From assembly GCF_001293685.1 (NCBI RefSeq), contig NZ_BCAG01000006.1, forward strand, positions 248,001 through 312,000: 64,000 bases of DNA, given 5' to 3'. Positions 1 to 64,000 of the stretch are shown here, piece by piece (position 1 is the stretch's first letter; every line of letters starts with the position of its first letter). Position numbers and translations under genes: made by a program. The notes beneath the pieces were generated by a model that had not been told where the DNA came from, ran no database searches, and saw only the letters and a list, made by a program, of their open reading frames with translations. The DNA is from Desulfatitalea tepidiphila (lineage in GTDB: Bacteria > Desulfobacterota > Desulfobacteria > Desulfobacterales > Desulfosarcinaceae).

Positions 1-349
1 GATCAAAACACCGGCAGGTGCCGTACTTTTCCACGAAGCGGTCATGCAGTTTTTTCGACAGCAGATTGCCCTTCACCAACTTTTTCATGTCTGCGAAATC
101 TGCTTTATCCCGACCGAAAAAGTAACCGATGGCCAGTACACCACCGGAAAGCGCGCCACAGTGACCGTCGCCGGTCAGGCCCACGCCGTCCGCCAAACCG
201 GTGGCCGCCTTGAAAATATCGTCGTTCTGGACCCCCAAGGCATCGAAAATACCCGACAAGGCACATTGCGAACATCCGCCGCCTCGCATTTCGTATTGCT
301 TGGCATTGCTGAACGCCAACTCCAGAATCTCGGCTCGTTCCATTGTCAT
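1..349 (-). CDS. C-GCAxxG-C-C family redox protein, 3' end cut by window edge
   Basis: The first 116 residues are visible; the C-terminus lies beyond position 1. The start at 349 is preceded by AAGGAG with 8-nt spacing. Seen: an N-terminal GGGCSQCALSG motif, a central GDGHCGALSGG motif and a YGTCRC motif near the cut end. This is the cysteine pattern that names the C-GCAxxG-C-C family (Pfam PF09719-like), a group of small cytosolic proteins thought to be redox active or metal binding, with no settled reaction. A second member carrying UGA instead of a Cys codon lies 2.2 kb downstream at 2557-3000, so the two form a Cys/Sec paralogue pair. The family is clear; the function is not. Confidence 0.8.
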   Translation of the reverse strand, partial: MTMERAEILELAFSNAKQYEMRGGGCSQCALSGIFDALGVQNDDIFKAATGLADGVGLTGDGHCGALSGGVLAIGYFFGRDKADFADMKKLVKGNLLSKKLHDRFVEKYGTCRCFD

Positions 350-422
350 CGCATCAACTCCTTATCCATGATTATCAGAACCGGCTTGTCACGGCCCATG
401 GCCGCGCGCCGGAAAAAATCCT

Positions 423-932
423 TCAAAACCCATACGACGGCAAGGCCGCGGCGATCTGCAGCACAGCCTGCTCCTGGTCCAGGCGATTGCAATCGATGGT
501 CACCTCGGCATATTGCCGATAGAGCACCTGGCGCTCGTTAAACAACGCTTCGAACGACTGGTTCTTGTCCTTGGCGATGCCCCGCGTTTCAAAGTTATGG
601 ATTCGTCTTTTGATCTCGTCGAAACCCGCCTGCAAAAAGACGATGGTGGATATGCGCCCCAAATGGTCCATGGCCGCCGGGCTGTAAGCCGCGCTGCCGC
701 CCGTGGCGATCACGTGGTGCGCTACCCGCAGGTCGAGGATTTCACGCTCCTCCACGGCTCGCAGGCCGAGGTGGCCGCAGGTGTCCATGATCTGCTGGAG
801 CGTCTTGCGCGCGCGCGTTTGAATGAGCACATCCGTATCGATGAATCCCATCCCCAGGTTCTTGGCGAGGATGATCCCCACCGTGCTTTTGCCCGCACCC
901 GGCATGCCGATCAGTGTGATATTGGTTTTCAT
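423..932 (-). CDS. aroK: Shikimate kinase
   Basis: A 169-residue kinase that phosphorylates shikimate at O3 with ATP in the cytosolic chorismate pathway. Seen: Walker A GMPGAGKST near residues 8-16, the DTD motif near 33, LRAVEE (shikimate-binding Arg), ATGGSAAY (shikimate-binding GG), and the lid and C-terminal arginines in ETRGIA and NERQVLYRQYAEV. The length fits the family. The start at 932 gives a canonical N-terminus (MKTNITLIG); ATG 941 and an ORF opening at 983 are possible, but the latter runs into a dispersed repeat. No strong ribosome site is visible. A chorismate mutase (20401-20904) is the only other aromatic-pathway gene in the window and is not adjacent. Confidence 0.85.
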   Translation of the reverse strand: MKTNITLIGMPGAGKSTVGIILAKNLGMGFIDTDVLIQTRARKTLQQIMDTCGHLGLRAVEEREILDLRVAHHVIATGGSAAYSPAAMDHLGRISTIVFLQAGFDEIKRRIHNFETRGIAKDKNQSFEALFNERQVLYRQYAEVTIDCNRLDQEQAVLQIAAALPSYGF

Positions 933-964
933 GCAGGACATTGTCCACGAAAACGTCAAAAAGT

Positions 965-1112
965 AAATAGTGTCCGTCCACAAACGGCCAATTCACCTGG
1001 TATCAGTGTCGCGCGAAACATGGAATCCTCGGATTATCACCTTTATGCCTGTGGTTAAAGCTCTCGAGCGCCTTTATCGCGCCCCCATTTCGATGGGTGC
1101 GCAGACACTGAC
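965..1112. repeat. Full-length copy (~150 bp) of a dispersed palindromic repeat, copy 1
   Basis: The left end is a variant of AGTGCCCATCCACAAATGG (here AGTGTCCGTCCACAAACGG); the right end reads ...GCGCAGACACTGACAG. The inner part contains TCCTCGGATTATCACC and ATGCCTGTGGT, which match the other long copy at 60008-60158 almost position for position. It lies between shikimate kinase and the next gene. See the repeat-family finding for all seven sites. Confidence 0.75.
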
Positions 1113-1212
1113 AGGATCCGGGTCTCTTGCATCCCATGGGGCAACCCTTATTATCAAAAATCGAGTCAATTCGATGCGGCGGCATCTCCCATGGAGGTCA
1201 TGCGTAACAGCG

Positions 1213-1686
1213 ATGGATAGTGAAGCAAGACACACCTGGATCAGTCTCTTCCTGGCAACCCTTTTGGCACTGGGACTGATGGCTGCGGCCTACCAGTCCA
1301 CCCAAGGCCCCCGCCCTTCGCCTGATGCGGATCCCTCGCCAGGTTTCGGGTGGAGTTGGGATTTCGATTACCGCCGCGCGGTTCAGGAGCCTGCGTTAAC
1401 CACGGATTCGGAAACGAACCAGCAGCCCGGATTGTACCCCGGCGAACTGATCCTGCCCATCGGCAAACCGATCCCGGTGGCGAACCTGAGCATCGTGTAC
1501 CGCGGTCCGGCCGGCGCCGGAAAATTCCGGGTGGATGTGATCATTCCTACCCTGGACCCCGGCTATGCCTATGCCAATGAGTTGACCCGCGCAGACCAGG
1601 GCCGGGAGTTGACCTTGTATGGCCAGCGATTCGAGGTGGTCGCCATCGGCGAACGGGTGCTCCGCCTGAGGCACCTGAGCCCGTAA
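1213..1686 (+). CDS. Membrane-anchored protein of unknown function
   Basis: 157 residues. An N-terminal hydrophobic segment (about residues 8-28) looks like an uncleaved signal or membrane anchor, followed by a soluble, probably periplasmic domain rich in short hydrophobic stretches. I do not recognise a family. The start at 1213 is the first ATG that puts the hydrophobic segment near the N-terminus; longer readings run back into the dispersed repeat at 965-1112. A good GGAGG lies at 1193-1197, but it also serves an ATG at 1200 in another frame that stops after six codons. Convergent with the racemase at 1717-2406. Confidence 0.55.
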   Translation: MDSEARHTWISLFLATLLALGLMAAAYQSTQGPRPSPDADPSPGFGWSWDFDYRRAVQEPALTTDSETNQQPGLYPGELILPIGKPIPVANLSIVYRGPAGAGKFRVDVIIPTLDPGYAYANELTRADQGRELTLYGQRFEVVAIGERVLRLRHLSP

Positions 1687-1718
1687 CGCGCACCAGGCCC
1701 TGCGCCGAAGGGCGCGTT
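1682..1718. terminator. Possible shared hairpin between convergent genes
   Basis: AACGCGC after the stop of the plus-strand gene pairs with GCGCGTT just before the stop of the minus-strand racemase, with an inner GCGCC-GAAG-GGCGC hairpin. There is no long T-run on either side, so termination is an inference. Confidence 0.35.
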
Positions 1719-2406
1719 AAAGACAAAACTTCACGATGCTTTCCGCATGGATGGCGGTCGTGTTGAGAAAAGGGATGCCAAATTTGTCTTTCGTGAGGAT
1801 CAAAGGGAGCTCCGTACAGCCTAAAATCACGGCTTCGATGGAATGCCGCTCCATCAATTTTTCTATGATCGCCAGCAACTCCTGCCGGGTCGAATCTTTG
1901 AAAATGCCCAGTTCGATTTCAGAAAAAAGCCGATGATGAATGAGCTCCCGCTCCTCCCTGTCTGGCACGAACAACGTCATCTGCTTGTCGGCAAAGGCCT
2001 TGTTGTAAAAATCCGATTCCATCGTGAACCTTGTGCCCAAGAGCCCGAGTCGCTTAAGACCTCTTTGCTGGGCTGTTTTACAGGTTTCTTCCACGATGCT
2101 CAACATGGGCAGTGGGGACCTGGACCGAATGGCATCGAAAACCACATGGGGCGTATTGGACGCGATCACGGCGAATTCGGCGCCGGCGCGATGCAGGGCG
2201 ACCACCTTTTCCAGAAGCCAATCGGCGAGGCGCTCCAACTCGCCGGCCTCAACCCATCTGGTCAGCGCGGTGAGATCGATACTGTAGATGAGGATTTCCG
2301 GGTAGCCCATCACGGCTTGACGCGCATGGAAAGCGCCGATAATCATTTTATAGTAGTCGACCGTGGATTCCGGCCCGATGCCGCCGACAATTCCAATCTT
2401 TTTCAT
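1717..2406 (-). CDS. Aspartate/glutamate racemase family protein
   Basis: 229 residues of the Asp/Glu racemase superfamily, cofactor-independent enzymes that use two cysteines. Seen: an N-terminal IGIVGGIGPEST motif, an ASNTPH motif carrying Asn/Thr where glutamate racemases have the first catalytic Cys, and VILGCTELPLI with the second Cys near residue 193. The ASNTPH form is typical of the YgeA/RacD branch, so amino acid specificity cannot be read from sequence. The start at 2406 has GGAGG five bases upstream; an ORF opening at 2427 lacks this. Single gene, convergent with 1213-1686. Confidence 0.8.
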   Translation of the reverse strand: MKKIGIVGGIGPESTVDYYKMIIGAFHARQAVMGYPEILIYSIDLTALTRWVEAGELERLADWLLEKVVALHRAGAEFAVIASNTPHVVFDAIRSRSPLPMLSIVEETCKTAQQRGLKRLGLLGTRFTMESDFYNKAFADKQMTLFVPDREERELIHHRLFSEIELGIFKDSTRQELLAIIEKLMERHSIEAVILGCTELPLILTKDKFGIPFLNTTAIHAESIVKFCL

Positions 2407-2556
2407 AAAAACCTCCGAAATAGCCAATCCTTCGACATCAGCCGCGCGTCAGCCAGTTGTATCGTCATCTCATCCGATAAATGTCCCAATGATATTGTCC
2501 CTGACCTCAGATTGGGGAGTAGTTGGCGATCTGCTGAAAAGAGGTTGAGCTGTTTT

Positions 2557-3000
2557 TTACAGGATGCGCTCAAGGATCTCAACCACACTCTGGACGCATG
2601 GGATGCAGGTCTTCTTGAGAAGCTCGTTCTCTCTGAAATATTTCTGCCCTTCTTCCGTAGTCAGTTCACAACCGTTGAGCAATTCTCGGCACATAAACGT
2701 ACCATGCTTCTTGGAAAAAAGATCCATGAGCGCTCTTGTTTTTAAGTAGGTCACCTCCGTTGCGGAACGATCATCGTTGACGCCCCTGCCATATCGCAAT
2801 CCCAAAACCAGGATGCCTCCCGAAATAGCGCCACAAAGCTCCTCTTTTCGAGCCATACCTGCACCAAAGCCACACGCAATCTTTAGAGCAATGTCGTCCG
2901 CCAATTCGCCTTCTTCCCGGAAAGCATAGAGAATCGACTGAGCTCAGTTGTATCCGCTCATGAACTTTTCCGTTGCAACTTTCTCTCTGTACGACATCAT
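2557..3000 (-). CDS. C-GCAxxG-C-C family selenoprotein with in-frame UGA
   Basis: Read through one in-frame TGA (2944-2946), this is a 147-residue protein: MMSYREK at the start, then GYN-U-AQSIL at residues 16-23, LCGAISGG in the middle, FMCRELL, and TCIPC near the C-terminus. In Cys members of the family the UGA position is the conserved Cys of the GYNCAQ-type motif, so selenocysteine (residue 19) is the natural reading. Starting 18 nt after the TGA, GCTTTC pairs with GAAGGC around a CGGGAA loop, the size and place expected of a bacterial SECIS element. The start at 3000 follows GGCAGGAA. Without readthrough only the C-terminal part from an ATG at 2904 could be made, and the N-terminal motif would be lost. 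Selenoproteins of this family are known; SelB and tRNA-Sec are not in this window. Confidence 0.8.
2905..2946 (-). promoter_or_regulatory. UGA codon and candidate bacterial SECIS hairpin
   Basis: TGA at 2944-2946 is followed by an 18-nt spacer and a six-pair stem GCTTTC/GAAGGC (one G-U pair) closing a CGGGAA loop at about 2909-2925. Bacterial SECIS elements sit directly 3' of the UGA with G residues in the apical loop; the match is by eye only. Confidence 0.55.
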
Positions 3001-3073
3001 TTCCTGCCTTTTCTTTGGCCCCGCATGTATCGTTATTGGGTAGTACGTTCCTCGCCATTCCCTGATGCTGGGG

Positions 3074-3550
3074 TTATGCATCACCCTTTTCAAATGCAGC
3101 CCGCTTCATGATTACGGTGGGTATTCCTGCCGGATTGAGCCCGCCATCTTGATTGTCAGTAAAGCCAAAATCCATATACAGCTTTCTTGCAGCCATTCCT
3201 TCAGGAACCGATGCATCAAATGTCTCGACAACGATACTTTCCTGAGGGTTCAACTGGCCAACTGCGAATTCAAGCAGTTGCCTGCCGACCCCCGTTCCAC
3301 GGTAGGGTTTTGAAACGGCAAACCATGCAATTTCGTTTGACTCCCTTGAAATAATAATGCCACCTTTTAAACTGCTCTCTTTTTCAACCTGGTCTGACCG
3401 TATGCAAAATGCTCTGCCTTCTGATATGGCTTGCATTAAAGCCTCCTTGAAGGCTCTTTCATGTGCCATAGGGCCGAACAACGGTTCGACTTCCAATGCA
3501 AGAGAAAGCCATGCGTCAAAATCCTCTAAATTTGAATGATCAACATCCAT
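3074..3550 (-). CDS. GNAT family N-acetyltransferase
   Basis: 158 residues. Seen: a GNAT core with the strand IAWFAVSKPYRG followed by the acetyl-CoA pyrophosphate loop RGTGVGRQLLEFAV (R/Q-x-x-G-x-G/A pattern) near residues 82-96, then IVVETFD and the C-terminal AARKLYMDFGF motif. It transfers an acetyl group from acetyl-CoA to an unknown amine. Codon use looks less GC-rich than the respiratory operon, as for its neighbours 3686-6638. Not in an obvious operon. Confidence 0.8.
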   Translation of the reverse strand: MDVDHSNLEDFDAWLSLALEVEPLFGPMAHERAFKEALMQAISEGRAFCIRSDQVEKESSLKGGIIISRESNEIAWFAVSKPYRGTGVGRQLLEFAVGQLNPQESIVVETFDASVPEGMAARKLYMDFGFTDNQDGGLNPAGIPTVIMKRAAFEKGDA

Positions 3551-3685
3551 GCTTTTGAAGTCCTGTATCAGAAAACATCATAAGGGTTCCCCGGCGCATC
3601 GCTCAATGGAAGCCAGAGCAATACGAAATATCAGCCTACCAAGGCCACCCGCCCTGATTGTCTACTGTAGCAAAATATTCGGGAT

Positions 3686-4225
3686 TCATTTTTGGCTTTC
3701 AAATCCTTCGATCAATGATTCGTATTTGTCGTGAATCATTTTCCGATCAAACTCCCGGAACTCTGCCAGGATCGCCTGATCCTCTTTATCGGTAAAGTAA
3801 GCTCTGGATTTTGGAAAAAAGATTTTATCTTCTTTATCGATATGTCTGGGATAAAAATCGGTTAAAGTCTTAAGGTTGGCTGCGATATCGGTCAAGGCGG
3901 TTTGGTCACCATTCCGGTAGCGAGTATTGGCTTCAACAAGCGCTTTGGTTGTCTGTCGACCGAATACATGTTCCTCGATCAGTTCTTTCATGATTTGGCT
4001 GTCTTCTGGTTTCAATGCTTTTTTACTCAGCTCTCGGAAAAAAATATCCTCTTCCTTTCCGTGATGTGTTCGGTCGGCGTAAACCCTGATGAAATCAACT
4101 GCTATATCCACGAACACAGGATCTACTTCTTGTTTCGATTCGATTTTGGCTAAAACTCCTTTGATGACTGAAAGCATTCGTTCAATCAAACGGTGCTCTA
4201 TCATGAGAGGGCCTCGTGCTTGCAT
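3686..4225 (-). CDS. Hemerythrin HHE domain protein
   Basis: 179 residues, an all-helical hemerythrin-like cation-binding domain. Metal-ligand motifs: IEHRLIERM near residue 9, THHGKEEDIFF near 51, EEHVFGRQ near 82 and PRHIDKEDKIFFP near 123, i.e. H..HxxxE..H..HxxxE as in di-iron HHE proteins. These usually bind O2 or NO or sense iron or oxidative state in the cytosol. The start at 4225 has AGGAGG six bases upstream; the longer ORF to 4306 lacks support. It fits the oxygen-related theme of the window (cbb3 oxidase, ferritin-like protein) but is not linked to them. Confidence 0.85.
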   Translation of the reverse strand: MQARGPLMIEHRLIERMLSVIKGVLAKIESKQEVDPVFVDIAVDFIRVYADRTHHGKEEDIFFRELSKKALKPEDSQIMKELIEEHVFGRQTTKALVEANTRYRNGDQTALTDIAANLKTLTDFYPRHIDKEDKIFFPKSRAYFTDKEDQAILAEFREFDRKMIHDKYESLIEGFESQK

Positions 4226-4321
4226 ATAATGCCTCCTTTTGTTACCTGAACGTCTGCACTTCATGGGTCCCGACTGCGACAATCCGCTGTTGGATTTCCC
4301 GTGCAAGCGATCATTCGGCGC

Positions 4322-4840
4322 CTATTTTTGATTCACCCATATCAGTTTGTTCGGGTCAAAACCCTTTTCTCTCAATACAGCTTTGAAATGACTCTTGAGC
4401 TCTTTTGAAACGGTGGGACTGCGTGACAAAAACCACACATAGGACTGTTTTGAACTGGTTACAAATGCGTATTGATAATCTTGCTTGTCCAATTCGAAAA
4501 TAACGTAGGACCCATAAAAGGGACCGAAGAAGGAAACCCTGAGATATCCAATATTTTCGTTTTCAACAAAATAGGCTTTTCCAATCGATTCTTTCCATTC
4601 ATTTGTTTCCACAGAAAAGCCCCTGTTTTGGACTCGCACCCCACCGTCCTCTCGGGCACTGTATTCGGCTGTGACGGCTTCTAATCCTCTCTCGAAAGAA
4701 TGATCGAATCTTGCGATTTCGTACCACCTTCCAAGGAATTTTTCGAGTTCAAAACCGTTCACTGGCTTGACGGTCGCTGGATACCCAAGACACCCGCATA
4801 GTAGTAGGAACGTGACTGCTGCTATTAGTAGCCGTTTCAT
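4322..4840 (-). CDS. blc: Outer-membrane lipocalin lipoprotein (Blc type)
   Basis: 172 residues. The N-terminal signal peptide ends in a lipobox LLLCGC, so the mature protein begins at Cys17 and is lipid anchored. The lipocalin first motif FLGRWYEIARFDHSFERG (GxW) is followed by alternating strands to the C-terminal SRSPTVSKEL region, the usual Blc layout and length. Blc-type lipocalins bind fatty acids or lysophospholipids at the envelope. Single gene with a roughly 140-bp upstream gap. Confidence 0.9.
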   Translation of the reverse strand: MKRLLIAAVTFLLLCGCLGYPATVKPVNGFELEKFLGRWYEIARFDHSFERGLEAVTAEYSAREDGGVRVQNRGFSVETNEWKESIGKAYFVENENIGYLRVSFFGPFYGSYVIFELDKQDYQYAFVTSSKQSYVWFLSRSPTVSKELKSHFKAVLREKGFDPNKLIWVNQK

Positions 4841-4980
4841 GGTCTTCCTTGCTCGGAAAGTTAATCACATCCAATTTTCCGCCTTTAACCGATCGGGTTT
4901 CAGGGACGCCGTAGCACTAACGTCGCCTTAGGCCCCCAAGTCCTTGGCAGCGGTTGGTTCGATATAATATAGGTTTTAAA

Positions 4981-6042
4981 TTAAGATTGTTTAAGCAAAC
5001 CGTCGTCTATTATCTGTTGGAAATGATCTATGACTGTTTGCTCAATAGGCGTATAGGACATTCCCAGATCTTTCTTGCTGTATGAGTTATCGAATTTTAT
5101 ATGGACGGCAGCATTTTTGGCCACATATTTCCGGGTTAGGCCGTGCATCGGTGCTATGAGCCAGAATAAATATTTGGGAACTTGCCTTATAGGGAATGGA
5201 TATGTATCCCCGAAATGCTTCCGCAACATATTTGCAAGCTCCAGAAGTGTGGCTTCTCGACTGACAATGATGTGTCTCCCGCTTGCTTTTGGGCTGAACC
5301 CTGCCTTAATGTGTGCTGTCGCCACATCGCGGACATCAATAATCCCATTCCACAATTCCGGAACCCCCATTTTATATTTTCCATCGCCAAGTTGAACCAT
5401 GAACTGGATACTCATTGAGTCCTTTCTCTTCGAAAGAGATGGTCCAAGAATCCAACCCGGATTAATTACCAACAGATCCCATTGATCCTGCTCCTTGGCG
5501 ATGGCCCAGGCCTCTTTCTCAGCAATCGTCTTTGAGTAAGGGTAAGGTTGGTGTTCAGCACTGCTCGTTAAGTTCCAATATTTTTCAGTGAAAATACCCG
5601 TTTGGGTCAACTCTATGTCTGCGTTATCACCATAAATCGCCGCAACGCTGCTGGTGAGTACGATGCGTTTCACCGTTGAATTTCTGTTTGCGGACTCAAG
5701 GACATTCCTTGTCCCTTCCTTTGCTGGCCGAATCAATTCTTCTTCCGGATTCCTAATTCCTGTCATAAAAAACGGGGACGCAGTATGAATCACCAATTCG
5801 CAATCGCGCATCGGTCGTTCGAAGCTTTTGATATCCAAAAGGTCCGATTGAAACAGCCTCAATTTTCCTGAGTATTCATTGGCCATGGACGTAAGATGAT
5901 CGACTTTTTTTGAATTCGAAGGGTCTCGAACAGTTGCGTTAACGCAAACTCCCTTTTCCAACAGCCTTTTTATTATCCAGGAAGCGACATAGCCAGTTCC
6001 CCCGGTAACCAATACCGGTTTTGATCTATTGATTTCGCACAT
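4981..6042 (-). CDS. NAD-dependent epimerase/dehydratase (dihydroflavonol-reductase-like)
   Basis: 353 residues of the extended short-chain dehydrogenase superfamily. Seen: the Rossmann motif VTGGTGYVASWI near residues 13-24, TASPFF, the catalytic Ser in VLTSSVAAIYG, and the YPYSKTIAEKEAW catalytic Tyr-x-x-x-Lys motif near 169. The pattern resembles dihydroflavonol/cinnamoyl-CoA reductase-like enzymes, which reduce a carbonyl with NADPH; the real substrate is unknown. The start at 6042 has AGGAGG six bases upstream. Stands alone. Confidence 0.8.
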   Translation of the reverse strand: MCEINRSKPVLVTGGTGYVASWIIKRLLEKGVCVNATVRDPSNSKKVDHLTSMANEYSGKLRLFQSDLLDIKSFERPMRDCELVIHTASPFFMTGIRNPEEELIRPAKEGTRNVLESANRNSTVKRIVLTSSVAAIYGDNADIELTQTGIFTEKYWNLTSSAEHQPYPYSKTIAEKEAWAIAKEQDQWDLLVINPGWILGPSLSKRKDSMSIQFMVQLGDGKYKMGVPELWNGIIDVRDVATAHIKAGFSPKASGRHIIVSREATLLELANMLRKHFGDTYPFPIRQVPKYLFWLIAPMHGLTRKYVAKNAAVHIKFDNSYSKKDLGMSYTPIEQTVIDHFQQIIDDGLLKQS

Positions 6043-6206
6043 GAGCCGCCTCCTTTTTTGCATTGGCTCAATATTGTCGAAAGACAGGCTTCACGGGGAG
6101 CGGCGATCCCGTCCAAGCCTGTGTTGAGTCACCCAATTTGGGTTGAACACCCATCATCTGTGATGTATAGCTTTTTGTACAATAAGCGGAGCCGAGCCGC
6201 GCAGAA

Positions 6207-6638
6207 TCAGAGGATTTCCTTCTGGTGCAAGAATAGCGGGACGAACAGGGTGAAGAATTGAAGAACGGCCCAGAAAATATAGGCTGTAAACGCCAAGCGT
6301 GGCTCCTCGTTACGCGTGAGATATCTGGCCCATCCCATATTTTCTGGCAATGAAAGCTTGTCTTCAAGCTGTACAAGATATTCCCGGGCACTATACATGG
6401 CCCTGGCATTGCCCCATGCCCTGATGCCGAAAAGAAAGGTGATCAATGCTGGCATCCAGACCAATATCTTGACAGCCGGAAATTCGAAGTTCGTGGCGCA
6501 CCAGGACCAAACGATACCCGTTGAAAGCAATGCGTAGCGCTCGAGCGCCCGGGTTTGAGAGATCCGCTCGTCGTATGCCTTTCGGATATACTCCGCTTCT
6601 TTCATTAGAAATTCGGTAGTGTTGTCTTCGCCCTGCAT
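6207..6638 (-). CDS. Small inner-membrane protein of unknown function
   Basis: 143 residues with a charged N-terminal 35 residues that may form a coiled coil (KEAEYIRKAYDERISQTRALE) and three hydrophobic segments at about 39-53, 58-74 and 114-137. I do not recognise a family. The gene is followed by the respiratory operon in the same direction, but about 110 bp downstream and without overlap. Confidence 0.6.
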   Translation of the reverse strand: MQGEDNTTEFLMKEAEYIRKAYDERISQTRALERYALLSTGIVWSWCATNFEFPAVKILVWMPALITFLFGIRAWGNARAMYSAREYLVQLEDKLSLPENMGWARYLTRNEEPRLAFTAYIFWAVLQFFTLFVPLFLHQKEIL

Positions 6639-6751
6639 AATTTCTCTCTGTCAGCAGCCATATACTTGGGTAAATTCAGGCCCGATTCAATACATTGATC
6701 CGCGGGTCATGGCAAAAGGCTCGCCCCGCCTGAATCTACCTAAGAGAATGC

Positions 6752-7270
6752 TCACTCCCGCACACCCAGCGACTTCACAAAGGCAACGATCTGCCAGCGT
6801 TCGTCCACGGCGATGGTGGTGGCCAGGGCCGGCTGGCGGCCGTTTGGGATGCCGTAGCTGATTTCGTGGAAGAGGCGGCCGACGGGCAGGTTCTGGACGC
6901 GCGCGCTGCGTAAATCTTCGGGCTTGGGGGCGAAACTCTGGCCGACTGTCCCGTAGCCGTCGAACTGCTGGCCGTGGCACTGGGCGCAGTAGTACTGGTA
7001 ACCCTGGCGGCCCTGGGCGATGGCCTTGGGGGCGGTGAGGCTGAAACCGGGCTGGAGTGCGTCGGGGTCTGCGGTGCGGTAGAGCAACTCTCCGCCGGTG
7101 AAGGGCACGCTCATGTTGGCCATGACCGGGATCGGCTGTTCGTGGGGTTTGACGGCCGGTGTTTCCCAGATGCGGCCCACCTGGAGCGTCTCGTCGTACA
7201 GGGTGATGACGGCATAGGCGGCCAGGGCCACGGCACAAGCGATCAGTGCGACGCATAGTATGCGAACCAT
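6752..7270 (-). CDS. actE: Monohaem cytochrome c, ActE-like, last gene of the ACIII-oxidase operon
   Basis: 172 residues. An N-terminal membrane anchor or signal (residues 4-23) is followed by a cytochrome c domain with one CAQCH haem motif near residue 96 and a later Met-poor region ending in VAFVKSLG, the usual final helix of class I cytochromes. Size and context fit ActE, the monohaem subunit of Alternative Complex III, although ActE is usually encoded beside actD rather than after the oxidase genes. The start at 7270 has GGGGGAG at good spacing. A gene-specific cytochrome for the oxidase is the alternative. Confidence 0.7.
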   Translation of the reverse strand: MVRILCVALIACAVALAAYAVITLYDETLQVGRIWETPAVKPHEQPIPVMANMSVPFTGGELLYRTADPDALQPGFSLTAPKAIAQGRQGYQYYCAQCHGQQFDGYGTVGQSFAPKPEDLRSARVQNLPVGRLFHEISYGIPNGRQPALATTIAVDERWQIVAFVKSLGVRE

Positions 7271-7274
7271 CTGT

Positions 7275-7508
7275 CTACTCCCCCTTGGCGCCCCGGATGT
7301 GCTGCGGATAGGGCAGCAACTGGTATTCGGCGTAAGGCGACGACGCCGGAACGTCGGCCACCGGCCGGTAGCTCCAGGTGGGCTGCCCCAGGTCGGAAAC
7401 CACGAAGAAGGCGAAAAAGCCCTTGAACAGGATGAGGCCCAACAGGATGACCAGCCACATCCAGGTGCGCAACTCGGAATCGAAACCCTTGACATGGTCC
7501 ATGGTCAT
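7275..7508 (-). CDS. Small single-span membrane protein in the oxidase operon
   Basis: 77 residues with one strong membrane span (about residues 16-38, WMWLVILLGLILFKGFFAFF) and a polar Pro-rich tail. The start at 7508 overlaps the stop of the upstream gene as ATGA, which points to translational coupling and supports this as a real gene. No family recognised. By context it is probably a small accessory subunit of the oxidase or the ACIII part. Confidence 0.65.
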   Translation of the reverse strand: MTMDHVKGFDSELRTWMWLVILLGLILFKGFFAFFVVSDLGQPTWSYRPVADVPASSPYAEYQLLPYPQHIRGAKGE

Positions 7509-7780
7509 ATCTTCACCCCCAGCCATCCATGCAACAGGATGTAGAAAAAGCCCCAGATGAACGTCCCGGCGATGATCAGCATCAAGGCCAGGGGAAAGGG
7601 GGCGTTGCGGTCCTGGATGTCATCGCGGAAACGGCCCACGACCTCGGTCATGCGCCGGGCGGAATCGTCGGAGCGGAAATGGGCGTAAGAGAGCGCCAGG
7701 CCGAAGACGACCATGAAGAGCAGGCCGACGAAGATATAGCCCATGACATGCTGAAAATTGAGAAGGGCGAAAAAGCGCAT
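7505..7780 (-). CDS. Small two-span membrane protein in the oxidase operon
   Basis: 91 residues with two membrane spans (about 12-31 and 63-84) joined by a charged loop. The second span and its approach (NAPFPLALMLIIAGTFIWG) recall the N-terminal anchor of CcoP, the third cbb3 subunit, whose haem domains are absent here. It may therefore be a CcoP remnant or a CcoQ-type subunit; this is an inference. It overlaps the next gene by ATGA. Confidence 0.65.
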   Translation of the reverse strand: MRFFALLNFQHVMGYIFVGLLFMVVFGLALSYAHFRSDDSARRMTEVVGRFRDDIQDRNAPFPLALMLIIAGTFIWGFFYILLHGWLGVKI

Positions 7781-7852
7781 ATTCCCTCCAAAAGTTCGAT
7801 CGTTGCGAGCGCGACCCGCCGGCCTGTGCGGGCGGGATGGTGCGCCCCTGCT

Positions 7853-8110
7853 TCAGTTCAAATAGAGTGCGTAGAGCAGCACCCCCGCGCTGGCCGCCAG
7901 CCCGGCCACGGCCAGGAAGAAAAGCCCGTACACTTCCACACGGTGGGCCCGGGACGTCCTGGACGGCGGGGACTCCAGATCGTCGCGCAACGGCAGAAAC
8001 CTCGCCCGCTGCTGGTCCTGGAACTGCCCGCTCTTCAGCGCCCAGAAAAAAACCCCCAGGCTGATGGCCAGTCCGATGCCGATGTAGGCTATGAAATAAG
8101 GATAATACAT
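7853..8110 (-). CDS. ccoS: CcoS-like small oxidase assembly/maturation protein
   Basis: 85 residues with a membrane span at the N-terminus (about 8-26) and another at the C-terminus (about 62-83). Between them FWALKSGQFQDQ strongly resembles the W-x-x-K/R-SGQF-D motif of CcoS, a protein needed to insert haem and copper into cbb3 oxidases. CcoS is normally shorter with a single span, so the extra C-terminal span is unusual. The start at 8110 lies three bases after the ccoO stop. Confidence 0.6.
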   Translation of the reverse strand: MYYPYFIAYIGIGLAISLGVFFWALKSGQFQDQQRARFLPLRDDLESPPSRTSRAHRVEVYGLFFLAVAGLAASAGVLLYALYLN

Positions 8111-8113
8111 GGT

Positions 8114-9049
8114 TTATGGCTCATAGGCTGCATCGATGCCGCGCGGTTCGGCGTTGGCATCGCTCTGGTTGATAAAATAGACCGCCACGTAATTGCCAAC
8201 GTCCCAGATCTTCTCCGATTCGAGCTCCCGTTTGAAATAGGGCATGGCCGTGCCGGTGATGCCGTTCATGATCTGATAGTAGAGTATACCGCCGCTGATC
8301 TCCCGGTTTTTGAGGATCGTGAAGTTGAGCGGCGGCGGGTAGATCCACGGCTGGGCCGGCCCCATGCCGTCGCCCACCGGTCCGTGGCAACCGATGCAAA
8401 AATCCTGGTAGATCTTGTGACCCCGGGCCAACCCTGCGTCGGTGGTGGGATAGGGGTTGGGCACGTCCCGCCATCCCTGGGGAATGTTCTCATTGAGCCA
8501 CTGCACGTTGGCGTCCGGGCCGGCCTCGTAAGCGGCGATGGCCTTGGCCTTCCAGTAATCCTGGCGCGCCATGCGGTGATCGGCATCCTTCATGCCCAGG
8601 CTCTGGATATAACGGATCAGCTCCTCGGTCCGGAGCTCGCCCAGAAAGGCGAAGGGCGGCATCAGGGAGAGGGGCCGAGTGAACCGCGGATTGGCGAAAT
8701 GGGCCCAGTGCCAGTCGTCCGGGTGTTCTCCGCCGGCCTGAGAAAGATCCGGCCCGGTGCGCTGGGAGCCGAGCAGTATGGGATGATCGGCCACATAGTC
8801 TCCGGCCTGGGCGATGCGTTCGGCGCCCAACCCCCAGTCGATGGTGCGGACCGACTGGCTGTGGCAGTAGACGCACCCGTTGGCGATATAAAGCTCGCGG
8901 CCGGCCGCTTCAGGATCGCTGCGCTGCCGGAAAATCTCCGATGGCACGGTCTTGCTGGTATGCGCATAGGGCAAGAGAATCACGACAAAGACGATGGTCG
9001 CCAATATCAGGACACTGCCGACGACAACGGCAAGAGGGGTCATCTTCAT
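8114..9049 (-). CDS. ccoO: Dihaem CcoO-type subunit of cbb3 oxidase with fused second cytochrome c domain
   Basis: 311 residues. An N-terminal membrane anchor (about 6-27) is followed by a CcoO domain with haem motif CVYCH near residue 60 and the CcoO signatures ADHPILLGSQRTGPDL and MPPFAFL, then a second cytochrome c domain with CIGCH near residue 218. Classical CcoO is monohaem and CcoP dihaem; here the second haem domain is attached to CcoO and no separate CcoP is found. It would carry electrons from cytochrome c or ACIII to CcoN in the periplasm. The start at 9049 overlaps the ccoN stop (ATGA). Confidence 0.85.
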   Translation of the reverse strand: MKMTPLAVVVGSVLILATIVFVVILLPYAHTSKTVPSEIFRQRSDPEAAGRELYIANGCVYCHSQSVRTIDWGLGAERIAQAGDYVADHPILLGSQRTGPDLSQAGGEHPDDWHWAHFANPRFTRPLSLMPPFAFLGELRTEELIRYIQSLGMKDADHRMARQDYWKAKAIAAYEAGPDANVQWLNENIPQGWRDVPNPYPTTDAGLARGHKIYQDFCIGCHGPVGDGMGPAQPWIYPPPLNFTILKNREISGGILYYQIMNGITGTAMPYFKRELESEKIWDVGNYVAVYFINQSDANAEPRGIDAAYEP

Positions 9050-10407
9050 GACGGCGCTCCGCTTCCAACCCACACGGATCGAACGATATTGTAAAAGCCC
9101 AGCACGGCCGAGCCGAAAATCATCAGGCCCAAACCGGCCCGCACCACATAATAGACATGAATTTCTGGCAGCACCCGGTAGACGGTCTCGCCGTTGAGCC
9201 AGGCATTGCCCTGAATCAGGCCGGCGATGGTCAGCACGATGGTGAATCCCACCATTCCGATCAGGACCATCCAGTATTGAAAATCGGCCAGAAAGCGGCT
9301 GAACAGGGGCCTTCCGGTCAGTTTGGGGATCGTGTAGTAAAGCCCGCCCAGGGCGATCATACCGGCAAAGCCGAGGACACCGATGTGGGCATGGGCCACT
9401 ACCCAGTTGTTGAAGTGGGTGACGCGCTGTACGTCGGGCAGGGCCATGAACGATCCCTGGATGCTGACAAAGAAGTACATGATGGTGCCGGTGAAGACGA
9501 ACTTGGCCCCGATGTCGGCGTGGATCTCGCCCAGTTTCCCCTTTGCCGTGTACCAGATGTTGATGAGGAAAGCCATGACCGGTATCACCATGGCGACGCT
9601 GTCCACGATGGCCACCACCTTGAGCCAGGTGGGCACCGGCACCTGCAGCAGGTGGTGGGTGCCGATATGGGTGTAGACCACAATCAGGGACCAGAAGCCG
9701 AGCAGCGACAGGGTATGGCTGTATAGCGGATTGCGGGTCGCCCGCGGGATGACATAGTAGGCCACACCGGCCGACAGGGGCGTCAGCAGCAGACCGAATA
9801 TGTTGTGGCCGTAAAACCAGAGCAGAATGGCGTCGGGAATACCCACCAGGGCACCGCTATCGGGTCGCCAGATGACATTGCCCAGAATGTAGGTGCAGGC
9901 CGTGAGAATGCAGCCGGCCAACACGTACCACACCGAAACGTAAAGAATCGGCTCCTCGCGCTGCTTGACGGTCATGATGAAGTTGAAAAAAATCAGCAGG
10001 AAGGCGACCACCACGACCACGTCGATGGACCACACGAGTTCGGCATATTCACGCCCCTGGGTCATGCCCATGGCCAGGGTCGCCACCAGAGCCACCAGGG
10101 CCGCGTTCCAGCCGACGGCGGTAAAGACGCCCAGGCGTTCGCTGTAGAGCCCTGTGCCCAGCAGGCGCGGAATGTAGTAGAAGGCCGCGCCCAGCAGGCC
10201 GGGGGTCACGAATCCGAACAGCACCAGGTTGACATGGGTCGGCCGCACCCGGCCGAAGACGATGCCGCCCATATTGGCGGTGAGGTCGGGCGCCATCAGC
10301 TCGGTGGCGCCGAGCAGCCCGTAAAAGGTCGCCACCATCATCCAGAACCCGGAGGTCAGGCAAAATGCAGTGGCCGTCGGGTATTTCAAGATCGGTTTCG
10401 CTTCCAA
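9046..10407 (-). CDS. ccoN: cbb3-type cytochrome c oxidase subunit I
   Basis: 453 residues, a polytopic haem-copper oxidase core of about 12 spans. Seen: RPTHVNLVLFGFVTPGLLG (haem-ligand His region), WFYGHNIFGLLLTPLSAG with the CuB His, YTHIGTHHLLQ with the His pair, and NNWVVAHAHIGVLGF with the haem-ligand histidines. It reduces O2 to water at the haem b3-CuB centre in the inner membrane. A 173-bp gap separates it from the upstream cytochrome gene, the largest gap in the operon, so a second promoter there is possible. Confidence 0.9.
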   Translation of the reverse strand: MEAKPILKYPTATAFCLTSGFWMMVATFYGLLGATELMAPDLTANMGGIVFGRVRPTHVNLVLFGFVTPGLLGAAFYYIPRLLGTGLYSERLGVFTAVGWNAALVALVATLAMGMTQGREYAELVWSIDVVVVVAFLLIFFNFIMTVKQREEPILYVSVWYVLAGCILTACTYILGNVIWRPDSGALVGIPDAILLWFYGHNIFGLLLTPLSAGVAYYVIPRATRNPLYSHTLSLLGFWSLIVVYTHIGTHHLLQVPVPTWLKVVAIVDSVAMVIPVMAFLINIWYTAKGKLGEIHADIGAKFVFTGTIMYFFVSIQGSFMALPDVQRVTHFNNWVVAHAHIGVLGFAGMIALGGLYYTIPKLTGRPLFSRFLADFQYWMVLIGMVGFTIVLTIAGLIQGNAWLNGETVYRVLPEIHVYYVVRAGLGLMIFGSAVLGFYNIVRSVWVGSGAPS

Positions 10408-10580
10408 TCGAAGATATCTCCTAGTCCCGCTTCGCGGAGCCTTATAAAATCAACGTCATTGATTTCAGATGAATGTCGGCTCGCCTTCATCCGTCGTGTA
10501 TCGGCGATACCATCTATCCATCGACAGAATTCCTTCGCTTAAAACTTAACACTTAACACTTTAAATTTATTCCCTATCAA

Positions 10581-11210
10581 TCAACTATGACACCCCAGCC
10601 AGCAATCCAGGTTGGCCTTCTTCTCCCGATGGCACTCGATGCAGAAGCCCATCTTGAATCGCTCGCCCTTGAGCCGATCCATCTCCCTGACCTCGCCATG
10701 GCACGATTCGCAGGCGATATCCTTCAGGATATGGCGCTGATGGTTGAACAACACGTGCTCGGGCAGATAGAACACCTTGACCCAGGGCGTGGGGGTGTTG
10801 GTGTTGAAATAATCATGCTCCTTCCGGATCTCCGGATGGTTGGCAATGATGTAATTGTGACAGAAAAGACATTTTTCCACGGCAGGCAGGCCGGGATGGT
10901 GCGAGCGCGCCACATAGGAGTGGCAGAAGCGGCAGTCGATGGCCTTGTGGCCGGCATGCAGCCGATGGCTGAACGGAATCGGCTGGGCGGCGCCGACCCG
11001 GGTGGCGGGCGACGCGTAGTAGAAAAAGAGAAAGCCCAGGGACAACACCACGCAACAGGCCACCCAGAAGAGCGGCCCGCGGTTGAGCCAGACCACTTGG
11101 ACGCTGTCGCCGAACGCGGTCAGAAAGCGCATGGGATGCCCCTTGGTGCCGATCAGGACGGCGACGGTCAGCAGGCCGAGCAGGGAAATGGCGGTGATCA
11201 GGATCTCCAT
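10581..11210 (-). CDS. actA: Multihaem cytochrome c, ActA-like subunit of Alternative Complex III
   Basis: 209 residues. Two hydrophobic segments (about 3-21 and 46-66) are followed by a periplasmic multihaem domain with CRFCH, CLFCH, CESCH and CIECH, plus a terminal CWLGCH that is a CxxxCH, not CxxCH, motif. Four certain haems and possibly five fit ActA, the pentahaem subunit of ACIII that passes electrons from the Fe-S subunit onward. In most act clusters actA is first; here it is fifth. The start overlaps the actF stop by one base. Confidence 0.8.
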   Translation of the reverse strand: MEILITAISLLGLLTVAVLIGTKGHPMRFLTAFGDSVQVVWLNRGPLFWVACCVVLSLGFLFFYYASPATRVGAAQPIPFSHRLHAGHKAIDCRFCHSYVARSHHPGLPAVEKCLFCHNYIIANHPEIRKEHDYFNTNTPTPWVKVFYLPEHVLFNHQRHILKDIACESCHGEVREMDRLKGERFKMGFCIECHREKKANLDCWLGCHS

Positions 11211-12436
11211 CAGCGCTTATCCTCCAACCGGTGCACCAACACCGCGGGAAACTGTCTCAAATAAATTACCACCGACGCCGCCAGAAGCCCCAGAAATCCC
11301 AATGCCACCAGGGGATCAATCCAGCTCAACGGCAGGCGTTCGACACCGTGATGAAACACCGGCCCGAGCAGCAGAAAATGTTCCAGCCACATCCCCACGA
11401 TGACAGCGCCGCAGATCACGACCATGGCCGCCGGGAGGGTCTTGATGCGCTTGTTGAGCAATATCAGGAACGGCGCGATGAAGCAGATCGCCAGCACGGC
11501 CCAGGCCAGGAAGCTCCAAGGTGCGGTCATGGTGCGTTCGATGACGTAGGCCGTCTCCTCGGAGATGTTGCCGTACCAGATCACGACGAACTGGGCATAG
11601 AAGAAATCGGCCCACACCAGGCCGAAAGCGAAGAAGAGCTTGCCGATGTCGTGATAGTGGGAGGCCGCGATGCTGAAGCCGGTGCGCCCGCCCAGCTGCA
11701 GAATCGCCGCGGTAATGATCAGGGCCCCGAACCCCACGTAAATGGCCTTGACGAAGGAGTAGGCGCCGAACAGGGTGGAGTACCAGTGGGGATCCATGCT
11801 CATCACCAGGTCGTAGCCGATCAGGGAGAGCACCACGGCGAAGACGAACATGTAAAGAAACGCGAGCACGGTGGCACGTCGGTGAAAACGGCCGGGCTCG
11901 GGCGGCCGGGTCTGCCAACGGCTGAAAAGCCATTGCGCCACGGGACCTCCGCTTTGCCGGACGGCCAGCTTGAGCCCCAGGGCATGATAGAGATAGGCCA
12001 GGCCCAAACCATAAAGCAGCAGAAGGCCGACGGCGTCCCTGGAAAAGAGGAAAGGCAGGTTGAGCCACACCTCCTTGCCGTGCAGGTCGTGGCCCAGCCA
12101 GGGAAAAATGTGGCGGCGTCCGATGAACAGCAGCAGGAAAAGCACGAACGAGACCGGGAAGAACGAGGTGAACGCCTCGGCCAGGCCGGCCAGCGGACCG
12201 CTCCAGCGGGCACCCACGGCATGCATGAGGGTGGAAAAGAGCACGGCCCCCTGGGCGATGGCCGAAAACAGCAGAAAGCTCACCAGGTAGGACTGCCAGG
12301 CCCGCGCGGCGTTGTCCCCGAACAGCTGGGATACGAAAACGACAAGGCCGGCTGCGGTCAGCAGGCCGCAAAACACCAGCGGCATGACCGGCCGGTTTGA
12401 AACGGTTGCGATAGCAGAATTAGGGCCGTTGCTCAT
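11210..12436 (-). CDS. actF: Alternative Complex III subunit ActF (NrfD-related membrane protein)
   Basis: 408 residues with about ten hydrophobic spans and almost no large soluble domain. It resembles the second polytopic subunit of ACIII (ActF), a relative of NrfD/PsrC that spans the membrane beside ActC. Its position directly after actD with an ATGA overlap (12433-12436) matches the conserved act order. It may help form the quinol site or the proton path, which is not settled for the family. Confidence 0.85.
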   Translation of the reverse strand: MSNGPNSAIATVSNRPVMPLVFCGLLTAAGLVVFVSQLFGDNAARAWQSYLVSFLLFSAIAQGAVLFSTLMHAVGARWSGPLAGLAEAFTSFFPVSFVLFLLLFIGRRHIFPWLGHDLHGKEVWLNLPFLFSRDAVGLLLLYGLGLAYLYHALGLKLAVRQSGGPVAQWLFSRWQTRPPEPGRFHRRATVLAFLYMFVFAVVLSLIGYDLVMSMDPHWYSTLFGAYSFVKAIYVGFGALIITAAILQLGGRTGFSIAASHYHDIGKLFFAFGLVWADFFYAQFVVIWYGNISEETAYVIERTMTAPWSFLAWAVLAICFIAPFLILLNKRIKTLPAAMVVICGAVIVGMWLEHFLLLGPVFHHGVERLPLSWIDPLVALGFLGLLAASVVIYLRQFPAVLVHRLEDKR

Positions 12437-12990
12437 GGGGTTGGCCCTCCTTGCGGCGGTTGATCCGGCACTCCCTGTACATCTTCGGCGGTCTTGATGT
12501 CGGCCCCCTTGGCTTCGAAAAAACGATACAGCCCCTTACATTCACTGGCGTCACAGCTGGCCAGGACGCCGAATTTGTGGCCGGTAAAGCGAGGATCGTA
12601 AAACTCGTCCTGCTTGAAGCGTGGCAGACGCGCCTGGGAGATCAACCCCAGGACATTGCCGAAGACAGCGAAGAGAATGGTGAACTCGAAGCCCACGATG
12701 AAAAATGGCACCAGGGCCACGATAGGCTTGCCGCCCACGATCATGTCCCAGCGCGCGGACGTGAAAGCGGCCAGCAGAAATCCGGTGAAAAACCCGGTGA
12801 TGCCGCCGGCCAGGGTGAACCAGCCCACCTTGCTCTTGGGCGCCTCAATGGCCCCGGCGATCTCGTGGCTGGGGATGGGGCTGTGCACCCGCTCCAGAGT
12901 GTAGGCCGTGTTGCGCAGCCCGCGGATGGCCGATGCAGCCTGGATCTCGGTGTCGAAGATCCCCATGATCGAAGCGCGATCAGTCGGCAT
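12433..12990 (-). CDS. actD: Alternative Complex III subunit ActD (DUF3341)
   Basis: 185 residues. The layout is typical of DUF3341: a cytoplasmic N-terminal domain beginning SIMGIFDTEIQAASAIRGLR, two central membrane spans (about 60-80 and 92-116), and a C-terminal cytoplasmic region ending near the GHKFGVLASC segment. The start at 12990 has GGAGG at good spacing and lies inside the actC end (11-base overlap). ActD is a small structural subunit of ACIII without cofactors. Confidence 0.9.
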   Translation of the reverse strand: MPTDRASIMGIFDTEIQAASAIRGLRNTAYTLERVHSPIPSHEIAGAIEAPKSKVGWFTLAGGITGFFTGFLLAAFTSARWDMIVGGKPIVALVPFFIVGFEFTILFAVFGNVLGLISQARLPRFKQDEFYDPRFTGHKFGVLASCDASECKGLYRFFEAKGADIKTAEDVQGVPDQPPQGGPTP

Positions 12991-14302
12991 GGGCACCTCC
13001 TTCATGCAGCGTCTCTTTCATTTCGGTCATGGAGACCGAGGGCAGGTGTTTGACGAACAGGACGAAGAGGAAGAAAAATAGGCAGAAGCTGCCGATCATG
13101 ATGCCGAACTCCACCAGGGTGGGCCGGTACAAGCCCCAGGCGTAAGGAAGAAAATCGTGGGCCACGGACCCGATGATGATCACGAAGCGCTCGTACCACA
13201 TGCCGATATTGACGAAGATTGAAATCACGAAGAGCCACTTGATATGGGTGCGGATCGGCTTGATCAGGAAAAGCAGGGGAATGACCGTGTTGCAGATCAC
13301 CATGATCCAATACTCCACCGCATAGTCGCCGAACATACGCCATCGGAAGGTCTCCATCTCCACGATGTTGTGGCTGTACCAGGCGATGAATACCTCGGTG
13401 CCGTAAGCGAACCCCACGATCAGACCGGTAAATACGATGGTTTTGGCTACGCTTTCCAGAACCCGCACGGTAATGATCTTCTCGTAGTGAAAGATCTTGC
13501 GCAAAGGGATCATCAGGGTCAGCACCATGGCCAGACCCGAATGGATGGCCCCGGCAACGAAGTAGGGTGCGAAGATCGTGGTGTGCCAGCCGGGCACCAC
13601 GCCCAGAGCGAAGTCCCAAGACACCACGCTGTGCACCGAGATGACCAGGGGTGTGGCCAGGGCCGCGAAGAAGAGATAGCCGCGGGTGTAGTGGCGCCAC
13701 TGCTCGTACTCGCCGGTCCAGCCCAGGGAGATGATGGCGAAGATCTTACGGCGCACGCCCGTGGCCCGATCGCGAATGGCGGCCAGATCGGGCAGCATGC
13801 CGGTGTACCAGAAGAGCGAGCTCACGGTCAGGTAGGTGCTGATGGCCACCACGTCGAACATGAGCGGCGATTGGAAGTTGGGCCACAAAGTGCGCTGATT
13901 GGGAATGGGGAGCATGTAGTAGACCATCCACACCCGGCCCAGGTGGATAAACGGATAGAGGCCGGCCGTGCAGACGGCGAAGACGGTCATGGTTTCGGCG
14001 GCGCGGGCGATGGGATTGCGCCACCCGGCGCGGAACAGATGCAGGATCGCGGAGATGAGAGTGCCGGAGTGAGCGATTCCGACCCAGAAGACGAAGTTGA
14101 TCAGGTAGGTGCCCCAGTGAACCGGGTTGTTCTGGCCGCCGACGCCGATGCCCGTGAAGATCTGGTAGAGCCAGCAGGCGGCGCCCATGAGCACGCCGCA
14201 GAACAGCAGCGCCACGACCACCCAGTAGTTGCGGCCCGGCGGCGCCAGGGTATCGATGACGGTGTCGTCGATGGACTGATAGGTGAGTGCGGTTTGGGTC
14301 AT
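12980..14302 (-). CDS. actC: Alternative Complex III quinol-side membrane subunit ActC (NrfD family)
   Basis: 440 residues with about ten membrane spans. Seen: the NrfD/PsrC-type run VFWVGIAHSGTLISAILHLFR, HLGRVWMVYYMLPIP, and the HSGLAMVLTLMIPLRK region. ActC is the likely site of quinol oxidation in ACIII and contacts the Fe-S subunit ActB on the periplasmic face. It lies 96 bp after actB, in the conserved order. Confidence 0.9.
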   Translation of the reverse strand: MTQTALTYQSIDDTVIDTLAPPGRNYWVVVALLFCGVLMGAACWLYQIFTGIGVGGQNNPVHWGTYLINFVFWVGIAHSGTLISAILHLFRAGWRNPIARAAETMTVFAVCTAGLYPFIHLGRVWMVYYMLPIPNQRTLWPNFQSPLMFDVVAISTYLTVSSLFWYTGMLPDLAAIRDRATGVRRKIFAIISLGWTGEYEQWRHYTRGYLFFAALATPLVISVHSVVSWDFALGVVPGWHTTIFAPYFVAGAIHSGLAMVLTLMIPLRKIFHYEKIITVRVLESVAKTIVFTGLIVGFAYGTEVFIAWYSHNIVEMETFRWRMFGDYAVEYWIMVICNTVIPLLFLIKPIRTHIKWLFVISIFVNIGMWYERFVIIIGSVAHDFLPYAWGLYRPTLVEFGIMIGSFCLFFFLFVLFVKHLPSVSMTEMKETLHEGGAHAD

Positions 14303-14398
14303 GGGTGTTAGGTCAAGTCTAAAGTGTTAAGTTTAAAGTGAAGGAATGGGGTCGATTTTGATTTCGGATCTCCCGTCTCTTGTCTTCCGTTTGAATTT

Positions 14399-17344
14399 TT
14401 AAAGCTTCTGAATCACTTTCTTCAAATAGATCACCGCTGGCTTGGTGTTCAGATAACCCATCACCTGGTAGGCCCTTGGATCTTCGATCTTCTTGCGCAC
14501 CGCGCTGTTCGGGTCCATCAGGTTGCCGAAGATCAGCGCATCGGTCGGGCAGCTTTGCACACAGGCCGGCACCACCTCGCCGTCGCGGATGTCGCGGCTT
14601 TCGTTCTTGGCCTGGTGGTGGGCCGCCTTGATGCGTTGGATGCAGAACGAGCACTTCTCCATTACGCCCTTGCTGCGTACCGTGACGTCGGGATTGAGCT
14701 GCAGGTTGAGCGGCTCGGGCCACTCCCAGTCGAACCAGTTGAAACGCCGAACCTTGTATGGACAGTTTTGGGCGCAGAAACGCGTGCCGATGCAACGGTT
14801 GTAGATCTGGTTGTTGAGCCCCTCTTTGGAGTGATGGGGTGCGTAGACCGGGCAGACCGATTCGCAAGGCGCGTTGTCGCAATGCTGGCACATCATGGGC
14901 AAAAAGATCATCCGGGTGGGATCCTCGGGGTCGTGGTAGCGCTCGATGCGCATCCAGGCCATCTCCCGGCCTTCGATGATCCGCGCCTCGCCGACGATGC
15001 CCAGATTGTTTTCCGCGTAACAGGCGGCCACGCACGCACTGCAGCCGATGCACCGGTCCAGGTCCACCACCATGCCCCACCGATAGCCGTCGTGATCGTG
15101 GGGCGGGTAGATGTCGCGGCTGTGGTCGTAGCCCTCGGGCAGCGGCAGGGTGAGAGGGAAGTCGTTCATGGTGAGGCCTTCCAGCCGGTCGGAATCGGAG
15201 GCTTTGTCCAGCGGCACGCTCAAGGCGATCTTGCGATCATGCTGGATGCGGCTGCCCGACAGGGTGGCCAGGGCCGTACTGCCCGCGGACGCGTCGAGAC
15301 TTTCGACCACGGCCGTATAGTCGGGAGCGCCGCTCTGGGCTTCGGTTTGCCCGTCCAGCAGGGCCACGGGATTGACTCCCTGCCCCTGGGCGTAACGTCC
15401 CATCCGGGTATGCCCCTGTCCAGCGGAAACCACCACGACTGTGGGGTGAACGCCGGGGTGGCCATAGGCCTGCAGTGCGATCTTGCCATAGGCCGTGGCC
15501 ACTTGAATTTTCCGGCCATCCTGCCAGCCACGGGCGGTCATGACCTGGGGGTTGACCATCGCCAGCGACTGCCAGGCCACCTGGGAAACGGGGTCGGGAA
15601 TTTCGGGGAGCCAGGGACGGTCGGCGTGGCGGCCGTCGTAAAACCGCAGGGAAGAGACGACATGGAGCACCATCTTGTCGGCGGCCGGCAGTGCCAGGCG
15701 GCTCAGGGCTTGGACCAGCGTCCGCACCGAGGCGGACTCCAACCGGGGCATCGGTTTGGATGCCGATCGGCCGGCCACGAAGCGTCCACCGTTTTGAACG
15801 AGTTGCAACCACTGGTCCGGAGAGTCGATGTCGTTTTCGCGTGCGATGCGTTCGGTCAGATAGTGGCGGTAGTCCCCCAACGGACGCTGGTCGTCGGGGA
15901 GCAGGTTCAGGAAAAGATCCCCGATGTTGGGCGCCGGACTGATGCGGCCCAGGGTGGGCTGCAGGGTGGCGGTCATGGCCTGTTTGCTCTCGTAGGCATC
16001 CCACGATTCCAGGGGGTGCTGGACCGGGATGATCAGATCGGCGGCCGCAGCGGTTTCGTCCATGATGGACGCAAAGGCCACGGTGAAACAGCGCGCGTCA
16101 TCGAGCACCCTTTGAACCGGAGGGTCGGCCGGCAACGCATAGAGGGGATTGACCCGGTTCAGCAGCAGCAGATCGACCGGCCGATCGGCCAGACGCCGCC
16201 AGAACGCGTTGATCTGCGCCCGGGGGGCGGCGATCTCCACTCGGTGGCGCTGGTCGAAATCGAAGAGCCCGAAATCGGGATCGAGGATGGCGTTGAGCAT
16301 CAAAACGGCCAGGTCGGCGGCTGCCGAGGCCGCGCCGCAGGAGGCGGCCGCGGTGGGCAGGATGAGCGGCCGCCGGGCGGTCTGAAGGCGTTGGGCCAGG
16401 ATTCTCAGGGTGTCGGCCGCAACGCCGGTCTTTTGGGCCAGGTCGGCCGGCCGGTATCCCGCGCTTGCCTCCATCAAGGCGACACGGAAAGGCCCCGGCA
16501 GATCCCGGCCAACGCCGTCGTCCAACAGCTGGGCGATCAGGGCCATGGCCACCAGGGCTTCGCTGCCGGGTCGGCACATGATCCACTGGTCCGCATTGGC
16601 CGCCGTCAGGGATTGATAGGCGTTCACGTGGACAAAAAAGCCCTTGGTGCCATTGTCCCAGGCGTGCATCATTTTGAATTTGCGGCTGTACTCCACCGGG
16701 GAGAGCCAGGTTTCCAGGAAGTCGGCGCCGAATCCCACGATCAGATCGGCCTGATCGAGATGGTAACCGGGCAGTTCTGCCCTTCCGAAGAGCTGGTCGT
16801 GGGCGAATTTGAGCGATTCGTAGGCAAAGGGTTCGAAGATCAGGGGACCGGTGCTGCGATGGCCGGCGAGCACCGAACCGAACAGGTCGAGCAGATGGCG
16901 GCCGGTCACCTCGGACAGCATGGCAACGCGGTCCGGTCCGGCGGCCGCCGCCGCATGGGCCTTTTGCTGGACGATGGTCAGGGCCTGGGCAAAGGAGATC
17001 TTCCGCCACCCCTCCTTTTCCTTGAGGAGCGGCGCGTGAATGCGGTCGGGGTGATACAGCCCCTGCAGCGCCGCATGCCCGCGGGCGCACAACTTGCCCT
17101 GGTTGACCGGATGGAGCGGATTGCCCTCCAGCTTGACCACCCGGCCCTCGCGGTTCTTGGCCAGGATGCCGCAGCCGGCCGGACATTCGCGGCAGGTGGA
17201 GGCATACCAGGTGGCTTCGCCGGTCACCATGTCTTCGGGTGCACGCACCAGGGTGTAGAGATGTTTTTCGGGATGTGCATTGCAGCCGGCGGCAAAGGCC
17301 ACGCTTCCCATTCCGGCCAATTTGAGGAAGGTCCTTCGATCCAT
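14399..17344 (-). CDS. actB: Alternative Complex III molybdopterin/Fe-S fusion subunit ActB
   Basis: 981 residues. An N-terminal twin-arginine signal (MDRRTFLKLAG) ends in FAAGC, so it is probably exported folded and perhaps lipid anchored. The first ~720 residues are a molybdopterin-oxidoreductase-like domain with a Cys cluster (CRECPAGC...GKLCARG) near residues 49-90. The last ~240 residues are a four-cluster ferredoxin-like domain with CIGCSACVAACY, CQHCDNAPCESVCP, CIGTRFCAQNCP and CSFCIQ...CVQSCP. This fusion is diagnostic of ActB, where the first domain is known to lack molybdenum and the clusters carry electrons. The start at 17344 places the TAT motif at the N-terminus. Confidence 0.92.
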   Translation of the reverse strand: MDRRTFLKLAGMGSVAFAAGCNAHPEKHLYTLVRAPEDMVTGEATWYASTCRECPAGCGILAKNREGRVVKLEGNPLHPVNQGKLCARGHAALQGLYHPDRIHAPLLKEKEGWRKISFAQALTIVQQKAHAAAAAGPDRVAMLSEVTGRHLLDLFGSVLAGHRSTGPLIFEPFAYESLKFAHDQLFGRAELPGYHLDQADLIVGFGADFLETWLSPVEYSRKFKMMHAWDNGTKGFFVHVNAYQSLTAANADQWIMCRPGSEALVAMALIAQLLDDGVGRDLPGPFRVALMEASAGYRPADLAQKTGVAADTLRILAQRLQTARRPLILPTAAASCGAASAAADLAVLMLNAILDPDFGLFDFDQRHRVEIAAPRAQINAFWRRLADRPVDLLLLNRVNPLYALPADPPVQRVLDDARCFTVAFASIMDETAAAADLIIPVQHPLESWDAYESKQAMTATLQPTLGRISPAPNIGDLFLNLLPDDQRPLGDYRHYLTERIARENDIDSPDQWLQLVQNGGRFVAGRSASKPMPRLESASVRTLVQALSRLALPAADKMVLHVVSSLRFYDGRHADRPWLPEIPDPVSQVAWQSLAMVNPQVMTARGWQDGRKIQVATAYGKIALQAYGHPGVHPTVVVVSAGQGHTRMGRYAQGQGVNPVALLDGQTEAQSGAPDYTAVVESLDASAGSTALATLSGSRIQHDRKIALSVPLDKASDSDRLEGLTMNDFPLTLPLPEGYDHSRDIYPPHDHDGYRWGMVVDLDRCIGCSACVAACYAENNLGIVGEARIIEGREMAWMRIERYHDPEDPTRMIFLPMMCQHCDNAPCESVCPVYAPHHSKEGLNNQIYNRCIGTRFCAQNCPYKVRRFNWFDWEWPEPLNLQLNPDVTVRSKGVMEKCSFCIQRIKAAHHQAKNESRDIRDGEVVPACVQSCPTDALIFGNLMDPNSAVRKKIEDPRAYQVMGYLNTKPAVIYLKKVIQKL

Positions 17345-17559
17345 ACACCCTGCCTGTCGATACCGCCGCGCGTCGGCAACTGATCCGGTGCGTTCGATCC
17401 ATGCCGTCAACTTTGCATGGAGACGTGCCGAGAGGGAAACATCGCGTGTGAACGGCGCCGGAAAACGAGCGATATGATTTAAACGGTAAACATGTTCGAA
17501 GTCAGCATGAACGATAGCTTCAAATCAGGTAACAGAAGCCGGACTGTATTGTCAATTGC
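17345..17559 (-). promoter_or_regulatory. Upstream region of the ACIII-oxidase operon
   Basis: 215 bp between the upstream isomerase stop and the actB start, the only long gap before the first gene of the respiratory operon, so a promoter is likely here. I saw no convincing operator or sigma-54 site. Confidence 0.3.
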
Positions 17560-18405
17560 TTAAACGGCCAATCCGGCCTGCTGCATCAGCGGCACCAGGT
17601 GGTCGAAGCTCTCCCGGCCGGCCGCCTCGGGCCGATCCACGTAAGGGTAAAGCTCCAGGCTGATGTCGCGGGCATACCCGAGCGAGCGCATTGCCTGGAA
17701 CATGGCCGGGAAATCGATGGCGCCCAACCCGGCGATCAAATGGTTGTGGGTCCGATCCGCGGCGATGTCTTCGATATGCATGTGCCCCACCCACTGAAAA
17801 AGCTCTTCCAGTGCGCCGGCCGGATCTTCACCCGCGCAGAAGAAGTGCCCGATATCGAAATTGACGCCCACCGCATTGCAACGGATCTCGCGCACGAAGG
17901 GTTTGATTTCCGATGTCCGTTCCATGAGCAGGTTGGGTTCGGGTTCGATGAGCAGTTGGACGCCCAACGCTTCGGCCCTGGGAATCACCTGGTCCAGGCC
18001 TTTGTGAAACAGGGCCAGAGCCTCCTTGCGGCTCATGCCCCTGGGCAACGGGCCGCCCGGGGGAACGGAGATGTTGGCGCAACCGAGAGTGGCCGCAATC
18101 TCCAGGCAGGCCAGGGTGTGGTCAACCCGGATCTGGCGCCGCTCGGCCTCGGGCTCGATCCAGGAGGGCAGATAGGTGTCGCCCACGGCAAAGAGGGTGA
18201 AGCTGTTCAGGTTGGTCGGTTTCAACTGGTTTGCCGCCAGCCGTGCACTGACGTCGACCAGACGGTTGGTGTCATACTCGGGTGGATAGAGATGGGGTTG
18301 GTCGCACATGATCTCCACCCCTTTGAATCCCAATTCGGCGATTTTGTCCAGCGCGTCCAGAAGGGAAAATTTGACGAAGGCGTTGGTGCTGTATCCAAAA
18401 ACCAT
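17560..18405 (-). CDS. Sugar phosphate isomerase/epimerase family protein (TIM barrel)
   Basis: 281 residues of the xylose-isomerase-like TIM barrel family (AP endonuclease 2 fold). Seen: LGFKGVEIMCDQP, a central LLIEPEPN with a metal-binding Glu, NFDIGHFF with metal-ligand Asp/His, and HMHIEDIAADRTHN. These metal-dependent enzymes isomerise or epimerise sugars and inositols. It follows the inositol-phosphate-synthase-like gene by 31 bp, so a joint role in inositol or cyclitol metabolism is plausible but not proven. Confidence 0.75.
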   Translation of the reverse strand: MVFGYSTNAFVKFSLLDALDKIAELGFKGVEIMCDQPHLYPPEYDTNRLVDVSARLAANQLKPTNLNSFTLFAVGDTYLPSWIEPEAERRQIRVDHTLACLEIAATLGCANISVPPGGPLPRGMSRKEALALFHKGLDQVIPRAEALGVQLLIEPEPNLLMERTSEIKPFVREIRCNAVGVNFDIGHFFCAGEDPAGALEELFQWVGHMHIEDIAADRTHNHLIAGLGAIDFPAMFQAMRSLGYARDISLELYPYVDRPEAAGRESFDHLVPLMQQAGLAV

Positions 18406-18436
18406 TTCGATTCATCCTGTCGTTTTCAATGGTAGG

Positions 18437-19612
18437 TCAATCCAAAGGGCCCAAGATCCGTTCGACGATCTGTTTTTCCAGTCGGTCGAGAGCGGCCAGC
18501 TGATCCTGAAAGGTCAATGGTGGATGCTCGCCCACCGCCTTTTTGAAGTAAAACCCCAGGTCGGAACAGGGGCCCCCCATTTCGGCGTTCTTCAAGGCCG
18601 CCACCCAGCACGCCAGATCGATCACCAGGGGCGCGGCCAGTATGCTGTCCCGGCCCTGCAAATTGAGTCGCAGGCTCATCGGCATGCCAAAAATACCCTT
18701 GAAATCGATGACATCCCATGCCTCTTTGGCGTCGCCGCGCGGCGGGTAGTAATCGATATGCACCTTGTGGCTGGCCTCACCATAGGGTTCACCGACGCAA
18801 TATCCAAGAATCTCATCCAGCAGGTTGGTCTTGTTCCGCAGTTTTCCGCAGGCCCGGTCCGGATCCATCAGATTCCGGCCATCGGCATTGCCCAGAATAT
18901 TGAGGCTGTACCAGCCATCCACATACAATGAACGCGCCTTGAGCGCCGAGGCCAGTACCACCTTCAGGTAGGTCTGGCCGGTCTTGCCGTCCCTTCCCGC
19001 CAAGGGAATGTTGCGCAGGTCCGCCTCGCGGCAGACCAGGGGCAATTCGACGGTGTTGGGGGTAAAGTTGACGACGGGGATTCCCATCAATACGGCGGCC
19101 AGAACATAGCCCAAATCGGGAAGGGCCGGTTCGTTCATGCGGCCGAGGTCGTCCAGGGATTGGAGCTGGTGGGCCTGCCCGAAATCGCAGGCCGCGGGCA
19201 GCAAATTGACCAGCACTGGTTGGGCACCGGGATGATCGGACAGAAAGCGGTGCATATCCTGCTGAACCACTTTCACCTGATCGGCGAGACGGGCATTCTG
19301 ATCCGGCGCCGGCCGCACCGCGACCCCGGCCAGGGCCTCGGCGTGCGGACGCCATTGAGACTGCGGGATGACCCCGTGCCGTTCGAGTGAACGGATCAGC
19401 GGTACCGGATCGGTATCCCAACCGGTCATCCGCATCGACTGGGGGACGCCGCATCCCCGAAGTCGGCCTCTGGTCGTCAGGCCGGACAGAATCGGGTTCG
19501 GATCTGTGGCCATCTGTGCAATGGCGGCGGCCAGGGTGGTGCCGATGGCACCGTTGGCCCCCGCCACCATGAGCAGGAGTTCGCGTTCAGCGGTCTGTTC
19601 TGTCGATATCAT
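18437..19612 (-). CDS. Inositol-3-phosphate synthase family protein
   Basis: 391 residues. Seen: the NAD-binding motif VAGANGAIGTTLAAA near residues 16-30, NFTPNTVELP, DGKTGQTYLKVVLA with the conserved catalytic-site Lys, SLNILGNADG, and NKTNLLDEILGY followed by HIDYYPPRGDAKEAWD. These are the landmarks of myo-inositol-1-phosphate synthase, which cyclises glucose-6-phosphate with NAD. Bacterial homologues supply inositol for phospholipids, compatible solutes or cyclitols. The start at 19612 is chosen because it sits just before the Rossmann fold; an ORF opening at 19666 has no better ribosome site. Confidence 0.8.
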   Translation of the reverse strand: MISTEQTAERELLLMVAGANGAIGTTLAAAIAQMATDPNPILSGLTTRGRLRGCGVPQSMRMTGWDTDPVPLIRSLERHGVIPQSQWRPHAEALAGVAVRPAPDQNARLADQVKVVQQDMHRFLSDHPGAQPVLVNLLPAACDFGQAHQLQSLDDLGRMNEPALPDLGYVLAAVLMGIPVVNFTPNTVELPLVCREADLRNIPLAGRDGKTGQTYLKVVLASALKARSLYVDGWYSLNILGNADGRNLMDPDRACGKLRNKTNLLDEILGYCVGEPYGEASHKVHIDYYPPRGDAKEAWDVIDFKGIFGMPMSLRLNLQGRDSILAAPLVIDLACWVAALKNAEMGGPCSDLGFYFKKAVGEHPPLTFQDQLAALDRLEKQIVERILGPLD

Positions 19613-19770
19613 CGCGGGTGTTTCCGTAGGGGTGGACCGATTTTCGCGTCTCGCACAGAGCGGCACCGCCTTCTAACCGGCCGGCCGTGCGAGCGCAAAA
19701 ATGCGCGCCATCGCCTCCGACCGGGTCAGCGACGGCGCCCGTGACTGGATCGTGTCAATTTTGTGGGCGG

Positions 19771-20310
19771 TTACTCCACCGCCCCGCTGATGACAAACCC
19801 CTTGGTCGTCCCTCCGGTGGAAGAAGAGGTCCCGGCGATACGCGCCAGGTAGGCGGGGCCGAGTTTTTCGATATGATCGCCGATGTTGTCGAAGTAGTTG
19901 TAATGGGACTGTTCCTCGTCGATGATGGTCTCGAAGAGTTTCATGCTGGTGCTGTCCCCGTTCTCGCGGCAAATTAGAAGAAATTCGTTGTAGACGTCGA
20001 TGGTATGGTCTTCCAGGTCCGCATCGAAGGGGAAAATGGCTTCGACCGGTTGGCCCTTCTTGGTCTTGGCGGCGGGTTCGGTTACCGGTTCGCCGCCCAG
20101 TTCCTTGACGCGTTCGGCGAACATTTCGGCATGGCGCATCTCGTCGATGGCGATCAGTTTGATGTTGGCCGCCAACTGGCCGTAATCCATGTCGTCCAGG
20201 TTGTAGTGCTGGTTCATGTACTGGGTGATGGCCTGCAACTCCATGGCGCGGGCCTTGTTCAACACGTCGATGACCTTGGCTTTCTTGTCGTTTTTCGCGG
20301 GTTTCGGCAT
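19771..20310 (-). CDS. Ferritin-like (bacterioferritin/Dps type) protein
   Basis: 179 residues of the ferritin-like four-helix bundle superfamily. Metal-site motifs: MELQAITQYMNQH near residue 24, DEMRHAEMFAERV (ExxH) near 57, and IIDEEQSHYNYF (ExxxH) near 128. Length and motifs fit a bacterioferritin-like iron store or a DNA-protective ferritin. The start at 20310 has AGGAGG upstream. The last ~25 residues (IAGTSSSTGGTTKGFVISG) are a flexible tail. Likely role: cytosolic iron or peroxide handling. Confidence 0.8.
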   Translation of the reverse strand: MPKPAKNDKKAKVIDVLNKARAMELQAITQYMNQHYNLDDMDYGQLAANIKLIAIDEMRHAEMFAERVKELGGEPVTEPAAKTKKGQPVEAIFPFDADLEDHTIDVYNEFLLICRENGDSTSMKLFETIIDEEQSHYNYFDNIGDHIEKLGPAYLARIAGTSSSTGGTTKGFVISGAVE

Positions 20311-20400
20311 GGTGGGTATCCTCCTTTGGATGCGTTCGTTTCAAAAACGGATGCGGCAACCGGCCGGTCCGGAAGCGATTCTGCCCATGGGCCCGCCGCC

Positions 20401-20904
20401 TCACTGTTGATTCTGCGGATTGCCGTCCGGATTATACTTCAATTCGTCGAAGTCGATGTTTTTGGCCGCCGCCTCTATTTCCTCCCAAGGTATTTCCGGC
20501 AAGGAAAGGCGGTCGGGCCGCAGACGCCGTGCGTCCCTCAGGTAGACATGCACGATCTCTTTGCTGCTCTTGCCCGTATTCCAGTGCACGAGCACCCGTA
20601 TGCAGCGCGGCAGGCCGCCGGGCACCTGCATTTCGTGCCCACAGAGCAGGGCCGCATCATACCAGCCCAACTGGCGGGCCGCCAGAGCCGGATAGGTCGC
20701 CGTCAAGTCCACCGTGGTCGTAAAATAGGCGCTGGCCACATCCTCGGGGTCGACACCGTTGGCGCGGATCAAGATGAACAACATCTCGCGGGTGGCCTCG
20801 AGAATGGCCTCGCTGCTGTTTTCGGTCACCGTGGTGGCGCCGCGAATACCGCGGCACCTGACAGCCGGCGGATAGCCCTCTCCGGCTTGTACCTTACCCG
20901 TCAT
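20401..20904 (-). CDS. aroH: Chorismate mutase, AroH type
   Basis: 167 residues. Seen: [15 protein letters not shown] near residue 16 (the AroH N-terminal Arg and Thr), [23 protein letters not shown] in the core, and the [18 protein letters not shown] motif with active-site Arg. AroH-type enzymes convert chorismate to prephenate in the cytosol and form trimers. The start at 20904 follows a run of G; ATG 20919 with AGGAAAC is nearly as good. The C-terminal ~40 residues are longer than in the Bacillus enzyme and acidic. Confidence 0.85.
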
Positions 20905-21017
20905 CGCCCCCCTCTTCATGTTTCCTGTCGGCACCATCGAGCAAATAGATAGCACACTATCGGGTGTGTGTTAAAGTGATGTTTTACGCCGATCCCGCGG
21001 ATTCGAGTGTTGCGCCA

Positions 21018-21722
21018 TCAAACGTGCAGCGCGTGTCGTTGGCCGTCGATCTCGATGGTGGTCTTCGAGTAGGTCAACTTTTCGACCATGCGGCCATCCC
21101 TGAAATGCATCACGTCCACGCCGCGTCGTTTTTCCAATCGGCGCTCAAAGCCCTTTTCCCGGCATGGCCATTCGAGCCGCCATCGAAAAAGCACTTTTTG
21201 CGCGGCTTCGTCGATGAAAAGATCTTCATGAATGAAGCTGAAATCGCCCTGGGCAAACCAGGGACCCCATGCCTGGCGCAACTTCTCTTTACCCCTGGCC
21301 TGGCCTCCGGTCCAGTTGTCGAAGACGATATCCTCGCTCATCAGGGCCAGGACGCCTTCCAGGTCGTAATTGGCCCAGGCGACGTTCCAATTCTCGATGG
21401 CGCGTTGCAGCGCGTCTCTAGACAGCTTCATGGCGGTCTCCTTCCGCAAAAAAGTTTCAATGTGTTGAATGAATGCCTCGGCCCCTTCCGGACAGGTGAT
21501 GGTCCAGACCGGCAAATGCGTGAAAGGCGTCAGATCGGCACATGCGGTGGGGCACCCCTGGACGGCCAGGACGAGATCCAATTCCCCGCTGTCCGGCCTC
21601 ACGAGAACGGCATCCGGGGCGATGCGCGCCGCGATCTCCTCGACCAGGGCGACGCGATCGTAATCGGGCGTGCACCCCCCGCAATACTTCAAACCGATCT
21701 TCAAAGGGTGGGCATCACGCAT
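21018..21722 (-). CDS. Fusion of a CGGC-type small domain and an NTF2/SnoaL-like domain
   Basis: 234 residues. The N-terminal ~95 residues hold LKYCGGCTPDYDRV and VQGCPTACADL, a cysteine pattern seen in small redox-type proteins. Residues ~98-234 are a SnoaL/NTF2-like alpha+beta cone (RAIENWNVAWANYDLEGVLA ... VDVMHFRDGRMVEKLTY). An ATG at 21431 (residue 98), exactly at the domain joint, is preceded by AAGGAG six bases upstream, so the second domain may also be made alone. The start at 21722 overlaps the end of abfD by eight bases, so the fusion is probably co-translated with the dehydratase. Function unknown. Confidence 0.65.
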   Translation of the reverse strand: MRDAHPLKIGLKYCGGCTPDYDRVALVEEIAARIAPDAVLVRPDSGELDLVLAVQGCPTACADLTPFTHLPVWTITCPEGAEAFIQHIETFLRKETAMKLSRDALQRAIENWNVAWANYDLEGVLALMSEDIVFDNWTGGQARGKEKLRQAWGPWFAQGDFSFIHEDLFIDEAAQKVLFRWRLEWPCREKGFERRLEKRRGVDVMHFRDGRMVEKLTYSKTTIEIDGQRHALHV

Positions 21723-23160
21723 CTTCGATGCCGGAGAGCTTTTGGGCCGCCCGCTTCTTTTCGGCCAGGTTGACCAACCGGGAAATCATGATGCGCTGGG
21801 CCTGGGGCGATCCGGCCCCGTGCATGGACTCGGTCAGATAGCCCACCGCCGCCGTTCCCAGGGTGAGGTTTTCGATCAAGCGCAGGATCCGCATGCGGTT
21901 CATGGTGGGCACGTCGCAATCGCCGGCATAGTATTTTTCCAACCACTTGGCAGTCGCCGGCGCCTTGAAATCATCCTCGGCCGGCATGGTCACCATCAGG
22001 CCGCCGGCGATATCCTGGGCCAGGCGGGCGATCTCGTATGGAAAACGGGTGACGTTCTGCTTGTGCACGTTGGCCAGGAGCTTGTCTACTGCATAGGTGC
22101 CGCTCGGCTCCTTATGCCCTTCGCTGGCGCAGGAGATGCAGCCGCAATAGAGGGTTTCGTTGAGATGGTTCATCTCGATGATCTTGTCCTTGACGTGCGA
22201 TGCGCGCTCGACGCCGTTATATTCGGCCACGGTCTGGGCCGCTCCGATGAGCACGTCGCCGACCCCGACCTTGCAGGCATAACTCTGGCGGTGATAGGCG
22301 GCGAAGTTTTCCACCAGGCTGCCGGCGAATTCATACTCCTTGTACATGAACACGCGCTCCCAGGGTACAAAGACATTGTCGAAGACCACCAGGGCCTCGT
22401 GACCGCCGAAAAAGGGATTTCCCCGATCCAGCTGCCCGGCTTCCAATTTGCGCGTGTCGCACGACTGGCGTCCCATAATATAGATGATGCCTTCGGCATC
22501 GCTGGGCAGGGCGAACGAAACGGCGTAATCCTTGTCTTCGGCGCGCATGGCGATGGTGGGCATGACAATGACCTCCTGGGAGTTGACCGCGCCGGTCTGA
22601 TGGGCCTTGGCACCGCGCACCACGATGCCGTCGGCACGCTCCTCGACCACGTGCAGAAACATGTCGGGGTCGGTCTGCTTGTGGGGCGGCAGGCCGCGAT
22701 TGCCTTTGGGGTCGGTCATGGCGCCGTCGCAGGTCAGATCGTTTTCCTGCACATAGGTCAGATAGTCGATGAAGCGCTTGCAATAGGAGGTCCCGTGCTT
22801 CTGGTCGATGTCGTAGGTGACGATGGACAAGGCGTTGAGCGCGTCCATGCCCACGCAGCGCTGAAAGCAGCAACCCGTGGCCCGTCCCAGCAGGCGGCCC
22901 ATCTTGCTCTTTTTCACCAGGTCGTCGATGTTCTGGTGGATATGGGTAAAACGGTTGATCCGCTTGCCGGTGATGTGCGACGTGGCGGTCATGATATCTT
23001 CGTACTCGGGCCGCATGGCCATTTCGTAGGTCTTGGCCACGGCATTCATGGAGGGACGAATGATCGGATCGTCCACCACGTTATCGACGCGCTTGCCGAA
23101 CATGTAAACCACGAGGTTCAGGCGGCGCAGGCTCTCTTCGTATTGCTGGGGGGTCATCAT
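21715..23160 (-). CDS. abfD: 4-hydroxybutyryl-CoA dehydratase / vinylacetyl-CoA isomerase family (AbfD)
   Basis: 481 residues of the AbfD/HpaB flavoprotein family. AbfD dehydrates 4-hydroxybutyryl-CoA to crotonyl-CoA using FAD and a [4Fe-4S] cluster. Seen: Cys98-x3-Cys102 within TGCCFQRCVGMD, matching the first two cluster ligands, and His290 in AAYHRQSYACKVG with Cys296 as the probable third Cys. The His-to-Cys distance here is six residues, one less than I recall for the Clostridium enzyme. Followed directly by the CGGC/NTF2 fusion and preceded by crotonase and 3-hydroxybutyryl-CoA dehydrogenase, so a 4-hydroxybutyrate to acetoacetyl-CoA route is likely. Confidence 0.8.
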   Translation of the reverse strand: MMTPQQYEESLRRLNLVVYMFGKRVDNVVDDPIIRPSMNAVAKTYEMAMRPEYEDIMTATSHITGKRINRFTHIHQNIDDLVKKSKMGRLLGRATGCCFQRCVGMDALNALSIVTYDIDQKHGTSYCKRFIDYLTYVQENDLTCDGAMTDPKGNRGLPPHKQTDPDMFLHVVEERADGIVVRGAKAHQTGAVNSQEVIVMPTIAMRAEDKDYAVSFALPSDAEGIIYIMGRQSCDTRKLEAGQLDRGNPFFGGHEALVVFDNVFVPWERVFMYKEYEFAGSLVENFAAYHRQSYACKVGVGDVLIGAAQTVAEYNGVERASHVKDKIIEMNHLNETLYCGCISCASEGHKEPSGTYAVDKLLANVHKQNVTRFPYEIARLAQDIAGGLMVTMPAEDDFKAPATAKWLEKYYAGDCDVPTMNRMRILRLIENLTLGTAAVGYLTESMHGAGSPQAQRIMISRLVNLAEKKRAAQKLSGIEDA

Positions 23161-23250
23161 GGCGGTCGATTACCTTTCCATATGGATTTCAATAGGTTAT
23201 TGTTATGTTGCGTGGGAAGGCACCACTATATGAGCAAACGAATGGGCGTG

Positions 23251-24033
23251 TCAAGGCGGCGCCTGCTTCTTGCGCCGGGCGGCCAGCTGGGCCTGCAGGG
23301 CGTCGATGCGCCGGTGGTTGTCTTCGGAACCGATGTAGCTTCTGAAGAGCCACTCCTGGAGGCGAAGAGCACCGTCCAGGTCCTGGTCGAGAATCATGTT
23401 ACCCAGCTGTTTGGTCTCCTTGAGGCAGCCGCGATCGTAGGCGGCCATTTCAACGGCGATGCGATCCACCGAGGAGAGGAGTTCGCCTTCGGGAAACACC
23501 TTGCTCACATAACCCATACGCTCGGCCTCGTGGGCATCGTAAATCCGCCCGGTCAAGGCGACCTCCTTGGCCCGACCCAGGCCGATGATGCGCCATAGCG
23601 GATCCATGATCGGGGTAAGAGAGAGCACGATCTCGCGCTGGCCGAACTTGGCGCGCTCGGAAGCGTAGCGGATGTCGCACATCATGGTCAGATCGAATCC
23701 GCCGGCGATGGCGGGACCGCCCACGGCACAGATCACAGGCTGACTGCAGAACAGGATGGCGCGGTAAGCCCGGTGAAAAAGGGCCGTGTAGCTCTCATTG
23801 GAAACCTTTTCGAGCTTGCGGATCTCGTTGAGGTCGAAACCCGCCGAAAAATAACGCTCCCCGCCGGTAAAGACGATCACATGGACATCTTCCCTGGCGC
23901 TCAACTCGGTAAAGAGCGTCTCGACCTCCACCAGCACCTCTGGCGACAGGCTGTTTCCCTTGTCCGGCCGGTGAATCGTTACGGTCGCCACCCGGGACGC
24001 CACCGAAAGCAACAGATGCTGCATCTCCATCAT
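23251..24033 (-). CDS. Enoyl-CoA hydratase/isomerase family protein
   Basis: 260 residues of the crotonase fold. Seen: HRPDKGNSLSPEV, the first oxyanion-hole segment RYFSAGFDLNEI, the second GGPAIAGGFDLTMMCDIRYA, and AKFGQREIVLS. Crotonase uses two glutamates; the second is present (AKFGQRE), but the first position reads Asp within GGFDL, so hydratase activity is not certain and isomerase or hydrolase activity is possible. The start at 24033 has GGAGG at close spacing; the ORF runs in frame to 24150 without a better signal. By position it would act between crotonyl-CoA and 3-hydroxybutyryl-CoA. Confidence 0.8.
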   Translation of the reverse strand: MMEMQHLLLSVASRVATVTIHRPDKGNSLSPEVLVEVETLFTELSAREDVHVIVFTGGERYFSAGFDLNEIRKLEKVSNESYTALFHRAYRAILFCSQPVICAVGGPAIAGGFDLTMMCDIRYASERAKFGQREIVLSLTPIMDPLWRIIGLGRAKEVALTGRIYDAHEAERMGYVSKVFPEGELLSSVDRIAVEMAAYDRGCLKETKQLGNMILDQDLDGALRLQEWLFRSYIGSEDNHRRIDALQAQLAARRKKQAPP

Positions 24034-24111
24034 TCCCCTCCTTTGGAAAAAGTGTCCTCGACACACCCCCACCCGTATTCCCGACGACCCGATCAACACG
24101 CAAAACGCAAA

Positions 24112-24147
24112 CCGCCCGATCCGGTGATATTTCCGGAGATCGGGCGG
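24112..24147 (-). terminator. Hairpin between hbd and the crotonase gene
   Basis: CCGCCCGATC pairs with GATCGGGCGG (10 bp), with an inner CCGG-TGATATTT-CCGG hairpin. On the minus strand it is followed by a T-rich stretch (GTTTGCGTTTTG). It may partly end transcription after hbd or act as an intercistronic stabiliser. Confidence 0.5.
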
Positions 24148-24181
24148 CATCAGCGTCTAAGCGACAGGTCCGAGCGGCCTG

Positions 24182-25054
24182 CTACTTCTTGGTGTAATCG
24201 TACCAGCCCTTGCCGGTCTTTTCGCCGTAGTGTCCCTGGACATATTTCTCCACCAGGCTGGGGGTGGGCAACTGGGAACGGTCACCGGTGGCCCGGAAGG
24301 CCTCCATGCCCATGATGTAGCTCAGGTCGATGCCGGTCAGGTCGTTGAGACGGAACGGGCCCATGGGATGTCCGGCGCCATAGACACACGCCTTGTCAAT
24401 GTCTTCCACCGAAGCCACGCCCATTTCCAGGATCCACATGGCTTCACGCGAAATGGCCTTGAAAATTCGGTTGAGCAAAAAGCCGTCGACCTCTTTTTTC
24501 AGATGGACCGGTACCTTTTCCAGCTTCTTGCACAGGTCCATGGAGATTTCTCTGGTTTCATCGGAAGTATGGGGTCCCTGTACCACTTCGACCAGTTTCA
24601 TGACCAGCGCCGGGTTGAAAAAGTGCAGGTTGCACACCTTGTCGGGGCGTTTGGTGGCATCGGCGATTTTGGAGCTGACGATGAACGAGCTGTTGGTGGC
24701 CAGAATGGCGTGCGGGGGGGTGAATTTGTCCAGGTCTGCGAAGATCTTGCGTTTCAGGTCCAAAATCTCGAGGACCGCTTCGATGACGTAATCGGCATCC
24801 TTGCAGGCCTCCTGAAGACTGGAGGTGAACGATATGTTCGCCCGGGCCTGTTTGGCCTGCTCCTCGGTCAGTTTGCCTTTGGCCACGCGACCGGGCAGGT
24901 ACTTGTCCACGAAAGCTTCGGCCTTTTTAAGAATATCTTCCTTGATATCCGTGCAGACCACTTTGAAACCCTGGATGGCGCTCAAGGTGGCGATCTGGTG
25001 CCCCATGTTTCCGGCACCGACAACAACGATTTTTTTGACATCCTCGATTTTCAT
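24182..25054 (-). CDS. hbd: 3-hydroxyacyl-CoA (3-hydroxybutyryl-CoA) dehydrogenase
   Basis: 290 residues, the usual length of single-domain-pair HBD enzymes. Seen: the Rossmann motif IVVVGAGNMGHQIA near residues 8-21, TNSSF, the catalytic LHFFNPALVMKLVEVV with the HFFNP His near 138, and the C-terminal domain HPMGPFRLNDLTGID ... YVQGHYGEKTGKGWYDY. It oxidises 3-hydroxybutyryl-CoA to acetoacetyl-CoA with NAD. The start at 25054 has AAGGAGG five bases upstream. First gene of the C4 acyl-CoA module. Confidence 0.9.
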   Translation of the reverse strand: MKIEDVKKIVVVGAGNMGHQIATLSAIQGFKVVCTDIKEDILKKAEAFVDKYLPGRVAKGKLTEEQAKQARANISFTSSLQEACKDADYVIEAVLEILDLKRKIFADLDKFTPPHAILATNSSFIVSSKIADATKRPDKVCNLHFFNPALVMKLVEVVQGPHTSDETREISMDLCKKLEKVPVHLKKEVDGFLLNRIFKAISREAMWILEMGVASVEDIDKACVYGAGHPMGPFRLNDLTGIDLSYIMGMEAFRATGDRSQLPTPSLVEKYVQGHYGEKTGKGWYDYTKK

Positions 25055-25388
25055 GACATCCTCCTTGTGTGGTGAATAAAGTGAAGGGAATCGATTTGCC
25101 CCCCGAATTTTTGTCAGCCGAACCCAGCGAACCAGATGAATCAAGGGAGAACGATGATACGCGTACACGCCGGCGAGTCTCTATCCGAGCGAACGTTCGA
25201 TTTTATAGCACCACCCTTATGGCCAGGTCAAGGCGAGATAAAGGTATTTAAAAAATCAAAATCGGGCCATTCGCAGTTTGTGGATGGGCATGACCTAAAC
25301 TTTCCGGCAGGTTGGGTCAATAATAGTAAGGGGAGTCGGGTGGTCTGCGACGACCCCGGGAAACGGCAACTATAAATGTGGAAAAACT
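25055..25388. other. Intergenic region with one repeat end
   Basis: 334 bp between divergent genes, so promoters for both hbd (minus) and the HDOD gene (plus) should lie here. It holds one half-copy of the dispersed repeat (25262-25293). No other signal was recognised. Confidence 0.4.
25262..25293. repeat. Dispersed palindromic repeat, single end, copy 2
   Basis: The sequence CGGGCCATTCGCAGTTTGTGG followed by ATGGGCATGAC matches the right end of the family (ATTTGTGGATGGGCACTGA). A convincing left end is not visible in the preceding 60 bp. Confidence 0.55.
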
Positions 25389-27521
25389 ATGATTTTTCAA
25401 GGTGATGTCAGTAAATATCATCCGGCCGACGCGCTCATGTTCCTTTCCCAGTTGAGTCTGAGCGGTGTCTTGTCCGTTGCCTGCGGTCCACAAATGTTGA
25501 CCCTGGCGTTCAATGACGGCCATCTGATCGATGCCCAGTCGGCGGCCGGTGATGAAAAAATCTTGGGGGCGCTGCGAAGCCAACGGGTGATGACCGACGA
25601 CCAGGAGCGGCAAATCCGACATGTCCAGGCCGAAACCGGCATGCCGGTCCGCCAGGTGCTGGCGGAACTGGAGCTTTTCCCTCTGTCGCAGATCAAAAAA
25701 ATCCTGGAGCTGGGTATCAGCGAGGTGCTGCTGGAACTGTTCATGCTTCAGGAGGGTCAATTCCACTTCACCGACACGCCCGTGGATCCGGATGGGTCCG
25801 GCATCAAGTTGGACACGGGCGCCGCGGCCATCCGAATTCTCTCCCATGCCGACGAATTGCGCAGCTTTGAAAAGTCCATCGTCACCCTGGACCGCAGGAT
25901 CCAACCGAAGGCGGCCCCTGAGGCGCTCATCACCGCCCTGTCGAGCGAGGAACGGGCCCTGGTGCAGCTTGCCCTCAAGGCATCGAGCGTACGCCACCTC
26001 ATGCAACAGGCCCCTGTCTACACCCATGGGGCCATGCAGTCGGTCGAAAAACTGCTGACCGATGGTCTATTCGTCCTGGGGCCGCTGTCCGAAAAAGAAA
26101 ACATCCCTGCTCAGTCCGCCTCGGCCACCTCTGTGGACCCGCTGTTCGGCGCCTATAAGCAGGCATTCAAGATGCTGATCCGCACCGATGAGGTGCTCAA
26201 AAAGGTCGAGGCGGTTATCGGCTTCTGCAAAAACTTCTATGACGGCATCCTGATCCTGACGGCCAAGGAGCAGCGGGTGATTCACTGCAAGATGATCACC
26301 ATCGACAAGGGCCGCAACATCGGCCAAAAAACGATCAAAGGCGATCTGGGAACCATCGAACGAGACCCTATGTTTCAGGCGGTGCAGCGCACGGGTATCG
26401 GCTTTTTCGGAAAAATTTTTCAGTCCCCGCTCATCGACCGGGTGGCCGAAACCCCGGCTGCCGGCGAATGCGCCCTGCTGCCCATCGTCAACAAGCCCCA
26501 GTTGTCGATGTTCTTCTATGCCTTTTCCGCGACCCAATACCCGGGGCTTTCCCCGCACCACTATCTCGAGCTGTTGTCGTGGCTGATCACGCCCTCGGAC
26601 AAAAGCGCGGGAAAGGTCCCATCCCCGACCTCGGTCGGCGCCGAATCCGGCCCGGCGTCGCCGACCGGTCCCTCATCCCGGGATGTGGCCGTGCAGCTGG
26701 TAGCCAAAATCGAAGAGCTGCCGCCGTTGCCCGCCATGGCATCCAAGACGCTGCAATTGCTTTCCGATCCGGAAACGGACATGGAAACGGTGGAAAAAAC
26801 CCTGGCCCACGACCAGGCCCTGGTGGCCAAAATCATCAAGGTGAGCAATTCCGCGCTCTATGGCGGCTACCAAAAGGCCAACACGCTTCGCCAGGCCCTC
26901 ACGCGGTTGGGCGCCAAAACGACGAAGAGCCTGATCCTGGCCGCCTCGACCCGCGGCTACTTTTTCAAGGAGCGCAAGGGGCTGAAGGCCTGGGGCCCTA
27001 TTTTGTGGCAACATTCGGTCGAGTGCGGCTTCGCGGCGCGGCGGATTGCGGCGGCCTGCCGTTATGAAGACTCGGAACAGGCCTTTATCGGCGGCATCAT
27101 GCACGACATCGGCAAGTTGGCCATTCTGATGGTGGACGAAAAGAAGTTCATGGAAATTCAACGGGTACAGATTACGGAAAACATCACCGACCTGGCGGCC
27201 GAGAACGAGATGCTCGGTTCGACCCACACCGAACTGGGGCGTCTGCTCATGGAAAAATGGCGTATGCCCGAAGCGGTCCAGGTCTGCACCCAATTTCACC
27301 ATTCGCCCGATCAGGCCGGCCCCCACACCGTCCTGTCGGCCATCGTGGCCTATGCCAACCATCTCAGCCACACCCTGGGCCGCCATCCCCAGCCCGAAAC
27401 CGAAAAGAGCCTGGCTCAAACCGGACATCTCCTGAACATCATGGGCCTGTCACCCGAGCAACATGCCCCACTCATGGAAAAAGTGGGTCGCGATTTTGAA
27501 GGCACCGACATGGTCGAGTGA
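25389..27521 (+). CDS. PATAN (DUF4388) and HDOD domain signalling protein
   Basis: 710 residues, cytosolic. Residues ~1-150 resemble the DUF4388/PATAN domain common in deltaproteobacterial regulators (start IFQGDVSKYHPADALMFLSQ, later LNDGHLIDAQ-type segment). The middle (~260-420) has a sensor-like fold of unknown type. Residues ~440-650 form an HDOD domain: LPPLPAMASKTLQLLSDPETD, LAHDQALVAKIIKVSNSALYG and GGIMHDIGKLAI with an intact HD pair. HDOD proteins work in c-di-GMP, chemotaxis and stress signalling. Monocistronic. Confidence 0.8.
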   Translation: MIFQGDVSKYHPADALMFLSQLSLSGVLSVACGPQMLTLAFNDGHLIDAQSAAGDEKILGALRSQRVMTDDQERQIRHVQAETGMPVRQVLAELELFPLSQIKKILELGISEVLLELFMLQEGQFHFTDTPVDPDGSGIKLDTGAAAIRILSHADELRSFEKSIVTLDRRIQPKAAPEALITALSSEERALVQLALKASSVRHLMQQAPVYTHGAMQSVEKLLTDGLFVLGPLSEKENIPAQSASATSVDPLFGAYKQAFKMLIRTDEVLKKVEAVIGFCKNFYDGILILTAKEQRVIHCKMITIDKGRNIGQKTIKGDLGTIERDPMFQAVQRTGIGFFGKIFQSPLIDRVAETPAAGECALLPIVNKPQLSMFFYAFSATQYPGLSPHHYLELLSWLITPSDKSAGKVPSPTSVGAESGPASPTGPSSRDVAVQLVAKIEELPPLPAMASKTLQLLSDPETDMETVEKTLAHDQALVAKIIKVSNSALYGGYQKANTLRQALTRLGAKTTKSLILAASTRGYFFKERKGLKAWGPILWQHSVECGFAARRIAAACRYEDSEQAFIGGIMHDIGKLAILMVDEKKFMEIQRVQITENITDLAAENEMLGSTHTELGRLLMEKWRMPEAVQVCTQFHHSPDQAGPHTVLSAIVAYANHLSHTLGRHPQPETEKSLAQTGHLLNIMGLSPEQHAPLMEKVGRDFEGTDMVE

Positions 27522-27529
27522 TCGGTCAC

Positions 27530-27556
27530 AAAAAAAGGGCCTGCGCCGGCAGGCCC
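27530..27556 (-). terminator. Rho-independent terminator for the minus-strand HpaB/AbfD paralogue
   Basis: GGGCCTGC-GCCG-GCAGGCCC forms an eight-pair stem at 27537-27556. On the minus strand it is followed by seven T (27536 to 27530), just past the stop of the gene at 27588-29042. Confidence 0.8.
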
Positions 27557-27587
27557 TCGAACAACGAAACATACTCGAAACCATCGT

Positions 27588-29042
27588 CTAATCGATCTTG
27601 GTGTCCAGCGGAAGAATGCCCGCCGCCACCTTGGCCCGCATTTCATATTGTTTCAACGGCGATTCGTGCAGAATCATCATCTTCTGCGCAGCCATGGAGC
27701 CTTCGGCATGCACGGTGGTCACCTCGTGGAAGGCCGACTCGTGGGAGGCGACATGGCGCATGGTTTCGTGAATCATGCGCAGGCGCTCCTCGGTCGTGCT
27801 GTCGGCCGTTCCGCCCAGATAGTGATCCAGGTAATCGTGGATCTCGGGGTTGTCCCAGTCGCGCTTGTCGGGAGAAGTCGCCAGGATGCCGCCGCCGATA
27901 TCCTGAATCAACTTGACGAACTCGTGATACTTGCTGGCGAAATGGAGCTTGGCCATGTTGGCGATAAGGGGGTTGGGCACCGCAATGTCACCGAACATGA
28001 CCGGTTTCATGGCAGCGGCATCGGCCAGGGCGCGCAAGGTTTCCACGTAGGCCGCGATATCGGCCAGCTTCTCGCGAATATGGCCGACCTTGAACAGGCC
28101 ATTGTACTTGGCCATGGCCACGGCGCAGCCGGCCATCACTTCCACGTTGGGCACCTTGTAGCTGATGGCCGTGAAACGATGGAAGGTGGCGAATGTGTAA
28201 GCGATGGCCATGGAGTACTGCCATTCGCCGCACATGAAGACGCGATCCCAGGGCACGAAGACGTTGTCGAATACGATCATGGCCTCGGTCAGCTCGCGCA
28301 CCGGCCGATCGGCATGGAACTCCTTGTCCGACCAGGGGCCGCGACCATTGCGGCAGATGAAGGTGATGCCCTTGGTGTTGGCCGGTATGGCAAAACTGAC
28401 CGCGTAATCGGCCTCGTTTTCACGCATCTGACGGGTGGGCACCACCAGGATCTCGTTGGCTGCCGGCGCGCTGGTAATGTGGATCTTGGCGCCCTTGACG
28501 ATGATCCCGTCCTTGTTCTTGTCCACCACATGCAGATAGTAGTCCGGATGTTTCTGATGCGCGGGCTCTTTGGAACGATCGCCCTTGACGCAGGTGATCG
28601 CGCCGCAGGTGTGCAGATCGTTCTTGCGCAGATGCTCGAGGAAGTTCTTGGCGTTCTCCTCATATTGCTTGTTGCCCATCTGCTTGGCCACGGCCATGGC
28701 CGCGTTCAGGCAATCGGTGCCGATGTCTTTGCCGAACGGCAATCCGCCGGTCTTGCGCATCAAGGTATGGATGGCCTTGGTCCGATTGGCCAGGTCTTCC
28801 GGTGTCTTGGGCGTGACGAAAAAGCGATTGATCGGTTCGCCGGTTTCCGGGTGTTTGGCAATCAGCAAATCCTTTGTCGCCTGGTCACCTTTCTGGGCGA
28901 GCTCATAGGCGGCGCCGATGGTTTCCACGGTAAGGCCAAGGACGCGGTGTTTGGTGATGTCTTCCACCCGTTCACCGCTGATGTAGACTTTTCTCCCATC
29001 CCGTAAACTTTCCCTGTACTCCTCAATAGTGCGAATCCCCAT
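27588..29042 (-). CDS. 4-hydroxyphenylacetate 3-hydroxylase/AbfD family paralogue lacking the Fe-S cysteines
   Basis: 484 residues, same fold and length as the AbfD-type protein at 21715-23160 (shared INRF, GDRSKEPAHQKHPDYYLHVV, ADYAVSFAIPANTKG, VFDNVFVPWDRVFM). The segment equivalent to TGCCFQRC reads TGGLPFGKDIGTDC, and the AAYHRQSYAC segment reads ATFHRFTAISYK, so both cluster-cysteine regions are lost while the His remains. It is therefore probably a flavin-only enzyme (HpaB-like hydroxylase or another acyl-CoA reaction). The start at 29042 has AAAGGGGC upstream. A strong terminator follows it. Confidence 0.75.
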   Translation of the reverse strand: MGIRTIEEYRESLRDGRKVYISGERVEDITKHRVLGLTVETIGAAYELAQKGDQATKDLLIAKHPETGEPINRFFVTPKTPEDLANRTKAIHTLMRKTGGLPFGKDIGTDCLNAAMAVAKQMGNKQYEENAKNFLEHLRKNDLHTCGAITCVKGDRSKEPAHQKHPDYYLHVVDKNKDGIIVKGAKIHITSAPAANEILVVPTRQMRENEADYAVSFAIPANTKGITFICRNGRGPWSDKEFHADRPVRELTEAMIVFDNVFVPWDRVFMCGEWQYSMAIAYTFATFHRFTAISYKVPNVEVMAGCAVAMAKYNGLFKVGHIREKLADIAAYVETLRALADAAAMKPVMFGDIAVPNPLIANMAKLHFASKYHEFVKLIQDIGGGILATSPDKRDWDNPEIHDYLDHYLGGTADSTTEERLRMIHETMRHVASHESAFHEVTTVHAEGSMAAQKMMILHESPLKQYEMRAKVAAGILPLDTKID

Positions 29043-29455
29043 AATGCGCCCCTTTCTTTTAAAGGTGTCCGTTAGACCGACCCTTGGACTGCCATCGCCG
29101 GGCCATAGGAGAAGAGTTAAATTGGCACTGGCCGGGCAGGCAAGGAAGGAATGCAACCATACCCATGCGACCCGATGTCGCGTATCCAACAGAACAAACT
29201 GAATGAATGTATAATGATATAACAGTTTATGAAAGCGTAAATAGCGCCCATCCACAAATGGCCAATTTGGCTGGTTCTGGATGCGCACTGACAGATAGCG
29301 GCGGATTCATCTTCGAGGAAAGGCAGCCGCCCTGCGCCATATTGGCTCGTTCACCGGATCAAACTATGACATCCGATAGAGATATCAAGTCCGCCAAGGC
29401 AGGGGAGATGGGCCGGCAGGCCACCGGTCCATGACAGAACGCCTGTTGATGGGGT
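29043..29455. other. Intergenic region with one repeat copy
   Basis: 413 bp between two minus-strand genes: the promoter region of 27588-29042 plus a short repeat copy at 29239-29292. No credible gene was seen; the ORFs here lack ribosome sites and run through the repeat. Confidence 0.4.
29239..29292. repeat. Dispersed palindromic repeat, short form, copy 3
   Basis: The left end AGCGCCCATCCACAAATGGC with CAATTTGG is joined to a right end GGATGCGCACTGACA with the ~100-bp centre missing. Confidence 0.7.
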
Positions 29456-30130
29456 TTAGGGGAATTGGGCGCCGGAACCGGTTTCTCCGGAAATGCCCAG
29501 AGCTTGGGAACGGTGGTCTGCGCTGCTTCCTCGAACCGTGTAGCGGCCGTCTCGCAGGGCCTGGGCGAGTTGCCACTCGGTATGAAAGAGATCCTCGAAA
29601 CAGGTGTAGGCGTTGCCGAGGGCCTGAATCCCATGGGCATCCGATCCGCCGGTACCCGGCAAGCCCATCTGCCGGGCCGCCCACTGGGCGCGCTCGTTTT
29701 TATCGGACCGAACGCTACCGTTGAGGGTTTCGATGGCGGCGATTCCCTTTAATCCCAAAATCCGGTCCCCCAGAGCACGAGTGACCATGCCTTCCTGGTA
29801 GGGGTGGGCCGGCACCGCGGCACCGCCTCTGCGATTCACCCAATCTACGACCGTTTGCATGGGCAGACCGGGCAGTAGATCGCCCCGGCCCGCCGTCACG
29901 CCGTAGATTAACAAATGGCCCTCCTCGGCACGATACTCCAGGCCCCTGAAAATGGGAAAATTCTCCTGCGCTGCAATTTGAACGAACGGTGCGCTCAGGT
30001 CATAGGCATGATGTTCGGTGATGCACACCGCATCCAACCCCACCTGCCTGGCCCTGCCCACCACCTCGTCCGGCCGAATCGCCGAGTCGCCCCCCAGTAG
30101 CGTGTGAATGTGTAAATCGATCTTGAACAT
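29456..30130 (-). CDS. PHP domain metal-dependent phosphoesterase
   Basis: 224 residues. Seen: the PHP metal-ligand motifs FKIDLHIHTLLGGDSAI (HxH) at residues 2-18, ITEHHAYD (EHH) near 37, PAHPYQEG near 108 and GGSDAHGI near 160. These bind two or three metals and hydrolyse phosphoesters, often small-molecule phosphates. Substrate unknown. The ATG at 30130 starts directly at the motif, so the N-terminus is secure. Runs behind the thioesterase gene with a 29-bp gap, so the two are probably co-transcribed. Confidence 0.85.
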   Translation of the reverse strand: MFKIDLHIHTLLGGDSAIRPDEVVGRARQVGLDAVCITEHHAYDLSAPFVQIAAQENFPIFRGLEYRAEEGHLLIYGVTAGRGDLLPGLPMQTVVDWVNRRGGAAVPAHPYQEGMVTRALGDRILGLKGIAAIETLNGSVRSDKNERAQWAARQMGLPGTGGSDAHGIQALGNAYTCFEDLFHTEWQLAQALRDGRYTVRGSSADHRSQALGISGETGSGAQFP

Positions 30131-30159
30131 GTCGCTATTGCCGCCTTATTTTCACTTCA

Positions 30160-30651
30160 TCAACATTTGAGCGTATGGGCTTTTTCCTTCTGTTTTTCCA
30201 ATTTGCGCAGTCTGTTGCGTTCGATCGCCTCGTTGTTGCGCCGACAGGCCTCCTCGGAGTCGAATCGCACCTCGGGCACGGCCCTGGGGCGATGGTTCTC
30301 GTCCAGGCTGACGAAGGTCAAATAGGCCGAGGCGATGTGACGGACTTCGCCGGAGAGCAGATTCTCGGCTTCGACCCGCACGCCGATCTCCATGGAGGAG
30401 CGACCGACATAATTCAGACTCGCCTTGAGCGTCAACAGTTCACCGACAAAAGCCGGGTTGTGAAAATCGAGCCGATCGATGGAAGCCGTCACCACGTTGG
30501 CCCGCGCATGGCGGTAGGCGACAATGCCGGCGGTATTGTCGATGTGTTTCATGATGACGCCGCCATGCACATTGCCCGCCGGGTTAGTGTCCGCCGGCAT
30601 CACCAGGTAGGAGACGACCAGGCTGGTATCTTTGGCGCTTTTTCTCTCCAT
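30160..30651 (-). CDS. Acyl-CoA thioesterase (hotdog fold)
   Basis: 163 residues. Seen: VMPADTNPAGNVHGGVIMKHIDNTAGIVAYRHA near residues 17-50, the YciA/BACH type hotdog core with the conserved Asn/Asp pair and the long helix, then the RLDFHNPAFVGELL strand pair. It hydrolyses acyl-CoA to free acid and CoA in the cytosol. The start at 30651 has GGAGG at eight-base spacing. C-terminal residues from ~135 form a charged helix (RRNNEAIERNRLRKLEKQKEK). Goes with the acyl-CoA genes nearby in theme only. Confidence 0.85.
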   Translation of the reverse strand: MERKSAKDTSLVVSYLVMPADTNPAGNVHGGVIMKHIDNTAGIVAYRHARANVVTASIDRLDFHNPAFVGELLTLKASLNYVGRSSMEIGVRVEAENLLSGEVRHIASAYLTFVSLDENHRPRAVPEVRFDSEEACRRNNEAIERNRLRKLEKQKEKAHTLKC

Positions 30652-30709
30652 AGCAGTTTCCTCCACATTGACCTTGCTATTTTGTGTTCCACGATGTGAA
30701 CCCGGAAAC

Positions 30710-31027
30710 CTATTGACCCGTCCCCTGTTTGGCAAGAAAAAAGCGGCTCCCAGAGAAAAACAAGCCGCGACAGTCGATGCGGTGCCGCACGATATGTTCG
30801 ACCATATCATATGCCTTTTGACATCCACAACTCATTATGGATTGACTCAGCACGCGATTGACCGTATGCTTGAACTCTTCGACAAAGCTATCATTCACGT
30901 TCCATTTCAAGCCCATGGACCGAGTCGCGGAGATCAGGTTCGCGCCCCGGCCAACGACGCATAAATGAGGCGGCTGAATGACCTTGCCATACCAAATCAA
31001 CGCATCGACAACTGCCTCGCCCGTCAT
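30710..31027 (-). CDS. Small ORF of unknown function
   Basis: 105 residues; no family recognised. The start at 31027 (MTGEAVVD) has GGGGGGA immediately upstream. The C-terminal codons cross a hairpin with a T-run (30737-30768), so the transcript might end before the stop. It fills most of the gap between the divergent thioesterase and livK-type genes. Possibly real, but equally it could be non-coding. Confidence 0.35.
   Translation of the reverse strand: MTGEAVVDALIWYGKVIQPPHLCVVGRGANLISATRSMGLKWNVNDSFVEEFKHTVNRVLSQSIMSCGCQKAYDMVEHIVRHRIDCRGLFFSGSRFFLAKQGTGQ
30737..30768 (-). terminator. Possible terminator inside the end of the 30710-31027 ORF
   Basis: GCGGCT pairs with AGCCGC across a 14-base loop. 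On the minus strand six T follow (30742 to 30737). The stem is short, so strength is uncertain. Confidence 0.4.
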
Positions 31028-31120
31028 TCCCCCCATGGGGATCGACGTATCGAACGGCCATTACCGGATTGATCCGGCAAGCTTGGGTATTGCATCACCA
31101 CAAGAAAAAAGGAGGAGAAA

Positions 31121-32317
31121 ATGAAGAAGAAAATGATCCAGTTGATCATGGGGTTTCTGGTTTTACTCCTGGCGGCACCTTGTTTCGCGGCGGATACTAT
31201 TTCCATCGGCTACACGGGGCCATTGAGCGGCGGTGCGGCCAAATACGGCAACAACAACCTGCAGGGCATCCAGCATGCCATCGATGAAATCAACGCGGCC
31301 GGTGGCATCACCGTGGCCGGCAAACCATACACCTTCAAGTTGACGGCCCTGGACGACAAGTACAAACCCGCGGAAACCGTTGCCAACGCGAGGCGGCTCA
31401 TGTCCACCATGTCGCCCAAACCCATCGCCGTTTTCTGTCCCCACAGCGGCGGCATTCTGGCCATGGAGCGCTTCAACGAAACCGAAGGGTTCCTCATGCA
31501 CGGTTATACGGACAACGTGGCCGTCATCAAGCAGGGCAACAAACTGGTGGTCAAGGCGCCCATGTCCATGGCTTTCTACAACTCGGGTCCGGTGGATATC
31601 GGCTGGGAGCGAGGCTACCGCAAGGCGGCCCTGCTCTGCGGCTCCCACGAAGCCGGCAAAATGGCGGAAAAGCTCTTTCTCGCCCAATGGAAGGACAAAG
31701 GCGGTGAAATTCTCGAGGTGGCCAGTATCGATTTCAAAACCGTGACCGACTTTTATCCCTACTTGACCAAGGCGCTCTCCAAGAACCCGGACTGCATCTA
31801 CCTCTATGGGCCTTCCGAACCGTCGGCCATGATCGTCAGCCAGGCGCGCGAACTGGGTTTCAAGGGCGGCTTTCTGCTCGGCTCACAGTGCAAGATGGAC
31901 GAAATGGCCAAGATCGCGCCCATGGAGGCGTTGAACAACTCGGTCGGCGTATGCCCGGTGGGCATGATGCCCCTGCCCCTCATGCAGAAATACAATGCCA
32001 GCCACAAAGCCAAATTCGGTGAGGATGCCATTCCAACGTCGGAGTCGGCCTTCAATTACGAGGTCATGTACATCTTCGCCGAAGCCATGAAAAAGGCCGG
32101 CACGGTCACCGATCCCTACAAGATCCGGAAGGCGATCGATGATGTCCTGCCAGTGGGCGATCACGCCATACGCGGCATGTACAAGGTGACGCCGGAGGGT
32201 CAGTTTATCTCCGGCTATTTCGCCATCCAGATCCTGGACGGCAAGTTCACCGACCCCATCAATATCGATCCGGGTCCGTGGTATGAAAAATACGGGGCCA
32301 CCTGGATGCCGGAATAG
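31121..32317 (+). CDS. Branched-chain-amino-acid-type ABC importer, periplasmic binding protein
   Basis: 398 residues. A signal peptide (KKKMIQLIMGFLVLLLAAPCFAA, residues 2-24, AxA cleavage) precedes a type I periplasmic binding protein fold beginning TISIGYTGPLSGGAAKYG. It captures the ligand for the membrane complex encoded downstream. Family members bind Leu/Ile/Val, other amino acids, amides or aromatic acids, so the ligand is open. The start has GGAGGAGAAA upstream. First gene of the importer operon 31121-35774. Confidence 0.88.
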   Translation: MKKKMIQLIMGFLVLLLAAPCFAADTISIGYTGPLSGGAAKYGNNNLQGIQHAIDEINAAGGITVAGKPYTFKLTALDDKYKPAETVANARRLMSTMSPKPIAVFCPHSGGILAMERFNETEGFLMHGYTDNVAVIKQGNKLVVKAPMSMAFYNSGPVDIGWERGYRKAALLCGSHEAGKMAEKLFLAQWKDKGGEILEVASIDFKTVTDFYPYLTKALSKNPDCIYLYGPSEPSAMIVSQARELGFKGGFLLGSQCKMDEMAKIAPMEALNNSVGVCPVGMMPLPLMQKYNASHKAKFGEDAIPTSESAFNYEVMYIFAEAMKKAGTVTDPYKIRKAIDDVLPVGDHAIRGMYKVTPEGQFISGYFAIQILDGKFTDPINIDPGPWYEKYGATWMPE

Positions 32318-32336
32318 CCCCGTGGCCCGTTCAACC

Positions 32337-32380
32337 AGCGCCCGTGCACAAACAGGCAACCATTTGTGGATGGGCACTGA
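32337..32380. repeat. Dispersed palindromic repeat, minimal hairpin form, copy 4
   Basis: The left half AGCGCCCGTGCACAAACAGG is followed after a short spacer by the right half CCATTTGTGGATGGGCACTG, giving one ~44-bp imperfect palindrome between the binding-protein gene and livH. Confidence 0.65.
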
Positions 32381-32448
32381 CGAGAAAGCGCCCGGCGGCA
32401 TCGTGACAACGGTCGCCGCCGGGCTTCCATTCCGCAGCGAGGCAGAGC

Positions 32449-33309
32449 ATGGATCTTTTTTTGCAGCAGGTGATCAACGGCATCATGGTCGGCAGCGTCT
32501 ATTCGCTGGTGGCGCTGGGGCTCACCATCATTTATGGTATTCTGGGCGTTCCCAACTTCGCCCATGGGTCGCTCTACATGCTGGGTGCCTATTTCTCGTT
32601 TCTGCTGGTCACGGCCGGCGGCGTCAACTACTGGCTGGCCATCCTCATCTCCATGGCCGCTCTGACCGTCATCGGCATGGTGATCGAGCGCATCGTTTTC
32701 CGGCCGCTGGTCAACGCCCCCCATCTCAACAGTTTCATCGCGGCCATCGGCCTGATTTATGTCATCGACAACGTGGCGCTGATCGTCTGGGGCCCTGATT
32801 TCAAACGCTTCCCCCCCCTGTATGACCAGTTGTATCACTTCCTGGGCGTGACCATCACCCTGCATCGCATCATCATCGTCGTCACGGCGGTCGTGCTCAT
32901 TGTGTTGCTCGAACTGTTCATCAAGAAAACGACCATCGGCTCCGCCATCGAGGCCACGGCCCAGGATCGGGTGGGCGCCCGCCTTTCGGGCATCAACGTC
33001 ACGCGGGTGGACATGTGGACTTTGGGCCTGGGCACCTCCCTGGCGGCCGCGGCCGGTGCGCTTATCGGGCCCATCCTGCTGGTCTATCCCGCCATGGGCG
33101 GGGCGGTGACTCTCAAGGCGTTCGTCATCATCATTCTGGGCGGCATGGGCAGCATCCCCGGCGCGATCCTGGGCGGCTTTATCCTGGGGCTGATCGAAAG
33201 CATCGGCGGGGCCTACCTCACCACCAATTACCATGAAGTCCTGGCATTCGGCCTCTTGGTCACGGTTCTGGCCATCAAGCCGACCGGGTTATTCGGAAAG
33301 GCACACTGA
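32449..33309 (+). CDS. livH: Branched-chain-type ABC importer permease LivH
   Basis: 286 residues with about eight membrane spans. Seen: the LivH N-terminus QQVINGIMVGSVYSLVALGLTIIYGILGVPNFAHGS and the cytoplasmic EAA-like loop EATAQDRVGARLSGINVTRVD near residue 165, which contacts the ATPases. Forms the pore with LivM. It follows the binding-protein gene after 131 bp that contains a repeat copy, and the next gene starts two bases after its stop. Confidence 0.92.
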   Translation: MDLFLQQVINGIMVGSVYSLVALGLTIIYGILGVPNFAHGSLYMLGAYFSFLLVTAGGVNYWLAILISMAALTVIGMVIERIVFRPLVNAPHLNSFIAAIGLIYVIDNVALIVWGPDFKRFPPLYDQLYHFLGVTITLHRIIIVVTAVVLIVLLELFIKKTTIGSAIEATAQDRVGARLSGINVTRVDMWTLGLGTSLAAAAGALIGPILLVYPAMGGAVTLKAFVIIILGGMGSIPGAILGGFILGLIESIGGAYLTTNYHEVLAFGLLVTVLAIKPTGLFGKAH

Positions 33310-33311
33310 AA

Positions 33312-34289
33312 GTGAACACATCGCCCCTGAAACCCGGCTTTCTGATACCGGCAGCCATCCTCCTACTGGCCGTCGTCGCTCCGTTGCTCTCCGAAAACCG
33401 ATACCTTCATCATTTGATGATCATGGCCTGCGTGTGGGGTATCGCGGCCACCGCCCTGAATCTGGTCATGGGGTATGCCGGCCAGGTCAACCTCGCCCAC
33501 GGGGCGTTTTTCGGCATCGGCGCCTATACGTCGGGACTGCTCATGCTCAAACTGGGAATAGGGTTCTGGATCGCCCTGCCCCTGGCCTGCCTGGCCGCCG
33601 CCCTGTTCGGACTGCTCATCGGCATGCCATCCCTGCGCACCAAGGGCGCCTATTTCGCCATCGGCACGCTCTGTTTCAATGTCATCGTCACCGTCATCAT
33701 CGACCGGTGGGAGAATCTCACCGAGGGACAGCGCGGACTGCTCGGCATCCCGCCGCCATCGGCGATTCCTCTGCCATTCGGTCTGACGGTTCGATTCGAC
33801 AACAACATGGTGGCCACCTACTACCTGTTCCTGATCATGCTGCTGCTCACCCTGTTCGTGACCCGGCGCATCGTCATCTCTCTGATGGGCAAGGATTTCC
33901 GGGCCGTCAAAGGCAACGAAGAGTTGGCCGCCTCCATCGGCATCAACCCCTTTCGAACCAAATTGATCGCCTTCGTGACCAGCACTTTTTTCGCCGGATT
34001 GGCCGGGGGGCTCTACGCCTCTTATATCGGGTTTCTCAGCCCTGACATCTCCGATTTTCACGTCACCTTCGAAGTGCTGATCCAGGTGATGTTCGGCGGC
34101 ATCGGCACGATGGCCGGCCCGATCATCGGTGCCACCATTCTGCCGGTGATCTCAGAGACCCTGCATGCGTTGGCCGCCTATCGGATGGTCGCATACGGCA
34201 TCATGCTGATTGTGGTCATCATCTTCCTGCCGACAGGGATCATGGGCGGTTTAAAAATTTTGTGGGCCAGGTGCATCACCAGGAAATAG
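33312..34289 (+). CDS. livM: Branched-chain-type ABC importer permease LivM
   Basis: 325 residues with about nine or ten membrane spans. Seen: MACVWGIAATALNLVMGYAG and VNLAHGAFFGIGAY typical of LivM, and the ATPase-contact loop VKGNEELAASIGINPFRTK near residue 200. The start codon at 33312 is GTG, two bases after the livH stop. Partner of LivH in the membrane. Confidence 0.92.
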   Translation: MNTSPLKPGFLIPAAILLLAVVAPLLSENRYLHHLMIMACVWGIAATALNLVMGYAGQVNLAHGAFFGIGAYTSGLLMLKLGIGFWIALPLACLAAALFGLLIGMPSLRTKGAYFAIGTLCFNVIVTVIIDRWENLTEGQRGLLGIPPPSAIPLPFGLTVRFDNNMVATYYLFLIMLLLTLFVTRRIVISLMGKDFRAVKGNEELAASIGINPFRTKLIAFVTSTFFAGLAGGLYASYIGFLSPDISDFHVTFEVLIQVMFGGIGTMAGPIIGATILPVISETLHALAAYRMVAYGIMLIVVIIFLPTGIMGGLKILWARCITRK

Positions 34290-34309
34290 AAACCAACAGG
34301 CGGGGTGAC

Positions 34310-35080
34310 ATGCTTTTCCAAACCATGGGACTAACCAAAAGTTTCGGCGGTCTGACCGCCGTCAACGACCTCAGCTTCGGCATCGAAGAAGGCCAGATCG
34401 TCAGCGTCATCGGACCGAACGGGGCCGGCAAATCCACGGTGTTCAACCTGGTGACCGGGGTACATCACCCCACCGCCGGCCGCATCGAGCTGATGGGCCG
34501 ATCGATCACGGGCCTCAAGCCTTACCAGGTGGCCCGTCAGGGCATCGCCAGGACGTTTCAATCCACCACGGTCTTCGGCCAGGACACGGTGTTTGAAAAC
34601 CTGGTCATCGGCCATCGGCTGCGCACCGGCAGCGGCCTTTTCAGCGCCCTGCTGGTCAGCGGCCGGGAGCGCGGGGACCGCAAAAAAAGCATGGCCAAGG
34701 CCGAAGAGCTGCTCTCTTTTCTCGATCTGGAACACTATCGCGACGAGGCGGCCGGCAACATCCCCCAGGAGGCCCAGAAACGGCTCTCCATCGGCATCGC
34801 CCTGGCCACCGAACCCAAACTGCTGCTGCTGGATGAACCCACCGGCGGTGTCAACCTGGAGGAGGACGACAGCCTCATCCGCATCATCCAGAAAATCAAG
34901 GCGTCAGGGGTGACCATCTGCCTGATCGAACACAAAATGAAAGTGGTGATGGGTATTTCCGATCGGGTGGTGGTGCTCAGCTACGGCAGCAAAATTGCCG
35001 AAGGCGATCCCCAGTCGGTGAGCCGCAACGAAAACGTCATCGAAGCTTATTTGGGACCGGGATATGCTGCTAAAGATTGA
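34310..35080 (+). CDS. livG: Branched-chain-type ABC importer ATPase LivG
   Basis: 256 residues. Walker A GPNGAGKST near residue 39, the LivG-specific RTFQSTTVFGQDTVFENLVIG stretch, and Walker B LLLLDEPTGGVN near 178. The ABC signature sits in IPQEAQKRLSIGIAL, a weak form of LSGGQ usual in LivG. The start at 34310 follows GGCGGGGTG. It overlaps livF by 17 bases. Confidence 0.92.
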   Translation: MLFQTMGLTKSFGGLTAVNDLSFGIEEGQIVSVIGPNGAGKSTVFNLVTGVHHPTAGRIELMGRSITGLKPYQVARQGIARTFQSTTVFGQDTVFENLVIGHRLRTGSGLFSALLVSGRERGDRKKSMAKAEELLSFLDLEHYRDEAAGNIPQEAQKRLSIGIALATEPKLLLLDEPTGGVNLEEDDSLIRIIQKIKASGVTICLIEHKMKVVMGISDRVVVLSYGSKIAEGDPQSVSRNENVIEAYLGPGYAAKD

Positions 35081-35774
35081 AAACGTCGATACCTATTACG
35101 GACGTGCGCAAGCCCTCAAGAAAATCTGCCTGCAGATTTCCGAAGGCGAACTGGTGACCATCCTCGGGGCCAACGGATCGGGCAAGACCACCCTGCTCAA
35201 CACCATTTCGGGTATCTTGAAGCCCAGATCGGGCGAGATGGTCTTCGACGGCAGGCCGATCCAGCAGTTGAAGACCGATGCCATCGTCAAGCTGGGCATC
35301 TCCCAGTGCCCGGAGGGGCGGCGGCTGTTTCCCGGCATGACCGTCCTGAAAAACCTGATGCTGGGCGCCTTCGTGCACCGCAACGACCAGAAAGGGATCG
35401 AGCGGGACCTGACGACTGTTTTCAATCTCTTCCCGATTCTCGACGAACGCAAGAGCCAGCTGGCCGGCACCATGAGCGGCGGCGAACAGCAGATGCTGGC
35501 CATCGGCAGGGCCTTGATGGCGCGCCCCCGGCTGCTGCTGCTCGACGAGCCCTCGTTGGGATTGGCGCCGCTGGTGGTCGCCCGCATCTTCGAGGCCATC
35601 GAAGACATCCACCGCCAGGGCACCGCCGTCTGCCTGGTGGAACAAAACGCCGCCATGGCCATTCAGGTCGCCAACCGCGGATATGTGCTCGAAAACGGAG
35701 AGATCGTCCTGGCCGGCACCCGCGACGAACTCGAACGCAGCGACAAGATCAAACAGGCCTACCTGGGCGTTTAG
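35064..35774 (+). CDS. livF: Branched-chain-type ABC importer ATPase LivF
   Basis: 236 residues. Walker A GANGSGKTT near residue 36, signature TMSGGEQQMLAIGRALMA near 138 and Walker B LLLLDEPSLGLAP near 158. Powers uptake together with LivG. Last gene of the tight importer operon; the cyclic-nucleotide-binding gene begins 29 bp later. Confidence 0.93.
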   Translation: MLLKIENVDTYYGRAQALKKICLQISEGELVTILGANGSGKTTLLNTISGILKPRSGEMVFDGRPIQQLKTDAIVKLGISQCPEGRRLFPGMTVLKNLMLGAFVHRNDQKGIERDLTTVFNLFPILDERKSQLAGTMSGGEQQMLAIGRALMARPRLLLLDEPSLGLAPLVVARIFEAIEDIHRQGTAVCLVEQNAAMAIQVANRGYVLENGEIVLAGTRDELERSDKIKQAYLGV

Positions 35775-35803
35775 ACACTCATGTTTCGGCCCGAACGGCC
35801 GAT

Positions 35804-36310
35804 ATGACCATCATGAAACAGGAAAAATCAGCCCGCACCACCTCGATCCTCATCGACATCATCATGGATGTCCCCTTTTTTGCCATGCTGGACGCCCGCC
35901 AGTTGGGCGTCGTGGCCAATCATATGAACTACTATGAGATCAAAAAGGGCGAGACGCTGTTCAAGGAGGGCGATCCGGGCGATTCGGTCTGTTTTGTCAT
36001 CCGGGGATCGCTGGATGTCTTCAAAGAGACCTCCACACCCGGTCAGCATGTCCTCATCGCCACGGTCACGAAAAACAAGTCCATCGGCGAGATGGCGGTC
36101 ATCGACGAGTACACCCGTTCGGCCACGGTGACCGCCCACAGCGACGCCGCCATCGTGGCGTTGACCAAGCGCGGTTTTGAAGCCATTCTCCAGGAGAACC
36201 CGGCCATCGGCGCCGCCATCCTTAAAAAAATCGCCTCTCTGGTCAGCATGAACCTGCGTCGCACCTCTTCCCAGTTGGCCGATTATATGCCGGCGCTGCC
36301 CATTACCTGA
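35804..36310 (+). CDS. Cyclic nucleotide-binding (CRP-like) domain protein
   Basis: 168 residues, consisting of one cNMP-binding beta-roll: FFAMLDARQLGVVANHM, KGETLFKEGDPGDSVCFVIRGSL and SIGEMAVIDEYTRSATVTAHSD (phosphate-binding cassette, here E-x-x with Arg). There is no helix-turn-helix after the dimer helix, so it is not a CRP transcription factor; the partner is unknown. Starts 35804 or 35813 lack a clear ribosome site. It may be co-transcribed with livF. Confidence 0.8.
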   Translation: MTIMKQEKSARTTSILIDIIMDVPFFAMLDARQLGVVANHMNYYEIKKGETLFKEGDPGDSVCFVIRGSLDVFKETSTPGQHVLIATVTKNKSIGEMAVIDEYTRSATVTAHSDAAIVALTKRGFEAILQENPAIGAAILKKIASLVSMNLRRTSSQLADYMPALPIT

Positions 36311-36501
36311 ACATGACGCGGCCTCAAGGCCCTTGGGCCCAGGACCGAGGCTACAGCAAACCCAGACGGCACCACTGTTTCGTATCAATTGACCCAGGTC
36401 AAGGAAGCTTTGCACAAGGGCTGGTAAATCTGTGCCAAGCGCTTATGATGGAATAGAATGAACGCCGTCAACTACCTCAACCGATACGAAAAGGAGGGGC
36501 C

Positions 36502-36822
36502 ATGCTGAAAAGAATCGAAATGTTCAGAGAAAACGGTTTCAAGGACAATGCTCTGTCCAATTTTCTGGTGCACGACTCGCCATACATGAAGGTGATCAAT
36601 TTCAATCTCAAGGCCGGCCAGGAACTTCCCATTCACAGCCATGACATCGAAGGTCAGTTGTGCCTCAGCGTCATGGAGGGCCGCGGAGAGTTTCTGGCCA
36701 AGGAGGGAAAGACCCTGCCGGCCGAGACCGGTGATGTGCTGGTATCGGATATCGCTGAACCCCATGGGGTCCGTGCGAAGACCGACATGCGCGTTCTGGT
36801 GACCATCGCACCGCCCATCTGA
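36502..36822 (+). CDS. Cupin domain protein
   Basis: 106 residues. Conserved cupin motif 1 is partly visible in AGQELPIHSHDIEGQLCLSVMEGRGEF (H-x-H ... E) and motif 2 in GDVLVSDIAEPHGVRAKTDM, with His ligands for a metal. The start at 36502 follows AAGGAGG. Small single-domain cupins act as metal-dependent enzymes or sensors; no substrate can be read. Its stop overlaps the next start by one base, so the two are coupled. Confidence 0.8.
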   Translation: MLKRIEMFRENGFKDNALSNFLVHDSPYMKVINFNLKAGQELPIHSHDIEGQLCLSVMEGRGEFLAKEGKTLPAETGDVLVSDIAEPHGVRAKTDMRVLVTIAPPI

Positions 36823-37196
36823 TGGAAACGGTGATGACGAACCTACAGGTCCGGCGCACCAACACCATATTATATTGCCGACGGTGGCAGGAGACCGTGC
36901 GCTTCTATCACGAAAAATTGGGGCTGCCCATCTCCCATGCCACCGATTGGCTTGTGGAACTGAAGCTGACCGACAGGAGTTTCATCAGCCTCGCCGATGA
37001 AAACCGCGCTACCATCACCGGCTCCGGCGGTGCCGGTATTACCCTCTCATGGCAAGTCGAGGACCTCGCGGGAATGCATGACCGAATCACTGCCATCGGC
37101 GCAGCCCCTGGACCGATCCAGACCAAATGGCGTGCGCGGGTCTTCTATTTTCGTGATCCGGAGGGGCACCGTATCGAGTTATGGTCTGCGGCATGA
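36822..37196 (+). CDS. Glyoxalase/VOC (vicinal oxygen chelate) family protein
   Basis: 124 residues. Seen: N-terminal RTNTILYCRRWQETVRFYHEKLGLP and C-terminal ARVFYFRDPEGHRIELWSA, the two halves of a VOC module with the DPEGHxIEL motif. Could be a glyoxalase-like or antibiotic-resistance-like enzyme. ATG 36834 is an alternative start with better spacing. Coupled to the cupin by TGATG. Confidence 0.8.
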   Translation: METVMTNLQVRRTNTILYCRRWQETVRFYHEKLGLPISHATDWLVELKLTDRSFISLADENRATITGSGGAGITLSWQVEDLAGMHDRITAIGAAPGPIQTKWRARVFYFRDPEGHRIELWSAA

Positions 37197-37364
37197 CACC
37201 GGCTGGCACCCAGGTGTCCGCTTTTCTTGCAATCTGCATCCTGTTTCGACAGAAATTCGCCGAACACCTTCTCGAAATGAATCGACAGCGATCTCTGGCG
37301 CCGCCATCCTCCGGTCGATCGGCCGGCCTCCTTTCCTGGCATAACCGTTGCTTTTACAAATGCC

Positions 37365-39518
37365 ATGAAAATCCAAAACAATATCTTCGAGCATCTTCCC
37401 GATCGGATCGCCGGGCTGGGCGTGCTTGCGGAAAACCTCTGGTGGAGTTGGCGCCCCAAAGCCCGAATGGTATTCAAGGCGTTGGATCGACAAGCCTGGA
37501 AAGAGAGCGGACACAACCCGGATAAAATGCTGCGGGAATTGTCCCCGGATATCCTCCGGGCTGCAGCCCGGAACCCGGACTATCTGCGGCGCTACGATGA
37601 GGTCATGGTGTTGTTCCGCGAGTATATGAGCCGCAGCGACATATCTCTGCTCAACGGCGCCCTGTCGCCGGGAGAGACGACCCTGGCATACTTTTCCGCC
37701 GAATACGGCCTGCACCGCTCACTGCCGTTTTATGCCGGCGGACTGGGTTTTCTGGCCGGAGATTTCGTCAAGGAGTGCAGTGATTTAAATATCCCCATGG
37801 TGGCCGTGGGGTTCATGTACCCCAAGGGGTATCTGCTTCAGCGCATTCGCGAAGACGGCTGGCAGGAACAACTCGACGAGCCGCTCGAGCAGGAGGCGGC
37901 GGCCATTTCGCGAGTTTTGAACGATGACGGGACGCAGTTTATCATTCCCGTGCCGCGTATCGAGCCCCCCATTCATACGGCGGTCTGGCAGATTGCCGTG
38001 GGCACCAACACGATCTATTTAATGGATACCGATATCGACCAGAACGATCCCTGGAACCGGTCCATTTCCGCCCGTCTGTATACCGGGGACCTGGAGCAGC
38101 GTTTGCGCCAGGAGATCGTTCTGGGCATCGGCGGCGCCGAAGTTCTCGAACGGCTCGGCATCCGGAATCGCCTGATCCATCTGAACGAGGGGCATGCCGC
38201 CTTCGCTTTGCTTGAACGGATCCGGGATGGCATGTTGGCCGGCCATACCTTCGAAGAGGCCCTGGAAAGGGTTCGAGCCACCACTGTGTTTACGACCCAC
38301 ACCCCGGTCCCGGCCGGGCACGATGTGTTTCCATTTTACCTGATGGAAAAGTACTTTCACACCTATTGGACCGAGCTGGGGCTGGACCGTGACCGTTTTT
38401 TCAACCTGGGGTTGCATCCCCTGAATCCCCAGGAGGGCTTTAACATGACGGTGCTGGCCCTGAAAGCCTCGGCCTACCACAATGCGGTCAGCCAGAGACA
38501 CGCCCAAGTGGCCAGAAGCATGTGGCACTGCCTGTGGCCGGACCGATCCGAAACGGCTGTACCCATCGGCGCCATCACCAACGGTGTCCATGTGCCCACC
38601 TGGGTCGAACCCAAGTTCAGGATGCTCTTCGATCATTACCTTGGGGATGAATGGGTCGCGAAACACGACGATCCCATGGTTTGGGAAAGGGTGGACAAGA
38701 TACCCGACAAGGAGTTGTGGCAACTCCATTACTGGATGAAAATCAAACTCCTGGATGCCATCCGGGCACGCTGCCGCCTGCGGTGGGTCAATGACAGGAC
38801 CAGCCCTTCGATTGTAATGGCGGGTGGGGCAATGCTCGATCCCTCGATTTTGACCATCGGGTTTGCCCGTCGCTTTGCCTCCTATAAACGCGCCGATCTG
38901 ATCCTCAACGACCTGCCGCGCCTTCAGCGCCTGCTCAACGACCGCTGGCGGCCCATTCAGCTCATTTTCGCTGGAAAAGCGCACCCGGCCGACGATCCGG
39001 GCAAACGCATCCTGCAGAACATCTTCAATGCCTGCCGTAATCCTGAAATGGCCGGCCGGGTGGCCTTTGTGGAGGATTATGGGGAACAGATGGCCCAATA
39101 CATGGTCCATGGGGTCGATCTGTGGCTCAACACCCCCCTGCCGCCCATGGAAGCGAGCGGCACGAGCGGGATGAAGGCGGCGCTCAACGGCGTGCCGCAG
39201 CTCAGCATCCTGGACGGGTGGTGGATCGAGGGTTACAACCGGAAAAACGGCTGGGCCTTTGGCGATCGGGTCGTGGAAGGAGATCGCGACGGCGCCGACG
39301 CCCGGGCGATTTATGATCTTCTCGAGGAGGAAATTATCCCCACCTACTACCGCATGTCCGATGACGGCTACCCGCAGGATTGGGTCCGGGTCATGAAAGA
39401 GGCCATCCGCAGCAATGCCGCGCGCTTCTCGGCCCGGCGAATGGTCAAGGAATACCTGCAGCGGTACTATGTCGATGCGCTGGTGAAGTCGACATCGCAC
39501 GCATCGATGTCTCTCTGA
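37365..39518 (+). CDS. glgP: Alpha-glucan (glycogen/maltodextrin) phosphorylase
   Basis: 717 residues, the short GlgP subtype that lacks the long N-terminal domain of muscle-type enzymes. Seen: the N-terminal DUF3417-like NLWWSWRPKARMVFKAL, AYFSAEYGLHRSLPFYAGGL, FTTHTPVPAGHD, and the pyridoxal-phosphate site EASGTSGMKAALNG with Lys near residue 604. It releases glucose-1-phosphate from glucan storage by phosphorolysis in the cytosol. The start at 37365 has no clear ribosome site. Stands alone between the VOC gene and a minus-strand gene. Confidence 0.9.
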   Translation: MKIQNNIFEHLPDRIAGLGVLAENLWWSWRPKARMVFKALDRQAWKESGHNPDKMLRELSPDILRAAARNPDYLRRYDEVMVLFREYMSRSDISLLNGALSPGETTLAYFSAEYGLHRSLPFYAGGLGFLAGDFVKECSDLNIPMVAVGFMYPKGYLLQRIREDGWQEQLDEPLEQEAAAISRVLNDDGTQFIIPVPRIEPPIHTAVWQIAVGTNTIYLMDTDIDQNDPWNRSISARLYTGDLEQRLRQEIVLGIGGAEVLERLGIRNRLIHLNEGHAAFALLERIRDGMLAGHTFEEALERVRATTVFTTHTPVPAGHDVFPFYLMEKYFHTYWTELGLDRDRFFNLGLHPLNPQEGFNMTVLALKASAYHNAVSQRHAQVARSMWHCLWPDRSETAVPIGAITNGVHVPTWVEPKFRMLFDHYLGDEWVAKHDDPMVWERVDKIPDKELWQLHYWMKIKLLDAIRARCRLRWVNDRTSPSIVMAGGAMLDPSILTIGFARRFASYKRADLILNDLPRLQRLLNDRWRPIQLIFAGKAHPADDPGKRILQNIFNACRNPEMAGRVAFVEDYGEQMAQYMVHGVDLWLNTPLPPMEASGTSGMKAALNGVPQLSILDGWWIEGYNRKNGWAFGDRVVEGDRDGADARAIYDLLEEEIIPTYYRMSDDGYPQDWVRVMKEAIRSNAARFSARRMVKEYLQRYYVDALVKSTSHASMSL

Positions 39519-39528
39519 ACCGATTCGA

Positions 39529-40083
39529 CTACTCGCCCTTATCCTGGCCACCCGCCTCGTTCACAGCACCTTCGCCCTCTTCCGACGCCTCGGCGGGCGT
39601 CGGGTGATCTTCCTCGATCGGCGGCTCCTGCTCGTCGGGCATGGATTCGGGGGGCTGAATCGGAACGGCCGGCGGCTCGTAGCTGCGGGGAGCAGAGCCC
39701 CCGGTTCGAGGCGTGGCTTGACCGTATATGGTGATGCGGATCTCATCGGCGGACTCGTAGACGATCACATGGTTGAGATTGGATAAAATCCGCTTCAACC
39801 CGTCGTTGAGCGTAAGATCCTGAAAGGCGGTCCGCACGGGATAGGTACGCCACTGCTCGTCGACGATGAACGTGTAAGCGGTGTCCCGCGTGATCTGATC
39901 GAGCACCTGGCCGAGCGGCTCGTTTTGCGCCTCGATGGAGATCAACGGTTCGGTTGGATCCGCCTGTCCGGCTGCGGCTGCCGGAAACGACACGGCCCAC
40001 GGCAACGTCACGCTCAGACACATCAAAAAAAAGAGTCGCTTCAAAAGTCCGAAGCCAACGAATCTGCGAACGTCAGATGTCAT
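39529..40083 (-). CDS. Secretin/TonB N-terminal (STN) domain protein
   Basis: 184 residues. A signal peptide (about residues 13-38, ending AAAAG) is followed by an STN domain (ISIEAQNEPLGQVLDQITRDTAYTFIV ... LTLNDGLKRILSNLNHVIVYE) and a Pro/Glu-rich, disordered C-terminal 60 residues. STN domains sit in the periplasm on secretins, TonB receptors and anti-sigma partners; here it is free standing. The start at 40083 has AAAGGG upstream. Confidence 0.75.
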   Translation of the reverse strand: MTSDVRRFVGFGLLKRLFFLMCLSVTLPWAVSFPAAAAGQADPTEPLISIEAQNEPLGQVLDQITRDTAYTFIVDEQWRTYPVRTAFQDLTLNDGLKRILSNLNHVIVYESADEIRITIYGQATPRTGGSAPRSYEPPAVPIQPPESMPDEQEPPIEEDHPTPAEASEEGEGAVNEAGGQDKGE

Positions 40084-40174
40084 GAAACCATCCCTTTTAA
40101 GAAGAACTTCCAGTTCGGGTCGCATTCAAAACCGGCCCCGCGGTTTCCTGTTTTCGACCGGTCCGACAACGCAC

Positions 40175-41437
40175 TCAGGCCTCCGGAAGCGTCACCATTG
40201 GCCGCGGCCGGTTCCACTCCAAGTGGGCGATCCGGTAAAAAAGGGTCTCCAGGGGACCTCTCTTGAAATAACGACACCATACCATTGCGAAGCCTATCCC
40301 AGCCAGACAAAATACACCGACCGACGCAAACATCTCGATTTGTCCGACGTGCCCGCCCAGCGCCTCGATGCCGAAAACGAACCCGAATGCCCACAAGAGA
40401 TGGCCGACATACAGGGTCAGAGAGAGCTTCCCGAAACAATAGAGCGGGAAGACAAAGGGGGACCGCCCCACCCATGCGGCTGCCAAACGGCAAAGCCCGA
40501 TGACGGCCAGGCCGCCGGCACCCGATGAGATGACGAACAACGGCGTGACCGGAAAGGCTTCGCTGCGCAGGAAGGCAAGTCCCCAGTGGCCCTGGACTTC
40601 AACATCCTGCTGGTCGAGCCAAGTCAACACACCCGCGGAAATCGTCTCGACGATCGTGCAGATGATCAGGCCGGTCAGGAGCAATCGCCAATGGAAAGAC
40701 CGGTTGACCGGCTCCCGACGTCCGAGCAGCAGACCGACGAGAAAATAGCCAAACCAGGGGAAAACCGGATAATAGTTGCTCACCAGATAGTCGGCCGCCA
40801 GGCGCAGGCCCCAGGCCCGGCCATCGAGGCCTGCCAGATGATCCCCAAAATCATAGATCACGGTCAATTGAGCGCAGACCGGCAGGGAGATCAGCGCGAT
40901 GACGATGGTCAAGAGCCAAAGCCTGCGTTCAGGCCAGGCGACCAGAAAGGCACCGAGGGCGATGTAAAGCGCATAAAAATGAAGGACATCGGCGGCCCAC
41001 CAGTGCCACAGGCATGATCCCGCGGCCAGCAACAGAATGCCGCGCCGCAGCAGGTATCGCCGGAAGCCGTTGCCGCTGCCGGGGCTGCCGGTTCGCCTGA
41101 AGATGAGCGTCACCGATATCCCGGCCAGGATGACGAAGACCGTTGCCGCCCTGCCGAAGATAAAATCCACCAGGGAATTGAGCCACAGGGGAGATAGGGT
41201 ACCGACCTGCATGTAGGCTTTGTAATTGACCAGCACCATGCCCATCAAGGCAATGGCCCGCGCCAGATCCAACCCATCGATACGCGAAGGTTGCCATGCC
41301 GTTTCGACACGCGGCTGAAAATGCTCCTCGACCACCGTGCCATGCCCCCCTGAATGCACCTCGATTCCTATCCCACCCCGTCGAGCACCGCACGGGGCAT
41401 AAAAAGAACATTCAACAGGCAGCAAGGAAGGTGCCAT
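40175..41437 (-). CDS. Polytopic membrane protein, DUF418/heparan-acetyltransferase-like
   Basis: 420 residues with about ten membrane spans. The first conserved part GLDLARAIALMGMVLVNYKAYM near residue 52 and the C-terminal YCFGKLSLTLYVGHLLWAFGF and FKRGPLETLFYRI are typical of the DUF418/DUF1624 group, related to acyltransferases that act on extracytoplasmic sugars. The true start is uncertain: an in-frame GTG at 41335 has GGGGGG upstream, whereas the ATG at 41437 has no ribosome site. Confidence 0.75.
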   Translation of the reverse strand: MAPSLLPVECSFYAPCGARRGGIGIEVHSGGHGTVVEEHFQPRVETAWQPSRIDGLDLARAIALMGMVLVNYKAYMQVGTLSPLWLNSLVDFIFGRAATVFVILAGISVTLIFRRTGSPGSGNGFRRYLLRRGILLLAAGSCLWHWWAADVLHFYALYIALGAFLVAWPERRLWLLTIVIALISLPVCAQLTVIYDFGDHLAGLDGRAWGLRLAADYLVSNYYPVFPWFGYFLVGLLLGRREPVNRSFHWRLLLTGLIICTIVETISAGVLTWLDQQDVEVQGHWGLAFLRSEAFPVTPLFVISSGAGGLAVIGLCRLAAAWVGRSPFVFPLYCFGKLSLTLYVGHLLWAFGFVFGIEALGGHVGQIEMFASVGVFCLAGIGFAMVWCRYFKRGPLETLFYRIAHLEWNRPRPMVTLPEA

Positions 41438-41885
41438 TCTTATAAGTGTTTGATCCTAAAGCCTTTGATCTTTAGCGGGTCAAGACCATGGATAGGGCGG
41501 GAAGACCTCCGGGTTCTGATTCTCCAGTGAATCGCATACGGTGCCGCCAAATTTAACCGCCAAGCCCATTGACAAGGAAAAATCGGTGGTTAAAATTTCG
41601 CCGTAACCATTGGGATGAGCTGAAATAGCATTAAAAACCGTATCGTTATGGCCAAAGGATATCGAGGCTTGCGATGAAGAAGACATTAGGATTTCATTGC
41701 AATCATGGAACCCGAAACCACCACCATCTACCCCTCCACCACCCATCGATGTTTGGAATTCGTGACTTAATCAAGCCGTTGCACGACGGCTAACCGTTGC
41801 GCGATCCGGCCCAACGTTAATCATCGTGCCGATTCCGGCACGCTTATCAGCAACACATATTTCATTATCAGCGGAGGTATTTCAG
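41438..41885. other. Region upstream of groES with a weak ORF
   Basis: 448 bp. A minus-strand ORF of 88 codons (41480-41746, start MGGGGVDGGGFGFHD) is more AT-rich than its neighbours, lacks a ribosome site and has no recognisable family; I do not count it as a gene. The groES promoter must lie in the right part. Confidence 0.35.
41825..41842. promoter_or_regulatory. Perfect inverted repeat upstream of groES
   Basis: CGTGCCG-ATTC-CGGCACG, seven pairs, 43 bp before the groES start. No CIRCE element (TTAGCACTC-N9-GAGTGCTAA) is present, so this is a candidate operator of another type. Confidence 0.4.
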
Positions 41886-42173
41886 ATGAAGATCAAACCC
41901 ATGAATGATCGCGTCCTGGTATTGCGAACGGAGCAGGAACAGAAAACAGCGGGCGGTATCATCATCCCGGACACGGCCAAGGAGAAGCCCCAGGAGGGCA
42001 AGGTCATCAGCGCGGGCCCGGGGAAAATCGACGAACACGGCAAGCGGATCCCCCTGGAAGTAAAGGCCGGTGATCGCGTCCTGTTTTCCAAATATTCCGG
42101 GACGGAAATCAAGATCGATGGCGTCGAACACCTTTTTATGCGTGAAGAGGATATCCTCGGGGTTCTGGAATAG
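41886..42173 (+). CDS. groES: Co-chaperonin GroES
   Basis: 95 residues, full family length. Seen: [33 protein letters not shown] with the mobile loop, [32 protein letters not shown] and EEDILGVLE. The heptameric lid closes the GroEL cavity during protein folding in the cytosol. The start at 41886 has GGAGG at eight-base spacing; a longer ORF from 41826 has none. groEL follows after a 199-bp gap that contains a repeat. Confidence 0.97.
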
Positions 42174-42225
42174 TTTTTTTTGCTATCCGGCAAATGATGA
42201 TAAACCCGAAAGAACCACAGAGGCG

Positions 42226-42295
42226 TCATGCCGGCGAACGCCGGCATCCAGGACCTATTGAAAATACTGGATCCCGGCTTTCGACGGGATGAGGG
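42226..42295. repeat. GCCGGCAT-type palindromic repeat between groES and groEL
   Basis: GTCATGCCGGCGAACGCCGG then CATCCAG, a short gap and CTGGATCCCGGC with TTTCGACGGGATGAG. The first hairpin ATGCCGGC-GAAC-GCCGGCAT is perfect (8 pairs). Intergenic palindromes of this GCCGGCATCCAG form recur in proteobacterial genomes. It lies on the mRNA between the two chaperone genes. Confidence 0.6.
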
Positions 42296-42369
42296 GAAAC
42301 GCGAATTTCGGACTTTTTACCAGACTGCCAAATGATTACAGGAACACATATAGAAATGGAGGAACATAG

Positions 42370-44001
<1,632 letters not shown>

Positions 44002-44048
44002 ATCCAATATCAGGTTCCCCATGATCCACGGGGGAATACCATCTACGG

Positions 44049-44080
44049 CGCCCGTTCCAAAAGGAACGGGCGTTTTTTTT
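44049..44080 (+). terminator. Rho-independent terminator of the groES-groEL operon
   Basis: CGCCCGTTCC-AAAA-GGAACGGGCG, a perfect ten-pair stem with a tetraloop, followed by eight T. Confidence 0.93.
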
Positions 44081-44142
44081 GTACCTTTCGCGGAAAGCCA
44101 CGTCGACCTGACCGTGCCCGGTCCCTTTTTTCCACTTCCCTC

Positions 44143-44446
44143 CAGGGATTCTAACTGAATGCTATTCATTAAACCCGGCGTGTAGGAAACAGGTGGCCGA
44201 TGCCACACGCCAAGCGGTCAAGAGCCAGTAAAATGCGCGGCGGGCGGCCCAGAAACTCGCTGCGCTCAAACAGTCTGGGCCGCTTGTCCGCCGTTTGCAT
44301 TCAACTGGCTCTAGGACCGCAGGCTCAAGTGGCCCTGGCCACCTGCCCCACACACGCCTGCCATGTCCGTTGCGATGCGAATTTTTATATTAAAAACTTT
44401 TGGAAGGCACTCCTTCAAGGTGAATCACATTCAGTTAGAATTGCTG
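44143..44446. mobile_element. MITE-like non-autonomous element, left copy (304 bp)
   Basis: Ends are CAGGGATTCTAACTGAATG on the left and CATTCAGTTAGAATTGCTG on the right, forming imperfect terminal inverted repeats. The flanks ACTTCCCTC (44134-44142) and ACGTCCCTC (44447-44455) form a nine-base duplication with one mismatch. The inside holds a large hairpin (GGCGGGCGGCCCAG ... CTGGGCCGCTTGTCCGCC). No transposase is present. The copy at 49711-50016 lies in the opposite direction on the far side of the efflux operon. Confidence 0.8.
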
Positions 44447-44553
44447 ACGTCCCTCCAGCGCCCTTGCACTTTAGCATCAAGCCGCGTAAACTGCCGCACA
44501 TCCTCAAAACGCTCGCTCGGACCTCTGCCGGGCACCCACGGAGAATCGGATGT

Positions 44554-45603
44554 ATGACGGGTAAAGTCAAGATTGCGATCGCAGCGGCTGTTCTCATTGC
44601 CGTCGGCACGATTGCCGGTCGATGGTTGTCGGTGGAAAAAGCGGAGGACGCCACCTATCCCATCAAGCTCTATGGGAATATCGATATCCGCACCGCCGAT
44701 TTAGGATTCAGCGAACAGGAACGGATCGTCCAGATCTGGGTAGAAGAGGGGCAGCGGGTCCGGTCCGGCCAGCCGCTGGCCCTTCAGGACACACGCCGCG
44801 TCGAGGCCCAGATCGAACAGGTCCGCGCCCAGATTTCCGCCCAACAGGAAGTCGTCAAACGGTTGGAGACCGGCAACCGTCCCGAAGAGATCGCCCAGGC
44901 ACGGGCCGAGGTAGTGGCTGCCAGGGCGGTCCTCAAGAACGCCCAGCTGAGCTTCGAGCGATTGAAAACCACCTCCCAGGCCGGTGTAACCAGCGTCCAG
45001 ACCCGAGACGATGCGCGGGCGCAACTCGATGTGGCCCAGGCCCAACTCCAGGTGAAGGACAAGGCACTGGCCCTGGCCTTGGAAGGCCCACGAAAGGAAG
45101 ACATCGAGGCCGCCCGCCATACCCTGGCGTCCCTGGAGGCTTCCAGGTCGCTGCTTGAGGTGCGCCTGGCGGACATGACGCTCTGTGCACCGGCAGACGG
45201 GGTGGTGCAGAACCGCATCCTCGAGCCCGGAGAGATGACCTATCCCAATCGCCCGGTGATCGCATTGGCCTTGACCGACCCGAAATGGGTGCGGGTCTAT
45301 GTGCCCGAACCTAAACTGGGCCAGGTCAAACTCGGCCTCAATGCCCATATTCACACCGATTCCTATCCGGATCGGCCTTTCCACGGCTGGGTCGGCTTCG
45401 TCTCCCCGGTCGCTGAATTCACACCCAAAAGCGTCGAAACCGAAGAGTTGCGACCCCACCTGGTCTATGAAACGCGTATCTTTGTGAAAGATCCGGACGA
45501 TCAATTGCGCCTGGGCATGCCGGTCAGCGTATCCATCGACTCCACGATGTCGCCCGATGCGCCGCCCCCTGCAGCGACACCCGCCTCGGCAGCCCAAGGA
45601 TAG
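44554..45603 (+). CDS. HlyD-family membrane fusion (adaptor) protein of an ABC efflux pump
   Basis: 349 residues, YbhG-like. An N-terminal membrane anchor (about 6-24) is followed by a lipoyl half (DLGFSEQERIVQIWVEEGQRV), a long coiled-coil hairpin (about 95-195, rich in Q, A, E and R) and the second lipoyl half and beta-barrel (MTLCAPADGVVQNRILEPGEM ... YVPEPKLGQVKLG). Links the inner-membrane ABC unit to an outer-membrane channel. The start at 44554 has GGAG ten bases upstream; upstream ORF extension lies within the MITE. No outer-membrane channel gene is in the cluster. Confidence 0.88.
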   Translation: MTGKVKIAIAAAVLIAVGTIAGRWLSVEKAEDATYPIKLYGNIDIRTADLGFSEQERIVQIWVEEGQRVRSGQPLALQDTRRVEAQIEQVRAQISAQQEVVKRLETGNRPEEIAQARAEVVAARAVLKNAQLSFERLKTTSQAGVTSVQTRDDARAQLDVAQAQLQVKDKALALALEGPRKEDIEAARHTLASLEASRSLLEVRLADMTLCAPADGVVQNRILEPGEMTYPNRPVIALALTDPKWVRVYVPEPKLGQVKLGLNAHIHTDSYPDRPFHGWVGFVSPVAEFTPKSVETEELRPHLVYETRIFVKDPDDQLRLGMPVSVSIDSTMSPDAPPPAATPASAAQG

Positions 45604-45610
45604 ACCGGCC

Positions 45611-47425
45611 ATGGCCGCGACTGAGAACCCGGCACCCGCTTCGGACGCGACGGTCGTAATGGCGGTTCGTGAACTGCAAAAGACGTTCGAGACGAAAAAG
45701 GGACCGCCCGTAGAGGCGTTGCGTTCCGTATCGTTCGAAGCCGATGCGGGCCGTGTCACGGGGTTGATCGGCGCCGACGGCGCCGGCAAAACGACCCTGA
45801 TCCGCACCGCCGCCGGATTGCTCGTGCCGACACACGGTTCGGTGACCGTCCTGGGGCTCGACAGCGTGACCGATGCCATCCATATTCAGCAGCAGGTCGG
45901 CTACATGCCTCAAAAATTCGGACTCTACCAGGATTTGACGGTCCAGGAGAACATGGATCTGTATGCCGATCTGCAGGCCGTGCCGACGGGCGAGCGACCG
46001 TCGCGTTATGCACAATTGCTGGAAATGACAGGATTGCAGCCCTATACCCGGCGACTGGCCGGTGCGCTCTCGGGCGGCATGAAACAGAAACTCGGACTGG
46101 CCTGCTGCCTGGTCAAATCACCGCGACTGCTTCTGTTGGATGAACCCACCGTCGGGGTCGATCCGGTCTCGCGCCGGGAACTGTGGAAAATCGTCTACCG
46201 CCTGGTGAGCGAAGCGGGCATCGGGGTGGTGGTGTCCACCGCCTACCTGGACGAGGCCGAACGTTGTGATCGGGTGATCCTGCTGCATCAGGGGCGCAAG
46301 CTGGCCGAAGGACGCCCCATCGATTTCAAGCGCCGGATGGACGGCGTCACCCTGATCGACCCGCCGATGGGTGTCAAACCCCGGGATATTCAAACCCATC
46401 TGGCCGGGTGCGACCACGTCATAGACGTCACCATACACTCCGGACGCGTCCGCGTGGTTGCGGACACACCCGGCATCGATACCGTGATCGGACTGCTGCC
46501 CGACGCCTGGCAGGCCGGCGTCACGCCCGCAGAACCCAATTTCGAAGACGCCTTCATGCGCCTGATCCCCCACAAAGGCGAACATCTGCAGGTCGCCGGC
46601 AAGGTGCCGGCCGCTGGGACACCCAAAGGCGCCGCCGAGGTGGTGGTCCAAGTCAAGGCATTACAAAAAAACTTCGGCGACTTCCAAGCGGTCAAAAATT
46701 TGAGTTTCGAAGTCCGGCGAGGCGAGATTTTCGGCCTGTTGGGTCCCAATGGCGCCGGTAAAAGCACCACCTTCAGGATGCTTTGCGGATTGCTTGGAGC
46801 CAGCGGTGGCGAACTGAGCGTGGCGGGCAATGACCTGCGGCGCTCGCCTTCGCGCGCCCGGGCCCGGCTGGGATACATGGCGCAGCAGTTTTCACTCTAC
46901 GGCCAGCTGAGCGTCCTGGAAAACCTGCGCTTTTTCGGGCGGGCCTACGGCCTGGGCGGCCGTAGGCTGGAAGAACGCATCGAATGGGCCTTCGTTCAAT
47001 TTGAACTGGCGGCCTGGCGCAATCAATCCGCCGGACAGCTGCCCGGTGGGTTCAAACAGCGCCTGGCCATGGCAACGGCCCTGCTGCACGACCCGGACAT
47101 CCTCTTCCTGGACGAACCGACCTCGGGGGTCGATCCGCTGGCGAGGCGAGAGTTCTGGCTCCGAATCAACGGTTTTGCTCAGCAAGGGGTCACGGTCGTG
47201 GTGACCACGCATTTCATGGAAGAGTCCGAATATTGTGATCGTATCCTGATCATCAGCCAGGGGGAACGCCTGGCCATGGGGACGCCCGCGCAAATCCGAT
47301 CCCTGGTCCGATCCCAGGAGCGGCCCGATCCGACGATCGAGGATGCCTTTATCGCCCTGGCCGAGGGACGCCCGCCCGGTGCCGGCGGGCCGGCGCCGGA
47401 CGCGGTCCGGGAGGCAGCCCCATGA
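45611..47425 (+). CDS. ABC transporter ATP-binding protein with two fused ATPase domains
   Basis: 604 residues, YbhF-like. Domain 1: Walker A GADGAGKTT near 58, signature LSGGMKQKLGLA near 156, Walker B LLLLDEPTVGVDP near 178. Domain 2: Walker A GPNGAGKST near 382, signature LPGGFKQRLAMA near 477, Walker B ILFLDEPTSGVDP near 499. The tandem fusion drives export by the two ABC-2 permeases that follow. It starts seven bases after the hlyD stop and ends in an ATGA overlap with the first permease. Confidence 0.9.
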   Translation: MAATENPAPASDATVVMAVRELQKTFETKKGPPVEALRSVSFEADAGRVTGLIGADGAGKTTLIRTAAGLLVPTHGSVTVLGLDSVTDAIHIQQQVGYMPQKFGLYQDLTVQENMDLYADLQAVPTGERPSRYAQLLEMTGLQPYTRRLAGALSGGMKQKLGLACCLVKSPRLLLLDEPTVGVDPVSRRELWKIVYRLVSEAGIGVVVSTAYLDEAERCDRVILLHQGRKLAEGRPIDFKRRMDGVTLIDPPMGVKPRDIQTHLAGCDHVIDVTIHSGRVRVVADTPGIDTVIGLLPDAWQAGVTPAEPNFEDAFMRLIPHKGEHLQVAGKVPAAGTPKGAAEVVVQVKALQKNFGDFQAVKNLSFEVRRGEIFGLLGPNGAGKSTTFRMLCGLLGASGGELSVAGNDLRRSPSRARARLGYMAQQFSLYGQLSVLENLRFFGRAYGLGGRRLEERIEWAFVQFELAAWRNQSAGQLPGGFKQRLAMATALLHDPDILFLDEPTSGVDPLARREFWLRINGFAQQGVTVVVTTHFMEESEYCDRILIISQGERLAMGTPAQIRSLVRSQERPDPTIEDAFIALAEGRPPGAGGPAPDAVREAAP

Positions 47426-48552
47426 GCGGCAGCCACCGATTTCTCATGCGTATGCGCGGCCTGTTGCGCAAGGAGGCCCTCCAAATCCGGCGGGACCCGA
47501 GCAGCATCGCCCTGGCCATGGTGCTGCCCATCGTCCTGCTGTTTCTCTTCGGATACGGCGTCTCATTGGATGCCGAAAATGTCCCCATCGCCGTGGTGGC
47601 CGATGACCGCGGCGAAGCGGCCCGGGAGCTGGCGGCCCGATTCGAAGGGTCCCGCTATTTTCAAGTCACCCATCTCAACACCATGGGCGAAGCGATCCGA
47701 TGGCTCGAACATGGAGAGGTGGACGGCATCGTCCAGGTGCAGTCCGATTTTACATCCCGCCTGCGCGGCCGCGGTCTGGCCCGTATCCAGCTGATTGTCG
47801 ACGGCATCGATGCCAACCGGGCGCGCCTGATCCAAGGCTACACCCGCGGCGTGCTGCAAAAATGGATCGAAGTCAACACGGTTCAAGGAGAAGCAGTGGC
47901 CGCCCCTGCGGTCAGCGTCACCCAGCGGATCTGGTTCAACGCCTCGGCACAGAGCCGCAATTTCCTGATTCCCGGTTTGGTGACCCTGATCATGACCCTC
48001 ACCGGCATCCTGCTCACGGCCCTGGTGGTGGCGCGGGAATGGGAACGCGGCACCATGGAAGCGTTGATGGTCACCCCCTTGCGCAGAATCGATTTTCTCA
48101 TGGGAAAAATAGTGCCCTATTTTGTCCTGGGCATGCTGGGCATGGGACTGACGGTGACGGCCGCCGTCACGCTCTTTAAAGTGCCCCTCAACGGCTCCCT
48201 GGCGGTATTGATCTTGATGAGCGCTCTGTTCATGCTCGCCTCCCTGGGACTGGGATTGCTGATATCGTCGGCCATTCGGGTCCAATTCGTGGCGGCCCAG
48301 CTCTCCATCGTCACGGGATTTCTGCCGGCCCTCTTTTTATCCGGGCTGTTGTTCGACCTGGAAAGCACGCCCCTGCCCATCCAGATGGTCAGCCGCGTGG
48401 TGCCGGCACGCTACTTCGTCGATATCAGCCACACGCTTTTCATGGCGGGCGACATATGGCCCGTGCTGCTGCCCGATGCCCTGGCCCTGGCGGCGATGGC
48501 GGCTCTCTTTTTCGCGCTTGCATTCCGAAAAACCACCAAACGCCTGGAATGA
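47422..48552 (+). CDS. ABC-2 type efflux permease, first subunit
   Basis: 376 residues, YbhS/YhhJ-like. One membrane span near residues 33-50, a large periplasmic domain (about 55-180), then five spans (about 187-370). Seen: the N-terminal RGLLRKEALQIRRDPSSIALAMVLPIVLLFLFGYGVS and the REWERGTMEALMVTP motif typical of ABC-2 drug exporters. It overlaps the next permease by ATGA. Confidence 0.9.
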   Translation: MSGSHRFLMRMRGLLRKEALQIRRDPSSIALAMVLPIVLLFLFGYGVSLDAENVPIAVVADDRGEAARELAARFEGSRYFQVTHLNTMGEAIRWLEHGEVDGIVQVQSDFTSRLRGRGLARIQLIVDGIDANRARLIQGYTRGVLQKWIEVNTVQGEAVAAPAVSVTQRIWFNASAQSRNFLIPGLVTLIMTLTGILLTALVVAREWERGTMEALMVTPLRRIDFLMGKIVPYFVLGMLGMGLTVTAAVTLFKVPLNGSLAVLILMSALFMLASLGLGLLISSAIRVQFVAAQLSIVTGFLPALFLSGLLFDLESTPLPIQMVSRVVPARYFVDISHTLFMAGDIWPVLLPDALALAAMAALFFALAFRKTTKRLE

Positions 48553-49676
48553 TCATGGACAGCCTGTATCGCATCATCGCGCTGATCATCAAAGAGTTCA
48601 CCATGGTCCTCAAGGATTCAAAGAGCCGGTTTGTGGTCATCGGCCCACCGCTGATCCAGTTTTTTGTCTTCGGATATGCAGCCACCTTCGACGTCAAAAA
48701 CGTACGCTACGCGGTGCTGGACGAATGCCGGACCACCGAATCCCGCCAGCTCCTGGCCGGGTTCGAAGGCTCGTCCCATTTTCAGCTCACCCGCACCCTT
48801 TCCACCACCCAAGACATCGCACCTACCATTGACCGGGAAGCGGCCCGACTCGTGCTGCATATACCCCCTCAATTCAGCCGTGACCTTCACCGGGGGGCAT
48901 CGGCCGAACTGCGTGTGATCGTGGATGGCCGCAACTCCAATGTGGCCCTTATCGCGATGGGATATGTCGGCACCATCGTGGAGGAGTTCAACCGGCAGAT
49001 TATGCAAACGTCGATTCCAGACCGGGCCGGCGGCGCCATCGTGCGGGTCGAACGGGCCTGGTACAACGAGAATCTGCAGAGCCGCTGGTTCATCGTGTCG
49101 GCCCTGGGCGGCATCATCAGCATGGTGGTGGTCATGATCCTGACCAGCCTGTCTGTGGCGCGCGAGCGGGAGTTCGGCACCTTCGACCAACTTCTGGTAG
49201 CACCCTTCAAACCCGGCGAGATCCTGATCGGCAAATCGATACCGGGCATCGTCTTTGGTCTTGCCGATGCGCTGATCTTTGCGGCCGGTGCGGTCTACTG
49301 GTTCGGCGTGCCCTTTCGCGGTACCATTCAGGCGCTGGTCCTGGCCCTGCTGTGCTTCATCGTGGCCATGGTGGGCATCGGTCTGCTGGTCTCGTCGCTC
49401 TCCATGACCATGCAACAAGCCCTGCTCGGCGCATTTATCTTTATCATGCCGGCGGTGATCCTTTCGGGCTTCGCCACTCCCATCGCCAACATGCCCCAAT
49501 GGCTGCAGACCGGCACACTGCTCAATCCGGTCCGTTATATCATCATCGCGCTGCGCACGATCTTTCTCAAAGGCGCCGACACGGCCGCCATCTGGCCCGA
49601 TATCTGGCCGCTGATCCTCATGGCCGCCATCACCCTGCCCCTGGCCGGCTGGCTGTTCCGCCACCGCACCAAATGA
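48549..49676 (+). CDS. ABC-2 type efflux permease, second subunit
   Basis: 375 residues, YbhR-like. Same layout as the previous gene: first span near 32-48 (FVVIGPPLIQFFVFGYAATFD), periplasmic domain, then five spans with the AREREFGTFDQLLVAPFKPGEI motif near 203. The two permeases form a heterodimer channel. The start at 48549 overlaps the previous stop (ATGA); ATG 48555 is also possible. The operon ends 34 bp before the right MITE. Confidence 0.9.
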   Translation: MIMDSLYRIIALIIKEFTMVLKDSKSRFVVIGPPLIQFFVFGYAATFDVKNVRYAVLDECRTTESRQLLAGFEGSSHFQLTRTLSTTQDIAPTIDREAARLVLHIPPQFSRDLHRGASAELRVIVDGRNSNVALIAMGYVGTIVEEFNRQIMQTSIPDRAGGAIVRVERAWYNENLQSRWFIVSALGGIISMVVVMILTSLSVAREREFGTFDQLLVAPFKPGEILIGKSIPGIVFGLADALIFAAGAVYWFGVPFRGTIQALVLALLCFIVAMVGIGLLVSSLSMTMQQALLGAFIFIMPAVILSGFATPIANMPQWLQTGTLLNPVRYIIIALRTIFLKGADTAAIWPDIWPLILMAAITLPLAGWLFRHRTK

Positions 49677-49710
49677 GACACCGACCATGGGCGGACTCAC
49701 CCGATCCGCA

Positions 49711-50016
49711 CAGCAATTCTAACAGAATGTGATTCACCTTGAAGGGCATGCATGACAAAAGATGTTTGACAAAAAATTCGCATCGCAACGGTGATGGCAG
49801 GCGTGGGTGGGGCAGGTGGCCAGGGCCACGTCAGCCAGCGGTCGATAGTGCCGGTTGAATGCAAACGGCGGGCAAGCGGCCCAGACTGTTTGAGCGCAGC
49901 GAGTTTCCGGGCCGCCCGCCGTGCATTTTACCGGCACTTGACCGCTTGGCGTGTGGCATCGGCCACCTGTTCCACACACGCCGGGTTCAATGAATCGCGT
50001 TCATTTAGGATTGCTG
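49711..50016. mobile_element. MITE-like non-autonomous element, right copy (306 bp), inverted
   Basis: Ends read CAGCAATTCTAACAGAATG and GTTCATTTAGGATTGCTG. Flanks CGATCCGCA (49702-49710) and CGATCCGTA (50017-50025) give a nine-base duplication with one mismatch. Read on the opposite strand it matches the left copy along its whole length, including the hairpin GCGGCCCAG...CTGGGCCGC. The kinase ORF at 50146 begins 130 bp later. Confidence 0.82.
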
Positions 50017-50145
50017 CGATCCGTATGATTCTTAAAGTTTTTCAGCCTCCTGGCGATAGACTCCTGTGGGCACATATTGACTTGTGCGCGAAAGCGGCTC
50101 GATCAGGAGCCGAAATTGGACTTCAGGATTGGTGCAGCAATAACG

Positions 50146-53100
50146 ATGACCGAACACCCACGACCCGAAAGCGCCAAAGAGATCAGTTGCCGTATTACCC
50201 GGACACTGATCCTGTATGTGCGCGGAAACAACCAGGGGCGGTTGGGCGGTCTTCTGGAGGACCTGCCTTTCGACGAGGCCTATCTCCTGGACACCAACAA
50301 CTGGATTTCCCACGCCTTTTTGCAGCGACTCTGCGCGCGCATGATCAGGATTTTAGGCGACGATGATGCCGTTTACAACATGACGGTGGCCGCGGCTCGA
50401 TTTCAATCCCTGGCCCCGCTGGATCATGTCGCCAGACTGGTGGGCAGCCCCAAACTGATCTATTTGTTGGCACCCAAGTACTATAAAAGTCTCAAAAACA
50501 CGGCCGACATCCATCTGCATGACATCGGACCCTCCTGGGCCATTCTGGAGGATCGCGCACATAGCGGCTACCCGAAAACGCGATTCGATTGTGATCTGAC
50601 CCGGGGGGCGTTGGCCGCCATACCGACATTCATCGGGTTGCCGCCGGCGCAAGTGGAAGAGATCCAATGCCAGGTGGCCGAGTCGCCACCTGCGGGGAGC
50701 GAACGGCAGGATCGTCCCACACAAGGAGGCAGCGGATGCCTGTACCATGTCCGATGGGAGCCGAATCGATCGTGGTGGCGGCGTCTATTCGGGAAGCGAA
50801 AATTTTACGACCAGGCGGTCGAGGACCTTCTGCGGGCCAACGGTCTGATTCAAGCCAAATATGACCAAGTCCGTCAACTGGCGGCGGACCTCGAAAACGC
50901 CAACCGGAAACTGGCCGCATCGGAGCAGCAATATCGCCTTCTAGCAGAAAACGCCACGGACGTCATCTGGGTGTTCAGCCTTTCGAACCGTCGATTGGAA
51001 TATATCAGCCCATCGGTGGAGCGCATTCGCGGGTTTCCGGCCGAAGAAGCTTTGGCCCAGACGCCGGAGGAATCTTTGTCGCCGGCCTCTTTGAAAACCT
51101 TGATGCGGTATTTGGAAGAGGAGTTGGCCCGAGATGGTCAGGCGGGTGTCGATCCCCAGCGTTCACGCCGTCTGGAGGTCGAACATTCCCTGTCCGGCGG
51201 CGGGTATGCCTGGGCCGAAATGATCGTATCGTTTCTCCGCAATGCCCAGGGCAAACCGGTTGCCATCATGGGCGTGACCCGCGATATATCCGAGCGCAGA
51301 CGGGCCGAAGCGGAACTCGCGCAAAGCGAAAGGAAATACCGCGACATCTTCGAACACGGCATGGACCTGCTCTGCCTCCACGACATGAACGGCACGCTAA
51401 TTGAAACAAACATTCCGTTCAAGGAAGAGTACGGTTGGCGAAAAGCGGATCTGGAGGGCTTGAACATTCGTGAATTTATCCCGGACCGCTATAGGCGCCA
51501 ATTCGACGACTACATGGCCCATATCCTTCGTTTCGGGTCGGCTCAAGGGTTGTTGAGGGGCGTTACCAAATCCAGTCGCGAGGTCATCTTCGAATACAAA
51601 AACCGTCTGATTCTGGACGAAGAGGGAAAACCCCATTACGTATTGGGGGCGGCCAGGGATGTCACCGAACGGGTGGAGGCCGAAAAAGCCCTTAAAATCA
51701 GTGAAGAAAAGTACAGGGAGATCGTTCAATACGCGCCGGCGGGAATTTATGAATTCGACCTGGAGAAGATGAAATTCATCAGTGTCAACGACGTCATGTG
51801 CGAATATTCCGGATACACCAAAGAAGAGTTTCTGGCCCTGCATCCCTATGATCTGTTAAACGAAGAGAGCCGGAAGACAATGGATGGGCTGGTCGCGGAG
51901 GTTTTCCAGGGCCGCAAAGACCCGCCGGCCACCGAGTATCAGGTCAAGGTAAAAGACGGGCGGGAGTTCTGGGTGCTGTCCAATACCAAATTCTTTTTCG
52001 AAGAGGGCGTGCCCAAGCGTGCCATGGCCGTGGTCCACGACCTGACCCAGATCAGACGGGCCGAAGCGGAAAAGCGGGAACTCGAAATCAAGCTCCACAA
52101 CGCCCAGAAACTGGAATCCCTGGGGAGACTGGCCGGTGGTGTGGCCCATGACCTGAACAACATTCTCAGCGGCATCGTCACCTACCCGGAGCTGCTTCTG
52201 CTCGACCTGCCGCAAGAAAGCCCCCTGCGGGTTCCGCTGCAGACCATCAAACGATCCGGCGAAAAGGCGGCCGGCATCGTTCAAGATCTTTTGACCCTGG
52301 CGCGCCGGGGCGTTGCCACCAAAAAGGCCATCGATCTCAACCGAATCGTCGAAGAGTTCATGACCTCTCCTGAATATCGGAACATCACCGCTTCCCAGAA
52401 CGACCTGCAGGTGGAAACCCGTATCGCCGATCAGACACTCCATGTGACCGGATCCGAGGTGCACATCTCCAAATCCCTCATGAATCTCGTGTCCAATGCC
52501 GTGGACGCCATGCCCAACGGCGGCCGGCTCACCATATCGACCGGAGATTGCTACATCGACAAGCCCATGCAAGGGTTCGAAGTCATACCGAAAGGTGAAT
52601 TCTGCACCCTCGAGGTGGCCGACACGGGCATCGGCATATCGGACACCGACCTGCAGCATATTTTCGAACCCTTCTACACGAAAAAGACCATGGGCCGCAG
52701 CGGCACGGGCCTGGGCATGTCGGTGGTGTGGGGCACCATCAAAGATCATGAAGGCTTTATCGACATTCGGACCCAGGAGGGCCGGGGCACCACCTTCGTC
52801 CTCTATTTCCCCGCCTCGCGCCTCAGATTGGAAGCGTCGGTGCCGGCCCATATCGACGACTATCTCGGCAAAGGAGAATCGATTCTCGTCATCGACGATG
52901 CCGCCGAACAACGCGAGCTGACCACCGAAATGCTCAAACGGCTCGGCTATCGGGCCGACAGCGCATCCAGCGGCGAGGAGGCCGTGCGCCTGATCCGGAA
53001 ACAAAACTATGACCTGCTGATCCTGGACATGATCATGCCCGACGGCATGAACGGCCAGGAAACCTATCGGCAAATCATAAACGTCTACCCATGCCAGAAA

Positions 53101-53238
53101 GCGGTGATCGCCAGCGGATATGCCGAAACGGATCAGGTGCACGAGACGCAGCGACTGGGTGCCGGCACCTATGTGAAAAAGCCGTATACCCTCGAACAGA
53201 TCGGACTGGCGGTTCGCTCGGAACTGGATAAAGCCTGA
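50146..53238 (+). CDS. Hybrid sensor histidine kinase with three PAS domains and a receiver
   Basis: 1030 residues, no membrane span seen. Order: an unrecognised N-terminal domain (1-205, ending in CLYHVRWEP), a coiled coil (225-260), three PAS domains (~262-385, ~395-510, ~520-640), a His kinase with GGVAHDLNNILSGIV (phospho-acceptor His ~670), ATPase motifs NAVDAMPNGGRL, DTGIGISDTDL and GTGLGMSVVWG, and a receiver domain with DDAAEQRE, LLILDMIMPDG (phospho-acceptor Asp ~965) and KKPY. It senses an unknown cytosolic signal and phosphorylates its own receiver, so a separate output partner is likely. The ATG at 50146 is preferred over a TTG at 50077. Confidence 0.85.
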   Translation: MTEHPRPESAKEISCRITRTLILYVRGNNQGRLGGLLEDLPFDEAYLLDTNNWISHAFLQRLCARMIRILGDDDAVYNMTVAAARFQSLAPLDHVARLVGSPKLIYLLAPKYYKSLKNTADIHLHDIGPSWAILEDRAHSGYPKTRFDCDLTRGALAAIPTFIGLPPAQVEEIQCQVAESPPAGSERQDRPTQGGSGCLYHVRWEPNRSWWRRLFGKRKFYDQAVEDLLRANGLIQAKYDQVRQLAADLENANRKLAASEQQYRLLAENATDVIWVFSLSNRRLEYISPSVERIRGFPAEEALAQTPEESLSPASLKTLMRYLEEELARDGQAGVDPQRSRRLEVEHSLSGGGYAWAEMIVSFLRNAQGKPVAIMGVTRDISERRRAEAELAQSERKYRDIFEHGMDLLCLHDMNGTLIETNIPFKEEYGWRKADLEGLNIREFIPDRYRRQFDDYMAHILRFGSAQGLLRGVTKSSREVIFEYKNRLILDEEGKPHYVLGAARDVTERVEAEKALKISEEKYREIVQYAPAGIYEFDLEKMKFISVNDVMCEYSGYTKEEFLALHPYDLLNEESRKTMDGLVAEVFQGRKDPPATEYQVKVKDGREFWVLSNTKFFFEEGVPKRAMAVVHDLTQIRRAEAEKRELEIKLHNAQKLESLGRLAGGVAHDLNNILSGIVTYPELLLLDLPQESPLRVPLQTIKRSGEKAAGIVQDLLTLARRGVATKKAIDLNRIVEEFMTSPEYRNITASQNDLQVETRIADQTLHVTGSEVHISKSLMNLVSNAVDAMPNGGRLTISTGDCYIDKPMQGFEVIPKGEFCTLEVADTGIGISDTDLQHIFEPFYTKKTMGRSGTGLGMSVVWGTIKDHEGFIDIRTQEGRGTTFVLYFPASRLRLEASVPAHIDDYLGKGESILVIDDAAEQRELTTEMLKRLGYRADSASSGEEAVRLIRKQNYDLLILDMIMPDGMNGQETYRQIINVYPCQKAVIASGYAETDQVHETQRLGAGTYVKKPYTLEQIGLAVRSELDKA

Positions 53239-53286
53239 CCCGACAGAGGCCCGTCCTCTTCCGATGATTGAATTTATCGTGCAACA

Positions 53287-53324
53287 CCGATATCGGGCCG
53301 ATTGGCCATCTGTGGGTGGACACG
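53287..53324. repeat. Dispersed palindromic repeat, single end in reverse orientation, copy 5
   Basis: ATATCGGGCCGATTGGCCAT followed by CTGTGGGTGGACACG is the reverse complement of the left end, including the GGCCAAT-x-GGCCCGATAT extension also found at 60030. Confidence 0.65.
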
Positions 53325-53329
53325 CATGG

Positions 53330-54250
53330 TTACGAAGCCAGTTTCAGCCACATGATATAGGTCAGTGCCGATCCCAGCGTACTCGCGGAAATCGCGGCGG
53401 TGGCCAGGTCCCCGTCTCCCTGCATCTCCCTGGCCATGACGAAAGAGATGGTGGCCGTTGGTGATGCCAGCAGAATCAAGGCCGGCAAAATATCGATTGT
53501 CTGCAGACCGAAACAGCGAAACAAAAGCCAGCCCGCTCCCGGCAACACAAGCAGCTTGAAGGCCACGGCGCCGGCGACCGTCAGGCCTTGGGCCGCCATG
53601 CGTTCGAGCGACAGCGACGCGCCGATCACCAGCAGGGCTGTGGGAAGCGCCAAACCGGTCAGAATCGTCAGACTGCGCGCCACGATGAGCGGCAGGGGAA
53701 TCGAAAAGACCGAAAAGAGCATGCCGAGCGATACCGACACGATGACCGGATTGCCCATGACCTTGACCACGATCAGACGATAGCTGGACCCGGCGACCGC
53801 TTGGGTGGCATGGGTCTGCAGGGCCACGGTCGATAGAATGTTCTGAAGGATCATGAGAAAACCGGCCACCACGCTGGCGTGCACGAGGCCTTCGTCTCCC
53901 AGGAAATAGAACGCCACCGCCAGACCGATATATCCCAGGTTGCCGTGCCCCGAACACTGGATAAAGGTGCCGGCCAGGGAGCGTTGCATACCCATCCCGC
54001 GGCTCGTCAGCCAGGCGGCCGCATAGATCAGGGCCGCGGCCGACAGCGTAAGGACAATCACCAGTGGATTGAAAAAATCGCCGAAGGTCGATTGGGCGAT
54101 GGATTGAAAAATCATCGCCGGGATCGCCACGTAAAAAACCAGCCGGTTGGCCGGCCCCAGAAATTCGTCGGGCAAAAAACCATGCCGATGAACGACCCAA
54201 CCCAACATGACAATGATGAAGATCGGAATAATGGTGGTGAGAATATGCAT
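53330..54250 (-). CDS. AEC (auxin efflux carrier) family transporter
   Basis: 306 residues with about ten membrane spans. Seen: ILTTIIPIFIIVMLGWVVHRHGF at the start, FYVAIPAMIFQSIA, a central ALPTALLVIGASLS, and LASPTATISFVMAREMQGD, the AEC pattern. These carriers move small carboxylates such as malate or malonate across the inner membrane; the substrate is unknown. The start at 54250 is clear by the motif at the N-terminus. Convergent with the sensor kinase gene. Confidence 0.85.
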   Translation of the reverse strand: MHILTTIIPIFIIVMLGWVVHRHGFLPDEFLGPANRLVFYVAIPAMIFQSIAQSTFGDFFNPLVIVLTLSAAALIYAAAWLTSRGMGMQRSLAGTFIQCSGHGNLGYIGLAVAFYFLGDEGLVHASVVAGFLMILQNILSTVALQTHATQAVAGSSYRLIVVKVMGNPVIVSVSLGMLFSVFSIPLPLIVARSLTILTGLALPTALLVIGASLSLERMAAQGLTVAGAVAFKLLVLPGAGWLLFRCFGLQTIDILPALILLASPTATISFVMAREMQGDGDLATAAISASTLGSALTYIMWLKLAS

Positions 54251-54521
54251 GCGCAGCTATCCGGCAAAAGGCTTGTATAAAACCGCTCGTCGCGAAACGC
54301 GGATGATGGCACAAAGCGATGGGGCTGGCAACCGTTTCGAACGCCGATCAGCCCTTTCCAGCAGGAGCCGACGCGTTGAAAAATTCATTTGACAGCTCCC
54401 CCTAGCCCCTCTACAAAGCATTTCAACAAGCGGGTTTTGGTTTCAAGTCGCGTCATCATGCTTCAAGTCGCGGGCCTCGGACGCATATCGAAGATTTATC
54501 CGTTCACCAAGGGAAAACAGG

Positions 54522-55541
54522 ATGCCACTCGAAGAGACAATCGAGGATTCACGTAAAAACCTGCGTCTGACGCTCGAATTGATCAGCCAGCATGGTCTTA
54601 CTGCGGAACCGTTGACCTACAGCATCTGGTATGAATATGCCTCCGGAAAAAACGCGGCTCTCAATGCGGCCATTGACCGGCATCTGGAAAACAAAAAGAG
54701 CTTCACGGAAGAAGTGATTCAAAAGCTTTTCAATCAATACATCGCCGAATCTCAAATCAGATTGACAGAAGTGGTAAGGGAAGAACTCAAGAAGCTGTTT
54801 GCCGAGATCATCGAGGCCATCAAAGCCACGAGCCAGCATTTTTCCGAATCCGAAAATCAACTGGAGAATATAAACCAGGCGCTGTTGCCCAATCTGACCG
54901 AAGCGGATGTGGACTTGCTCGTCGAACAGATCAAACACGAAATCAAACGCCTGGAATCGACGAGCAGCTCGCTCAAGGAGCAACTCCAACAGGCCACCCG
55001 GGAAATCGATCAGCTGAAAACCAAAATGGCGCAATACCGTAACGAGGCATTCCTGGACCCCTTGACGCGAATCGACAACCGCAGGGGATTTGAAGAAAAA
55101 CTGGAAAGTGTCATCGACGAATCCAAGTCAGATAAAACGCCGCTGTGTTTGATCATGGCCGATATCGATCACTTCAAACAGATCAACGACACCCATGGAC
55201 ACCTCGTGGGAGACAATGTACTGCGGGTGGTGGCCGCCACCATAAAGAACGCCATCAGGGGCAAAGACCTGGTCGCGCGCATCGGCGGCGAAGAATTTGC
55301 CATGCTATTGCCGGACACGCCCTTTGAGGGAGGCCTTAAGGTGGCCAAGAATCTGCAGCACACCTTCGAATGTATCGACCTGAAAAGAAAGAACAACCGG
55401 GAGAGCCTGGGAAAGATCAGCCTCTCATTCGGCGTCACCGCTTTCAGAAAGGACGATACGGTCGAACGCTTCCTGCAACGCGCCGATGAGGCGCTGTATC
55501 ACTCCAAAAAAGCCGGACGGAACAGAGTCTCGGGCCTGTAA
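54522..55541 (+). CDS. Diguanylate cyclase (GGDEF)
   Basis: 339 residues, cytosolic. An N-terminal helical region (1-165; about 110-165 predicted coiled coil, ESTSSSLKEQLQQATREID) precedes a GGDEF domain beginning DPLTRIDNRRGFEEKL. The active-site signature is GGEEF near residue 258, with LIMADIDHFKQINDTHGH binding the metal. No RxxD inhibitory site was found at the usual place five residues before the signature (it reads KDLVARI). It makes c-di-GMP from two GTP. The start at 54522 follows GGAAAACAGG. Confidence 0.88.
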   Translation: MPLEETIEDSRKNLRLTLELISQHGLTAEPLTYSIWYEYASGKNAALNAAIDRHLENKKSFTEEVIQKLFNQYIAESQIRLTEVVREELKKLFAEIIEAIKATSQHFSESENQLENINQALLPNLTEADVDLLVEQIKHEIKRLESTSSSLKEQLQQATREIDQLKTKMAQYRNEAFLDPLTRIDNRRGFEEKLESVIDESKSDKTPLCLIMADIDHFKQINDTHGHLVGDNVLRVVAATIKNAIRGKDLVARIGGEEFAMLLPDTPFEGGLKVAKNLQHTFECIDLKRKNNRESLGKISLSFGVTAFRKDDTVERFLQRADEALYHSKKAGRNRVSGL

Positions 55542-55646
55542 GCCATCGCTCTTGACGATATGATTTAATAAGATCCTTTTGAAACAGCCGATATCGCCTT
55601 CTGGTCACCGAGCTGCGATGGGACTGTCACGAAAGGACCCTAAATC

Positions 55647-56385
55647 ATGTTGAAATGGAACAAAATCAGCACAAAAATCCTGTTTCCGGGGATTTTGGCA
55701 ACGCTTCTATTCTCGATCGCCTTGTATGTCGTGGCAGGATCGACGGTCACCCAGTTGCTGGGTAAAAATCTCGAAAACAACGCAAGATCCAAAGTCACCG
55801 ACATTACATCCAACATCACCCGCATTGCCGACGAAAAAACTGGCCCAGGCAGCTCTGTTCAGCCGGGCTGAACCCGTAATGGCAGCGTATGCCACCGCCT
55901 ATCAGGGGAACCTGAACGATGCCGGCGACCCCCAGCTGGAATCAGCCCGCCAGCAACTTCGGCGCCCCCTTTCGTCCATTGAACAGGGATACAAGGACAT
56001 GCACGACGGCAAATCCCTGCGAATCCATTTCCATCTGCCCCCGGTCAGGAGCCTGTTGCGGCTTTGGAAAAATAATCAAAATAAAAGCGATGACCTGGTC
56101 TCCTTCAGGCCCACCATCGTCACAATCAGCGGCGGTAACCACGCCCCGTTAACCGGCGTCGAAATCGGAGCCAATGTATCCCAGGCATCCCAGGGGATCC
56201 AGGAAATGAACCAGAACGCAAATCAGAGTGCTGCGGTATCCGCTGAAATTTCCCAGGGCATTGCCGGTGTGAGCGGTGCCATGGATGAGATGGCCAGCAA
56301 TGGTTCGAAAATAGACCTGAACGCCCAGGCACTTTCCGAGCTTTCCGACCAACTGAAACGAATGGTCGATCAGTTCAAAATTTAA
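55647..56385 (+). pseudogene. Decayed methyl-accepting chemotaxis protein
   Basis: The first frame (55647-55871) encodes an MCP-like N-terminus with a membrane span (KILFPGILATLLFSIALYVV). A six-A run at 55834-55839 shifts the frame: codons after it continue in the other frame as LAQAALFSRAEPVMAAYA and a sensor domain (~55860-56150). That jumps straight into the last ~75 residues of an MCP (VSQASQGIQEMNQNANQS ... LKRMVDQFKI). The HAMP and signalling hairpin are gone, so the gene carries both a frameshift and a large internal deletion. Confidence 0.8.
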
Positions 56386-56524
56386 TCATTGACCATGACG
56401 TGGGGATCAATCGTGCCCCGCCGCAAGGCGCCCATTGCGGCGACTGATCAAGGAACGCGCCCTTGCTCAGCCGCAGTTTGCGCAAATTGCCCATCCGCTG
56501 TTGTCGCCATCGAAGGTCGCGCGT

Positions 56525-57628
56525 TCACTGCCTGACCGTATAATCGTAGATCTGCCCCTGCCAATTCCTGATTTTCCAGAAGTCTTCACTTCTGTCTACG
56601 ACGGACGCCTCGCCGAGCGCCACTTTTCCGCCCCCTCCGGGCAGATCGACCATCAGATGGGGCATGCCCATGCCGGAAAGACGACCGCGCAACTCCCGCA
56701 GCAATCCGATACTTCTTTCCACGGGCACCCTGAAATGAGCCGTGCCGGGCACCCGGTCGAGCTGGTGCAAGTAGTACGGTCGGACACGGATCTGGAGCAG
56801 TGCCTCGAACAACTCCTGAAGGACGCGGGCATCGTCGTTCACGCCCTTGAGCAGAACGGTCTGGCTGCCCAGCGGTATGCCGGCATCGGCCAACAGGCGG
56901 CTGGCGGAAGCAACTTCCGTTGTGATTTCGGCAGGATGGTTGCAGTGAAGATTCAAATACAACGGATGACATCGTGACAATTCGCCGGCCAGGGCCGGGG
57001 TGATCCGCTGGGGCAAAACCACCGGCATCCTGGTGTGGATGCGCAGCAGTCTCACATGGGGAATTTCTTTCAGGGTCTCCAGAATCCGAACCAGTTGCGA
57101 ATCGCTGCGCATCAACGGATCGCCGCCGGACAGCACGACCTCGTTCACCTGGGGATGATTCCGGATGTAGTCGATACCCAGGTCGATGGATTCCCGGGGG
57201 ACCTGGCGGCCGTCGGCCACGCGCCGCTTGCGCATGCAGAAACGGCAGTGCACGGCACATTGATTGGAGACGAGAAACACCACGCGGCCAGGGTAACGGT
57301 GAATGATTTGAGGGGCCGGAGACTGATGCTCTTCGGCCAAGGGGTCGCCTTCCCGATCCAGATCGTCGAGCTCTTCGGCCCGGGGAAGCAGTTGGCGCCC
57401 AATGGGGCCGTCCGGCGTATCGATCAACCCCAACATATAGGGATTGATGCGCATGGGGAAATAGTCCGTCACGGCATCCAAGGCATCACCACCGGCCATC
57501 AGGTGGACAGGAAGGTCCCGCAGATGTACCATGCTTTTATCAAGGATGCTTTTCCATGGGGCCGCGGTCGTGTCGGCAATGTCAGGGGCCGGATGACGCA
57601 ACGGTGAAATACTCTCGATCGATGCCAT
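56525..57628 (-). CDS. KamA-family radical SAM protein (lysine 2,3-aminomutase-like)
   Basis: 367 residues. Seen: the radical SAM Cys motif CAVHCRFCMRKRR near residue 124 (CxxxCxxC, binding a [4Fe-4S] and SAM), EVVLSGGDPLM near 164, RIHTRMPVVLPQRI and the lysine/PLP-binding region NLHCNHPAEI and PLGSQTVLLKGVNDD. The length lies between EpmB (EF-P lysylation) and full KamA. It could make beta-lysine, or act on another amino acid; no epmA/poxA or ablB partner is visible. It starts three bases after the YchF stop, so the two are co-transcribed. Confidence 0.8.
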   Translation of the reverse strand: MASIESISPLRHPAPDIADTTAAPWKSILDKSMVHLRDLPVHLMAGGDALDAVTDYFPMRINPYMLGLIDTPDGPIGRQLLPRAEELDDLDREGDPLAEEHQSPAPQIIHRYPGRVVFLVSNQCAVHCRFCMRKRRVADGRQVPRESIDLGIDYIRNHPQVNEVVLSGGDPLMRSDSQLVRILETLKEIPHVRLLRIHTRMPVVLPQRITPALAGELSRCHPLYLNLHCNHPAEITTEVASASRLLADAGIPLGSQTVLLKGVNDDARVLQELFEALLQIRVRPYYLHQLDRVPGTAHFRVPVERSIGLLRELRGRLSGMGMPHLMVDLPGGGGKVALGEASVVDRSEDFWKIRNWQGQIYDYTVRQ

Positions 57629-57631
57629 CTT

Positions 57632-58666
57632 TTAGACGTTGAACCTGAAATTGATAATGTCGCCGTCTTTGACTTCGTAGGTCTTGCCTTCCAGGCGCAC
57701 GGTGCCGAGTTTACGGGCCTCGGCATACGAGCCGGCGGCCATCAAATCCTCGTAGGCCAATACTTCCGCACGGATAAATCCCTTTTTGATATCCGAATGG
57801 ATGACCTCCGCGGCATCGACAGCAGCGGTTCCCTTCCTGATGGTCCAGGCCCGCACCTCGTCTTCGCCCACGGTGAAGAACGACATCAACCCCAGCCGCG
57901 CATAGGACGCTGTAATCATCCGATCCATGGCCAGGTCACGAATGTCGAATTCGGCCATGAACTCCCGGGCCTCTTCCGGGTCCATTTGCCCCAACTCCTG
58001 TTCCAGCTTGCCACGAACGGCCAAACAGGTTTCCTGGTCGACCCATGGCCCCAGGTCCGGCAGCGATTCGTCCTCGTCCTCGTTGTTGACGAGCACCAGG
58101 CAGGGCTTACCCGACAAGAAGGCATACCCGCGCAAAACATGGGCGCCGGCCACTTCGGGAAAGTGGCGGAGCGGCTTTTCCTGGTTCAGGATATCCGCGC
58201 AGCGTTGGATCAATTGCTGTTCTTCGGGATTGGGTTTCTTCCCTCTCTTCTGATCCAGGACAAAGCGCTCGAGACGTTTTTCGACCACCACGAGATCGGA
58301 CAGGATCAACTCCTGGTCCACCGCCTGGAAGTCGTCCTGGGGCGTGGGCGCCGCCAGACCGTACCCGCTGAAATTGCGGATGACGTGCAGCAGGGCATCG
58401 CAATCGCGAACCTGGGTCCAGATGCTCTGCTCCCTGGCCTTCTCCTTTACATGCTCGGCCGGTGCCGGTAGTAAATACTCCACCTGGGCAAAGATGGTCT
58501 TGCGGGGTTGATACATGGCCGACAGCCGGTCCACCCTCTCATCGGGCACCTTTACCGTCCCGATGCGGCTCTCTTTGCGCTGGGCCGGGTCGAGACGCGA
58601 CTTGGTCAACGCTTCGAAAAGGGTAGTCTTGCCTGCCCCGGTTCGTCCGATCAACCCCAACTTCAT
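57632..58666 (-). CDS. ychF: YchF/Ola1-type GTP/ATP-binding protein
   Basis: 344 residues. Seen: the P-loop LGLIGRTGAGKTTLFEALT at residues 3-21, a G2 region, LVLVNNEDED in place of the usual NKxD motif (YchF proteins favour ATP), and a C-terminal TGS domain ending EVKDGDIINFRFNV. YchF regulates translation and stress responses at the ribosome. The start at 58666 has GGAGAG upstream; upstream in-frame codons to 58906 lack support. Operon with the KamA-type gene. Confidence 0.88.
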   Translation of the reverse strand: MKLGLIGRTGAGKTTLFEALTKSRLDPAQRKESRIGTVKVPDERVDRLSAMYQPRKTIFAQVEYLLPAPAEHVKEKAREQSIWTQVRDCDALLHVIRNFSGYGLAAPTPQDDFQAVDQELILSDLVVVEKRLERFVLDQKRGKKPNPEEQQLIQRCADILNQEKPLRHFPEVAGAHVLRGYAFLSGKPCLVLVNNEDEDESLPDLGPWVDQETCLAVRGKLEQELGQMDPEEAREFMAEFDIRDLAMDRMITASYARLGLMSFFTVGEDEVRAWTIRKGTAAVDAAEVIHSDIKKGFIRAEVLAYEDLMAAGSYAEARKLGTVRLEGKTYEVKDGDIINFRFNV

Positions 58667-58852
58667 AATTCTCTCCCCATATCTGATTTGCCGGCCAATG
58701 CCCGAAACGGCGAACCCCTGCGCCCGTTCCAGCATCCCCGGCTGCTTTTTTATATGATTAAAACGGGGGTACTTGTAACGCCGATCCGGCATCAAGGCAA
58801 GGACAAAGCCGGAGAATGATTTGACATCAGAAACCAATTTCGGTAGGGGCAC

Positions 58853-60013
58853 ATGGGTTGGCATGGGGTCACCCTCTTTTGGTCCACTATTGGACATCGT
58901 TATCACGCCTTACCGGCACCAGGCATCATGGGATCCACGGGTAAACACATCGAACCGCACGAAACATCTGCCGGGAGGCAACCCGGAACCGACCTGTCAA
59001 GGGGCGATCAACGCCTGCCGCGCCATACGTCGCATCCTGTGACGCCGGCAACACCCGAACAAACCCCAAACCCCAAAAAACCAACTCGTGCCGACTATGC
59101 AACCGATGTCATCTATGCCATGGATGATAAAGGGGGGATTACAATGGTGAACAGGGCCATCAGCACCTTGGGCTATACCCAGGAGGAGTTGATCGGCCAC
59201 TTTTTTCTCGAATTCATCTATAAAGACGACCGAAACCGCATGGCCAGGGCATATATCGGTGCGCTTGCAAATCGCCAAACGCGTGCTCAATCACTCCAAT
59301 TTCGCGTCCTGACCAAAACCGGCGAGATTCGATGGCTGGAGGCGAACGCGATCATCGCGTTCGACCCCCAGGGGCAATTTATCATGCACGAGGGGATGTG
59401 CCGCGATATTACCGACAATTTTCGTGGTGACCGACCATCGGCCACAATCAACGAAGGACAGGATGCCAACGCCCAGGACGCGGGCGATGACTCCCTGCCT
59501 GCCGGCAACGAATGGCTGCGGGGAATGGATTCGCCGGCGAAGATAAGAGGCCGGAAACGGGATCGTGAAAAAAGCCTGGAGATGGAAAAGGCCAATCTCC
59601 AGGAAGCCAATACCGCATTGAAAGTATTGTTGAAACGACGCGAGCTGGACAAGCGTGCGCTCGAGGAACAGGTGATGTTCAATATCAGTCGCATGGTGCT
59701 CCCCTATTTGAAAAAAATTGCAAAGGAGAGCACCGATTCACGCCACAAGGATTATGTCAGCATCATCGAATCAAACCTCAACGATATTACCGGCAATTTT
59801 TCCCGGCGGTTGTCACTGGGGTTTTATGGCTTATCAGCCGCCGAATTGAAGGTGGCCAATTTCATCCGCCAGGGCAAAAACACGCGCCAGATAGCCCAGC
59901 TGCTGGGGTTGTCGCCCCGTACCATTGATACCTACCGCCACAGTATCCGCAGCAAGCTTCATATCAAAAACAAAAACGTGAACCTGCGAACGTTTCTGAT
60001 GTCCATTAAATAG
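58853..60013 (+). CDS. PAS domain LuxR-type transcriptional regulator
   Basis: 386 residues. After ~75 low-complexity residues, a PAS domain (about 80-190: YAMDDKGGITMVNRAISTLGYTQEELIG) leads through a coiled coil (about 240-270) to a conserved helical region and a LuxR/FixJ HTH (GLSAAELKVANFIRQGKNTRQIAQLLGLSPRTIDTYRHSIRSKL). Binds DNA in response to a PAS-sensed signal. The start could be 58853 (AGGGG nearby) or 58928. The stop TAG (60011-60013) falls in the left end of a dispersed repeat. Confidence 0.82.
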   Translation: MGWHGVTLFWSTIGHRYHALPAPGIMGSTGKHIEPHETSAGRQPGTDLSRGDQRLPRHTSHPVTPATPEQTPNPKKPTRADYATDVIYAMDDKGGITMVNRAISTLGYTQEELIGHFFLEFIYKDDRNRMARAYIGALANRQTRAQSLQFRVLTKTGEIRWLEANAIIAFDPQGQFIMHEGMCRDITDNFRGDRPSATINEGQDANAQDAGDDSLPAGNEWLRGMDSPAKIRGRKRDREKSLEMEKANLQEANTALKVLLKRRELDKRALEEQVMFNISRMVLPYLKKIAKESTDSRHKDYVSIIESNLNDITGNFSRRLSLGFYGLSAAELKVANFIRQGKNTRQIAQLLGLSPRTIDTYRHSIRSKLHIKNKNVNLRTFLMSIK

Positions 60014-60158
60014 TGCCCATCCACAAATGGCCAATTGGCCCGATATCTGCGTTCTGCTCAAAATTTTATCCTCGGAATATCAACTACATGCCTGCGGTGA
60101 AATTTTTCGCACGCCTTGATCTCAACCAAATTTGCCTATTTGTGGACGGACACTGATA
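60008..60158. repeat. Full-length copy of the dispersed palindromic repeat, copy 6
   Basis: AAATAGTGCCCATCCACAAA at the left end and TGTGGACGGACACTGATAG at the right. Its interior TCCTCGGAATATCAAC and CATGCCTGCGGTGAAAT align with the copy at 965-1112. The stop codon of the PAS-LuxR gene lies in its first bases. Confidence 0.8.
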
Positions 60159-60177
60159 GTGCACGCCCAAAACAGCC

Positions 60178-60255
60178 ATTCTGAATGAAGGCTATTGATT
60201 AAAACCGGCCCGGGTGAGACAGATGGCCAGAACCAGGTGCCCTACCCGGGCCTCC
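60178..60255. repeat. Decayed relative of the MITE at 44143
   Basis: ATTCTGAATGAAGGCTATTG followed by ATTAAAACCGG and GAGACAGATGGCCAG keeps the order of the left MITE end (ATTCTAACTGAATG, CTATTCATTAAA, CCGG, GAAACAGGTGGCCGA). Only the first ~75 bp are recognisable. Confidence 0.4.
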
Positions 60256-60326
60256 ACGACCGTCAGCAGGCGACTTATCGATCAAAACGCTCAGGCAAAA
60301 CGCTCAGGGATACTTCAATCCGCCGT

Positions 60327-60623
60327 TTAAGAGACGCCGGAACCTTCGGCCGGCATGCTGAGCAGGATTCTGTTGAGATGTTTCAACTCTGTGTTCAGCT
60401 CGATGAGTTTGGCTTCGATGAGTAGCGCCAGCACCGTCATTCTATTTTCCGGACTACCGGCTTTGTCCAGAATCGTATCGATTTCGTTCTGAAAAGGTTG
60501 GTATTGGGGATACTGATCCAAAAAGCGCGCCCGCTGTTCAAGGGCTTCGGCGAGCTTTTGATCCGGGTCCCACGCCTCTGTCCTCCGACACTGGTTCTTT
60601 TTAAGGTGTATAAGATGTGCCAT
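60327..60623 (-). CDS. Small conserved-looking protein of unknown function
   Basis: 98 residues, largely helical. After ~15 polar residues comes DPDQKLAEALEQRARFLDQYP, FQNEIDTILDKAG and ALLIEAKLIELNTELKHLNRIL, a plausible long helical pair. No family recognised. The start at 60623 follows a GGAGG run (GAGAGGAGGGG). The gene lies downstream of the DHH phosphoesterase in the same direction. Confidence 0.6.
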   Translation of the reverse strand: MAHLIHLKKNQCRRTEAWDPDQKLAEALEQRARFLDQYPQYQPFQNEIDTILDKAGSPENRMTVLALLIEAKLIELNTELKHLNRILLSMPAEGSGVS

Positions 60624-60769
60624 GGGCCCCTCCTCTCTTTATGTGCAATGCCGATTTTTTGTAAGTCAGTTTCAACGTATCACATGCACTGCATGATTTC
60701 AAAGCATCAGCACGCTTTCCAGGATTTCAAGCGCAAGGAAGGGTTTAAATCGATTGCGCCACGACGATA

Positions 60770-61669
60770 TCAATCGCCTTCGGCCGCGTTTTTCCTCAGC
60801 AGGGCGATGATGTCGGCCACCTGGGACCGGACGTGGTCGCGTTCCAAGCGGCAGGCCCCGGCGCCGCGATGCCCCCCGCCGCCGTAGCGACTCAACAGTT
60901 TGCCCACGTTCACTCTGCAGCCGCGGTTTAAAATACTGTGACCGAGCTTGACGACGACAAACGGCCCTTCATCATATAATTTGACGTTGACCACGGCATC
61001 CGGAAAAAGCGAGTACACTAGAAAGCGGTTGCCATCCGGTGCCGGTGAGAGCCCACGGAAATCGGTGATGGAGACGTGGCCTTCCAACTCGGTATAGTCG
61101 CGCAAGGACCTCTCGTACTCCCGATTGGCCACCACGGCGTTATCACATCGCCGGCGCACCGTCGCATCCCGCATGACCGTTTCGATGTCGTCATGTGCTC
61201 TGAGCAACGACACCAGGTGGTCGCAATAGATCGCATCCTCAAGGGAACGCCGTGTGGCAATCGACATGGAAAGCAATACATAAGGATAGTGCTGGGGATG
61301 GAGAATCTCGTCCAGGGTCAGTTGGGCGGAATCGATTCGATCGGCCTGGCGCACCAGCTCCTTGAAGCGCCCGTTCCATCGGTCTTGAAAAAATTCGTAC
61401 ACCAAACCTGCAGCCGATGGCGCGATACGAAAAATGCCGGGGTAATTCTTTTCGGACACGTTGGATACATGGTGATCGAACCACATGGCGAGGTCGTCAT
61501 CACCGGCCAAGGGCAGATTGGCCAAAACATCGCCGGGCAACAGCCGGAAGCGGCCATTTTGAATATCGCTGGGTTGTGTCCAGCGCAGGAGCAGATCCCC
61601 GCCCAATGCTTCTTTGAGCAGCACCGCACAGACAACGCCATCAAAATCGGGCCGAGAAATGATTCGCAC
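60770..61669 (-). CDS. DHH-family phosphoesterase
   Basis: 299 residues. Seen: the N-terminal RPDFDGVVCAVLLKEA (DxD-type metal site), MWFDHHVSN with the DHH motif near residue 65, and the C-terminal DHHA1 substrate motif YGGGGHRGAGACRL near 265. Such enzymes hydrolyse nano-RNA, bis-phosphoadenosine, cyclic dinucleotides or polyphosphate; this one is nearest to an exopolyphosphatase-like subset and its substrate is open. The ATG at 61669 begins right at the motif. Confidence 0.82.
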   Translation of the reverse strand: MRIISRPDFDGVVCAVLLKEALGGDLLLRWTQPSDIQNGRFRLLPGDVLANLPLAGDDDLAMWFDHHVSNVSEKNYPGIFRIAPSAAGLVYEFFQDRWNGRFKELVRQADRIDSAQLTLDEILHPQHYPYVLLSMSIATRRSLEDAIYCDHLVSLLRAHDDIETVMRDATVRRRCDNAVVANREYERSLRDYTELEGHVSITDFRGLSPAPDGNRFLVYSLFPDAVVNVKLYDEGPFVVVKLGHSILNRGCRVNVGKLLSRYGGGGHRGAGACRLERDHVRSQVADIIALLRKNAAEGD

Positions 61670-61828
61670 GGTTATTGACCTGGTCCGGCCTGGCCGGAAG
61701 TTCTAGGGTGTACCGACTACGATTTCCAAGAAGTGTCAACGTAGCAATAAAGATCGCCATTTGCAAATGTCTGAACGGCATTCAGAAAGAGAGAGCACCG
61801 CTGAAAACGCAACACTCCGAAACCATGC

Positions 61829-62137
61829 CTACAGAGGCTCGCCATTCGGTGCTCTTTTCGACAATATTTGACCGCTGCCGTCGAGAACAAAAAGCAAATG
61901 GCCCGCCTGCATTGCGTAATTGATCAGATCTTCGAAGATGATGGCCTGGATCTCCATGGTCTGCCCCCGATTTTTGGCCAGGTGCAGGATCCCTTGCATG
62001 GCGGCATCCCTATCTTTGAACAGCGGGATAAAATGGATATCGTGTTCGGCATCATACTGGCCGATGATGGTTTCGTTATTGCCCGGATTCTGTACAGCCA
62101 CATAAACCCAGGCATGGGGATCGATCGTCGTGTCCAT
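61829..62137 (-). CDS. Small protein of unknown function, SseB-like pattern
   Basis: 102 residues. Alternating strands WVYVAVQNPGNNETIIGQYDAEHDIHFIPLFKDRDAAMQGI and helix ... IIFEDLINYAMQAGHLLFVLDGSG give an alpha/beta layout reminiscent of SseB-type proteins, which is only a loose impression. The start at 62137 has AGGGA nine bases upstream; an ORF to 62197 begins in a repeat. Nothing links it to the neighbouring genes. Confidence 0.55.
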   Translation of the reverse strand: MDTTIDPHAWVYVAVQNPGNNETIIGQYDAEHDIHFIPLFKDRDAAMQGILHLAKNRGQTMEIQAIIFEDLINYAMQAGHLLFVLDGSGQILSKRAPNGEPL

Positions 62138-62493
62138 AGCGGATGTCCCTGACGGTGGTCTTATTGGGTGCCCATCCACAAATGGCCAATGGGTCATTTC
62201 CTGGATGGGCTCGCTTTGTTCATGGATAACCGAGGAACGGCAACGGCATCCAACACCCTTGTCTAGTGATCAAAACGTGTCGTAAATCTGGCCTTATATA
62301 GAGAATGCGGCCATCACCTGTCAAGAACAGGGATAGGCGTCCAGCCAGGTCATTTTTTCCACGCCATCGGCTCCGAAAGACCGGTCTGCCTACACCATCG
62401 GTTTCACAGGGAATGGGAAATAGCGCTTTACATTTGGCTCGACTTGATTATATTTTTGCGCGGTCGACCGACTGGAAAAACAAGGAGCCACCC
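62138..62493. other. Intergenic region with one repeat copy
   Basis: 356 bp between divergent genes 61829-62137 and 62494-62826, so both promoters should lie here. It contains repeat copy 7 (62167-62213). No gene was recognised; the plus-strand ORF upstream of 62494 is judged to be non-coding sequence. Confidence 0.4.
62167..62213. repeat. Dispersed palindromic repeat, short form, copy 7
   Basis: GGTGCCCATCCACAAATGGC followed by CAATGGGTCATTT and CTGGATGGGCTCGC, i.e. left end and degenerate right end with the centre deleted. Confidence 0.68.
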
Positions 62494-62826
62494 ATGGAAC
62501 AGAGTTTCACCCTGCCCCAAGAGTTGCAGACGTCATTTCAAAGAATTATGCCCTATATGTCGGCCAGGTTGCGAAACGATCAACAGAGCATCGAGGCCAT
62601 CGCACTCTATTTGAAACTTGGCGGAGAAAGGCTCGCCAGAATAGCCATCGACGCCTACAATCAGACCCACCGGCTCCAGGATGCCGCCGATCAGAAGCTG
62701 CGGCTCGAAGAGACCCTGCTCGCCAAGCAGATGGAAAATGAAAACGACGACGATGACGATGAAGAGGAAGAGGAAGGCGCCGAAAACAATAGTGAAACTG
62801 ATGATCCGGACAATGACGGCTATTAG
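62494..62826 (+). CDS. Small acidic-tailed protein of unknown function
   Basis: 110 residues. An N-terminal helical part (MEQSFTLPQELQTSF ... LRLEETLLAKQM, about 75 residues) ends in an acidic tail from ~82 on (about 17 Asp/Glu in 29 residues). Such tails occur on DNA mimics and chaperone-like proteins, but no family is recognised. The start at 62494 has AAGGAG upstream. It precedes the rhomboid gene by 30 bp in the same direction. Confidence 0.6.
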   Translation: MEQSFTLPQELQTSFQRIMPYMSARLRNDQQSIEAIALYLKLGGERLARIAIDAYNQTHRLQDAADQKLRLEETLLAKQMENENDDDDDEEEEEGAENNSETDDPDNDGY

Positions 62827-62856
62827 GTCGTCGTCCGGTTTCCGCCGCCTCTTCTA

Positions 62857-63834
62857 ATGGCCGTCATGCCCCCCAAGCCGGAGAGCCGGGCCGATAACAC
62901 CAGCCCCGCCCGATCGACAACAACGCCACTGATTCAAAATCCCACAGAACACAGCGACGCGCCCACACCGGTATTCGCCCATTTAGATGCCGAGCAAGCC
63001 CGGACCTACAGTCTGGTCCTGGCCGCTTCAGGCATCGCGCATGGCCTGTTTCATCGGAATGGACGCTGGTCGATCGGCGTGGCGCGTCAGGACCGTGCGG
63101 GGGCACTACGCGCCATATCCATGTATCGGGCCGAAAACCCAATGGCACCTGATCATGATGCCCCGCATCCGCCGGCGTCACCGCGGTCCATTTCCGCCCT
63201 TTATGTCGGCCTGTTGTTGGTTGTCGTTTATGTGGCCGTGACGACCAGCCGGCAAAAGGATACCTTGATTTCGACCTTTGGCGCCGATGCCCGCCAGATC
63301 GTGGATGGTGATGTCTATCGCTGCGTGACGGCGCTGCTGCTGCATAACGACATTTCCCACCTGCTGGCCAATCTGGTTGGCACGCTTCTCTTCGGCACCT
63401 TGGTGTCCGGCTACTGTGGCTGGGGAATCGGATGGCTTCTGATCGTGCTCTCCGGCGCGCTGGGCAATGGGTTGACCGCTCTTTGGTATGGCGACCAACA
63501 CCTATCCATCGGCGCCTCGACCGGCATCTTCGCGGCCTTGGGAATCTGCGCCGTCATGGCGTTCTGGCGGCGCTACCAACACCACGGTCAAAGAGGACGT
63601 TCGTGGCTCTCGCTGGCCGGTGCGCTGGCCTTGCTGGGCTGGCTGGGCAGCTCACCCCGCAGCGATCTGGCAGCGCATCTGTTCGGGCTGACAGCGGGGT
63701 TCGGCTTTGGCGGCCTCTGCCTATGGGTTCTCGACCGGCCGACGTCCCGGCCGATGCAAACCGGGTCGTTTTTTTTGACCGTCGCTCTTCTGTTGGGAAG
63801 CTGCTGGTGGGGCTATGCCAAAGGGGGCCCTTAA
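62857..63834 (+). CDS. Rhomboid family intramembrane serine protease
   Basis: 325 residues. After ~105 soluble residues come about six membrane spans. The catalytic serine lies in IGASTGIFAALG (GxSxG) near residue 220 and the catalytic His in LAAHLFGLTAGFGFG near 272; HNDISHLLANLVGTL is the oxyanion-side span. Cleaves membrane proteins inside the bilayer. The N-terminal ~100 residues have no recognised motif. The start at 62857 is provisional. Confidence 0.85.
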   Translation: MAVMPPKPESRADNTSPARSTTTPLIQNPTEHSDAPTPVFAHLDAEQARTYSLVLAASGIAHGLFHRNGRWSIGVARQDRAGALRAISMYRAENPMAPDHDAPHPPASPRSISALYVGLLLVVVYVAVTTSRQKDTLISTFGADARQIVDGDVYRCVTALLLHNDISHLLANLVGTLLFGTLVSGYCGWGIGWLLIVLSGALGNGLTALWYGDQHLSIGASTGIFAALGICAVMAFWRRYQHHGQRGRSWLSLAGALALLGWLGSSPRSDLAAHLFGLTAGFGFGGLCLWVLDRPTSRPMQTGSFFLTVALLLGSCWWGYAKGGP

Positions 63835-63851
63835 CCCCTTGGAGACTCTTC

Positions 63852-64000
63852 TTAAAGCGGGTAAGGCGTCAAACTCTCGCATCCGTCGGAGGTGACGAGA
63901 AGGGTCTGCTCGAACTGGGCCGACAGGGAACCATCTTTGGTCACCGCCGTCCACTGATCCTCCAGGATGATCAATTCGAAGGTGCCGAGATTAATCATGG
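63852..64000 (-). CDS. map: Type I methionine aminopeptidase, 3' end only
   Basis: Only the last 48 codons are inside the window; the gene runs on past 64000. They read [14 protein letters not shown], then [20 protein letters not shown] and [13 protein letters not shown], the final strands of the pita-bread fold with the metal-ligand Glu in SAQFEQT. It removes the initiator Met from nascent proteins and would be the typical short C-terminus of bacterial MAP I. Confidence 0.85.

Follow-up and report, generated by a model that had tools for sequence, protein, structure and literature searches.

A C_GCAxxG_C_C family gene of Desulfatitalea tepidiphila with an in-frame UGA predicted to encode selenocysteine

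In a stretch of 64,000 nucleotides of the D. tepidiphila genome (contig NZ_BCAG01000006.1, positions 248,001 to 312,000; the whole stretch is called the window below), the minus-strand frame 3000–2557 is very probably the gene of a C_GCAxxG_C_C selenoprotein, in which the UGA at 2944–2946 would be read as selenocysteine (Sec) by way of a hairpin at 2907–2926. We infer the insertion of Sec itself from sequence comparisons. The selenoprotein interpretation had been proposed from the letters of the window, and it was supported by the Sec machinery of the genome, by an alignment column that holds only UGA or Cys, and by a constrained hairpin that fits the bacterial SECIS model. No outcome named beforehand as counting against it turned up. 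According to the proposed mechanism, the hairpin in the message would recruit SelB with Sec-tRNA, and the ribosome would then decode the UGA as selenocysteine. The selenolate at residue 19 could form a redox centre with Cys56, Cys104 and Cys132, either as a selenenyl-sulfide or as a metal or iron-sulfur site, a step that we put forward less firmly than the insertion of Sec. The features discussed are the following.

2557..3000, minus strand: predicted C_GCAxxG_C_C selenoprotein gene, 147 residues through the UGA (translation; PF09719 and TIGR01909 profiles)
2998..3000, minus strand: likely start codon ATG, where the similarity of the orthologues starts; a second ATG is at 2995–2997
2944..2946, minus strand: predicted selenocysteine, UGA codon 19 (UGA or Cys in 65/65 family loci read; UGA in 7/7 clade members)
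2907..2926, minus strand: predicted SECIS hairpin, 7 pairs, loop CGGGAA (fold and orthologue comparison)
1..349, minus strand: Cys paralogue of the C_GCAxxG_C_C family, running off the window edge (PF09719 65.1 bits; C26 at profile position 3)

Translation of the minus-strand frame 3000–2557 showed that the TGA at codon 19 is its sole interruption, and with TGA read as U the product had 147 residues, a single UGA, and a stop at the end. This through-UGA protein matched PF09719 with an E value of 1.8e-29 (102.7 bits, curated cut-off 27) and TIGR01909 with 86.5 bits (cut-off 47.4), and the UGA lies where the family has its first Cys, the C that opens the name C_GCAxxG_C_C. Translation and both profiles thereby confirmed the original prediction of a frame that is open from 3000 to 2557 apart from one UGA at the conserved first Cys. 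It had also been claimed that standard gene calling would yield the C-terminal part only and miss the redox motif, which proved to be the case: the open reading frame list made with table 11 contains this frame only as a TTG-started ORF of 115 amino acids at 2557–2904, without the first motif. The annotation is corrected accordingly, as ordinary callers would keep 2557–2904 only and lose the selenocysteine. Upstream of the ATG at 3000 the sequence is A/G-rich (..aaaaggcaggaa ATGATG), and the orthologues have similar, non-identical A/G-rich stretches; a putative ribosome site ahead of this ATG is plausible.

An alignment of 49 sequences, with U written as C, showed that position 19 is invariant, as are C56-G57 and C104, and that C132 is nearly so. 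The genome of the window has five C_GCAxxG_C_C members, one of them with a TGA. The paralogue at 1–349 had been said to belong to the family and to have Cys at this site, and the profile alignment agreed; the whole gene is locus L013. When other read-through UGAs in the window were collected with a loose filter, 16 were obtained, including codon 19, and the remaining 15 were without family support. The Rfam search of the window gave no match, and ARAGORN found no tRNA in it.

The neighbours on the minus strand at window positions 1717–6063 are an Asp/Glu racemase, a GNAT acetyltransferase, a hemerythrin, a lipocalin and an NAD-dependent epimerase, and a shikimate kinase lies at 423–983; no functional link between the window neighbours and the selenoprotein gene was evident. 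Inspection by eye found the hemerythrin and racemase neighbours retained on the contig of genome G007 and absent from the contigs of G009, G032 and G154, and no conserved gene neighbour or operon partner was found.

The occupancy of column 19 was examined across the family. Among 291 relatives searched, 48 matches reached E 1e-15 or better, and all of these were read together with four paralogues from the window's own genome. One locus (L022; G042:C2:329-3655) was dropped from the column count, being 5'-truncated, carrying a TAG and not covering the column. The 51 loci from this main search consisted of 13 with UGA and 38 with Cys. Eight further places added three UGA and five Cys, four of the eight having been picked for showing TGA. 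Six orthologues from the wider phylum (L111–L116) added six Cys, none with an internal stop; they were found with a Cys-requiring pattern, to which all six loci gave a match, and they were the wider-phylum rows read, ten others beyond L001 and L019 being left out. Altogether, the 65 loci read showed 16 UGA, 49 Cys and no other codon at this column. Thus, the alignment with C-GCAxxG-C-C homologues, in which a non-Cys residue at this position would have counted against a selenoprotein, turned up UGA and Cys only.

The UGA was kept in all seven members of the clade to which the window gene belongs (L001, L017, L018, L019, L020, L048 and L103, from six genomes, one of which has two copies), and the frames of all seven are without any other stop. 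Five of the UGA orthologues are 72–93% identical to the window protein. The pooled pN/pS of the seven UGA loci was 0.32 upstream of the UGA (17 codons) and 0.17 downstream of it, which indicates that both sides of the UGA are under purifying selection in these loci.

A few loci of the family have stops elsewhere. In L104 (G326:C1:1449092-1450063, minus strand), Cys occupies the first column and an in-frame UGA stands just before the third Cys (KKR-U-TTQC); this UGA could be a second Sec site, or it could result from an error or from the gene being a pseudogene. L036 (G222:C243:1-390, at a contig start) likewise has Cys at the first column, and its UGA replaces the Gly codon in the CGA motif, which looks more like error or decay than Sec. 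The truncated L022 is an orthologue of the window gene, and its TAG precedes the KIATGF block.

The stem of the hairpin consists of six pairs, or seven counting one U-G, and its loop CGGGAA begins 24 nt past the UGA. The published bacterial SECIS model, as set out in the part of its source consulted, places the apical loop 16–37 nt from the UGA with a G in the first two loop positions. The hairpin fits this model, and the six pairs, the GG in the loop and the distance of 20–40 nt that had been predicted were all borne out. Single-sequence folding gave nothing unusual when compared with shuffled sequences (z −0.53 and +0.32), and we rejected it as evidence for a SECIS. The hairpin stands above chance because the UGA and the hairpin are kept together in seven orthologous loci.

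Comparison of the orthologues showed that the 19 nt at 2907–2925, GCTTTCCGGGAAGAAGGCG, are identical in six of the six aligned UGA orthologues; no other stretch of at least 8 nt is invariant among the six genes compared. Synonymous choice was frozen in the same place: at positions +6 to +12, a region already singled out when the window sequence was folded by itself, each of the six invariant residues was encoded by a single codon, compared with 13 of 71 residues farther downstream than +18 (Fisher p 1.1e-4). In the stretch separating the UGA from the hairpin none of four such codons was frozen, and over the wider span +1 to +14 the count was 7 of 11 (p 0.0035). These results suggest that the hairpin region is constrained at the nucleotide level. 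RNAalifold also predicted this hairpin, whose basal pair varies between U-G and C-G. In L103, the seventh member, one stem base differs, so that U-G becomes U-A, the pair being kept and Gly being replaced by Ser. Most stem pairs are invariant, and covariation is consequently thin.

Implemented in the same way for every locus, the published SECIS model gave hairpins at −5 kcal/mol or below in 14 of 16 UGA loci, in one of 14 Cys loci and in none of six further Cys orthologues; the sequences are related, and the counts are therefore not independent. The control comprised 14 of the 38 Cys loci, chosen before any fold was seen, plus the six further Cys orthologues; at random places, 6.8% of 1200 passed the same threshold. 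The seven Cys orthologues (L021 and L111–L116) were without the hairpin. Only weak model hairpins were obtained for the UGA loci L031 and L034 (−1.9 and −1.5).

The other UGA branches (L042, L049, L050, L045, L105, L106 and L033) have SECIS-model hairpins unlike that of the window in sequence, which is in line with separate origins. Three of these hairpins have the form GGC-AGTT-GCC, and one is a strong CTGGCCG-TGTA-CGGCCGG.

The Sec machinery presupposed by the original prediction was present in the genome of the window (assembly of 5.6 Mb, 7 contigs, 98% complete). The tRNA-Sec scored 73.4 bits, over the cut-off, with a TCA anticodon as read by eye, and selA (620 bits), selB (374 bits) and selD (380 bits) each exceeded the respective cut-off. 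The selD gene (L010, G000:C1) has an in-frame TGA of its own in the context GAGUASK, and SelD is therefore a second expected selenoprotein of this genome. Among the UGA-bearing genomes, selA was over the cut-off in 12 of 12 tested (G097, G304 and G361 outside the test) and tRNA-Sec in 9 of 13 searched (G304 and G361 outside the search). No tRNA-Sec over the cut-off was found in the incomplete genomes G007 (73% complete) and G008 (64% complete). G032 (97% complete) and G210 (91% complete) gave best scores of 45.9 and 46.0 bits against the Rfam cut-off of 47 and have both the UGA family gene and selA, and their shortfall may reflect either gaps or divergent tRNAs. Since tRNA-Sec was found in 236 of the 291 relatives, the machinery is common among them and its presence is weak evidence; as a discriminator of UGA from Cys genomes it was rejected.

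The possibility exists that the TGA disables the gene, which would then be a pseudogene with a fragment as its sole product or with no product at all. A Cys codon is one base away from TGA and the TTG-started fragment 2557–2904 can be called, but the same TGA in seven loci of six genomes, the purifying selection apparent on both sides of it and the lack of a further stop in seven frames make decay highly unlikely. Judged from the window alone, the TGA could be an error of sequencing or assembly; however, it is found again, linked to the hairpin, in genomes that were assembled separately, and the probability of such an error is close to nil.

It is also conceivable that the UGA is read as Trp, Cys or Arg by near-cognate suppression and not as Sec, low-level read-through of UGA being a general phenomenon. 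The exchange of UGA with Cys only in 65 loci, the SECIS-like hairpin that UGA loci have and Cys orthologues lack, and the Sec machinery of the genome all argue against this, and we give it very little credence. Equally slight is the chance of a regulated stop that would yield a short peptide without selenium and the long selenoprotein with selenium, the gene then being a sensor as much as an enzyme. Read-through in selenoprotein genes is generally tied to selenium supply, but a peptide of 18 residues would be very small and shows no special conservation, and no support for a sensing role was found.

The trees, from which L022, L036 and L104 were omitted, concern the history of the Sec site. 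On the tree of 57 rows from order-level relatives, the Sec label needs six changes, and the starred branches force at least five. On the 20-row tree, for which a midpoint root was used and six other members of the family lie across the root, the Sec clade of the window forms one branch (99/97) among Cys orthologues, and a single acquisition of Sec in the clade, starting from an ancestor with Cys, is therefore the simpler reading. The Cys orthologues are 55–66% identical to the window protein. All seven of them (L021 and L111–L116) have a second Cys at +9 (SFC/TFC), and the residue at +9 is Arg (CGG) in all seven Sec orthologues, where its codon extends across the SECIS stem and loop. We infer that acquisition of the SECIS may have altered the protein at this position. 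The clade is a natural experiment in which Cys and Sec orthologues, side by side, show the effect of gaining Sec and a SECIS, and the family, having undergone Sec/Cys changes at least five times within a single order, is suited to testing when and why Sec replaces Cys.

The AlphaFold2 model, in which Sec was modelled as Cys, is all-helical with a mean pLDDT of 95.4 and a pTM of 0.90, and residue 19 is the first residue of helix 19–26. A selenolate at the N-terminus of a helix together with three conserved Cys would suit thiol/selenol redox work, and the small protein is probably redox-active. The best PDB match in Foldseek was 1h21 (probability 1.00, query TM 0.59, E 0.035, rmsd 5.7; next match E 2.6), the split-Soret cytochrome c of Desulfovibrio desulfuricans, an iron-centre protein whose entry is titled a novel iron centre. 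The profile search aligned the CGA motif of 1h21 to that of the window family with a weak E of 0.48. Searches of solved structures by phmmer with the window protein found no relative, 1h21 included, and those with two paralogues found neither 1h21 nor any other sensible relative. The CxxCH haem motif was not seen in the translation of the window protein. These results point weakly to a resemblance between the predicted fold and that of split-Soret cytochrome c, a likeness that makes a role at a metal centre conceivable. It is unlikely that the family shares both the split-Soret fold and the iron-centre site, with Sec19 ligating an iron or iron-sulfur centre through its selenolate. If this were so, the repeated change of Cys to Sec at an iron ligand would make a naturally occurring series of iron centres ligated by selenium, and no such series is known to be established.

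In the portions of the sources consulted, C-GCAxxG-C-C proteins are listed among prokaryotic selenoproteins with '-' in the Sec-motif column (PMC9312934, PMC13188914), and the later review (PMC13188914) distinguishes two forms of the C-GCAxxG-C-C selenoprotein, the subfamilies being split by the position of Sec. The family name was absent from the text, as searched, of the paper from 2008 that serves as the reference for form 2, and the literature searched contained no text with both 'selenoprotein' and 'Desulfatitalea'. The window protein, which exceeds the cut-offs of both profiles, is in the same family as the catalogued Sec forms 1 and 2 (TIGR01909/PF09719), and the NCBIfam model name already reads (seleno)protein. 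The N-terminal part of the HUGP/GUXX-star fusion selenoprotein (NF045501) matches the window protein with 54.6 bits against a cut-off of 325, but NF045501 has a C-terminal fusion that the window protein lacks. The profile of the DVU_1555 family C-GCAxxG-C-C protein (NF045669) is related, its score of 50.2 bits being below the cut-off of 103. Sec-containing members of the family are already catalogued, and the window gene is a further, well-supported example. According to the part of the report consulted, a member of the family is among the proteins specific to acetone-grown Desulfococcus biacutus (PMC4103992).
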